From: Bacteroidota bacterium
GTDB lineage: Bacteria > Bacteroidota > Bacteroidia > Palsa-948
Assembly (NCBI GenBank): GCA_023251675.1
Contig: JAHEYJ010000012.1
Span: forward strand, 1 to 39,047
Reading direction: 5' to 3'
DNA: 39,047 nt
The position numbers and the translations under genes were made by a program. The notes under the pieces are model-generated. The model did no database searches and was not told the DNA's origin. It saw nothing but the letters and a program-made list of their open reading frames with translations. Shown in pieces: positions 1-39,047 of the stretch; the stretch's first letter is position 1; every line of letters begins with the position of its first letter.

Positions 1-270
1 GATGGTTCCGTCGTAAAGCCGAAATGCATTTTTGATGGTTCTGTCGCGGCTGACTTGCGTGGAGGCAATGGTAACGGCGTTGATACAAAAATTCTCATTG
101 AGCAGTTCGCGTGTCGCCTTCGTAAGATTGGTCATCTCTTCGAACGAGCGGGCGGATTTTTTCCAAAGCCATTCATACACCTGTTTGGCGCGGAAGGATT
201 TATCGCCTTTCTTTTCAAAGAAGGATTTTATTTCATCAAGGGAAAGTGCCCGTATGTTATTTTTTTTCAT
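1..270 (-). CDS. rlmN: 23S rRNA (adenine2503-C2)-methyltransferase RlmN, N-terminal part (cut by window edge)
   Basis: This reading frame starts at an ATG whose complement is at 268-270 and stays open for 90 codons to the left edge, so the rest of the gene lies outside the window. An in-frame TAA lies seven codons upstream of the ATG, which fixes the start region. The peptide begins MKKNNIRALSLDEIKSFF and continues with FRAKQVYEWLW, SFEEMTNLTK and a RTIKNAFRLYDG-like strand. These are the hallmarks of the RlmN N-terminal accessory domain in Bacteroidota. RlmN is a radical-SAM enzyme that methylates C2 of A2503 in 23S rRNA and A37 in some tRNAs. The CxxxCxxC cluster motif would lie beyond the edge and cannot be checked. 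In related genomes rlmN commonly sits next to queA; here 9 kb separate them. Confidence 0.88.
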   Translation of the reverse strand, partial: MKKNNIRALSLDEIKSFFEKKGDKSFRAKQVYEWLWKKSARSFEEMTNLTKATRELLNENFCINAVTIASTQVSRDRTIKNAFRLYDGTI

Positions 271-372
271 GTGCGAATAACTAATCAGTTACGAATTTAC
301 GAATTACTATCCCATTCGTATATTCGCATATAAATTGGTGCATAATAAAATTGAAAATTGTAATATAACATA

Positions 373-475
373 GTCACATCGAGTAGTCCCGGTTTTTATC
401 GGGACGTATCGAGATGCATGTGCAAGCCATCTGTTCTCGATACGCCTCCCAGGGCTTCGGCTACTCGAACTGACG
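373..475. repeat. REP-like cruciform element, copy A
   Basis: A ~100-bp element with nested inverted repeats. The outer arms are TCGAGTAG (379-386) and CTACTCGA (461-468). The inner arms are CGTATCGAGA (405-414) and TCTCGATACG (435-444). Between outer and inner arms on the left is a hairpin, TCCCG...CGGGA (387-404). Copies B (13946-14042) and C (22266-22368) share the same plan. It lies between the divergent genes rlmN and the amidohydrolase, about 40 bp upstream of the latter. The nested design resembles bacterial BIME/REP elements mobilised by Y1 transposases. Confidence 0.8.
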
Positions 476-515
476 ATCTTCCATCATACTGCTATAAATA
501 TTCATTATCCGTACT

Positions 516-1697
516 ATGAAAAGGATTTCTGCCGATTATATTTTTCCGGTTTCCTCGCCACCCATTAAGAACGGGGTGGTAACGGTTGATGCTACGGGAG
601 TAATTCTAGAAGTGGCCTCACCCCCAACCCCGCTCCAAGAGGAGAGGGGAGATGTGAAACGATATGAGGGAATTATCGTCCCCGGTTTTGTAAATACGCA
701 CTGCCATCTTGAGTTGTCGCATCTGAAAGGAAAAGTAATGCAGCAAAAAGGGCTCACGGGTTTTATTTCAGAACTGGTGGTTTTGCGCGATAAATTTCAG
801 GTTGACGAAATAAAAAAGGCGATTGCATCTGCCGAAGAGGAAATGATCCGCAATGGAATTGTAGCGGTCGGCGATATCTCCAACACCGATCATTCGTTTG
901 ATCAGAAGAAAAAGGGAAACATCGCTTATCATACGTTCATCGAAACCTTTGATTTGGACACGGCTAAAGCAAAAGCTGCCTTTGAGAAAGCGGTTAATCT
1001 GCAATCTGCATTTTCCAATTTGCAATCCTCTATCACGCCCCATGCTCCCTATACGGTTTCAGGAAAATTGCTGGAGATGATCGATAACCTGAAGCAGCCG
1101 CTTCTTTCGGTGCACAACCAGGAGAACACCTTTGAAAATGAAATGTTCATTTCGGGCACGGGCCCGCTTGCGGAAATGATGCAGCGTGCAGGCGTTGACA
1201 TTGATTCGAAGCGGCGGGTAAAAAATTCTTTGCTTTTTCTTTTCGGAGGATTGCTCGAATCAAAAAAAATAGTACTTGTGCATAATACATATACTTCAAA
1301 GGAAGATATCGGCATCATTAAATATTATTCCCGGATGGAGGATTACGATGTGTCGCTTTGCTTATGTCCGGGTGCAAATCTGTATATTGAGAACCGGGTT
1401 CCGGATATTCCGATGTTTTCAAATGAGGGAATGAAATTCACCATCGGCACCGACAGCCTCGCGTCCAATCATTCGCTTTCTGTTCTCGATGAACTGAAGA
1501 TAATTTCAAAACATTTTCCAAAGATTCCCTTTGAAACATTACTTATCTGGGCAACAAAGAACGGGGCCGAATTCCTGGGAATGGAAAAGGAACTGGGCAC
1601 GATCGAAAAAGGCAAAAAGCCTGGATTGAATTTGTTGAAAGGGATGAATGAAAGATTCGATCTTTCGGAAAATGTTTCCGTTCAGAAAATAATTTAG
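516..1697 (+). CDS. Amidohydrolase-family deaminase (aminodeoxyfutalosine/SAH deaminase-like)
   Basis: A 393-residue metal-dependent amidohydrolase. The first metal-binding pair is visible as THCHLELSH (H62, H64). Further family motifs are [10 protein letters not shown], a VHNTY strand and [14 protein letters not shown] near the C-terminus, the last carrying the catalytic Asp of the TIM-barrel deaminases. This pattern is typical of the subgroup with S-adenosylhomocysteine/5'-methylthioadenosine and aminodeoxyfutalosine deaminases, but the substrate cannot be decided from sequence alone and no menaquinone genes are nearby. Two insert-like segments interrupt the normal fold. One is a proline/glutamate-rich stretch at residues ~34-46, encoded by a C-rich/G-rich palindrome (628-649). 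The other is a glutamine/serine-rich stretch at residues ~161-172, encoded by heptamer repeats (996-1030). Both keep the frame open. It is transcribed divergently from rlmN. Confidence 0.8.
628..649. repeat. In-frame C-rich/G-rich palindrome inside the amidohydrolase
   Basis: Arms CCCC-G-CTCC (628-636) and GGAG-A-GGGG (641-649) with loop AAGA. It encodes part of a [11 protein letters not shown] stretch between two strands of the N-terminal beta-sandwich. The same type of element occurs in leuS (three times) and rlmD. Confidence 0.7.
996..1030. repeat. Heptamer tandem repeat inside the amidohydrolase
   Basis: Five consecutive 7-nt units read AATCTGC, AATCTGC, ATTTTCC, AATTTGC, AATCCTC. The array lies inside the coding sequence and encodes an [11 protein letters not shown]-like stretch just before the conserved ITPHAPY motif. 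The 7-nt period is shared with arrays at 13801, 14960, 18167 and 26485. Confidence 0.65.
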
Positions 1698-1707
1698 GAG
1701 TTACACT

Positions 1708-1839
1708 TTACGCCACCTGACTTTGTCCGCCCAAAAGATTCAGTTCTTCGGCCGGTTTCAGTTTGTTGCCCGATGCAACAACAGGGCGGTATTTCATGAG
1801 CGCTTCTGCGAAAATAAAATCACGCGGTGTGATGATTTT
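1708..1839 (-). pseudogene. Truncated copy of the ispD 3' end
   Basis: Read on the minus strand, this segment encodes 43 residues and a TAA stop that match the C-terminus of the intact ispD at 7820-7951, including the tail KPAEELNLLGGQSQVA. By eye there are about 14 nucleotide differences in 132 bp but only two residue changes (I for T and F for L). A TGA stop lies two codons before the homologous block, so it is not a functional gene. It is in the same orientation as ispD, so the two form a direct repeat flanking the two surface-protein genes between them. The rest of the gap to 1990 is AT-rich; a possible -7 motif TACATTTG lies at 1884-1891 without a convincing upstream TTG. Confidence 0.9.
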
Positions 1840-1989
1840 AAATCATCGTTGTTCCATGCATAGATTTATTTCACAAATAATTTTACATTTGTAATTCTTA
1901 TAAAGAATACGCAGCTTAAATTAGCGGCACGTATAGAATTCTTTTCGTAATATTTATTAAGACATTCATAAAAATAAATATCATTTACA

Positions 1990-4900
1990 ATGAAAAAACC
2001 AAATCTCTTTCTCTCAACCATTGCAGTTTTAACTTTAATCATTTCACTTCAAACTTTAAGTTGCCTCGCCCAGCCGGGTTCTCTTGACCTCACCTTCGGC
2101 ACCGGAGGAAAAGTAACTACACCTATCGGTACTGGTGCTGAAGGTCATTCAGTCGCTATGCAGAGTGATGGCAAAATTGTAGTGGGGGGAATGTGTATTA
2201 TTGGAGGTAACTGGGATTTTGCTTTAATCCGTTACAACAGCGATGGCTCTTTGGATAATACTTTCGGTACCGGAGGGAAAACAACTACAGATTTCGGAGC
2301 TTCTGGAGATCTTGGATATTCAGTCGTCATACAGAGCAATGGCAAAATTGTGGTGGCTGGTAGCAGTGTCAGTGATTTTGCTTTAGCCCGTTACAATAGC
2401 GATGGTTCTTTGGATAACACCTTCGGCACCGGTGGAAAACTAACTACGGATTTTGGAGGTGCTGATCAAGGCTATTCTGTCGCCATCCAGAGCAATGGCA
2501 AAATTGTGGTGGCAGGTAATACTAACAATGGAGGCAGTAATATTGATTTTGCTTTAGCCCGGTACAACAGTGATGGCTCTTTGGATAATACTTTTGACAC
2601 TGATGGAAAAGTAACTACGGATTTCGGAACTTCTACTGATAGGGGCTATTCAGTAGCGATCCAGAGCGATGGCAAAATTGTGGTGGTGGGAGAGAGGTAC
2701 GTTCCCAATTACAATAATTTTGCTTTAGCCCGATACAACAGCGATGGCTCTTTGGATAATACTTTTGACACCGATGGAAAAGTAACTACAGATGTAAGTG
2801 GTAGTGGTGTTGAAGATCTTGCGTATTCAGTAGCCCTCCAGAGCGATGGCAACATTGTGGTGGCGGGATATAGTTACAGCGGTGGCGGCTGGAATTCTGC
2901 TTTAGTACGCTACAACACCAATGGCTCTTTAGATAATACCTTCGGCACCGGTGGGATAGTAACTACGTATAATGGGGGGTATCATTATATTGGCAATTCA
3001 GTAACCATCCAGGGTGATGGGAAAATTATATTAGCAGGTGTTAATGGATATAGTAACTATGATTTTGGTTTAATCCGCTACAATTCCAATGGCTCGTTGG
3101 ATAATTCCTTCGGTACCGGTGGAATAGTAGGTACCCCTATCGGAAGTACTTCTGATATTGGCTATGCAGTAGCCCTCCAGAGCGATGGCAACATTGTGGA
3201 GGCGGGATATACTGACAATGGCGGCACCAATGATTTTGCTGTGGTGCGGTATAATGTCTGCACATCCGTTCCCACAGTTAATGCCAATGCAACAGCAACT
3301 ACTGTTTGTTCCGGAACTAGTGTTACGCTTACAGGAAGCGGAACGGCTATTTCTTACACGTGGTCAGGCGGAGTTACTGATGGAATCGGATTTAACCCTA
3401 CAACCACTACAACCTATACGGTAACAGGAGCTAATGTGAGTGGATGTCAAAACAAAGCAGCAACAACTATTACGGTAAATCCATTACCTACAGTTAATGC
3501 AAACGCAAGTCCATCCTCTACTATATGTACTGGAACTACAGTTACTTTCACAGGAAGCGGATCGGCAACTTCTTATGCCTGGTCAGGCGGAGTTACAAAT
3601 GGAATTGGATTTGTTCCAACATCTACTGCAACTTATACGGTAACAGGAACAGACGGCAATAGTTGTTCTAAAACGACAACTACAACAATTACTGTAAACC
3701 CAATACCAACAGTTACGGCTAATGCAACGGCAACTACTGTGTGCGCAGGAACCAGTGTCACGCTTACCGGAAGCGGAACGGCAACTTCTTATGTATGGTC
3801 CGGTGGAATTACCAATGGAATTGGTTTTGCACCTACATCAACTGCAACCTATACGGTAACAGGAACAGATGTGAACGGATGTAAGGGTACAGATGCCATA
3901 AATATAACCGTAAATCCTCTGCCAACAATCACTGCTGGCACTGGCACTTACGTATGCACCGGAAACAGTGCAACACTCACCGCTACGGGAGGCGTGAATT
4001 ATGTTTGGTCTGCCAGTGCACAAACGACTACAAGCATTGTTGTTTCACCCACAGTTTCCACCTCCTATACTGTAACTGGAACAGATGCAAACGGATGTTC
4101 TAATTCAGCATCGCAAATCATATCTGTAAATCCATTGCCTGTGCAACCTACTGCCTTCACAGCAAGTTCAACTTCTATTTGTGTGCCACAAAGTGGTGTG
4201 ATATATACGGTTCCTAATGATCCGACTGTATCATACGCGTGGAATTATTCAGGAACAGGAGCTACTATTATTGGAAGCACAAACAGCGTATCGGTAAACT
4301 TTAGTGCAATTGCTGCCAGCGGAACTTTAAGCGTTACGGCAATAAACTCTTGCGGAACAAGCGCTTCACGAACGGTTGCTGTTACTGTAAATACGGCTCC
4401 CAGCGCAAACATTGGGCTTGACACTTTGTGGGTATGCAATGGAGATGTGCTCACATTTTCACTCACCAGCACAACCGGAGTTTCAGCCTATTCCATTACA
4501 AATGGATATCAAACATCCAACAACAATCCGTTATCATTCACTTACAACAGCACACAGGCATTAGTGCAAAGTAATGTAACCGGTACCAATGGATGTACTT
4601 CACAAGATGTAATCCATCTTATGGATAACACGATTATTAATTTATTTCAGCTAACTCCAACAAATAATGACCCTTCTTATGTATTTAATGCGGCAACTCC
4701 TCTTCCTGCCATGGTTGACAGTTGGAAGTGGGATTTTGGTGATGGAGCAACACAAGCCGGGGGATTGACTGCACCACACACCTATACAGCTAACGGAACC
4801 TATACTGTTTGCATTATTGGAATGAACGAATGTGATACCGCCATTGGTGCTTGTTGGACAATTCCGGTTACCCATGTGGGCATAGAAGAGTATCTGTTAA

Positions 4901-5139
4901 ACAACAGCATCTCCATATTCCCGGTTCCGAATAAAGGGGAGTTTACGATCAAGAATGACTCGCCCCATAATATTGAAATAGAAATTGAAAATATCGTGGG
5001 AGAAAAAATCGTCGCCTATAGGATTTCAAGAAATATTTCAAAAGTGATTTGTTCTGAATTAACCCCGGGAATGTATATGGTGAAGATCACTAATGATTCC
5101 GGAGTTCGAGTGGCAAGAAAAATAGTGATTGAAAAATAG
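1990..5139 (+). CDS. Secreted delta-60 repeat / Ig-like / PKD protein with T9SS type A sorting domain
   Basis: A 1049-residue predicted surface or secreted protein. Residues 1-27 form a signal peptide ending near CLAQ. Residues ~30-425 hold seven delta-60 repeats of ~55 residues each, with the pattern GSLDNTFGTGGK...YSVAIQSDGKIVVAG...FALARYNSD. Five Ig-like modules follow (~425-820), several ending in TITVNPLP and containing paired cysteines. A PKD domain with WKWDFGDGA lies near residues 905-955. The end (~967-1049) is a type A Por-secretion tail, with IFPVPNKGEFTI and GMYMVKI...KIVIEK. The protein should be exported by Sec, translocated by T9SS and anchored or released. Its ligand is unknown. 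The next gene follows after 44 bp in the same direction, so they may be cotranscribed. Confidence 0.88.
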   Translation: MKKPNLFLSTIAVLTLIISLQTLSCLAQPGSLDLTFGTGGKVTTPIGTGAEGHSVAMQSDGKIVVGGMCIIGGNWDFALIRYNSDGSLDNTFGTGGKTTTDFGASGDLGYSVVIQSNGKIVVAGSSVSDFALARYNSDGSLDNTFGTGGKLTTDFGGADQGYSVAIQSNGKIVVAGNTNNGGSNIDFALARYNSDGSLDNTFDTDGKVTTDFGTSTDRGYSVAIQSDGKIVVVGERYVPNYNNFALARYNSDGSLDNTFDTDGKVTTDVSGSGVEDLAYSVALQSDGNIVVAGYSYSGGGWNSALVRYNTNGSLDNTFGTGGIVTTYNGGYHYIGNSVTIQGDGKIILAGVNGYSNYDFGLIRYNSNGSLDNSFGTGGIVGTPIGSTSDIGYAVALQSDGNIVEAGYTDNGGTNDFAVVRYNVCTSVPTVNANATATTVCSGTSVTLTGSGTAISYTWSGGVTDGIGFNPTTTTTYTVTGANVSGCQNKAATTITVNPLPTVNANASPSSTICTGTTVTFTGSGSATSYAWSGGVTNGIGFVPTSTATYTVTGTDGNSCSKTTTTTITVNPIPTVTANATATTVCAGTSVTLTGSGTATSYVWSGGITNGIGFAPTSTATYTVTGTDVNGCKGTDAINITVNPLPTITAGTGTYVCTGNSATLTATGGVNYVWSASAQTTTSIVVSPTVSTSYTVTGTDANGCSNSASQIISVNPLPVQPTAFTASSTSICVPQSGVIYTVPNDPTVSYAWNYSGTGATIIGSTNSVSVNFSAIAASGTLSVTAINSCGTSASRTVAVTVNTAPSANIGLDTLWVCNGDVLTFSLTSTTGVSAYSITNGYQTSNNNPLSFTYNSTQALVQSNVTGTNGCTSQDVIHLMDNTIINLFQLTPTNNDPSYVFNAATPLPAMVDSWKWDFGDGATQAGGLTAPHTYTANGTYTVCIIGMNECDTAIGACWTIPVTHVGIEEYLLNNSISIFPVPNKGEFTIKNDSPHNIEIEIENIVGEKIVAYRISRNISKVICSELTPGMYMVKITNDSGVRVARKIVIEK

Positions 5140-5183
5140 GATCATGCAGAAATAACAAACAAATCCTACACCAAAGAAACATA

Positions 5184-7646
5184 ATGAAAAAAACACTTTC
5201 CTTTTTCATAGTAGTTTTAATCTGCACAGCAGCTAATTTGCTAATCGGCATATCTGCTTCCGCCCAATACACTAAACTGCACGATTTCACAGGCAATCCG
5301 GATGGGCGTACTCCTTATGGCTCTCTTATTTCTGACGGAACTTTTCTCTATGGAGTGACACAAGGAGGTGGCATAAACAATTATGGAACCTTGTTTAAAA
5401 TAAAGCCCGATGGAACAGGATATGTCAAACTTTTTGATTTCAACGGAGGTTCTCCCAATAAAACTCTTATTTCTGACGGAACTTTTTTTTATGGAACAAT
5501 ACCTTGGGGCGGCACAAACGGTAAAGGAGCCATCTTTAAAATATTACCAAACGGAACCGGGTATGCAGACCTGTATAGTTTTTCAGGCAATCCGGATGGA
5601 CAGTTACCTGAGGGCGATCTTATTTTTGACGGAACTTTTCTCTATGGCATGACTTATTATGGAGGCACAAGCGGTTATGGAACAATTTTTAAAATATTGC
5701 CCAGCGGAACCGGCTTTGTCAAGATGTTTGATTTCACAGGCGCTGCAACCGGGCGTTATCCTAACGGCTCTCTTATTTCTGACGGAACTTTTCTCTACGG
5801 AATGACCGTTCAAGGCGGCACAAACGATAGCGGAGCCGTCTTTAAAATAATGCCCAATGGAACAGGGTATTCCAAACTTTCAGATTTCTCCCTTTCAAAA
5901 GGATATTATCCTTACGGCTCTCTTATTTTGGGTGGCACATTTCTTTATGGAATGACATCGGGTGGCGGCGTAAATGATGATGGAGTAATCTTTAAAATAA
6001 AGCCCGATGGAACAGGGTATTCCAAATTGCTTGATTTTAATAGTACAAACGGAAGCAAACCTCAGGGATCTCTTGTTGCAGACGGAGGCATTCTCTATGG
6101 TATGGCGTACCAGGGCGGGGCAAACAATATGGGAGTTCTTTTTAAAATATTATCTAACGGAACCGGGTATTCCAAACTGCTCGACTTCGCCGGCGCTGCA
6201 AACGGAAAAGAACCCGGTGGCGATCTATTCTATGACGGAACATTTTTATATGGAATGGCAAATACGGGCGGCACAACCAATAATGGTGTGGTATTTAAAT
6301 ATCTGCCCCCCATCGTTATAGACAGTATTCATTCAACCAAGGCAAGTTGTCATAGCGGAACCAACGGAACCGCTGCCGTTGCTACTAGCGGTGGGCTTAC
6401 TCCTTACACTTATTTATGGAACTCATCTCCTCTTCAAACAACTCAAACCGCAACAGGACTTGCAGCAGGAAATTATACAGTTGCGGTTACGGATGCAAAC
6501 AACACTACTTCAACTGCAAGCGTTACCATCTCCCAGCCAAACGTTATAAGCATAATTATCTCTCCTGCGAATTCCAATTGCGATAATTCAGGCAGCGCAA
6601 GTTCAACAGTTTCTGGCGGAACATCGCCTTATTCTTATCTGTGGAGCAGCGGACAAACGACCTCGGCAGTAACAGGTCTTGCAGGAATCAACTATACGTT
6701 AACAATTACCGATGCCAACAGTTGCATTGCTACACAAACAACAAGTATCGGAAATAACACTCCGCCTGCTCCTTCTATCTGTTTAATAACAGTTGATTCG
6801 CTTTCTCAAAACAATTTAATTGTATGGGATAAAACCACCTATGCGCATAGCGATACGTTTTTAATTTACCGCGATACGGCAAATAACGCTTATGGTATCA
6901 TTGGCAAAGTTCCTTATGATTCCTTAAGCATGTTTGCCGATACCGTGCGCACACTTTATGCTGCTGACGGCAATCCTAATGTTACCTCGTGGCGATACAA
7001 ACTTGCAGTGAAAGACTCCTGCGGAAACATCAGCGCAAAGAGTCTTTTTAATCAAAGCATTTATATTCAAAACAGCAGCGGCAACTTCAGTTGGAATCAT
7101 TACCAGATAGAAGGGCAGGCCGTGCCTGTTCCTGCGCTTCAAAATTATCTCTTTCAACGTGATAATTTATCAAATGGAAATTATGTAATCATTCAAACCC
7201 TTAGCGCTTCTTCTACATCTTATACTGATCCAGCGTATGCAACTTATCAAAGCACTGCCACCTGGCGTGTAAAAACATTGTGGAATATTAGCTGCACTCC
7301 GACAATTATTAAAGATCCGCAAACGATGGTGACGAACCTTAATTCATCCCGGTCAAATATTTACAGGATAAATAATCCTATTTCAGTTCATGATGTATCG
7401 CTGAATAATTTAATACTCATTCACCCCAATCCTTCAAGTGGAAAATTCAATGTAAAAATAAGTCAAGTAACTGATTTGAATATGAAAGGTGTTGAAATCT
7501 ATAATGTTTATGGGGAATGTATGTATAAGCAAATAGGCGCCTCCTCAAATATTGAAATAGACTTAAGCGAAGTGCTTAGTGGTATTTATTTCATCTGCAT
7601 ACAAACAGAACAAGGAACAGCAGCCAAAAAATTAATTATTGAATAA
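5184..7646 (+). CDS. Secreted GloVer-repeat / SprB-repeat protein with T9SS type A sorting domain
   Basis: An 820-residue protein with an N-terminal signal peptide (cleavage near ASAQ, residue ~28). Residues ~28-375 contain about eight tandem repeats with the pattern GSLISDGTFLYGMT..GG...G.IFKI.PNGTGYSKL.DF. This is the repeat of the 'GloVer' (Gloeobacter/Verrucomicrobia) family and is probably beta-propeller-like. Two SprB-type repeats follow (~380-525), each with GG.SPYSYLWS and a GNYTV..TDAN strand. A fibronectin-III-like region (~530-720) comes next. The C-terminus (~739-820) is a T9SS type A domain, with HPNPSSGKFNV and SGIYFICIQ...KKLIIE. SprB repeats occur in the gliding adhesin SprB of Flavobacterium, but adhesion is only an inference here. 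The 173 bp after the stop contain no recognisable gene. Confidence 0.87.
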   Translation: MKKTLSFFIVVLICTAANLLIGISASAQYTKLHDFTGNPDGRTPYGSLISDGTFLYGVTQGGGINNYGTLFKIKPDGTGYVKLFDFNGGSPNKTLISDGTFFYGTIPWGGTNGKGAIFKILPNGTGYADLYSFSGNPDGQLPEGDLIFDGTFLYGMTYYGGTSGYGTIFKILPSGTGFVKMFDFTGAATGRYPNGSLISDGTFLYGMTVQGGTNDSGAVFKIMPNGTGYSKLSDFSLSKGYYPYGSLILGGTFLYGMTSGGGVNDDGVIFKIKPDGTGYSKLLDFNSTNGSKPQGSLVADGGILYGMAYQGGANNMGVLFKILSNGTGYSKLLDFAGAANGKEPGGDLFYDGTFLYGMANTGGTTNNGVVFKYLPPIVIDSIHSTKASCHSGTNGTAAVATSGGLTPYTYLWNSSPLQTTQTATGLAAGNYTVAVTDANNTTSTASVTISQPNVISIIISPANSNCDNSGSASSTVSGGTSPYSYLWSSGQTTSAVTGLAGINYTLTITDANSCIATQTTSIGNNTPPAPSICLITVDSLSQNNLIVWDKTTYAHSDTFLIYRDTANNAYGIIGKVPYDSLSMFADTVRTLYAADGNPNVTSWRYKLAVKDSCGNISAKSLFNQSIYIQNSSGNFSWNHYQIEGQAVPVPALQNYLFQRDNLSNGNYVIIQTLSASSTSYTDPAYATYQSTATWRVKTLWNISCTPTIIKDPQTMVTNLNSSRSNIYRINNPISVHDVSLNNLILIHPNPSSGKFNVKISQVTDLNMKGVEIYNVYGECMYKQIGASSNIEIDLSEVLSGIYFICIQTEQGTAAKKLIIE

Positions 7647-7819
7647 TGGCTATCTGTATTTTTATATAAAGCCAAATAGTTGCTGAAAAGCCATTGGCTG
7701 AACAAAAAGACATTTAAAGAGCGGAAAGGGAATTTAGAACAGGTAGATGATATACTTGTTATTGGGATAAAGATATAATGCTGTTTGTCAAAGGGGCAGA
7801 GAACTCCTTCTACTTAATC

Positions 7820-8581
7820 TTACGCCACCTGGCTTTGCCCGCCCAATAAATTGAGTTCTTCGGCCGGTTTCAGTTTGTTGCCCGATGCAACAACAGGGCG
7901 GTATTTCATCAGCGCTTCGGCAAGAATAAAATCACGGGGAGTCGTGATCTTGATGTTGTCGGGATTGCCGTCAACGAGATGGATCTTTTCTCCGCTGGAT
8001 TCTACTACAGAAGCGTCGTCGGTAAAATGAATTTTATATTCAGCGGTTGAATAGGCTTTTTTCAGAATGCTGGTAAGAAAACATTGCGGCGTCTGGATGA
8101 TGCAGTAACGCGTGCGGTCAACGGCAATGCTTTTTGTTGAATCGATCTGGCGGATGGAATCCGTAAGCGGAATGGCCGGCACGGCATTGCCGTACATTTC
8201 AGCCGCTTTGAAAGCGGTGACAATGGTTTTTGTACTAACGAGCGGGCGTGCCGCATCGTGCACGGCAACAATTCCTTCTTCGGTTACAAGCGCGAGTCCG
8301 TTCTTAACGGATTCAAAACGATTTTCTCCTCCGTCGGCAATTTTCACTTCTGTATTGAAATTATTTTCCCTGCAGAGTTCCTGCCAGTAAGCAACCTGGT
8401 CTTTATTAAGTACGACAATGATCTCAATGTTCAGGCCTGCGTCGGCAAATTTGGTAATGGCATGCATGATGACGGGTTTGCCGTCAAGCTTCATGAATTG
8501 TTTGGGAACCGGTGTGTTGGCGCGTGTGCCGTGGCCGCCGGCTACGATGATCGCGTACTTCTTAAGAGGGATGTCAGTCAT
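7820..8581 (-). CDS. ispD: 2-C-methyl-D-erythritol 4-phosphate cytidylyltransferase
   Basis: IspD transfers CMP from CTP to methylerythritol phosphate in the non-mevalonate isoprenoid pathway. I start it at the ATG complementary to 8579-8581 (253 residues), giving MTDIPLKKYAIIVAGG; a longer frame would need a TTG. The nucleotide-binding loop GGHGTRANTPVPKQF places the catalytic R20 and K27 at the Escherichia coli positions. VAVHDAARPLV, TPQCF, FTDDASVVE and NIKITTPRDF follow in order. The protein carries a ~25-residue C-terminal tail after the usual end. The DNA encoding that tail is the part duplicated at 1708-1839. It is the last minus-strand gene of the housekeeping cluster and is separated from queA by a transposase gene. 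Confidence 0.93.
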   Translation of the reverse strand: MTDIPLKKYAIIVAGGHGTRANTPVPKQFMKLDGKPVIMHAITKFADAGLNIEIIVVLNKDQVAYWQELCRENNFNTEVKIADGGENRFESVKNGLALVTEEGIVAVHDAARPLVSTKTIVTAFKAAEMYGNAVPAIPLTDSIRQIDSTKSIAVDRTRYCIIQTPQCFLTSILKKAYSTAEYKIHFTDDASVVESSGEKIHLVDGNPDNIKITTPRDFILAEALMKYRPVVASGNKLKPAEELNLLGGQSQVA

Positions 8582-8738
8582 TCTTTTTTTTTTCAAACGG
8601 TGCCGGAAAATATTTTTTGCTTACCTGTAAATTTTACTGATACAAAATAAAGTAAAAATTATCTTCACGGCAACATTTTTCTGAATTATTTTTCAGAAAA
8701 CTTCTTGACAAAGTTTGTTCATGAAGTCTGGGTTTATT

Positions 8739-8771
8739 ACACCTGCAAGGTTTTAAAAACCTTGCAGGTGT
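8739..8771. repeat. Perfect 16-bp-arm palindrome next to the Y1 transposase
   Basis: The arms ACACCTGCAAGGTTTT and AAAACCTTGCAGGTGT are separated by one base. The palindrome ends 9 bp before the stop codon of the transposase gene (minus strand). It could act as the transposase's partner repeat, as a terminator between the transposase and ispD, or both. Palindromes with the core ACCTGCAAGG...CCTTGCAGGT are frequent in Bacteroidota (established knowledge; copy number here not checked). Confidence 0.8.
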
Positions 8772-8780
8772 TCTTTTCGA

Positions 8781-9356
8781 TTACTCAATACCCGTTTCCT
8801 TAGGGGGATAACGGTGGCAGTAAATAAAATTTTCTTTGTCCTCAAACCAATCTAAGACTTCCTTTTTTAGAAGTAGGGTTGGTTTATTTGTAAGAAGAGC
8901 ATTGTAAGAGGAAAATTTCCAATCAGTTGGTTTTTTGCACAAATCAGATTCAACTGGATTGTAATGAATGTAGTGCACGACTTTCCTAAGATACTTTTCG
9001 TTGGTAATTGGTTTGCGTTTAAAATTTTTCATAAACAAACTTCCTCGCCTAGATTGCTGCTTGTTGAATGCTTTTACATAAGAATTAAAGAATTTGCTGA
9101 ATTGATTTGATAGTAGGTGTGATAGGTTTGTAGCACCTTGAAGGTGTTTTATTATTTCTTCTTCACTCTTTATTTTCAATAAAAAATGAAAATGATTAGG
9201 CATCAGGCAATAACAGTAGGAATGTGCAATCGGGGAAATATAGAGTCGGTATTTCTTGAGGAAGAAGGAATAATTCCCATTACTTGCAAAAATCTTCTCA
9301 TTGCCGTTTCCGCGGTTATAAACATGATAAAAGGTATCAGGTTCCAGAGGAATCAC
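8781..9356 (-). CDS. REP-associated tyrosine transposase (RAYT, Y1_Tnp family)
   Basis: A 191-residue HUH single-strand transposase. It starts FYHVYNRGNGNEKIF, and the metal-binding HUH motif is seen as LMPNHFHFLLK. The helix with YLRKVVHYIHYNPV matches the RAYT signature ending in NPV and should carry the catalytic tyrosine. The C-terminus has the WKFSSYNALL motif. The only start in frame is GTG (complement 9354-9356), since an in-frame TAA lies seven codons upstream with no ATG between. Such proteins are single-copy domesticated transposases that move or maintain REP palindromes rather than classic IS elements. It sits between queA and ispD in the same orientation. The family length is about 150-200 residues, so it looks intact. 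No terminal inverted repeats enclose it, but a perfect palindrome lies directly downstream. Confidence 0.9.
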   Translation of the reverse strand: MIPLEPDTFYHVYNRGNGNEKIFASNGNYSFFLKKYRLYISPIAHSYCYCLMPNHFHFLLKIKSEEEIIKHLQGATNLSHLLSNQFSKFFNSYVKAFNKQQSRRGSLFMKNFKRKPITNEKYLRKVVHYIHYNPVESDLCKKPTDWKFSSYNALLTNKPTLLLKKEVLDWFEDKENFIYCHRYPPKETGIE

Positions 9357-9428
9357 GTTGTCCGGCGATTTAACTTAATGCATTACCCCTTCCAGCGTAT
9401 TAAAACAAAGGATAGGATTATTTTCTTC

Positions 9429-10481
9429 TTACAGGATCAGCATCGCATCGCCATAGGTAAAGAACTTGTACTTGTCCTTGATGGCTTCTTTGTATGCCTT
9501 CATGATCAGGTCGTAGCCGCCAAAAGCGCACACCATGATGAGTAGTGAAGATTCAGGCGTGTGAAAGTTGGTGACCATGCTGTCAGCGATCCGGAAGTTG
9601 TAAGGAGGAAAAATAAATTTGTTCGTCCAGCCTTTGAACGGCTTTAGCCGGTTGGTCGTGGACACAGAAGTTTCAACCGCGCGCATAGCCGTTGTTCCCA
9701 CCATGCATATTTTTTTTCCGGTATCTTTTGCTTTGTTCACCACATCAACGGCTTCCTGGGGAATTTCCATTTCTTCCGAATCCATTTTATGTTTGGTGAG
9801 GTCTTCCACTTCGATCGGCCGGAACGTTCCCAAACCAACGTGAAGGGTGAGTTCGGCGAAATTAATTCCGCGGATCTGCAGTTTGCGAACGAGTTCGCGG
9901 CTGAAGTGAAGCCCGGCGGTAGGCGCTGCAACGGCTCCTTCCACTTTTGCAAAAACGGTCTGGTAACGTTCAGCATCCAGCGGTTCTGGTTTGCGCTTGA
10001 TGTATTTTGGAAGCGGGGTCTGCCCCATGTTGGTGAGCAGCGTTTTGAATTCTTCATACGGCCCGTCGAACAGGAAGCGCAACGTTCTTCCGCGCGAGGT
10101 CGTATTGTCGATCACTTCAGCAACCAGTGAGTTGCCGTTGTTCTCAAAATAAAGTTTGTTGCCAATGCGGATCTTACGCGCCGGGTCCACCAGCACATCC
10201 CACAGGCGACTTTCGCGGTTGAGTTCGCGGAGAAGAAATACTTCAATGCGCGCGCCGGTCTTTTCTTTGTTCCCGTACATGCGGGCAGGAAATACCTGGG
10301 TGTTGTTGATCACCATGGCATCGCCCGGCTCAAAATAATTGATGATATCTTTGAATTTCTTGTGTTCGATCTTTTTCGTAGCGCGGTGAATCACCATCAT
10401 GCGGGCGTCTTCACGGTTCTTTGCAGGGTATTCAGCAAGCAGGTCTTTTGGTAAATTGAATTTGAACTGGGATAATTTCAT
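9429..10481 (-). CDS. queA: S-adenosylmethionine:tRNA ribosyltransferase-isomerase
   Basis: QueA transfers and isomerises the ribosyl group of SAM onto 7-aminomethyl-7-deazaguanine in tRNA, the penultimate step of queuosine synthesis. The 350-residue protein has the expected length. Family motifs are [61 protein letters not shown] and [14 protein letters not shown]. The ATG start (complement 10479-10481) precedes [19 protein letters not shown], the normal N-terminus. A promoter-like TTG-N20-TACATTCG lies on the minus strand at 10543-10513, so it may be transcribed independently of truB, 138 bp upstream. Confidence 0.95.
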
Positions 10482-10512
10482 AATAAATTTTTAGGGTTGT
10501 TGAAAAAGGGTG

Positions 10513-10543
10513 CGAATGTACTCTTCCGGAGAGGGCTTGTCAA
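10513..10543 (-). promoter_or_regulatory. Candidate Bacteroidota promoter for queA
   Basis: On the minus strand the sequence reads TTG (10543-10541), a 20-nt spacer, then TACATTCG (10520-10513). This resembles the primary sigma factor consensus TTTG-N19-TAnnTTTG with one mismatch in the -7 box. It lies about 31 bp before the queA start. Confidence 0.4.
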
Positions 10544-10619
10544 GTGTTTCCAGGGATTTATTTTATCCGTTTTGAAAGAAAGAGGCTCTTTCCGGCTGAA
10601 TCTGAAATCTGAGGGTGAA

Positions 10620-11543
10620 TTATTTTTTTTTCTTCCCTTTTTTACCTGCCGATGATTTTTTTGAAGAGGATTTTTTTGCTTTCGGGGATTTGGCTGCGAG
10701 TGGTTTTGCTTTGCTTAACAATTTTGCTTCCTCTTTAGCGAGGGTCTTTCTTTCCTTTGCTTCATCCTTCGCCTGCCGGCTTCGGAGAAGGACCCGCTCC
10801 TTCATTTTTTTCATAGCGGTCCTGACGGGTATCCGTTTTTTGGGCGCAACGGGCTGAACGGCTTCCAGCCAGTTTTTGATCTCGCTGGCATCTTTTAGCT
10901 TGTATTTTCCGATCCGGGTACGGCAGAGCGATGCAAGTACGGCTCCGCATCCGAGTTCTTTTCCTATATCATGCACGAGTGAACGTATATACGTCCCTTT
11001 TCCACATACCACTTTGAACTCTACCATCGGCAAAAGAACGCTTACGATCTCAAATTTGGAAATGTTAACCAGCACCGGCCTTACATCGGCCTGGCCGCCG
11101 TTGCGTGCAATGTTGTAAGCGCGTTCTCCCATCACTTTTTTAGCCGAGAAATTGGGCGGATACTGCCACACCGCGCCGACAAATTTTTTTGCCGCTTCGG
11201 TAATGTGCTGCGGGATGATGTCCGTGATGGAATACCGTTCGTTGATGGGTGTTTCAAGATCGTATGAAGGCGTGGTGGCGCCCAGCATCATCGTTCCGGT
11301 ATATTCTTTCTCCATCCCCTGGAACTGATCAATATTTTTGGTCGATCTTCCTATACATATTATAAGCAATCCGCTGGCGAGGGGATCGAGCGAACCGGCA
11401 TGACCGATCTTCACAAATGGGATCTGAAAATTATGACGGACATCGCTCCGCATTTTGTTCACCACGTCAAAAGAGGTCCAGGTCTTCGGCTTGTTGACGA
11501 GGATGGTTTGGCCGTTGTAGAAATCGTCTTGGGTAATTTTCAT
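10620..11543 (-). CDS. truB: tRNA pseudouridine(55) synthase with lysine-rich tail
   Basis: TruB isomerises U55 to pseudouridine in the T-loop of tRNAs. The catalytic motif GHAGSLDPLASGLL gives the nucleophile D53. Other family motifs are LVNKPKTWTSFDVV, the KEYTGTMMLG strand, YDLETPI and VVCGKGTYIRSLVHDIG. The catalytic core ends near residue 230. It is followed by a ~65-residue tail made almost only of Lys, Ala, Ser, Glu and Arg, ending in a poly-Lys run; such tails often bind nucleic acid, but that is inference. It lies between uppP and queA on the minus strand. Confidence 0.94.
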   Translation of the reverse strand: MKITQDDFYNGQTILVNKPKTWTSFDVVNKMRSDVRHNFQIPFVKIGHAGSLDPLASGLLIICIGRSTKNIDQFQGMEKEYTGTMMLGATTPSYDLETPINERYSITDIIPQHITEAAKKFVGAVWQYPPNFSAKKVMGERAYNIARNGGQADVRPVLVNISKFEIVSVLLPMVEFKVVCGKGTYIRSLVHDIGKELGCGAVLASLCRTRIGKYKLKDASEIKNWLEAVQPVAPKKRIPVRTAMKKMKERVLLRSRQAKDEAKERKTLAKEEAKLLSKAKPLAAKSPKAKKSSSKKSSAGKKGKKKK

Positions 11544-11654
11544 AATTCAAAGATAAACTAATGCAAACAATCCGAATGGATGCGAATGCCACTAATGAAA
11601 GCCAACTATTTTAGAGGTCATTCGCAGCGTTTGCATGTGTTCGCAAAATTGGCA

Positions 11655-12446
11655 TTACGTTGTTAATTTAATTCCAAGGGATAAACATACTACAAGAAAT
11701 ACGATTCCGATTATGATCCGGTAATATCCGAAATGCTTAAAACCATAGTGCTGAACAAAAGCAATGAACCCTTTCACGGCAACAATGGCGAACAGGAATG
11801 CAACGACTCCTCCTATAAGAAGAAGTTTAATATTATCTGCATGGATCATGTCTTTGGATTCCCACAGATCTTTACCGGTGGCGGCAAACATGGTGGGAAT
11901 GGCAAGCAAAAAGGAAAATTCAGTGGCAAGTTTACGGTCAAATCCCGAAAAGATTCCTCCGAAGATACTCGCCGCCGCGCGCGATACGCCCGGGATCATG
12001 GAAAGGCACTGGAACAAACCGATCTTCATGGCATCGATATAGGAAACGGATTCTATTTTTTCATAGATGGATTTTTTGTTCTTCGTCCATTTGTCAAGGA
12101 GGATCAGGATCACCCCGCCCGTGATCAGCGCCACACTTACCACGTAGGGATTAAATAAATAGGCCTTGATGGTTTTGTAGGCAAGCAGGCCGATGATCCC
12201 GGTGGGAATAAAGGCCGCAAAGAGTTTAAGATAAATGTCAATGCTTACAAAAAACCGTTTGATATAAAGAACAACAACCGCCATGATGGCTCCGAGTTGA
12301 ATTACAATTTCAAAGGTCTTGGCAAATTCGGCATCCTGCACTTTCATCACGGCGGACGCAAGGATCATATGGCCGGTGGAAGAGACAGGAAGGAATTCGG
12401 TGATGCCTTCAATGATGGCGAGAATGATCGCTTGAAGATAAGTCAT
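11655..12446 (-). CDS. uppP: Undecaprenyl-diphosphatase UppP/BacA
   Basis: This integral membrane phosphatase (263 residues) regenerates undecaprenyl phosphate, the lipid carrier for peptidoglycan and other surface glycans. The first signature, EGITEFLPVSSTGHMI (residues ~13-28), carries the conserved acidic residues and the Ser/Thr/Gly/His cluster. The second, PGVSRAAASI, carries the catalytic Arg. Seven or eight hydrophobic segments are visible. Overproduction of this enzyme is known to give bacitracin resistance. It follows DUF3098 on the minus strand with a 77-bp gap made of short AT-rich repeats. Confidence 0.95.
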   Translation of the reverse strand: MTYLQAIILAIIEGITEFLPVSSTGHMILASAVMKVQDAEFAKTFEIVIQLGAIMAVVVLYIKRFFVSIDIYLKLFAAFIPTGIIGLLAYKTIKAYLFNPYVVSVALITGGVILILLDKWTKNKKSIYEKIESVSYIDAMKIGLFQCLSMIPGVSRAAASIFGGIFSGFDRKLATEFSFLLAIPTMFAATGKDLWESKDMIHADNIKLLLIGGVVAFLFAIVAVKGFIAFVQHYGFKHFGYYRIIIGIVFLVVCLSLGIKLTT

Positions 12447-12451
12447 TATTA

Positions 12452-12475
12452 ATTTGAAGATTTGAAGATTTGAAA
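12452..12475. repeat. Short tandem repeat between uppP and DUF3098
   Basis: Three 8-nt units read ATTTGAAG, ATTTGAAG, ATTTGAAA, placed just upstream of uppP and followed by further AT-rich near-repeats up to about 12530. Similar short arrays recur in several spacers of the window, mostly with a 7-nt period. Confidence 0.6.
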
Positions 12476-12523
12476 ATGAATAAATGAAATGTACAAATTC
12501 AAATTTTAAAATCAGCTAATTTG

Positions 12524-12811
12524 CTAATTGGATGATTCTTTTGGATTTTTAATGATAGCGAGCAGAACAATAACGTAGCCGGCAATAATAACGATGGGCG
12601 CCAGTGTCAGCCGCTGAAAGTCAAAGATCTTATCTGACATTTTATGCGGATCGTCCGAAGCGCCTCCGATCATCAGGATCATGCCAAGGGCAACAACCGC
12701 TGCGCCGATCAGCATCATCTTGTAATTATTTTTCCCGAATGAGAAAGTAACTTTCTCCGGAACGGAAGAGGCTGCCTTTGGCGCCGGGGATTTTGATTTT
12801 TCTTTAGCCAT
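12524..12811 (-). CDS. DUF3098 membrane protein
   Basis: A 95-residue protein of unknown function. After a Lys/Ser/Pro-rich N-terminal segment it shows FSFGKNNYKMMLIG, then a first membrane helix (residues ~31-49), a short loop with GGASDDPHKMSDKIFDFQRLT, and a second helix ending in an AIIKNP motif. This pattern defines DUF3098, which is largely confined to Bacteroidota and almost always encoded between ftsX and uppP, as here. That placement suggests a cell-envelope or division role, which remains inference. Confidence 0.9.
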   Translation of the reverse strand: MAKEKSKSPAPKAASSVPEKVTFSFGKNNYKMMLIGAAVVALGMILMIGGASDDPHKMSDKIFDFQRLTLAPIVIIAGYVIVLLAIIKNPKESSN

Positions 12812-12924
12812 ACACTACGGATTACGATCCCGATCGCTATCGGGAGCACGAATATACGAATCAAAACTAAACAGCTGTTTTGCCTTCTCTCAAATGGAAA
12901 GATTACGAATGGTTTTAACATTTT

Positions 12925-13794
12925 TTAATAATACAGTTCCTCGGAACTCAGCCGCAGGTATTTTCTTACGGAAAGAAAAGTGGAAATGCCTGAAATGATC
13001 ACGCCTAAAGCCAGTACGATTCCGAAAAGATACAGCATCATCTGCATGTCGGTCAGCGGTTCCAGGTCCGGAATTTTTTTTGTAGCTGTGAAAAGGATCG
13101 CCCACAGCATCGTGCATGCAATGACGCCGGAGAGGATGCCGTGTTTCAGCCCGTTCAGCAAGAACGGCTTCCGGATGAAGCCTCCCGTTGCGCCCACCAG
13201 CTGCATCGTTTTAATAAGGTATCGTTTGGAGTAAATGGCAAGCCGAATGGTATTATTGATAAGGCCGAGCGCGATGAGTGTGAGGATCCCGATACAGATC
13301 AATAGAACCAGCACAATGCGGTTCACATTTTTATTGACGAGGTTGACCAGCGATTCCTGGTAATCAAATTCTTTCACGCTGCTGAACTCCGTGATCTGGT
13401 TCTTTATCCAGGCGATGCTGTCGGGATTGGCAAAGTCGGCTTTTAATTGAACTTCTACGGAGGAGGGAAGGGGATTGTACCCGATGAACTTCACAAAATC
13501 ATCTCCTACATCCTTTTTGAAAAGCGCTGCAGCTGAATCTTTCGTCAGGTACTTGCTCGATTTAACATAACTGCTCGCTTTCAGAAAATTCTGTAACCGT
13601 TCGATCTCATCTTCTTTTGCATTGTCTTTGAGGTATACATGGAACCCGATGTTTTCCTTCAGGTGATCGGAAATTTTTTTCGCGCTGATCAGGAAGATAC
13701 CGAGCAATCCCACCAGGAACAGCACCAGCGAGATGCTGATCACGGTAATGATAGACGAGGTCTGTATCTTTTTTCGCCTGGGCTTGTCGGACAT
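12925..13794 (-). CDS. ftsX: Cell division protein FtsX
   Basis: The 289-residue permease-like subunit that, with the ATPase FtsE, couples division to peptidoglycan hydrolysis. It has a basic cytoplasmic N-terminus, a first helix at residues ~16-37, a periplasmic domain of ~130 residues with the ENIGFHVYLKDNAKEDEI strand, and three further helices with the FtsX motif KTMQLVGATGGFIRKPFL between helices 2 and 3. ftsE is not adjacent, as is usual in this phylum. The start codon is preceded by TAACTTCG-CCCC-ATG on the minus strand, which looks like a -7 box leading to a very short leader. A heptamer array (13801-13835) overlaps that site. Confidence 0.93.
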   Translation of the reverse strand: MSDKPRRKKIQTSSIITVISISLVLFLVGLLGIFLISAKKISDHLKENIGFHVYLKDNAKEDEIERLQNFLKASSYVKSSKYLTKDSAAALFKKDVGDDFVKFIGYNPLPSSVEVQLKADFANPDSIAWIKNQITEFSSVKEFDYQESLVNLVNKNVNRIVLVLLICIGILTLIALGLINNTIRLAIYSKRYLIKTMQLVGATGGFIRKPFLLNGLKHGILSGVIACTMLWAILFTATKKIPDLEPLTDMQMMLYLFGIVLALGVIISGISTFLSVRKYLRLSSEELYY

Positions 13795-13800
13795 GGGGCG

Positions 13801-13835
13801 AAGTTAAAAGTTAAAAGTTAAAAGTTAAAAGTGAA
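13801..13835. repeat. Heptamer array AAGTTAA x5 at the ftsX start
   Basis: Four exact AAGTTAA units are followed by AAGTGAA. The array abuts the ftsX start codon and overlaps its likely -7 promoter box. The 325-bp gap 13795-14119 otherwise contains only REP-like copy B and AT-rich sequence; no gene is visible in it. Confidence 0.75.
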
Positions 13836-13945
13836 AGCCTGGAGTTTTCAGTATAGGAATGTTAATTGCCAATGTCCATAAAGGATTTGCGATTTATCTC
13901 TTCGGGCGTAAGAAAAACTGCACTGGTTTTGTTTTTTTATATAAG

Positions 13946-14042
13946 GTCACATCGAGTAGGTTTCGCTCTGGAAACCGTATCGAGATGTGTATTCCAATCC
14001 GTTCTCGATACATCCCGATAAATCGGGATTACTCGAACTGAC
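13946..14042. repeat. REP-like cruciform element, copy B
   Basis: Same plan as copy A: ends GTCACATCGAGTAG and ACTCGAACTGAC, with inner arms CGTATCGAGA and TTCTCGATAC. The two side hairpins differ in sequence from copy A but still pair: GGTTT...AAACC (13959-13976) and ATCCCGAT-AA-ATCGGGAT (14012-14029). Changed sequence with kept pairing argues for selection on structure. It lies between the divergent ftsX and leuS genes. Confidence 0.8.
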
Positions 14043-14119
14043 TGTTAGTGCAATATTTCTTACACCCAACTCCTCGACAGACAGGCAACAATTAACTTTT
14101 CTCTTAACTTCGCACCCCT

Positions 14120-17100
14120 ATGGCCTATCCTTTCGGCGATATAGAAAAAAAGTGGCAGGAATACTGGTCGGAGCATAAAACATTCCGTGCGGAGAACAAT
14201 TCCGCTAAGCCAAAATTCTATGCGCTGGATATGTTCCCGTATCCTTCCGGAGCCGGTTTGCATGTCGGACATCCGCTTGGATACATCGCCAGTGATATTG
14301 TTTCCCGCTACAAACGCCTGAAAGGTTTCAATGTACTGCATCCGATGGGATATGATTCGTTCGGTTTGCCCGCGGAACAGTATGCAATTCAAACGGGACA
14401 GCATCCTGAAAAAACCACGAAAGAAAATATTGCGCGATATCGCGAGCAAATGGATAAAATCGGTTTTTCATTTGACTGGACTCGAGAAGTTCAGACCTCC
14501 GATCCGAACTATTATAAATGGACGCAGTGGATATTTCTGAAACTTTTTAACTCGTGGTACAATCCTGAAACAGATAAGGCGGAATTGATTCAAAATTTAA
14601 TTCAAAAGTTTTCAAGTCAAAATTCAAAAGTTAAGATCGGGGAGGCAGAAAAGTTTTGGAATGAATGTTCCGAAAAAGAAAAAAGCGATGTGCTGATGAA
14701 CTACCGTCTCGCTTATCTCAGCGAAGCCTGGGTGAACTGGTGTCCGCAACTCGGAACAGTACTGGCAAATGAAGAAGTGAAAGACGGAGTTTCCGAGCGC
14801 GGCGGTTATCCGGTGGAACGGAAACTGATGCCGCAATGGAGTTTGCGTATCACCGCGTATGCCAACCGCTTGCTGAACGATCTTGAAAAGATAGACTGGA
14901 GCGAATCCATCAAAGAATCGCAGAGGAATTGGATTGGGAGATCGGAAGGATCCTCGCTCAAATTCCAAATTCCAGATTCCAAATTCCAGATTGAGGTATT
15001 TACAACCCGACCCGACACTGTCTTCGGCGTAACCTTTATAACGCTGGCTCCCGAAAGCGAACTCGTTTCCCGGCTCACCACTCCTGAAAATAAAAAAGCA
15101 GTGGATGAATATGTTCACTACGCAAAGAACAGAAGCGAACGTGAACGCCAGAGCGATGTAAAAAAAGTGACCGGACAATTCACCGGCGCGTATGCGATCC
15201 ATCCGTTCACAGGAGAAAAACTTCCGATCTGGATCGGAGATTATGTGCTGGCAGGATACGGAACCGGCGCGGTGATGGGCGTTCCGGCACACGACACACG
15301 TGATTTTGCTTTTGCCAAACATTTTGGATTACCGATTATTCAGGTTGTACAGCCACCTGTAAATTCCTCCCCTAACGGGGGAGGTCAGGAGGGGGCTTCA
15401 TGTTTCGATGGAAAAGAAGGAAAGTGCCTCAACTCCGATCTTCTCAACGGACTCGAAGTAAAAGACGCCATCAAAAAAATAATCTCGGAAATAGAAAAAC
15501 GCGGGCTCGGAAAAGGAAAGACACAATTCCGTTTGCGCGATGCGATCTTCGGAAGGCAGCGTTACTGGGGCGAACCGATCCCAATTTATTACGAGAAGGG
15601 AATTCCAAAAGTAATCGAAGAAAAACATTTGCCCCTTGAACTTCCGCAAGTAGATAAATATCTTCCAACCGAAACGGGCGAACCTCCGCTTGCACGCGCA
15701 GCAGATTGGTACTATCACCCTAACGGGGGGGTAACTTCTCCTCCCTTGAGGGGAGGAGACAGAGGCGGGGTGGGCGGGGCACTCGAACTCACCACAATGC
15801 CGGGTTGGGCTGGTTCGTCTTGGTACTACTTGCGTTACATGGTTCAGGATGTAAAACATATTAAACCAGAGGATGATAAAGCATTTGCTGATAAAAACTC
15901 GATCAACTATTGGCGTGATGTTGACCTCTACATTGGCGGAGCCGAGCATGCCACCGGACATTTACTTTACGTGCGCTTCTGGACAAAATTTTTATTTGAC
16001 CTCGGTTTGATTCCTGTCATTGAACCTGCAAAGAAGCTGATCAATCAGGGGATGATTCAGGGAAGATCAATGTTGTTGTTCCGGTATATTTTTGTCGAGG
16101 CTGAGAAAAAATCATCGATCGTTTCAGATTTGAATAAACACTTGGAGGCACAAGGAGATAGTCCATATAGTCCTGATGATATTCGTGCAGAATTCTCCAA
16201 TGGTCATTTGTGTCATGTAAACGCAATACATGTTTTTGAGAATGTTAATTATCGATGTTCATCAGTAACTCCTATACACATACCAATTGAATATGTCGAT
16301 GATAAGAATAGACTTTTTAGAAATAAGTTGTTAGAGCTGCAAAAAAGAGAGGCGTTTTATAAGGAGTCTGTTTATGAAAACAAAATTAGCTGGAGCAAAG
16401 ATGAAGTCGGGAATGAGTTTTTCTTACTTACAGATGAAGTTGAAAAAATGTCTAAGTCGAAAAGGAATGTCGTAACTCCCGATGACATTTGTAAAAACTT
16501 CGGCGCTGACACATTGCGTTTGTATGAAATGTTCCTCGGTCCGCTGGAGCAAAGCAAACCCTGGAATACCAACGGCATCAGCGGCGTGTTTGGTTTTCTG
16601 AATAAGTTCTGGCGGCTGTTCATGTCCCCCTCCGGAGGGGGGCAGGGGGGAGGACAAGATGAACGATTCTCTGTGTCCAACGAAGAACCTACCAAACCCG
16701 AATTAAAGACCCTTCACAAGACCATCAAAAAAATTCAGGATGACATTGAACATTATTCGTTCAATACTTCGGTAAGCGCTTTCATGATCTGCACCAACGA
16801 GCTCACGGAGCTGAAATGTAACAAGCGTGCAATACTTGAACCGCTGGTAATTTTACTTTCTCCGTTTGCGCCGCACATTGCAGAGGAGTTATGGAACAAA
16901 CTCGGACATAAAGAAAGTATTTCATTCGCACCGTTTCCTGTCTATAATGAATCACATACGATCGATGATTCGTATGCGTATCCTGTTTCCTTCAACGGAA
17001 AGATGCGTTTCAATATAGAACTTTCGTTGAGTTTGACTCCGGCAGAAATTGAAAAGGAAGTACTGGCCTTTGATCAGACAAAAAAATACCTTGAAGGAAA

Positions 17101-17155
17101 GCAACCGAAGAAGGTCATCGTTGTTCCTAAAAAGATCGTCAATATTGTGGTATAA
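14120..17155 (+). CDS. leuS: Leucyl-tRNA synthetase with several in-frame repeat insertions
   Basis: Class I synthetase charging tRNA-Leu, 1011 residues, longer than the ~920-960 typical of the phylum. The HIGH motif is seen as HVGH (48-51). The editing domain carries [10 protein letters not shown] and [41 protein letters not shown] and KMSKS (~776) follow. The extra length comes from low-complexity inserts encoded by repeats: an AT-rich stretch (~156-172), heptamers (~281-292), and C-rich/G-rich palindromes at ~416, ~540 and ~836. Residues ~648-770, before KMSKS, match the usual Bacteroidota sequence poorly and their DNA is visibly more AT-rich. TAACTTCG just upstream of the ATG may be a -7 box, giving a very short leader. 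All core motifs are present, so I expect a working enzyme. Confidence 0.95.
14960..14994. repeat. Heptamer array inside leuS
   Basis: Five 7-nt units read AAATTCC, AAATTCC, AGATTCC, AAATTCC, AGATTGA. They encode the [11 protein letters not shown] stretch directly before the conserved editing-domain motif FTTRPDT. The frame is preserved. A looser AT-rich array of similar type lies at about 14587-14635. Confidence 0.75.
15366..15384. repeat. In-frame palindrome 1 in leuS
   Basis: CCTCCCC-TAAC-GGGGGAGG hairpin, followed by TCAGGAGGGGGC. It encodes an [11 protein letters not shown] stretch within the editing-domain region, where family members have only a short linker before DGKEGK. Confidence 0.75.
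15737..15759. repeat. In-frame palindrome 2 in leuS
   Basis: TCTCCTCCC-TTGA-GGGGAGGAGA hairpin, followed by a G-rich segment to about 15780. It encodes a [15 protein letters not shown] stretch directly before the conserved [10 protein letters not shown] motif. Confidence 0.75.
16626..16641. repeat. In-frame palindrome 3 in leuS
   Basis: The 16-bp perfect palindrome CCCCCTCCGGAGGGGG is followed by GGCAGGGGGGAGG. It encodes an [11 protein letters not shown] stretch after FWRLF, at the entry to the anticodon-binding domain. Confidence 0.75.
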
Positions 17156-17157
17156 TC

Positions 17158-17178
17158 AATGGCATGCAAATTGCCATT
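17158..17178 (+). other. Small hairpin between leuS and the DUF3108 gene
   Basis: AATGGCA (17158-17164) pairs with TGCCATT (17172-17178) around a 7-nt loop. It fills most of the 31-bp gap and ends 8 bp before the next start codon. It could influence translation of the downstream gene; there is no T-run typical of a terminator. Confidence 0.35.
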
Positions 17179-17186
17179 TACAACCA

Positions 17187-18023
17187 ATGAAAAATCCGAA
17201 TTTCAAATTTATTTTCATAACGATTCTTTCGCTGCTGTTTGTCAGGGCTTCGAATGGTGTTTCCTCCATCAGCGAACTTGATCAGCAGGAGGCGCCGAGC
17301 GATTCATTGCGGACTGTAAAGAACGAAGCTTTCAAACGCGGTGAAACGTTAAAGTACAGAATGCACTATGGTTTTATCAACGCCGGTGAGGTGCTGATGC
17401 AGGTGATCGACGAGAACAAACAGATCGGCGGGCGCAACACGCTGCACGTGGTCGGGCTTGGCTACACCTACGGTTCGTTCGATTGGTTCTTCATGGTGCG
17501 TGACCGGTATGAATCGTATATCGACGAACAGGCCATGGTGCCGTGGCTTTTTATCCGGCGTGTGAACGAAGGCGGATACAAGATCACCCAGAACCAGATC
17601 TACAATCATTATAAAAATAATGTCGACAGCGACGGAAAGAAATTCGATACACCCGATAATGTTCAGGATATGATCTCGGCATTCTACTATGCGCGTACGA
17701 TCGATTTTGCAAATGCAAAGGAAGGCGATGTGTTCGAGTTCTCCTGCTTTGTGGATAACGAAGTGTGGCCGCTGAAAATAAAATACATGGGAAAGGAGAC
17801 CATTAACTCGGATATCGGAAAGATCCGTTGTATAAAATTCCGCCCCGTCGTTCAGAAAGGGCGCGTGTTCAAAAAAGAAGAAGACATGAACGCCTGGATC
17901 TCCGATGACAAGAACCGCGTTCCGGTGCGCGCAGAAGCGAAAATATTGGTCGGCTCCGTAAAAATGGACCTGATGGAATATGCCGGGCTGGCCAATCCGC
18001 TTTCGCTCGTTGAGAAGAAATGA
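17187..18023 (+). CDS. DUF3108 domain-containing exported protein
   Basis: A 278-residue protein with an N-terminal signal peptide (hydrophobic FIFITILSLLFV, cleavage around residue 25). I start at the ATG at 17187, directly before MKNPNFKFIFIT; the longer open frame overlaps leuS and lacks a sensible N-terminus. The body has FKRGETLKYRMHYGFINAGE and later MNAWISDDKNRVPVRAEAKI and VGSVKMDL. These are the start and end signatures of DUF3108, a beta-rich periplasmic family of unknown function. It lies 31 bp after leuS on the same strand. Confidence 0.85.
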   Translation: MKNPNFKFIFITILSLLFVRASNGVSSISELDQQEAPSDSLRTVKNEAFKRGETLKYRMHYGFINAGEVLMQVIDENKQIGGRNTLHVVGLGYTYGSFDWFFMVRDRYESYIDEQAMVPWLFIRRVNEGGYKITQNQIYNHYKNNVDSDGKKFDTPDNVQDMISAFYYARTIDFANAKEGDVFEFSCFVDNEVWPLKIKYMGKETINSDIGKIRCIKFRPVVQKGRVFKKEEDMNAWISDDKNRVPVRAEAKILVGSVKMDLMEYAGLANPLSLVEKK

Positions 18024-18061
18024 GTTTCCAACTAATATTTGCCTTAGTGTTTCTCAGTGTT

Positions 18062-18115
18062 CTTAGTGTCTTAGTGGTAAAAAATCTTCACCACTAAGGC
18101 ACGAAGGGCACTAAG
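18062..18115. repeat. Intergenic palindromic repeat (CTTAGTG family)
   Basis: Nested inverted repeat. CTTAGTG (18062-18068) pairs with CACTAAG (18109-18115), and TTAGTGGT (18071-18078) pairs with ACCACTAA (18090-18097). It lies between the DUF3108 gene and tryptophan dioxygenase. Palindromes with a CCACTAAGGCAC core are common between genes in Bacteroidota. Confidence 0.7.
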
Positions 18116-18166
18116 TTGCACTTAGAATACAGAATACAGGAAATAACATCAGGAAAATTCTTCCTA

Positions 18167-18208
18167 CATTCGTCATTCGTTATTCGCCATTCCAAATTCA
18201 AAATTTAT
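18167..18208. repeat. Heptamer array immediately upstream of tryptophan dioxygenase
   Basis: Six 7-nt units read CATTCGT, CATTCGT, TATTCGC, CATTCCA, AATTCAA, AATTTAT. They end two bases before the ATG at 18211, so they form the whole proximal leader. Two more heptamers (AGAATAC twice) lie at 18124-18137. Confidence 0.7.
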
Positions 18209-18210
18209 TT

Positions 18211-19209
18211 ATGGAATTAACCCCCGAAATCACCGAACGCATCAAAAAACTGGATGAGAAATACCAGGCCATGGGCCAGTCGCTGCCCAATTACCTCGAC
18301 GGACTTCTCATCTCCAATTACCTGACGTATTGGGATTATACGCATGTAGATAAACTGCTTACGCTGCAGAATCCAAAAACAGATTTTCCTGACGAGCTGA
18401 TCTTTATTGTCTATCACCAGATAACGGAATTGTATTTCCGGCTTTCGCTTCATGAACTGGAGCAGATCGCACACAACGGAAAAAAAGTGATGCCGAACGG
18501 TGAGGACCTGGGCTGGAATGACAAGCTTGATGTAAAGTATTTTACTGAACGCATTTCGCGGATCAACCGGTATTTTGAAGCGCTAACTAAATCGTTCGAT
18601 ATCATGGGTTCTGGAATGGAGCAGAAGCAGTTCCTCAGTTACCGAATGGCGCTTCTTCCCGCCAGCGGATTTCAGAGTGCACAGTACCGCATGATCGAAA
18701 TATCGTCAACGGATTTTCTGCAACTGGTGGATAAAGATGTGCGTGCGAAGTTTGCAGAAAAAAATTCTTCTATTGAAGAAATGTACGAACATATTTACTG
18801 GAAACAGGGAGCCACTGAACTGGCCACCGGAAAAAAAACGCTGACGCTGAAGCAATTCGAAAAAAAATATTCAAAGCAGTTCATTCAGCACGCGAAGGAA
18901 TATAAAGAGAAGAATATCTGGGCGAAATATAAATCGCTGCCGGCCGCGGATCAAAATAATATTGATCTGATCAACGCATTGCGGCAGCTGGATATTAATG
19001 TGAATGTGAACTGGCCTCTCGTCCATTATAGATCAGCAGCACGGTATTTACAGCAGGATGATAAACAGGTCGCAGCAACGGGAGGAACGAACTGGCAGAA
19101 ATACCTGCCTCCGCGTTTTCAAAAAAGAATCTTCTATCCGGAGTTGTGGAGCAAGCAAGAAATAGATGAATGGGGCAAGCAATGGGTTGAAGACGCAACC
19201 CGAAAATAA
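18211..19209 (+). CDS. kynA: Tryptophan 2,3-dioxygenase
   Basis: A heme enzyme opening the indole ring of tryptophan to N-formylkynurenine, the first step of the kynurenine pathway. The 332-residue protein shows LLISNYLTYWDYTHVDKLL, then VYHQITELYFRLSLHELEQI with the active-site His and the Tyr/Arg that bind substrate. GFQSAQYRMIE follows, then HYRSAARYLQQ with the likely proximal heme His, and ATGGTNWQKYLPP in place of the usual GTGGSSG...L loop. The protein belongs to the long Bacteroidota subgroup. No other kynurenine-pathway gene is in the window. The start is the ATG right after the heptamer array. Confidence 0.92.
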   Translation: MELTPEITERIKKLDEKYQAMGQSLPNYLDGLLISNYLTYWDYTHVDKLLTLQNPKTDFPDELIFIVYHQITELYFRLSLHELEQIAHNGKKVMPNGEDLGWNDKLDVKYFTERISRINRYFEALTKSFDIMGSGMEQKQFLSYRMALLPASGFQSAQYRMIEISSTDFLQLVDKDVRAKFAEKNSSIEEMYEHIYWKQGATELATGKKTLTLKQFEKKYSKQFIQHAKEYKEKNIWAKYKSLPAADQNNIDLINALRQLDINVNVNWPLVHYRSAARYLQQDDKQVAATGGTNWQKYLPPRFQKRIFYPELWSKQEIDEWGKQWVEDATRK

Positions 19210-19217
19210 TTTTATTC

Positions 19218-20138
19218 ATGTGGATCAGAATAGTTCAGTTTATTGTCAGTTCAACATTGGTTACCTTTTTTGTCAGGAATTCGAAAAAAATTATTCTCCC
19301 GGGTTTTGAAAAACTGCCGATGTACGATGTGGCCGGATTTTTCTGGAAAGCAATCACCAAGGGAGCGCTGCCGATGCGCGCTTCGGCCGTTGCTTTCAGC
19401 TTGTTTCTTGCTCTCTTTCCTTCCATCATTTTTATTTTCACGCTGATACCTTATATTCCCATTGCAAATTTCCAGGACCAGCTGCTGGGCCTGCTCCAAA
19501 ACTTTATGCCTTACAACGCCTACGAAGCAACAAAAGATACGATCATGGATATTGTAACCAACCAGCGCGGCGGTTTGCTTTCTGTCGGTTTTGTTTCCGC
19601 ACTTTATTTCTCCACCAATGGGTTCAGCGCGCTGATCACTGCGTTTAACTCCACACACCATGAAATTGAAACACGCACATTCATCCAACAAAAAATAATT
19701 TCTCTTTACCTTGTTTTCATCAGCACGTTATTGATGATGGTCGCTATCGCCCTGATCATCTTCAGCGAGATTGCGTTAAAAAAACTGTTTGATCCGGGGC
19801 AATTCCTTTTTTACCTGGTTCAGATCGGCAGATGGATCATTTTATTCGCTTTGTTCTATGCGCTGATCTCATTTACATTTTACCTCGGCCCGTCACGGAA
19901 GGCCGGATGGAAATTTGCTTCGGCGGGTTCCATGCTGGCAACTATTCTATCGGTGATCACCTCCGTAGGATTTGCCTTCTACGTAAATCATTTTGGAACC
20001 TACAACAAACTGTATGGTTCGATCGGAACGCTGATCGTGGTTTTGCTGTGGATCTATTTCAACGCCCTGGTGGTGCTGATCGGATTTGACCTGAACGCCA
20101 GCATTCGCCAGGCAAAAAAGAGCAAACTCTCCCACTGA
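19218..20138 (+). CDS. YihY/virulence factor BrkB family inner-membrane protein
   Basis: A 306-residue polytopic membrane protein. Family motifs are AITKGALPMRASAVAFSLFLALFPSIIF near residues 50-77, FSTNGFSALITAFN, and the C-terminal YGSIGTLIVVLLWIYF...LIGFDLNA. Six membrane helices are visible. The family was once called ribonuclease BN but that activity belongs to another protein; its true function is unknown. The start lies 8 bp after the kynA stop, and the next gene begins 5 bp after this one, so the three are probably cotranscribed. Confidence 0.92.
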   Translation: MWIRIVQFIVSSTLVTFFVRNSKKIILPGFEKLPMYDVAGFFWKAITKGALPMRASAVAFSLFLALFPSIIFIFTLIPYIPIANFQDQLLGLLQNFMPYNAYEATKDTIMDIVTNQRGGLLSVGFVSALYFSTNGFSALITAFNSTHHEIETRTFIQQKIISLYLVFISTLLMMVAIALIIFSEIALKKLFDPGQFLFYLVQIGRWIILFALFYALISFTFYLGPSRKAGWKFASAGSMLATILSVITSVGFAFYVNHFGTYNKLYGSIGTLIVVLLWIYFNALVVLIGFDLNASIRQAKKSKLSH

Positions 20139-20143
20139 CTTTT

Positions 20144-20833
20144 GTGAAGAATACTATTTTCAAATATCTCTCCAGTTTCCTTTTCACCTATCCTGTTGAA
20201 GAACGGAAAAGTGAAGTAAGCGGGAAGATAGAGATACTTTATACCAACGGAAGATATGTGCTGGATACGGCCCATGTGAATTATTCGTTCGGCGGGCTGC
20301 ACAGGGTTTTCCAGGTAGCGTTCAGCCGGCTGAGAATAAAAAAAAGGGAAATTAAAAATGCGTTGATCCTTGGTTTTGGTGGCGGAAGCGTAGCGAGCAT
20401 CCTGCGGGATGAATACAAAAAGGATATTAAAATCACCGGGATCGAAAAGGATGAGGTGGTGATCGAACTGGCAAAAAAATATTTTAACGCCGGCAGCTAC
20501 AACGGTCTTTCACTGCATTGCGAAGACGCTTATGATTTTGTCCGGCTGTGCACGGAGAAGTTCGACCTGATCGCGATGGATGTCTTTGTGGATATTGATA
20601 TCCCGGATAAGTTTTCGGATGACGTATTTCTAGCGGCTGTAAATAATTGTTTATCCGACAGGGGAATTTTATTTTACAACCTGGTTATCTATAACGAAAA
20701 GATCAGGGATAAAGGAGCGAACCTGTACAAGCAGATGAACCGCCTGATGGGTAATGTAGAATGGAACAGGGTTTTTATCCAGCGCACGGAGAACTGGATT
20801 TTTGTGTGCGACAGAACTAAAATTTCAAAATAG
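20144..20833 (+). CDS. Spermidine-synthase-like SAM-dependent methyltransferase
   Basis: A 229-residue protein with a Rossmann fold of the spermidine synthase type. Motif I is seen as ALILGFGGGSVASIL (residues ~73-87), followed by ITGIEKDEVVIELAKKYF with the acidic residue that binds the ligand ribose, and LIAMDVFVDIDIPDKF. The N-terminal beta-domain has a TNGRYVLDTAHVNYSFGGLHRVF stretch. It lacks the canonical GGGDGG and the DxxDP motif of true spermidine synthases, so it is more likely a methyltransferase relative than a polyamine enzyme. The start is GTG, 5 bp after the upstream stop, consistent with coupling. Confidence 0.8.
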   Translation: MKNTIFKYLSSFLFTYPVEERKSEVSGKIEILYTNGRYVLDTAHVNYSFGGLHRVFQVAFSRLRIKKREIKNALILGFGGGSVASILRDEYKKDIKITGIEKDEVVIELAKKYFNAGSYNGLSLHCEDAYDFVRLCTEKFDLIAMDVFVDIDIPDKFSDDVFLAAVNNCLSDRGILFYNLVIYNEKIRDKGANLYKQMNRLMGNVEWNRVFIQRTENWIFVCDRTKISK

Positions 20834-20861
20834 TTTTTAGATCCTTCGACAAGGAAGGTTT

Positions 20862-20929
20862 GACCCCGAAGGGGTCATGTGGTTATAGAATGGTGATTTC
20901 CCTATAATCATGCGACCCCTGCGGGGTCG
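20862..20929. repeat. Double-hairpin repeat between convergent genes
   Basis: Hairpin GACCCC-GAA-GGGGTC (20862-20876), then the pairing arms CATGTGGTTATAG and CTATAATCATG, then hairpin CGACCCC-TGC-GGGGTCG (20913-20929). It lies between the methyltransferase gene (plus) and rocD (minus), so it may terminate both transcripts. GACCCC...GGGGTC elements of this type are widespread in Bacteroidota intergenic DNA. Confidence 0.8.
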
Positions 20930-20935
20930 GAGAAC

Positions 20936-22174
20936 TTAAAACGCAAGAATCGTTTTCCGCAAAATATCAACACACTCCATCAACTGCTTTTCAGTGATGA
21001 GCAGCGGCGGCGCTAAGCGAATGATATCTCCGTGAGTTGGTTTTGCAAGCAATCCGTTCTCTTTCAACGCCAGGCAAAGTTCCCAGGCTGATTTTCCTTT
21101 TCTTTCTTTGATCACGATGGCGGCAAAAAGTCCTTTGCCTCTTACATTTAAAACAACTTCCGGTTTTTCAGCTTGGATCTTTTTCAGCTCAGCAAGCAAA
21201 ACTTTTCCGAAGCGGTACGAATTCTCATAAAGATTTTCGTCGTCCATCACCTTCAGGCTTGCAATCGCTACTTTGCACGCCAGCGGATTTCCTCCGTACG
21301 TGGAGCCGTGTTCGCCGGGTTTGATGCAGAGCATGATATCATCATCAGCCAGCACTGCAGAGACAGGAATGATTCCTCCTGCAAGCGCTTTTCCTAAGAT
21401 TAAAATATCGGGACGTACATTTTCATGGTCGCAGCACAAACGTTTTCCGGTTCTGCCAAGCCCGGTTTGAATTTCATCGGCGATGAACAGCACATTTGCT
21501 TTTTTGCATAGCTCAAAACATTTTGCAAGATATCCTTCATCCGGGATCATCACGCCGCGTTCGCCCTGGATCGGTTCTACTAAAAATCCGGCAACGTTTT
21601 TATCTTTTAATGCTTCAGCAAGCGCTTTTACATCATTGTAAGGAATGGTAACGATTCCCGGTGTGAATGGTCCGAAATTCTTTTTTGCATCCGGATCGGA
21701 AGAAGCAGAAACGATGGTGATCGTGCGTCCATGAAAATTTCCTTCGCAGACAATTATTTTCGCTTGATCCGCAGCAATCCCTTTTTTCTCGTATGCCCAT
21801 TTGCGGCATAGCTTCAGCGCGGTCTCTACGCCTTCTGCGCCGGTGTTCATCGGAAGCACCTTTTCATATCCAAAATATTTGGTAACGAACTTTTCATATT
21901 CACCCAGCGATGAATTATAGAATGCGCGTGAAGTAAGCGTTAATTTCTTCGCCTGGTCCAGCAATGCGTTTAAAATCTTTGGATGACAATGTCCCTGGTT
22001 AACGGCCGAGTAAGCGGAAAGGAAATCAAAATATCTTTTTCCGTCCATGTCCCAAACAAAAACGCCTTCGCCGCGGTCGAGCACTACGGGAAGGGGATGG
22101 TAGTTATGAGCGCCGTAACGGCTCTCCAGTTCCATCATGAGTTGTGCTGCTGATTGTTTTTCCATTGTTTCCAT
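20936..22174 (-). CDS. rocD: Ornithine--oxo-acid aminotransferase
   Basis: A PLP-dependent class III aminotransferase converting ornithine and 2-oxoglutarate to glutamate semialdehyde and glutamate. I start at the ATG complementary to 22172-22174 (412 residues); a slightly longer frame would begin with TTG. Motifs in order are [77 protein letters not shown] and [15 protein letters not shown], whose Lys forms the internal aldimine. The match to ornithine aminotransferases rather than acetylornithine enzymes rests on [20 protein letters not shown]. It converges with the methyltransferase gene and diverges from rlmD. Confidence 0.94.
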
Positions 22175-22265
22175 AGCTATAAAATTGAATGGCAAATATA
22201 TGAAATAACAAGATTCAAAGGGAGTAAAGCAGATGCAGATGGATTAGGAAAAATTTAATTTCAAT

Positions 22266-22368
22266 GTCACATCAGTAGTCCCGATGATTTTATCGGGACG
22301 TATCGAGATGCGTGTACAAATAATCTGTTCTCGATACGCTTCGCAGAGCCTTCGCTACTCGAACCGAC
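22266..22368. repeat. REP-like cruciform element, copy C
   Basis: Third copy, with the same ends (GTCACATC-AGTAG and CTACTCGAACCGAC), inner arms CGTATCGAGA and TCTCGATACG, and left hairpin TCCCGAT...ATCGGGA. One G is missing from the outer left arm. It sits between the divergent rocD and rlmD genes in the same orientation as copies A and B. Confidence 0.8.
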
Positions 22369-22379
22369 GCGCTCCAAAA

Positions 22380-22409
22380 TTGTGGTACATCCAGTTCCTG
22401 TTACCTTTG
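22380..22409 (+). promoter_or_regulatory. Bacteroidota-type promoter for rlmD
   Basis: TTG (22380-22382), a 19-nt spacer and a perfect TAnnTTTG box, TACCTTTG (22402-22409). The box ends 4 bp before the rlmD GTG start, so transcription would begin at or very near the start codon, giving a leaderless or almost leaderless message. Confidence 0.6.
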
Positions 22410-22413
22410 TAAA

Positions 22414-23850
22414 GTGAAAAATCCGCGTCAGATAGTTCAAAATATTGAGATCACCGATATCAGCACGGAAGGAAAAGGTATCGGCCGGATAAATAATATT
22501 GTTGCCTTTATCGATCATGCGATTCCCGGCGATGTGGTGGATGTGGAGATCACCAAAAAGAAAAGCAACTACCGCGAAGGGAAAGCAATTCTTTTTCACA
22601 AGCGTTCTGAAAAAAGAACAGAGGCGCGCTGCAAACATTTCGGAACCTGCGGAGGCTGCAAGTGGCAGGACATGAACTATGAATCGCAATTGTTCTTCAA
22701 GAATAAATATGTGGTGGACGCTTTAACCCGGATCGGACGCCTCCTCCCCGGGCCCTCTCCCCAAGGAGAGGGGAGTAAGTTCCTGCCGATCATTCCTTCG
22801 AAGAATATTTTTAATTACCGGAATAAACTTGAATTCACTTTTTCCAATAAGAAATGGCTGACCAGCGATGAACTTGCGCTGACGTTATCGGCTGAACCGA
22901 ATTCAATTTCTCATTCCGGCCTCGGCTTTCATATTCCGAAATTGTTTGACAAGGTGCTGGATATTGAACAATGTCATTTGCAGGAAGAACCGTCGAATGC
23001 CATCCGGCTGGAAGTGAAAGAATATGCATTGGCAAACAAACTCGGCTTTCACGATATACGGAAGCGGGAAGGATTTCTCAGGAACCTTATAATAAGGAAC
23101 ACTTCCGGCGGGGATTGGATGGTGGTCGTAGTGTTTTTTTACGAGGACAAGGCGGAAAGGGAAAAGATGCTGAACCATCTTGCAAAAAAGTTTCCGCAGA
23201 TCACTTCGCTGCAGTATGTGATCAATCCAAAAGCAAACGACAGCATTTTTGACCTGGAGGTAAAATCCTTTTCAGGAAATGATTTTATTGAGGAAGTGAT
23301 GGAAGGACTGAGGTTCCGGATCGGCCCGAAATCTTTTTTTCAAACCAATTCACTTCAGGCATATGAGCTGTATAAAGTGGCAAGGGAATTCGCTGAACTG
23401 AAAGGGAATGAGACGGTTTACGATCTTTATACCGGCACCGGAACCATTGCCAACTTTGTTGCACGGAAAGCAAAAAAGGTGGTCGGCATCGAGTACATTC
23501 CGGAAGCGATCGAGGACGCAAAAATAAATTCAGAGCTGAATGCGATCACCAACACAGAATTTTTCGCAGGCGATATTAAAGATATGCTGAACGAGAATTT
23601 TGTTTCAGAACACGGAAAGCCCGATGTGATCATCACCGATCCGCCGCGTGCGGGCATGCACGAAGATGTGGCTCGGAAGATGCTGGAACTGGCCCCCGAA
23701 AAAATAATTTATGTTTCCTGCAACCCGGCCACGCAGGGGCGCGATATTTCTATCCTAAGCGAAAAATATCGGGCAGAGAAAATTCAGCCCGTTGACATGT
23801 TCCCGCACACCGCGCATGTTGAAAGCGTTGTAAAGCTTGTCAGAAAATAA
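22414..23850 (+). CDS. rlmD: 23S rRNA (uracil1939-C5)-methyltransferase RlmD-like
   Basis: A 478-residue TrmA/RlmD-type RNA m5U methyltransferase. An N-terminal TRAM domain (residues ~8-65, with EGKGIGRINN and IPGDVVDVEI) is followed by the Fe-S cysteines CKHFGTCGGCKWQ, and a fourth Cys in DIEQCHLQ. The catalytic part has SFFQTNS, VYDLYTGTGTIANF, IITDPPRAGMH and the nucleophile Cys in IYVSCNPATQGRD. The start is GTG, and no ATG precedes the TRAM domain. A short insertion, PGPSPQGEGS (residues ~114-123), is encoded by a C-rich/G-rich palindrome. The name follows closest family features; the exact target base (U1939 or U747) is not provable here. Confidence 0.9.
   Translation: MKNPRQIVQNIEITDISTEGKGIGRINNIVAFIDHAIPGDVVDVEITKKKSNYREGKAILFHKRSEKRTEARCKHFGTCGGCKWQDMNYESQLFFKNKYVVDALTRIGRLLPGPSPQGEGSKFLPIIPSKNIFNYRNKLEFTFSNKKWLTSDELALTLSAEPNSISHSGLGFHIPKLFDKVLDIEQCHLQEEPSNAIRLEVKEYALANKLGFHDIRKREGFLRNLIIRNTSGGDWMVVVVFFYEDKAEREKMLNHLAKKFPQITSLQYVINPKANDSIFDLEVKSFSGNDFIEEVMEGLRFRIGPKSFFQTNSLQAYELYKVAREFAELKGNETVYDLYTGTGTIANFVARKAKKVVGIEYIPEAIEDAKINSELNAITNTEFFAGDIKDMLNENFVSEHGKPDVIITDPPRAGMHEDVARKMLELAPEKIIYVSCNPATQGRDISILSEKYRAEKIQPVDMFPHTAHVESVVKLVRK
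22753..22772. repeat. In-frame palindrome in rlmD
   Basis: CCCTCTCC-CCAA-GGAGAGGG hairpin, inside a longer C-rich/G-rich segment (22741-22776). It encodes PGPSPQGEGS between the TRAM/Fe-S region and the conserved IIPS....YRNKLEFTFS segment, where homologs have only a short linker. Confidence 0.75.
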
Positions 23851-23890
23851 TTTTTTTTCGATCATTTTTTCATAGTGAAAAATCGATTTT

Positions 23891-23912
23891 CCAAAAAGTA
23901 AATAATTTTTGG
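23891..23912. other. AT-rich hairpin between rlmD and topA
   Basis: CCAAAAA (23891-23897) pairs with TTTTTGG (23906-23912). A second imperfect pairing, ATTTTTTCA-TAG-TGAAAAAT, lies just upstream (~23865-23884). Together they may form the rlmD terminator. A weak -7-like TTAATTTG at 23941-23948 could belong to topA. Confidence 0.35.
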
Positions 23913-24009
23913 AAAGGAAAAAATGATTTCCTTTGCAACTTTAATTTGATCTTGCGCGTCTTACAATTACTGGAGAAGAAAAATAATTGTAAAACGTTTT
24001 TTGAAAATT

Positions 24010-26640
24010 ATGGCAAAAAACCTCGTTATCGTTGAGTCGCCGGCTAAAGCCAGAACCATTGAAAAATTTCTGGGAAGTGAGTTTATTGTAAAATCAAGCA
24101 TTGGGCATATCCGCGATCTTCCCAAAAAAGAAATGGGCGTTGACGTGGAAAAAGGATTTGAGCCCGCTTATGAAATTTCTTCCGACAAAAAAAAGGTGGT
24201 CGCTGAACTCAGGCAGCTTGCAAAGAAAGCAGAAACCGTATGGCTTGCAACAGACGAGGACCGCGAAGGAGAAGCCATTGCCTGGCATTTGTGCGAGGCG
24301 CTGGGGCTCAGCGTTAAAACTACCAAGCGGGTAGTTTATCATGAGATAACCAAGACCGCCATCCAGGAAGCACTGGCCAATCCAAGAAAAATTGATGAGA
24401 ATCTTGTTAATGCCCAGCAGGCACGCAGGATTTTAGACCGGCTGGTAGGCTATGAACTATCTCCTATATTATGGAAGAAAGTCCGTCCGTCCCTTTCCGC
24501 GGGACGTGTGCAGTCTGTTTCTGTTAAATTACTGGTTGAACGGGAACGGGAAATAAATGAATTTAAAGTAGAGTCATATTATAAGGTATCAGGCATTTTT
24601 TCTGTTAAAGAGGAGAACGGCAGGATTACCTTATTTAAAGGAGAACATCCTACAAAACTGAAATCAGAACAGGAAGCGCAGGAATTACTTGAAAAATTAA
24701 ATGGCGCTTTTTTTTCGGTAAAAAATATTGAAAAAAAGCCGTCGAGAAGAACGCCGGCCGCTCCTTTTACCACGTCCACTCTTCAGCAGGAAGCTAGCCG
24801 CAAACTCGGTTATTCTGTTTCGCAAACAATGCGACTTGCCCAGGGATTATATGAGGCAGGAAAGATCACGTACATGCGTACTGATTCGGTAACACTTTCC
24901 GGATTTGCATTGAATGCTGCTAAGAATGAGATCAACCGTCAGTACGGAGATCATTACTGGAAGAAAAGAGAATATCATACTAAGTCCGCAAATGCCCAGG
25001 AAGCGCACGAAGCCATTCGCCCTACCTTCTTCAGCAACCGAAGTGCAGATGTGGATGATGAACAGCAGCGGAAATTGTATGACCTGATCTGGAAACGCGC
25101 CATTGCCTCCCAGATGGCCGATGCGGAACTTGAAAAAACGGTGATCACGCTCGGACAGAATAGATCGGAAGATATTTTTGTAACTACAGGAGAGATCATT
25201 TTGTTTGATGGATTTTTGAAAGTATATATGGAGGGGACCGATGAAGAAGAAGAAAATGAAGAAGGAATCCTTCCCCCGGTAAATGTCGGACAGGAGATCG
25301 GAATGGAAGAGATTTCCGCAACGGAAAGATTTACATTACCACCGGCGCGATATACAGAAGCAAGCCTGGTAAAAAAACTCGAATCACTGGGTATCGGCCG
25401 TCCTTCTACCTATGCGCCGACGATCTCGACCATTGTAAAAAGGAATTATGTGGCAAAAGAAGTTCACGAAGGAAGAGAACGGAATTACAAAAGACTTTTA
25501 CTTAAGAACGGAGCGCTCTCTTCCGAAGGCTTGATGGAAATAACCGGAGCGGAGAAGGGCAAATTATATCCTACGGATATCGGCATGGTGGTGAATGATT
25601 TTCTGGAGCGGTATTTCCCGCAGATCATGGATTATAAGTTCACCGCGTATGTGGAAGAGGAGTTTGATGAAATTGCAGAAGGAAAACTTTCCTGGAAAAA
25701 AATGTTGGAAGAATTTTACACACCCTTTCATAAGACTGTAAAATCCACAGAAGGAAGTTCGGAACGGCAGAGCGGCGAAAAAATTCTAGGGAAAGATCCT
25801 AAATCAGGACGCCAGGTGCTGGTTCGCATCGGACGGTTTGGTCCCATGGCCCAGATCGGGCACCAGGACGATGAAGAAAAACCCAAGTATGCATCGCTTC
25901 GAAAAGGACAGAGCATAGAAACCATTACGCTGGAAGATGCCCTTGATCTTTTCAAATTGCCGCGCACACTCGGCAAACACGAGAATGAAGACGTGATGGT
26001 CAGCATTGGCCGTTTTGGTCCTTACATAAAGTACAAGAATGAATTTGTATCTCTTCCGAAAACAGAAGATCCGTTCACTATAACATTAGAGCGTACCGTG
26101 GAAATCCTTACCGGCCCCCGGTTGCCGAGAACACTTGGGGAATGGGAAGGAATGCCGGTAATTGCAGCAAAAGGTTTTTTTGGCAACTACCTGAAATACG
26201 GGAACACGAATGCATCACTGGCAAAACGTTTTGACCCTTTCCTCATCACGCTGGAAGAAGCCATCGAAATCCTGAAAGTAAAAATTCAGAAAGACAAAGA
26301 AAAACATATCAAATCCTGGGAGGAGGACCGCCGCGTAAAAGTGGTGATCGGGCGATGGGGCCCCTGCATTCAGTCCGGTAAAAAGTTTTTCAAAATACCT
26401 TCCGGTAAAGAGCCGCTTGATATGACATTGGAAGAATGTTTGGTGATCGCAGGAATAAAAAAGGCGAAGAAGGAACCAAAGGCAAAAGTTAAAAGTCAAA
26501 AGCCAGAAGTAACGACAGAAAAGTCACAAATCACAAATCACAAATCACAAGCCGGCAGCAAGAAACCAGCAGCTCCCCCTAAAACTCCCAAGCTGAAGAT
26601 TATCAAAGCGAAAAGAAAGTTTGCCGGGAAGCGGAAATAA
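24010..26640 (+). CDS. topA: DNA topoisomerase I
   Basis: A type IA topoisomerase relaxing negative supercoils, 876 residues. I use the ATG at 24010 (MAKNLVIVESPAKA); a TTG three codons earlier is less likely. The Toprim domain shows VIVESPAKARTIEKFLG, ATDEDREGEAIAWHL and PSAGRVQSVSVKLLVE. The active-site Tyr is Y288 in GKITYMRTDS. SLVKKLESLGIGRPSTYA follows. Instead of zinc fingers the C-terminus has four repeats of ~55-80 residues with VRIGRFGP/VSIGRFGPYIKY/GFFGNYLKYG/VIGRWGP, the repeat type found in Bacteroidota and Chlamydiae enzymes. The basic tail contains a heptamer-encoded segment (residues ~826-846). Confidence 0.95.
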   Translation: MAKNLVIVESPAKARTIEKFLGSEFIVKSSIGHIRDLPKKEMGVDVEKGFEPAYEISSDKKKVVAELRQLAKKAETVWLATDEDREGEAIAWHLCEALGLSVKTTKRVVYHEITKTAIQEALANPRKIDENLVNAQQARRILDRLVGYELSPILWKKVRPSLSAGRVQSVSVKLLVEREREINEFKVESYYKVSGIFSVKEENGRITLFKGEHPTKLKSEQEAQELLEKLNGAFFSVKNIEKKPSRRTPAAPFTTSTLQQEASRKLGYSVSQTMRLAQGLYEAGKITYMRTDSVTLSGFALNAAKNEINRQYGDHYWKKREYHTKSANAQEAHEAIRPTFFSNRSADVDDEQQRKLYDLIWKRAIASQMADAELEKTVITLGQNRSEDIFVTTGEIILFDGFLKVYMEGTDEEEENEEGILPPVNVGQEIGMEEISATERFTLPPARYTEASLVKKLESLGIGRPSTYAPTISTIVKRNYVAKEVHEGRERNYKRLLLKNGALSSEGLMEITGAEKGKLYPTDIGMVVNDFLERYFPQIMDYKFTAYVEEEFDEIAEGKLSWKKMLEEFYTPFHKTVKSTEGSSERQSGEKILGKDPKSGRQVLVRIGRFGPMAQIGHQDDEEKPKYASLRKGQSIETITLEDALDLFKLPRTLGKHENEDVMVSIGRFGPYIKYKNEFVSLPKTEDPFTITLERTVEILTGPRLPRTLGEWEGMPVIAAKGFFGNYLKYGNTNASLAKRFDPFLITLEEAIEILKVKIQKDKEKHIKSWEEDRRVKVVIGRWGPCIQSGKKFFKIPSGKEPLDMTLEECLVIAGIKKAKKEPKAKVKSQKPEVTTEKSQITNHKSQAGSKKPAAPPKTPKLKIIKAKRKFAGKRK
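26485..26547. repeat. Nine-unit heptamer array in the topA tail
   Basis: The sequence stays in 7-nt register for nine units: AAAGTTA, AAAGTCA, AAAGCCA, GAAGTAA, CGACAGA, AAAGTCA, then CAAATCA three times. It encodes part of the Lys/Ser/Gln-rich C-terminal tail. Confidence 0.7.
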
Positions 26641-26754
26641 TTTCGGCTTTCAAATCTTTATCATCCATTTTCTTTTTCATTGAAATTTTTCGGATTCGTA
26701 TATTCGACCTCATTCGTAATTCGTAGAGTATTCAAAACTCTGTTGATAACTGCG

Positions 26755-26776
26755 ATTGCTTCGCTTCGCTTGCAAT
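26755..26776. repeat. Intergenic hairpin (ATTGC...GCAAT family)
   Basis: ATTGC pairs with GCAAT around a TTCGCTTCGCTT loop, followed by GACG. It lies between topA and the arginase-fold gene. Hairpins with this loop are a common dispersed repeat in Bacteroidota. Confidence 0.6.
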
Positions 26777-26810
26777 GACGACTCACTTAAATTTGCTTAC
26801 TAATCATTAG

Positions 26811-26831
26811 ATGCTGAATCAGGTTCAGCAT
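26811..26831. repeat. Palindrome ATGCTGAA-TCAGG-TTCAGCAT
   Basis: Perfect 8-bp arms with a 5-nt loop, ending 6 bp before the ATG at 26838. Translated, it gives the nine-residue lead MLNQVQHDF, a known artefact of start calling in Bacteroidota, so it is not part of the protein. As RNA hairpin it could affect initiation. Confidence 0.75.
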
Positions 26832-26837
26832 GACTTT

Positions 26838-28007
26838 ATGGAAGACATTTCTCAATTTTTTTCCCCAATAGAACTTGAAAACGGAACGCAGTTTCCGGAA
26901 AATACACTGGGCGTTTCCATCCGAAAATATCTGCCCGATAAACCTTTTCCTGAACTGAAAGGAGTTCACCTCGCGTTGGTCGGGGCAGAGGAGGAGCGGA
27001 GGGCGATCAATAATGAAGGAAGCGGAAAGGCCGCCAATGCCGTACGCCCGTATCTCTACAATCTGTTCAAGGGAAAATACAAACCACGGATTGCCGATCT
27101 CGGAAATATAAAACAAGGCCATGCGGTAAAGGATTCTTATTTTGCTCTCACAGCCGTTTGCCACGAACTCATCAGGAACAAGATCATTCCTATCGTCATT
27201 GGCGGCGGGCAGGATCTCACTTTCCCGATTTACAAAGCGTTTGATAAAATAGAACCGACCATTAACTTGGTCGATGTGGATGCGCGGTTTGACATCGGGG
27301 GCCCGGATTCAGAATTTAATTCTTCAGCGTATGTCGGGAAAATAATCCTTCATCAGCCCAACATACTTTTTAATTACAGCAACATCGGCTACCAAACCTA
27401 TTTCACAGCGCAAAAGGAAGTAGACCTTTTTCATAAACTTTATTTTGACGCGTATCGTTTAGGAGAAGTCCGCAGCGATATGGAGCAGGTGGAACCCATT
27501 GTGCGCCATGCCGATCTTCTTTCTTTCGATATGTCAGCCATCCGGATGAGCGATGCTCCCGGAAACGGTAACGCATCTCCCAACGGTTTTTACGGGGAAG
27601 AAGCCTGCATGATCACACGGTATGCGGGGCTCAGTGATAAGCTGAGCGCGATAGGTTTTTTTGAATTCAATCCGGATTACGATAAGCGCGGACAAACGGC
27701 TCACCTCCTGGCGCAGATGATCTGGTATTTCATTGACGGGTATTATAAGCGTTTCCAGGATTTTCCGTTCCGGAAGAAATCCGATTACCTGAAATACCGG
27801 GTTTCCATCAAGGAGCATAAAAATGAAATTGTGTTTTATAAATCCAAACGCTCCGACCGCTGGTGGATGGAAGTGCCATATCCTTCACAAAAGAAATTAA
27901 AGTTCGAGCGTCAGTGCCTGGTTCCTTGTTCCTATAAAGATTATGAAGAAGCCACTAAAGAAGAAGTGCCTGACCGGTGGTGGCAGACCTATCAGAAACT
28001 GACCTAA
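26838..28007 (+). CDS. Arginase/formimidoylglutamase-fold protein with altered metal site
   Basis: A 389-residue protein of the ureohydrolase superfamily, usually annotated formimidoylglutamase in Bacteroidota. The fold is clear from VIGGGQDLTFPIYKAF, INLVDVDARFDIGG, SNIGYQTYF and LLSFDMSAIRMSDAPGNG. The metal ligands of true arginases (GGGHD, DAHxD, SxDxDxxDP) are not kept: here they read GGGQD, DARFD and SFDMSAIRMSDA. Both metal-binding His residues are therefore missing. It could be a pseudoenzyme or a distinct activity; no histidine-degradation genes are adjacent. I chose the ATG at 26838 because the upstream extension is encoded by an intergenic palindrome. Confidence 0.82.
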   Translation: MEDISQFFSPIELENGTQFPENTLGVSIRKYLPDKPFPELKGVHLALVGAEEERRAINNEGSGKAANAVRPYLYNLFKGKYKPRIADLGNIKQGHAVKDSYFALTAVCHELIRNKIIPIVIGGGQDLTFPIYKAFDKIEPTINLVDVDARFDIGGPDSEFNSSAYVGKIILHQPNILFNYSNIGYQTYFTAQKEVDLFHKLYFDAYRLGEVRSDMEQVEPIVRHADLLSFDMSAIRMSDAPGNGNASPNGFYGEEACMITRYAGLSDKLSAIGFFEFNPDYDKRGQTAHLLAQMIWYFIDGYYKRFQDFPFRKKSDYLKYRVSIKEHKNEIVFYKSKRSDRWWMEVPYPSQKKLKFERQCLVPCSYKDYEEATKEEVPDRWWQTYQKLT

Positions 28008-28115
28008 TAAACCTGTATTTTCCTGGCAATCGGACTGCATTTTTTATGTGGTAATTTCTTCCTTATTAATCACGGGTTACCTCTCATTTTTCTCCTCTTC
28101 TATACCTTTATTATA

Positions 28116-28152
28116 CTCAAAACAAAAAGCTTTAAAAATTTGGTTTTTTGAG
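28116..28152. terminator. Possible AT-rich terminator hairpin
   Basis: CTCAAAAC (28116-28123) can pair with GTTTTTTGAG (28143-28152) across an AT-rich loop. It lies in the 238-bp gap between the arginase-fold gene and the sigma factor; the rest of the gap holds AT-rich sequence with no gene and no convincing full promoter. Confidence 0.35.
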
Positions 28153-28245
28153 TTCCTTTTACTTCCTTTGACAATCAAAATAGGATAAAAAACAAATATT
28201 TCTCAGGCAACCATTTATTAATCCTGCGTCTTATAATCAGATGCG

Positions 28246-28821
28246 ATGACTGAAACCGGAAAAGAGAAGATCGAGGCATTGATCGAAGGGTGCATAAAAG
28301 GCGACCGGAACAGCCAACACGTTCTTTACAAGTTGTATTACGGAAAAATGCTCGGTGTTTGCATGCGTTATGCAAAGGATCATGAAGAAGCAAGAGATAT
28401 ACTTCAGGAAGGATTCATAAAAGTATACTCCAATATTTCGGATTTTGGCAAAAGCGGGTCATTTGAGGGTTGGGTAAGAAAAATTATGGTGAATACGGCC
28501 ATTGATACTTACCGGAAAAACAAACAATCCATCTTTCAGGTTGACTCAGACTATGTTGATGCAAATGCGGAAGTAATAGAAGATGAAAATGAAAGTGAAG
28601 AATACAATGGCATTAATCCGGCCCAGATAATGGAGGCAGTGCAAAAACTTTCTCCGGCATACAGAGCGATCTTTAATATGTATGTAGTCGATGAGTTCAC
28701 ACATAAAGAAATAGCAGCGCAATTGGGAATCAGTGAAGGAACATCAAAATCAAATTATTCAAAAGCAAAAGCGAATTTGAAAAGAATGCTGGAAGATAAA
28801 ATAAAAAAATTTCAGCATTAA
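28246..28821 (+). CDS. ECF-type RNA polymerase sigma factor
   Basis: A 191-residue sigma-70 family factor of the extracytoplasmic function class. Region 2 is seen as YGKMLGVCMRYAKDHEEARDILQEGFIKVYSNI...FEGWVRKIMVNTAIDTYRK. A short acidic linker follows (VEDENESEE-like). Region 4 reads AVQKLSPAYRAIFNMYVVDEFTHKEIAAQLGISEGTSKSNYSKAK. It is followed after 13 bp by a membrane-anchored protein that is a plausible cognate regulator, and then by three large surface proteins. The start is the ATG at 28246; an ATG five bases upstream meets a stop after two codons. Confidence 0.93.
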   Translation: MTETGKEKIEALIEGCIKGDRNSQHVLYKLYYGKMLGVCMRYAKDHEEARDILQEGFIKVYSNISDFGKSGSFEGWVRKIMVNTAIDTYRKNKQSIFQVDSDYVDANAEVIEDENESEEYNGINPAQIMEAVQKLSPAYRAIFNMYVVDEFTHKEIAAQLGISEGTSKSNYSKAKANLKRMLEDKIKKFQH

Positions 28822-28834
28822 TATTTTATAGGAA

Positions 28835-30115
28835 ATGAAAAACAAGTTTGAACAGAATATAAAATCATCACTGGAATCGTACCAAGCCGGTTTCAATCCT
28901 GCTGATTGGGCGGATATGAATACGCGCCTGGATTCGGCTTTTGGTAAGCCAGCTAAAATTTCAAGAACAGGTAAAAACATTTTAATAGCCGCTTCTGTTA
29001 TAGCAGTTGCCGGGTTGATCTATTATTTCAGCGCTTCATCAAATAAAATGAAGGATGCTGCAAAAACCGCCGTTGAAAACCCGGTTATCGTAAAACAGCA
29101 GCCTGCTGAAAATGTAAATCAGCCGGTTGAAGAAAAAAACAGCTCATCAACACAGAAAGAAAATAATTCAGCGGCGGTTAATGCTTCTGATAAAAATTCT
29201 CTGGTTCAGGATCAATCAGCAGAGAAAAGAACAGCGCCTCAGGGAAAAGTGGAAGCTCCGGCGGAGAATAAGCAAACCCCTGTTCAGGAAAATAATCCGA
29301 ATGAAAAACCAGCGCTGCCTTCAGTTATAAGTCAGCAAGCAGATGCCGGATCGGTTCTGAAAGCAGGTTTTCACGCCGATATAAATAAGGTTTGCGAAGG
29401 AATACCGGTACAATTTTCGGCGGATGAAAACAAGATCCCATGTACGTATAAATGGTTATTTGGCGACGGCGAAACCTCGGTTGAGCAAAATCCGAAACAT
29501 GTATTTAAGTCTTCCGGGACTTTCTCTGTCAAGCTCCGCCTCACTTCACTTGCCGACAAAAAATCGGATGAACAGAAAAATAATATTACCGTTGCGGGTG
29601 CCCCGTCCACCGACATTACTTACCGCCCGGATGAAGACAATAAGCTCGCCTTCCGGTTTGATGCCGGTGCAGACAAAACAACGGAACTAAAATGGGATTT
29701 CGGTGACAGGAAAACAGCTTCCGGTCAAAACCCGGAACATACGTTTGCTCAATTCGGAACCTACAAAGTGATTTTAACAGCCAAAAATAATTCAGGATGC
29801 ATAACCACTGTCAGCAAAGAGGTGAAAGTGGAAAATAAATTATTTGCTCCTAATTCTTTCACGCCCAACGGAGACAATGTGAATGATACCTGGATGCCTT
29901 CATTTGATGACAACTGCACTTTTACCCTGACCGTTTTTGACGGATCCAGCAATGTGGTTTATTCAACTTCCGACAGAAATTCACCCTGGGATGGAATGAA
30001 CCCTAAAACCGGTTCCGTTGTAAAGGAAGGAGATCTCTTTACCTGGAAGGCAGTTGTAAAAGAAAGTAACGGAGAACTATCAACTCATTCTGGGAAAATA
30101 GTTATCAGTAAATAA
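28835..30115 (+). CDS. Membrane-anchored PKD protein with type B sorting domain, possible anti-sigma partner
   Basis: A 426-residue protein with an unusual layout. Residues 1-47 are a hydrophilic N-terminal segment (FEQNIKSSLESYQAGFNPADWADM) resembling the cytoplasmic part of proteins encoded next to sigma factors in Bacteroidota. One membrane helix follows (~48-66). A low-complexity Lys/Glu/Asn/Pro-rich spacer (~70-165) comes next. Then come two PKD domains, with YKWLFGDGETS and LKWDFGDRKTA. The C-terminal ~90 residues have FAPNSFTPNGDNVNDTW and WDGMNPKTG, the gliding-motility/T9SS type B domain (CHU_C). There is no cleavable signal peptide, so it is likely an inner-membrane protein with a large periplasmic part. 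The anti-sigma role is inferred from position and topology only. Confidence 0.8.
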   Translation: MKNKFEQNIKSSLESYQAGFNPADWADMNTRLDSAFGKPAKISRTGKNILIAASVIAVAGLIYYFSASSNKMKDAAKTAVENPVIVKQQPAENVNQPVEEKNSSSTQKENNSAAVNASDKNSLVQDQSAEKRTAPQGKVEAPAENKQTPVQENNPNEKPALPSVISQQADAGSVLKAGFHADINKVCEGIPVQFSADENKIPCTYKWLFGDGETSVEQNPKHVFKSSGTFSVKLRLTSLADKKSDEQKNNITVAGAPSTDITYRPDEDNKLAFRFDAGADKTTELKWDFGDRKTASGQNPEHTFAQFGTYKVILTAKNNSGCITTVSKEVKVENKLFAPNSFTPNGDNVNDTWMPSFDDNCTFTLTVFDGSSNVVYSTSDRNSPWDGMNPKTGSVVKEGDLFTWKAVVKESNGELSTHSGKIVISK

Positions 30116-30165
30116 AATTTATATAAATCGCCAAAGACCTTATATAATATTCCCAACATCCCCCT

Positions 30166-33100
30166 ATGAAACAAAAAAATCACCTTCCTCAACATTGTAC
30201 TTTGTTCGCCAGAACAGGGGCATATCATTTTATTTTCAGGAGAATATTTTTTCTCCTTGCTTTTTCATTATTATTTTTCAGGGCAATGGGCCAGGACCCT
30301 GTTACCCCGCAGGAAGTCAATCCGGGTTCTAACAAAAATCTGATTTGGGAGGATGAAGGGATCTTCCGTAAACAGATGAAAGCGAATGGGCTTTCTGAGG
30401 CGGTTATCAATAAATTAGTGGAAGACAGGATCGCGTTAGCTAAAACCGGAAGACAAATAAAATGGAATTCGTTAATGAAACTTGGAAACAGTGTGACACC
30501 GGTTCCGCATGCTGCTTGCAGTGATATGGGAGGAGAAAGCGGATGGGGCGCTTGGCAGGCACAGACCGGTGATTATATGTACGACATATTTGGTGGAAAT
30601 TCTACGTTGACATGGGGAGCCATTGGCGCTCCGCTTGCAGCGCCCCGGTTTAATCTTACCAGCGGCGCCGGGATTGATGCCTGTACGCCGGGAGCTGCTG
30701 CCGGAGCTCCTTCCATTCCTGTTGTTGCTCCCAACTTTGGCTCTGCTTCCATCCAGTTAGGGGAGATACAAACCAATGGTTCATTAGGAGGATGTAATTT
30801 AGGATGTGCAGAGCAGATTATTTATCCGCTTACAGTCACTGCGATGGATACCAATTTTCTGTATGCCTATGCTTTTGTTCTGGAAAATCCTGGCCATACG
30901 ATTCAAGATCAACCCTACGTAGAATTTAAAATTCTCGATGCAAGCGGAGATACATTGCCTTGTTCCTACCAGAAATATCATGGCAGTTCCAATCTTCCCG
31001 GCTTTTATACTTCCAGCTGCAATGTAAATTCTGCATCTATTTATAAACCATGGACTACAGTTGGAGTTAATTTATCAAGTTATATCGGCCAGGCATTGAC
31101 TGTTGTAATTACCAACGTGGATTGTTCCCAAGGAGGTCACTTTGCGCAATCGTACTGGGATTTCTCCTGCGGTGTACTGACCACCAATCCTTCTTCTTAT
31201 TGTCAGGGAAATGCTGTTACGATTGATGCACCGGTCGATCCGCTCATCGGATATACCTATCAGTGGTATCAAAACGGAGGCCCTTATACAGGCGCCCCCG
31301 GCGCAACCGGCCCGACTATTACTCCTTTTCCGGTTCCAGGGGATACATTTGCTGTTGATGTGATTCAGCCCTCCGGATGTAATTTTCATATTATATATGT
31401 TCCGACACCTATGTCGATCACCCCGAATTTCACCAGCACTGTAAATTGTGGAGTGGTAAATTTTACTGACCAAACTACAACACCCAATGGTTCTCCGATA
31501 ACTGCCTGGAACTGGACATTCCCGAGTGGAACGCCTGCCTCTTCTACGGCTCAGAATCCGACCGGAGTTACATTTCCCCCAGGAACGTATTCTGTAACAC
31601 TCGTTGCAACTTCCCAGTCCGGCTGCGTTGGTACCAGTATTCATGTAATTACAGTTACCGGAATGCCACAGGCTGTTTTTTCAAACGTACCGGTATGTGC
31701 AGGCCTCTCTACTCAGTTTACGAATAGTTCAGTTGCTCCTGCAGGCGATCCTATCGTTTCTACTAACTGGAGTTTTCCCGGTGGAAACCCTGCAACATCT
31801 ACTGCGTCTAATCCAACCGTAGTTTTTCCTGCAGGAAACTACACCGCAACGCTGACAGTGACCACTCAATCGGGTTGTACTTCTACGGTATCTCAGCCAG
31901 TTGTGGTTAACCCGCTTCCGGTTGCAAACCTCAGCGGAAATAATGTTTGCTTTAATAACGTGAATAGTTTTACCGATCTGACAACCGGAAATAATACGGT
32001 CACTAACTGGAGCTGGAATTTTGGTGATGGAAGCGCACTCAATACAACCCAAAATCCTACACATACTTATTCAAATCCCGGAACGTATACGGTTTCGCTG
32101 ATCGTTACTAATAATTTTGGATGTAAAGACACAAATAAAACGACGGTAGTAATCAATCCACTCCCTGTGGTCAACTTCAGTCTGGTGCCGGTATGTTATC
32201 ACGACAATACGTGTTTCACCGATCTCTCAACGGTTAGCCCCGGCACTATTTCATCCTGGAGCTGGAACTTCGGCGACCCTAATTCAGGAGCAAATAATAT
32301 TTCCAATATTCAGAATCCCTGTCATGTGTATACCGGTCTTGGCCCCTACGCTGTTATCCTGACAGTTACAACTGACAGCGCCTGCCAAAGTACCATAAGC
32401 TTACCGGCAACGGTCAATCCTTTGCCGGTGGCGGGAATAAGTGTGAACAGTGTTTGCCTGAACTCAAATACCAGTTTTACCGATGCTTCTATTTCACCAG
32501 CTGGGGATCAGATCACCGCATGGAACTGGAATTTCGGAGACGGTTCAGCCAATGCCACGCAGCAGAACCCGATGCATATGTATACGACGGCAGGAAGTTA
32601 TACGGCCACACTCATTGTCACCACACAAAAAGGATGTAAGGACACGGCACAGATCCCGCTGGTTGTTTACAATCCGCCGGTAGCCAATTTCTCAGCGCCC
32701 AAAGATGGATGTTCACCGGTCGTAAACAATTACATGGATCTGTCCACATCCGCCAGCGGTTCGGTCAGCAGCTGGCTATGGACATTTTCCGGGGGAAGTC
32801 CGTCAAGCTCAACATCCCAGAACCCTCAGAATATTCTTTATGTAGCTCCCGGAAGCTACAGTGTAACGCTGATCGCCACAACCAACTTCGGCTGTAAAGA
32901 CACGATCACCCTTCCGATGGTGCAGGTATATCCCTGGCCTGGCGCAGAGTTTTGTGTGGCACCGCAGCAGGCGCCGGCAACATCCCCGGTATTTAATTTC
33001 TGCGACCTGTGGTCTTCAGATGTAACGCAATGGTCATGGAACTTTGGAGATGGATCTGCATTGGACAGCAGCAATACGGATCCGGTTCATTCGTATTCTG

Positions 33101-33558
33101 CAACGGCAACCGCCAATGATTTTTATTCCTATACGATTTGTCTTAATGTGAAAAACCAGTACGGATGTTGGGATTCCATATGCCATACGGTAGAATTGCT
33201 GCCGGAATATGAATTTTATATTCCCAACTGCTTTACACCGAACCAGGATTATACGAATGAATTCTTCTTCGGCAAATGCCGCGGCGTAAAGGAATATAAT
33301 ATCTGGGTATTCGACCGTTGGGGAAATTTGCTTTGGGATTGTCACAAAGAGGATAAGAACACGAACTGGGATAACCTGGGGCAGGACGGATTATCGTCGG
33401 CCTGCAAATGGAACGGAAAAGTGGTGCAGGGTGGTTTTGATATGAGCGGAGGCAGCGGGCAACTTGCGCAGGAAGATGTGTATGTATGGAAAGTCAGGCT
33501 CACGGATATTTTTGACAAGAAACATATGTATATAGGACATGTGAGTATAGTTAAATAA
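30166..33558 (+). CDS. Large PKD-repeat surface protein with T9SS type B domain (paralog 1)
   Basis: A 1130-residue predicted surface protein. After a signal peptide with a long basic n-region (core IFFLLAFSLLFF) and a spacer, residues ~112-337 form a conserved domain starting ACSDMGGESGWGAW and including FNLTSGAGIDACTPG, LENPGHTIQDQPYVEF, YKPWTTVGVNLSSYIGQ and a SQGGHFAQSYWDFSC end. An Ig-like module follows (~338-415), then seven PKD modules of ~83 residues (starting near 420, 502, 585, 668, 754, 839 and 926), most with W.WNFGD and ending NPLP. The C-terminus (~1014-1130) is a type B domain, with FYIPNCFTPNQDYTNEF and FDRWGNLLWDC. It starts 50 bp after the membrane PKD protein. Large parts are nearly identical to paralogs 2 and 3. 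Confidence 0.88.
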   Translation: MKQKNHLPQHCTLFARTGAYHFIFRRIFFLLAFSLLFFRAMGQDPVTPQEVNPGSNKNLIWEDEGIFRKQMKANGLSEAVINKLVEDRIALAKTGRQIKWNSLMKLGNSVTPVPHAACSDMGGESGWGAWQAQTGDYMYDIFGGNSTLTWGAIGAPLAAPRFNLTSGAGIDACTPGAAAGAPSIPVVAPNFGSASIQLGEIQTNGSLGGCNLGCAEQIIYPLTVTAMDTNFLYAYAFVLENPGHTIQDQPYVEFKILDASGDTLPCSYQKYHGSSNLPGFYTSSCNVNSASIYKPWTTVGVNLSSYIGQALTVVITNVDCSQGGHFAQSYWDFSCGVLTTNPSSYCQGNAVTIDAPVDPLIGYTYQWYQNGGPYTGAPGATGPTITPFPVPGDTFAVDVIQPSGCNFHIIYVPTPMSITPNFTSTVNCGVVNFTDQTTTPNGSPITAWNWTFPSGTPASSTAQNPTGVTFPPGTYSVTLVATSQSGCVGTSIHVITVTGMPQAVFSNVPVCAGLSTQFTNSSVAPAGDPIVSTNWSFPGGNPATSTASNPTVVFPAGNYTATLTVTTQSGCTSTVSQPVVVNPLPVANLSGNNVCFNNVNSFTDLTTGNNTVTNWSWNFGDGSALNTTQNPTHTYSNPGTYTVSLIVTNNFGCKDTNKTTVVINPLPVVNFSLVPVCYHDNTCFTDLSTVSPGTISSWSWNFGDPNSGANNISNIQNPCHVYTGLGPYAVILTVTTDSACQSTISLPATVNPLPVAGISVNSVCLNSNTSFTDASISPAGDQITAWNWNFGDGSANATQQNPMHMYTTAGSYTATLIVTTQKGCKDTAQIPLVVYNPPVANFSAPKDGCSPVVNNYMDLSTSASGSVSSWLWTFSGGSPSSSTSQNPQNILYVAPGSYSVTLIATTNFGCKDTITLPMVQVYPWPGAEFCVAPQQAPATSPVFNFCDLWSSDVTQWSWNFGDGSALDSSNTDPVHSYSATATANDFYSYTICLNVKNQYGCWDSICHTVELLPEYEFYIPNCFTPNQDYTNEFFFGKCRGVKEYNIWVFDRWGNLLWDCHKEDKNTNWDNLGQDGLSSACKWNGKVVQGGFDMSGGSGQLAQEDVYVWKVRLTDIFDKKHMYIGHVSIVK

Positions 33559-33593
33559 TAGAATAAATAATAAATAAAATAACCGGCTCCTAA

Positions 33594-33623
33594 TTGATAC
33601 AACCAGCTATTGTACTATATTTA
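33594..33623 (+). promoter_or_regulatory. Candidate promoter for paralog 2
   Basis: TTG (33594-33596), a 19-nt spacer and TATATTTA (33616-33623), one mismatch from TAnnTTTG. The predicted start of transcription is about 30 bp before the ATG at 33661. This would let paralog 2 be expressed separately from paralog 1. Confidence 0.45.
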
Positions 33624-33660
33624 AGCATATAAATTACGTTTACGAAAAAAGATTCAACCT

Positions 33661-36600
33661 ATGAATAAATTTTACTCTCCCCTTGTGCACTCTGTTTCTC
33701 TTTGTGCATTTCTCTTTTCGCTTAATTTGATACAAGCACAGGAAACTCCTCAAACGGCAGGAGGTAAGGGGAAAATGATCAGGTTAGACGGTGCCGTTTT
33801 CAATGAAACTACTTTACGTGAACAAATGAAGAATGATGGCGTTCCCGGGCCTTTGATCGATAAGTTTATTGCTGAAAGAAAATTAATAAATACAAGAGAT
33901 GCGCAATTACCTCAATTGAGAAACAACAACAATAATCCGATTCCTTTCGCCGCTTGCAGCGATATGGGTGCTGAAAGCGGATGGGGTTCATGGGTGGCAA
34001 CTCCCGGCACTGCTAATTCGGGCAGCCAGGCATGGGGAACTCCTATGGCCTCTCCTGCAGGTCCCCGGTTTAATTTAACAACCGGCGCCGGAGTAGATCC
34101 TTGTACTCCAGGAACTGCTGCCGGTAGTCCATCTATTCCCGTTGTTGCGCCCGGATTTGGAAACACGTCTATCCAGATAGGGGAGCCGCAAACGAATGGT
34201 TACGGAGCAGAAAAATTGGTTTATCAATTAACCGTTACAGCACAGGATACAAATTTTATTTTTGCATATGCAATGGTGCTTCAGGATGCAGGGCACTCGG
34301 TCAGTGATCAGCCTTTTGTGGATCTTTGCATCAGAGATCAGTCGGGCAATCCTGTTCCCTGCGGATGTTTCAGGTATACAGGCGGACCTAATCTTCCTGG
34401 TTTTTATACGGCAACTTGCGGTATCAGTACCTACTACAAACCCTGGACGATCGTAGGGGTAAACTTATCTGCCTATGTAGGCCAGACCCTCACCATCACT
34501 ATATTGAATGTGGATTGTGCTCAGGGTGGTCACTGGGCTCATTCCTACTGGGATTTTACTTGCAAACCTCTTGGCGGTTCTGCTTCTGCATTTTGTGTCG
34601 GGCAGCCCGCATCCATTTGTGCTCCCTATGATCCGGCAATCAGTTATACCTATCAATGGTACCAGAATGGAAATCCATATACAGGGCCACCCAGCGCAAC
34701 ATCACAATGTATTACGCCTTCTCCATTGCCAGGAGATACTTTTTCTGTTGATGTAAAACAGCCATCAGGATGTAATTTTCACATGACATATGTTCCGGTA
34801 CCGATGACCATTACCCCTAATTTTACATCAACGGTTAATTGTGGTACGGTGAACTTTACAGATGTTAGTACTACTTCTAACGGAAGTCCTGTCGTAGGAT
34901 GGAACTGGAGTTTTCCCGGCGGCACCCCTTCTACGGCCACCACTTCGGCAGCAACTGTGACTTACCCGGCAGGTACCTACACGGCAACTTTGATCGTTAC
35001 TTCTCAGACCGGGTGTACAGATACTATTTCTTTACCTGTCAATGTTTTGGGATTGCCTGTTGCTGCTTTTTCAAATGTTCCTGTTTGTGCGGGACTTCCA
35101 ACTACTTTCACCAACTCTTCAACTGCTGCTGCAGGCGACCCCATTGTTTCTACTGCATGGCTTTTTCCGGGCGGCACCCCTGCGACATCAACTGCGTCAA
35201 GCCCTACAGTCGTTTACCCTCCCGGAAATTATACAGCAAATCTCACAGTGACAAGCCAGCAAGGATGCACGGCTACGGTAACTCAGCCGGTTGTAGTTAA
35301 CCCCCTGCCGGTTGCAAACCTCAGCAGTCCTAACGTTTGTTTTAATAACGTGAACAGTTTTACCGATCTGACAACCGGAAATAATACAGTCACTAACTGG
35401 AGCTGGAATTTTGGTGATGGAAGCGCACTCAATACAACCCAAAATCCTACACATACGTATTCCAACCCCGGAACGTATACGGTTTCGCTGATCGTTACTA
35501 ATAATTTTGGATGTAAAGACACAAACACTATTACTGTAGTTGTCAATCCGCTGCCTGTGGTCAATTTCAGTTTGGTGCCTGTTTGTTATCATGACAATAC
35601 GTGTTTCACCGATCTTTCATCAGTTACCCCGGGTGCTATCTCTTCCTGGAACTGGAACTTCGGCGACCCTAATTCAGGAGCAAATAATATTTCCAATATT
35701 CAGAATCCCTGTCATGTGTATACCGGTCTTGGCCCATACGCTGTTATCCTGACAGTTACAACTGACAGCGCATGCCAAAGCACCATAACTTTGCCGGCAA
35801 CTGTAAATCCTTTGCCGGTGGCCGGGATCAATGTGAACAGTGTATGCTTGCATTTTAATACCAGTTTTACCGATGCTTCTATCGCACCAACAGGTGATCA
35901 GATCACTTCATGGAACTGGAATTTCGGGGACGCTACTGCCAATGCCACGCAGCAGAATCCATTGCATATGTACGCTGCTGCCGGAAGTTATACGGCCACG
36001 CTTATTGTTACCACACAGAAAGGGTGTAAGGATACTGTATCTGTACCGCTTGTAGTATATGATCCGCCGGTAGCCAATTTCTCAGCACCCAAAGATGGAT
36101 GTTCGCCGGTTGTAAACAATTACATGGATCTGTCCACATCCGCCAGCGGTTCGGTCAGCAGCTGGCTATGGACATTTTCCGGCGGAAGTCCGTCAAGTTC
36201 AACATCCCAGAACCCGCAGAATATTCTTTATGTAGCTCCCGGAAGCTACAGTGTAACGCTGATCGCTACAACCAACTTTGGTTGTAAAGACACGATCACC
36301 CTTCCGATGGTGCAGGTATATCCCTGGCCTAACGCCGAGTTTTGTGTGGCTCCGCATCAGGCGCCGGTAACCTATCCTCTGTTTTCTTTTTGTAACCTGT
36401 GGACACCGAATCCGGGCGTGACAAGCTGGGTTTGGGATTACGGTGACGGCACACCGCAAGATAGCGGGAACAGTGTAAATAGTTTGAACATGAGCCCCAC
36501 ACATTCCTATTCGTTTGTTGCTACGAATAATGATTATTATTCATTTAATGTTTGCATCAATATAAAAAATCAGTACGGATGCTGGGATACCGTATGTCAT

Positions 36601-36972
36601 ACCGTTGAATTGCTGCCGGAGTATGAATTTTATATTCCCAACTGCTTTACACCGAACCAGGATTATATCAATGAATTCTTCTTCGGCAAATGCCGCGGCG
36701 TAAAGGAATATAATATCTGGGTATTCGACCGTTGGGGAAATTTGCTTTGGGATTGCCACAAAGAGGATAAGAACACGAACTGGGATAACCTGGGGCAGGA
36801 CGGATTATCGTCAGCCTGCAAATGGGACGGGAAGATAGTTCAGGGAGGAATGGACATGAGCGGGGGCAGCAAGCAGTTTGCGCAGGAAGATGTGTATGTA
36901 TGGAAAGTCAGGCTCACGGATATTTTTGACAAAAAGCATATGTATGTAGGGCATGTAAGTGTTGTCAAATAG
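33661..36972 (+). CDS. Large PKD-repeat surface protein with T9SS type B domain (paralog 2)
   Basis: An 1103-residue paralog of the preceding gene with the same order of parts: signal peptide (cleavage near IQAQ), the ACSDMGAESGWGSW domain (~97-302), one Ig-like module, seven PKD modules and a type B C-terminal domain (~986-1103). The N-terminal domain differs clearly from paralog 1, and modules 1, 2 and 7 are divergent. PKD modules 3, 6 and the C-terminal domain are almost identical at DNA level, including silent positions. Module 4 is a mosaic: its second half matches paralog 1 closely while its first half does not. The gene has its own candidate promoter and a strong terminator downstream. 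Confidence 0.88.
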   Translation: MNKFYSPLVHSVSLCAFLFSLNLIQAQETPQTAGGKGKMIRLDGAVFNETTLREQMKNDGVPGPLIDKFIAERKLINTRDAQLPQLRNNNNNPIPFAACSDMGAESGWGSWVATPGTANSGSQAWGTPMASPAGPRFNLTTGAGVDPCTPGTAAGSPSIPVVAPGFGNTSIQIGEPQTNGYGAEKLVYQLTVTAQDTNFIFAYAMVLQDAGHSVSDQPFVDLCIRDQSGNPVPCGCFRYTGGPNLPGFYTATCGISTYYKPWTIVGVNLSAYVGQTLTITILNVDCAQGGHWAHSYWDFTCKPLGGSASAFCVGQPASICAPYDPAISYTYQWYQNGNPYTGPPSATSQCITPSPLPGDTFSVDVKQPSGCNFHMTYVPVPMTITPNFTSTVNCGTVNFTDVSTTSNGSPVVGWNWSFPGGTPSTATTSAATVTYPAGTYTATLIVTSQTGCTDTISLPVNVLGLPVAAFSNVPVCAGLPTTFTNSSTAAAGDPIVSTAWLFPGGTPATSTASSPTVVYPPGNYTANLTVTSQQGCTATVTQPVVVNPLPVANLSSPNVCFNNVNSFTDLTTGNNTVTNWSWNFGDGSALNTTQNPTHTYSNPGTYTVSLIVTNNFGCKDTNTITVVVNPLPVVNFSLVPVCYHDNTCFTDLSSVTPGAISSWNWNFGDPNSGANNISNIQNPCHVYTGLGPYAVILTVTTDSACQSTITLPATVNPLPVAGINVNSVCLHFNTSFTDASIAPTGDQITSWNWNFGDATANATQQNPLHMYAAAGSYTATLIVTTQKGCKDTVSVPLVVYDPPVANFSAPKDGCSPVVNNYMDLSTSASGSVSSWLWTFSGGSPSSSTSQNPQNILYVAPGSYSVTLIATTNFGCKDTITLPMVQVYPWPNAEFCVAPHQAPVTYPLFSFCNLWTPNPGVTSWVWDYGDGTPQDSGNSVNSLNMSPTHSYSFVATNNDYYSFNVCINIKNQYGCWDTVCHTVELLPEYEFYIPNCFTPNQDYINEFFFGKCRGVKEYNIWVFDRWGNLLWDCHKEDKNTNWDNLGQDGLSSACKWDGKIVQGGMDMSGGSKQFAQEDVYVWKVRLTDIFDKKHMYVGHVSVVK

Positions 36973-37021
36973 CGTAGATTATTTATGGTAACATGAACGA
37001 ATTAGAATATAGTCAGCAGAT

Positions 37022-37056
37022 AAAAGGAATATCCTCAAGGGTATTCCTTTTTTATT
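37022..37056 (+). terminator. Strong intrinsic terminator after paralog 2
   Basis: AAAAGGAATATCC (37022-37034) pairs with GGGTATTCCTTTT (37039-37051) around a TCAA loop and is followed by TTATTTT. It separates paralog 2 from paralog 3, so paralog 3 needs its own promoter; TAAATTTTG at 37063-37071 is a loose -7 candidate. Confidence 0.85.
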
Positions 37057-37102
37057 TTGAAATAAATTTTGTTTTTATACGTATAACTAACTTTTTTACG
37101 CC

Positions 37103-39047
37103 ATGAGAAAAGTTGTTGCACAATCGCCTCTCTTGCTGATTGTAGTTTTTACAATTACAACATTCTGCTCTTTACACCTGAATGCGCAGGAGAAAAAAAA
37201 ATCAACCTTTCCCTCCAGCCGGTCAGGGCAGCCGCCGGTAGTCAATGCCTCCTGCGGTGATATGGGCGCTGAAAACGGATGGAGTGTTTGGACGGCAAAG
37301 GAAGGATATCACCAGTATCTCAGTGCTAATAATGAATACCCTATTTTTTTTGGTTCAATATCTCCCGCATCTTCTCCTGTACGATTTGCCATTACTACCG
37401 GAGCAGGAGTAGATGCCTGTACTCCTGGTGGAGGGGGGCCGCCCATTCCGGTTGTTTGTCCCGGATTTGGAAATTCATCTATTCGGATCGGGGAGCCTTT
37501 GACAAATGGGATTCAGGGCAATTGTTATAGTAATGGTCCATACCCTGCCCCCGGGGTCGGAGCAGCAGGAAACGGATGTTCAGAGCAACTCTCTTATATT
37601 TTTCCTGTGGGTGCTGCCGATACAAATTTTATTTATGCTTTTGCTGTTATTGTTGAGAACCCACCCAGCGGGCATACCGATGTAGAAGCTCCTTTTGCAG
37701 AAATATATATTCTTGCCCCCAATGGCGATACCGTAACTTGCAGTCATCAGAAATATACCGCCGATTTAGCCGGAGGTACTCTTCCCGGGTTTTATTCGTC
37801 AAACTGTCCACCCACATCTGCCGGCGCTACGGTAACCTATAAGCCATGGACCTATGTAGGTGTAAATCTTACTAACTATTTAGCTCAAACACTTACAGTC
37901 GTAATTACAAATACAGATTGTGCGTTAGGCGGACACGCTTGCTGGTCCTACTGGGATTTTCAATGTCCTCCTGTCGGCAGCAGTGCGCCGCCTTATTGCC
38001 TGGGAAATGCGACAACACTTACCGGACCGCCTTCAGATCCCAATAATCCTTATACATATACGTGGTATCAGAATGGAACAATTTATACAGGACTTCCCAG
38101 TTCTTCATCCGTAAGCATCACTCCCACTCCGCAATTAGGAGACACATTTGCTGTACAGGTTCATCAAACTTCGGGTTGTGATTTCTGGATTCCTTATATT
38201 CCGACTCCCATGTCGGTAACGCCCAATTTTTCCTATTCAGCTGTAGGAGGATGCGGCAGCGGCGTACTGAACTTTACGGACTTGAGTACAGCTCCTAACG
38301 GAGCTCCAATGGTGGCCTGGAACTGGAGTTTTCCGGGAGGGACCCCTTCCACATCGACCGTACAAAATCCATCAAACATTTCTTATCCTCCCGGCACATA
38401 TACCGTTACTTTAATAGTTACTTCTCAGAATGGATGTATTGATACAATTGCAATTCCGGTTACGCTAACCGGCACTTCACCACCTGTCGCTATTGCCACT
38501 ACAGGCCCGGTATGTTTTAATAATCCTACACATTTTACGGATCTATCTACAGGCAGTACGCCCATTACTTTCTGGAACTGGAATTTTGGAAATGGGAACA
38601 CGTCCACTCAACAGAATCCATCGCAGACTTATGCAAGCGCCGGAACTTTCTCAGTTACATTGATCGTGACTGATGCTACCGGTTGCAAAGACACAGTGTC
38701 TTTATTAGCGGTTGTTAACCCTTTACCTGTGGTCAACTTCAGTCTGGTGCCGGTATGTTATCACGACAATACGTGTTTCACCGATCTCTCAACGGTTAGC
38801 CCCGGCACTATTTCATCCTGGAGCTGGAACTTCGGCGACCCCTCTTCAGGAGCAAATAATATTTCCAATATTCAGAATCCCTGCCATGTATTTACGGGTC
38901 TTGGCCCCTACGCTGTTATCCTGACGGTTACAACTGACAGCGCCTGCCAAAGTACCATAAGCTTACCGGCAACGGTCAATCCTTTGCCGGTGGCGGGAAT
39001 AAGTGTGAACAGTGTTTGCCTGAACTCAAATACCAGTTTTACCGATG
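37103..39047 (+). CDS. Large PKD-repeat surface protein (paralog 3), C-terminus beyond window
   Basis: An open frame from ATG 37103 to the right edge (648 codons, no stop). It begins MRKVVAQSPLLLIVVF with a signal peptide (cleavage near LNAQ). The conserved N-terminal domain follows (SCGDMGAENGWSVW, TTGAGVDACTPG, YKPWTYVGVNLTNYLAQ, CALGGHACWSYWDFQC), longer than in the paralogs by some loop insertions. Then come an Ig-like module, two distinct PKD modules (NFTDLSTAPNGAP... and HFTDLSTGSTPITFWNWNFGNG), a third (YHDNTCFTDLS) and the start of a fourth. The third and fourth correspond to modules 4 and 5 of paralog 1, so the module set differs from the paralogs. A type B C-terminal domain is expected outside the window. 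Confidence 0.87.
   Translation, partial: MRKVVAQSPLLLIVVFTITTFCSLHLNAQEKKKSTFPSSRSGQPPVVNASCGDMGAENGWSVWTAKEGYHQYLSANNEYPIFFGSISPASSPVRFAITTGAGVDACTPGGGGPPIPVVCPGFGNSSIRIGEPLTNGIQGNCYSNGPYPAPGVGAAGNGCSEQLSYIFPVGAADTNFIYAFAVIVENPPSGHTDVEAPFAEIYILAPNGDTVTCSHQKYTADLAGGTLPGFYSSNCPPTSAGATVTYKPWTYVGVNLTNYLAQTLTVVITNTDCALGGHACWSYWDFQCPPVGSSAPPYCLGNATTLTGPPSDPNNPYTYTWYQNGTIYTGLPSSSSVSITPTPQLGDTFAVQVHQTSGCDFWIPYIPTPMSVTPNFSYSAVGGCGSGVLNFTDLSTAPNGAPMVAWNWSFPGGTPSTSTVQNPSNISYPPGTYTVTLIVTSQNGCIDTIAIPVTLTGTSPPVAIATTGPVCFNNPTHFTDLSTGSTPITFWNWNFGNGNTSTQQNPSQTYASAGTFSVTLIVTDATGCKDTVSLLAVVNPLPVVNFSLVPVCYHDNTCFTDLSTVSPGTISSWSWNFGDPSSGANNISNIQNPCHVFTGLGPYAVILTVTTDSACQSTISLPATVNPLPVAGISVNSVCLNSNTSFTD
38727..39047 (+). 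repeat. PKD cassette nearly identical to paralog 1 (32165-32485)
   Basis: Ungapped alignment to 32165-32485 shows about 8 differences in 321 bp by eye, whereas the DNA just upstream of this point is clearly diverged. The similarity continues to the window edge. This is a coding duplication or conversion tract, not a mobile element. Confidence 0.85.

Follow-up and report, generated by a model that had tools for sequence, protein, structure and literature searches.

Does the ECF sigma factor encoded near the end of this contig, together with the membrane protein encoded directly behind it, control the T9SS-exported adhesins that follow? Bacteroidota deliver their surface proteins mainly through T9SS, and how the synthesis of its cargo is matched to export is largely open. 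The window (the whole stretch of DNA that was analysed, 39,047 nucleotides) carries the following features:

28206..28230, + strand: putative ECF-type promoter motif GGCAACC-N14-CGTC (-35/-10), 15 nt 5' of the sigma ATG
28246..28821, + strand: ECF sigma factor gene, 191 aa, regions 2 and 4 (Pfam, NCBIfam)
28835..30115, + strand: putative anti-sigma factor gene (hereafter the partner), 426 aa, assigned from its domains, its N-terminal homology and 98 sigma-adjacent CHU_C-type relatives
30166..33558, + strand: PKD adhesin 1, 1130 aa, 7 PKD stretches, type B CTD with DRWG
33661..36972, + strand: PKD adhesin 2, 1103 aa, 6 PKD stretches, type B CTD
37103..39046, + strand: PKD adhesin 3, at least 648 aa, open at the contig end

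Open reading frames and Pfam matches bore out the gene arrangement of the preliminary description: an ECF sigma factor, a gap of 13 nt, a membrane protein with PKD and type B domains, and three PKD adhesins. The sigma factor consists of sigma-70 regions 2 and 4 (Pfam Sigma70_r2, 1.6e-15; r4_2, 1.6e-16) without region 3, which fits the ECF definition, and it matched the NCBIfam sigma70-ECF model (8.3e-31). Adhesin 2 is 72% identical to adhesin 1, and adhesin 3 is truncated by the end of the contig at 39047.

The partner contains only one hydrophobic segment, at residues 47–69. In the AlphaFold2 model, two helices (4–14 and 22–35) precede the membrane helix (44–68), and residues 1–43 form the predicted cytoplasmic two-helix segment. 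With these 43 residues ahead of the sole helix, the partner probably lacks an N-terminal cleavable Sec signal peptide. The membrane helix is followed by a disordered tether (residues ~70–169, pLDDT <50 over most of it), two PKD folds (179–254 and 261–332) similar to those seen in surface adhesins, for example GhpA of Aureispira, and the CTD (338–424). Pfam identified the two PKD stretches and a CHU_C domain (35.2 bits, cut-off 27); against TIGR04131 the CTD scored 31.7, under the cut-off of 35. Neither a FecR nor any other anti-sigma Pfam domain matched the partner up to E 0.1, which rules out a FecR-type partner. The single membrane helix and long disordered tether are features of the Dma (dual membrane-spanning anti-sigma) family, described as Dma1/Dma2 with Das sigma factors in Bacteroides thetaiotaomicron (PMC13088901). 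The C-terminal outer-membrane beta-barrel is absent from the partner, and PKD-PKD-CHU_C stands in its place.

The order sigma factor, partner, adhesins was kept in five of the six other genomes of the genus. Across the class, 158 distinct sigma-partner pairs were gathered, and 98 of these partners end in a CHU_C domain; culturable carriers of the pair include Lishizhenia, Brumimicrobium and Crocinitomix. A chance neighbourhood is thus ruled out, as the order recurs in the genus and the pair class-wide. Among the 98 CHU-type pairs, the gap between the two genes was mostly -29 to +23 nt (mode -4), so that translational overlap is typical. When 60 class-wide matches to the N-terminal profile were examined, nearly all had a same-strand ECF sigma gene directly upstream, and one did not. 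The N-terminal segments of the CHU-type partners and of the barrel or short partners matched each other in 51/60 and 98/98 cases in the two directions (E<1e-3), with 0 matches in shuffled controls, and the Trp of this segment was conserved in 98/98 and 55/60 partners. Partner architecture tracked the sigma factor tree, with 8 changes compared to 48 in shuffles. It appears that the same sigma-adjacent N-terminal segment can carry a barrel, no folded domain, or PKD domains plus a CTD. The last of these follows the plan of the Dma family, except that PKD domains and CTD replace the barrel. Two Dma-like pairs also occur in this genome, their partners ending in OMP_b-brl-like barrels, although these matches are weak and fall slightly short of the Pfam cut-off. 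The gene after the pair was a same-strand PKD/CHU gene in 26/93 cases, the genus included; outside the genus, it was mostly not an adhesin. A divergent mdh-like gene lies upstream of the pair in 38 loci and is uninformative.

The preliminary description had assigned a common export signal to the partner and its supposed targets. This holds for the presence of a type B-like CTD, but not for an unmodified signal. The RWG motif was found in none of the 98 partner CTDs, whereas 59 of 63 cargo CTDs contain it. The partner CTDs retain PNGDG.N, WDG, GxYxW, the C-terminal GxI/VxL, and the terminal position. At the level of sequence, the partner CTD is a systematically altered version of the adhesin export signal. 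Because RWG is absent and the TIGR04131 score lies below the cut-off, this domain is possibly not read by T9SS at all. The genome encodes SprA and 10 PorP-like barrels, and no receptor specific to the partner CTD was identified. PorP-like barrels are bound by type B CTDs (PMC9143113). The partners in the two SprA-negative genomes that were examined are of the non-CHU type; a test of co-occurrence between CHU-type partners and T9SS has little power, since SprA is present in 191 of the 198 genomes of the class sample.

The motif GGCAACC-N14-CGTC 5' of the sigma gene is invariant in all six members of the genus that have the pair, and 28206..28230 is its sole exact match within the window. Class-wide, a related GCAACC occurred upstream of 73/98 CHU-type sigma genes (3.2 in shuffles), and the bipartite form of the GCAAC-based motif upstream of 61/98 (1.8 in shuffles). 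This conserved ECF-type motif suggests putative autoregulation. In the genus relatives, 14 of 17 intergenic motif sites (L296, L297, L298, L299, L301-L305, L307-L311) precede unlinked T9SS-tail or PKD genes, lying 10–240 nt ahead of such a gene or of a small gene directly preceding one. Placement upstream of a gene was observed for 15/29 motif loci compared to 2/29 for the reversed control pattern; motif totals in the genus were no higher than those of this control (38 versus 36), so the difference is one of placement only. The one genome of the genus without the pair (G005) had no intergenic motif match. In the present genome, a form with one mismatch precedes an unlinked PKD/CHU_C gene (G000 C230), whose homologue lies directly after the pair in another locus (L096; 46% identity over 208 aa). 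Outside the genus, 29 of 30 motif loci were intergenic and located before a gene, ~19 of these genes having a signal-peptide-like start; some sites lie ahead of genes for other exported or envelope proteins, or of further ECF sigma genes. Taken together, the DNA motifs suggest that the sigma factor switches on tagged adhesins. No motif was found upstream of 30166, 33661 or 37103, which disfavours separate promoters for the three adhesins of the window and makes a single operon more likely.

We favour, with a probability of roughly 0.6, the reading that the two proteins are an autoregulated cognate ECF sigma/anti-sigma pair that controls T9SS-exported PKD-rich surface adhesins, its own operon included. 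This reading is based on sequence comparison, namely the existence and conservation of the pair, N-terminal homology, and the promoter motif with its placement; docking, inhibition and the nature of the signal are what we infer. The cytoplasmic two-helix segment would hold the sigma factor, with one inner-membrane helix anchoring the anti-sigma factor. The ~100-residue disordered tether and the two PKD domains would extend the CTD-like domain toward the outer membrane, where its most likely docking site would be the T9SS translocon or a PorP/SprF-like barrel. The docked domain would stand in for the in-cis barrel of Dma-family anti-sigma factors. If docking changed, through competition by real cargo, surface contact or loss of export, the anti-sigma factor would be released or degraded. 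The freed sigma factor would then act at GGCAACC-N14/15-CGTC promoters to transcribe both its own operon and unlinked adhesin genes. Several points speak against this reading: ordinary release of the partner should be blocked by its membrane anchor, its altered CTD is possibly not read by T9SS, and outside the genus the pair is mostly followed by genes other than adhesins.

The PKD and CTD domains common to the partner and the downstream adhesins could also mean that the partner is no anti-sigma factor but simply a PKD protein retained in the membrane and encoded first in a sigma-transcribed adhesin operon. We regard this as very unlikely. The constant sigma-adjacent part is the cytoplasmic N-terminus and not the PKD or CTD domains, the same segment adjoins sigma genes in proteins with barrels or without a folded domain, translational overlap with the sigma gene is typical, and T9SS cargo would not be expected to have a cytoplasmic segment. 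The uniform lack of RWG fits an unlikely alternative, in which the CHU_C-like domain, no longer tied to T9SS at all, is an ordinary periplasmic Ig-like module and the anti-sigma factor senses envelope stress in the periplasm. However, the remaining CTD consensus and the terminal position are conserved, T9SS-tail proteins dominate the predicted regulon in the genus, and non-CHU partners were found in both SprA-negative genomes examined.

It is also conceivable, if doubtful, that the N-terminus remains in the cytoplasm and T9SS exports the PKD-CTD part through the outer membrane. The protein would then span both membranes and sense outside contact or ligands, as a Dma-like protein with a surface-exposed adhesin head in place of the barrel. 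The span from membrane helix to CTD (tether plus PKD; 133–294 residues, median 260) suffices to cross the periplasm, and the adhesin-like PKD fold is consistent with such a head. On the other hand, a PKD match is missing in 26/98 CHU-type partners, although some may have divergent PKDs that were missed, and the CTD is altered relative to cargo. Moreover, we know of no description of a membrane-anchored substrate threaded through SprA.

Under the preferred reading of a cognate pair, the cell may control its surface coat via its own export route. More tentatively, widespread anti-sigma factors of Bacteroidota could possibly sense via a modified type IX tag that competes with real cargo for T9SS or PorP-like barrels; if true, export capacity or surface occupancy would directly set transcription of the surface coat. 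A recurrent anti-sigma factor with a cargo-like tail, whose sigma factor apparently transcribes cargo genes, makes the matching of synthesis to export directly testable.

The preliminary description had proposed that sigma factor, membrane protein and adhesins act as one system. They do look like one regulatory unit, with conserved neighbours and the motif before unlinked T9SS-tail adhesins. The pair passed the test of conserved neighbourhood in relatives (five of six in the genus, and class-wide), and the sigma-partner topology ascribed to the membrane protein agrees with the homology of its putative cytoplasmic segment to other sigma-adjacent proteins. The contrast drawn with FecR-type systems stands for the absent FecR domain, but not for the novelty of the plan, since the Dma family shares the helix and tether and apparently also the N-terminal segment (PMC13088901).

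A literature search, which took in few subscription papers, found no CTD-bearing anti-sigma factor. FecR-type/TonB-receptor systems likewise combine an ECF sigma factor with a membrane-anchored partner tied to an outer-membrane process, but here PKD adhesins follow instead of a TonB-dependent receptor. In Porphyromonas gingivalis, the T9SS CTD protein PorA influences, via PorXY, the ECF sigma factor SigP that controls T9SS genes (PMC7712824). A T9SS-type CTD protein is thus linked to an ECF sigma factor in both systems, but the PorA route is a two-component one without a CTD-bearing anti-sigma factor, and PorA is confined to Porphyromonas (PMC7712824). In Flavobacterium psychrophilum, the SM6 ECF promoters, with an ECF-type -10 CGT box as here, precede T9SS genes and one sigma/anti-sigma pair (PMC9723704); their targets are T9SS machinery genes, whereas those predicted here are adhesins. 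The likeness to Dma comprises the adjacent sigma gene, a predicted cytoplasmic N-terminal segment, one membrane helix, the long disordered tether, a folded C-terminus and occurrence in Bacteroidota, and it is drawn from the published plan and from homology to the barrel-type partners gathered here. The C-terminus is a beta-barrel there and PKD-PKD-CHU_C here, and OMV or PUL target genes there contrast with predicted T9SS-tail adhesin targets here. This suggests a broader modular family whose outer ends can be exchanged and of which the Dma proteins form one branch.

The gene set of the preliminary description was found in full as open reading frames, and domain searches upheld the identities of its products:

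28246–28821, + strand, ECF sigma factor
28835–30115, + strand, partner: 426-aa putative anti-sigma factor with two PKD domains and a CHU_C (type B CTD-like) domain
30166–33558, + strand, PKD adhesin 1
33661–36972, + strand, PKD adhesin 2
37103–39046, + strand, PKD adhesin 3, incomplete because the contig stops at 39047

The partner contains a single hydrophobic segment. Its AlphaFold2 model (alignment of 34 sequences, mean pLDDT 77) places two short cytoplasmic helices before a membrane helix (residues 44–68); the chain is then disordered to residue ~169, beyond which come a pair of PKD folds and, at the C-terminus, a beta domain. The sigma factor and its partner are best read as a cognate sigma/anti-sigma pair that is autoregulated and also controls a group of surface adhesins. 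Adhesins 1 and 2 (30166–36972) are 72% identical overall, with long near-identical stretches in the C-terminal half, which suggests recent duplication or gene conversion.

The gene order, whose recurrence in other genomes had been proposed as a check, was recovered in five of the six genus relatives, with one or more PKD adhesins after the sigma factor and partner; the comparison set comprised seven genomes, the genus alone representing its order. No match to the window partner was found in the sixth relative, G005, where an 847-aa PKD protein follows a second, paralogous pair. The second pair adjoins a third in the genus:

L023:2448–7407 (source genome G000, contig C100), also L051–L055: second and third pairs in tandem, between aspartate-semialdehyde-dehydrogenase-like and uvrC-like genes

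The partner of the second pair carries CHU_C and one PKD domain (the latter undetected in G003), and that of the third has the membrane helix and no recognized outer folded domain. The source genome encodes two further pairs with barrel-like partners, and the N-terminal segment is common to five sigma-partner pairs of one genome.

All of the evidence is comparative, and most of the genomes used are metagenome assemblies. Across the class, 124 of 198 genomes were hit by a profile made from the N-terminal segment. An ECF sigma gene lay directly upstream in all but one of the 60 non-genus hits whose surroundings were inspected. An independent search with the sigma factor alone returned a CHU-type partner, that is, one ending in CHU_C, in 51 of 79 loci having a downstream gene; Lishizhenia, Brumimicrobium, and Crocinitomix are among the named isolates represented. 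The pooled set held 158 distinct pairs, related in sequence and thus not independent events: 98 CHU-type and 60 others (barrel-bearing or short partners, including a few that are either truncated at the end of a contig or locus or unrelated neighbors). Two PKD domains were detected in 40 CHU-type partners, one in 32, and none in 26, some of which look like they contain divergent PKD domains. A malate-dehydrogenase-like gene lies upstream of the pair, in divergent orientation, in 38 loci (e.g., L103, L112, L122, L123, L137, and L152).

Profiles built solely from the cytoplasmic segments of one architecture recognized those of the other at E<1e-3 in 51/60 cases in one direction and 98/98 in the other; no shuffled control was recognized, although such controls leave shared ancestry in place. 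The tryptophan of this segment is kept in 98/98 CHU-type and 55/60 other partners, and partner architecture tracks the sigma tree (8 changes vs 48 with shuffled labels). Together, these results identify the cytoplasmic segment as the part that stays constant next to the sigma factor and the outer end as the module that varies. The tryptophan motif occurs more than once in some partners (L116 and L117, from G097 and G159, which show no clear membrane helix; similarly L215, L217, L231, L232, and L235).

Upstream of the sigma gene, GGCAACC-N14-CGTC is invariant across the six pair-bearing genus members, and the second pair is preceded by GCAAC-N16-GCATC. Class-wide, GCAACC precedes 73/98 CHU-type sigma genes (3.2 expected) and the two-part motif 61/98 (1.8 expected), with expectations from mononucleotide shuffles and the compared sequences being related. 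Two promoter flavors at CHU-type loci (-10 CGTC and -10 CATC) seem tied to different sigma/partner subtypes.

When the seven genus genomes were scanned for GGCAACC-N13-15-CGTC, the motif was in total no commoner than the reversed control pattern. It lay outside genes and upstream of a gene at 15/29 inspected loci, compared to 2/29 for the control. Of 17 intergenic sites in the five pair-bearing relatives, 14 lie ahead of genes whose products are PKD and/or T9SS-tail proteins, several tails being called from the sequence end without a cut-off and the type A-like ones by eye only.

Intergenic motif sites in the five relatives (sigma's own sites excluded)
Directly before type B tails (ten): L296, L297, L299, L301, L302, L303, L307, L308, L309, L310
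Through a small first gene (one): L305
Before a cut PKD protein (one): L298
Before type A-like tails (two): L304, L311
Before other genes (two): L300, L306
At a contig edge (one): L313

All three matches in G005, where the pair is absent, fall inside genes. Among the inspected CHU_C gene starts of the source genome, the only further strong site, a one-mismatch form on contig C230, precedes a 760-aa PKD/CHU_C gene; in L096, the homologue of this gene comes immediately after the sigma-partner pair.

In six genomes from other families, the motif matched 38 times vs 11 for the control. Of 30 sites inspected there, 29 were intergenic and ahead of a gene, ~19 with a signal-peptide-like start; others stand ahead of the pair's own sigma gene, additional ECF sigma genes, or a gene resembling a sugar transferase. 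The predicted regulon there would thus be exported proteins in a wider sense. At L025:2900–7878, and also L109, L125, L145, L151, and L153, a PKD protein of ~370–400 aa, lipoprotein-like in L025, comes after a barrel-type pair; several of these loci also have a larger PKD protein (type A-like tail in L025). They may represent another type of sigma/anti-sigma operon, one that carries T9SS cargo.

The 98 partner CTDs retain most of the type B consensus of 63 cargo CTDs, but the RWG motif is found in 0/98 compared to 59/63 in cargo. This difference is systematic. The altered tail can mean either binding without processing or that it no longer serves T9SS.

The window partner can be compared, by published description, with the Dma anti-sigma family, which has members in Bacteroides thetaiotaomicron and is built from an N-terminal sigma-binding segment, membrane helix, disordered tether, and C-terminal barrel (PMC13088901). 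The window partner appears to follow this overall plan but does not carry the barrel and is therefore not classed as a Dma protein. Type B CTDs reportedly bind PorP-like outer-membrane barrels (PMC9143113), and the source genome encodes SprA along with ten PorP-like proteins, the genes of several of which neighbor CHU_C genes; the partner could thus gain in trans the barrel present in cis in Dma proteins. We infer docking of its CTD on such a barrel, and likewise the signal. The 133–294 residues (median 260) between membrane helix and CTD are enough to span the periplasm. T9SS genes are known to come under ECF control in PorA-PorXY-SigP (PMC7712824) and at the F. psychrophilum SM6 promoters (PMC9723704), both of which are arrangements other than the sigma-partner pair of the window.
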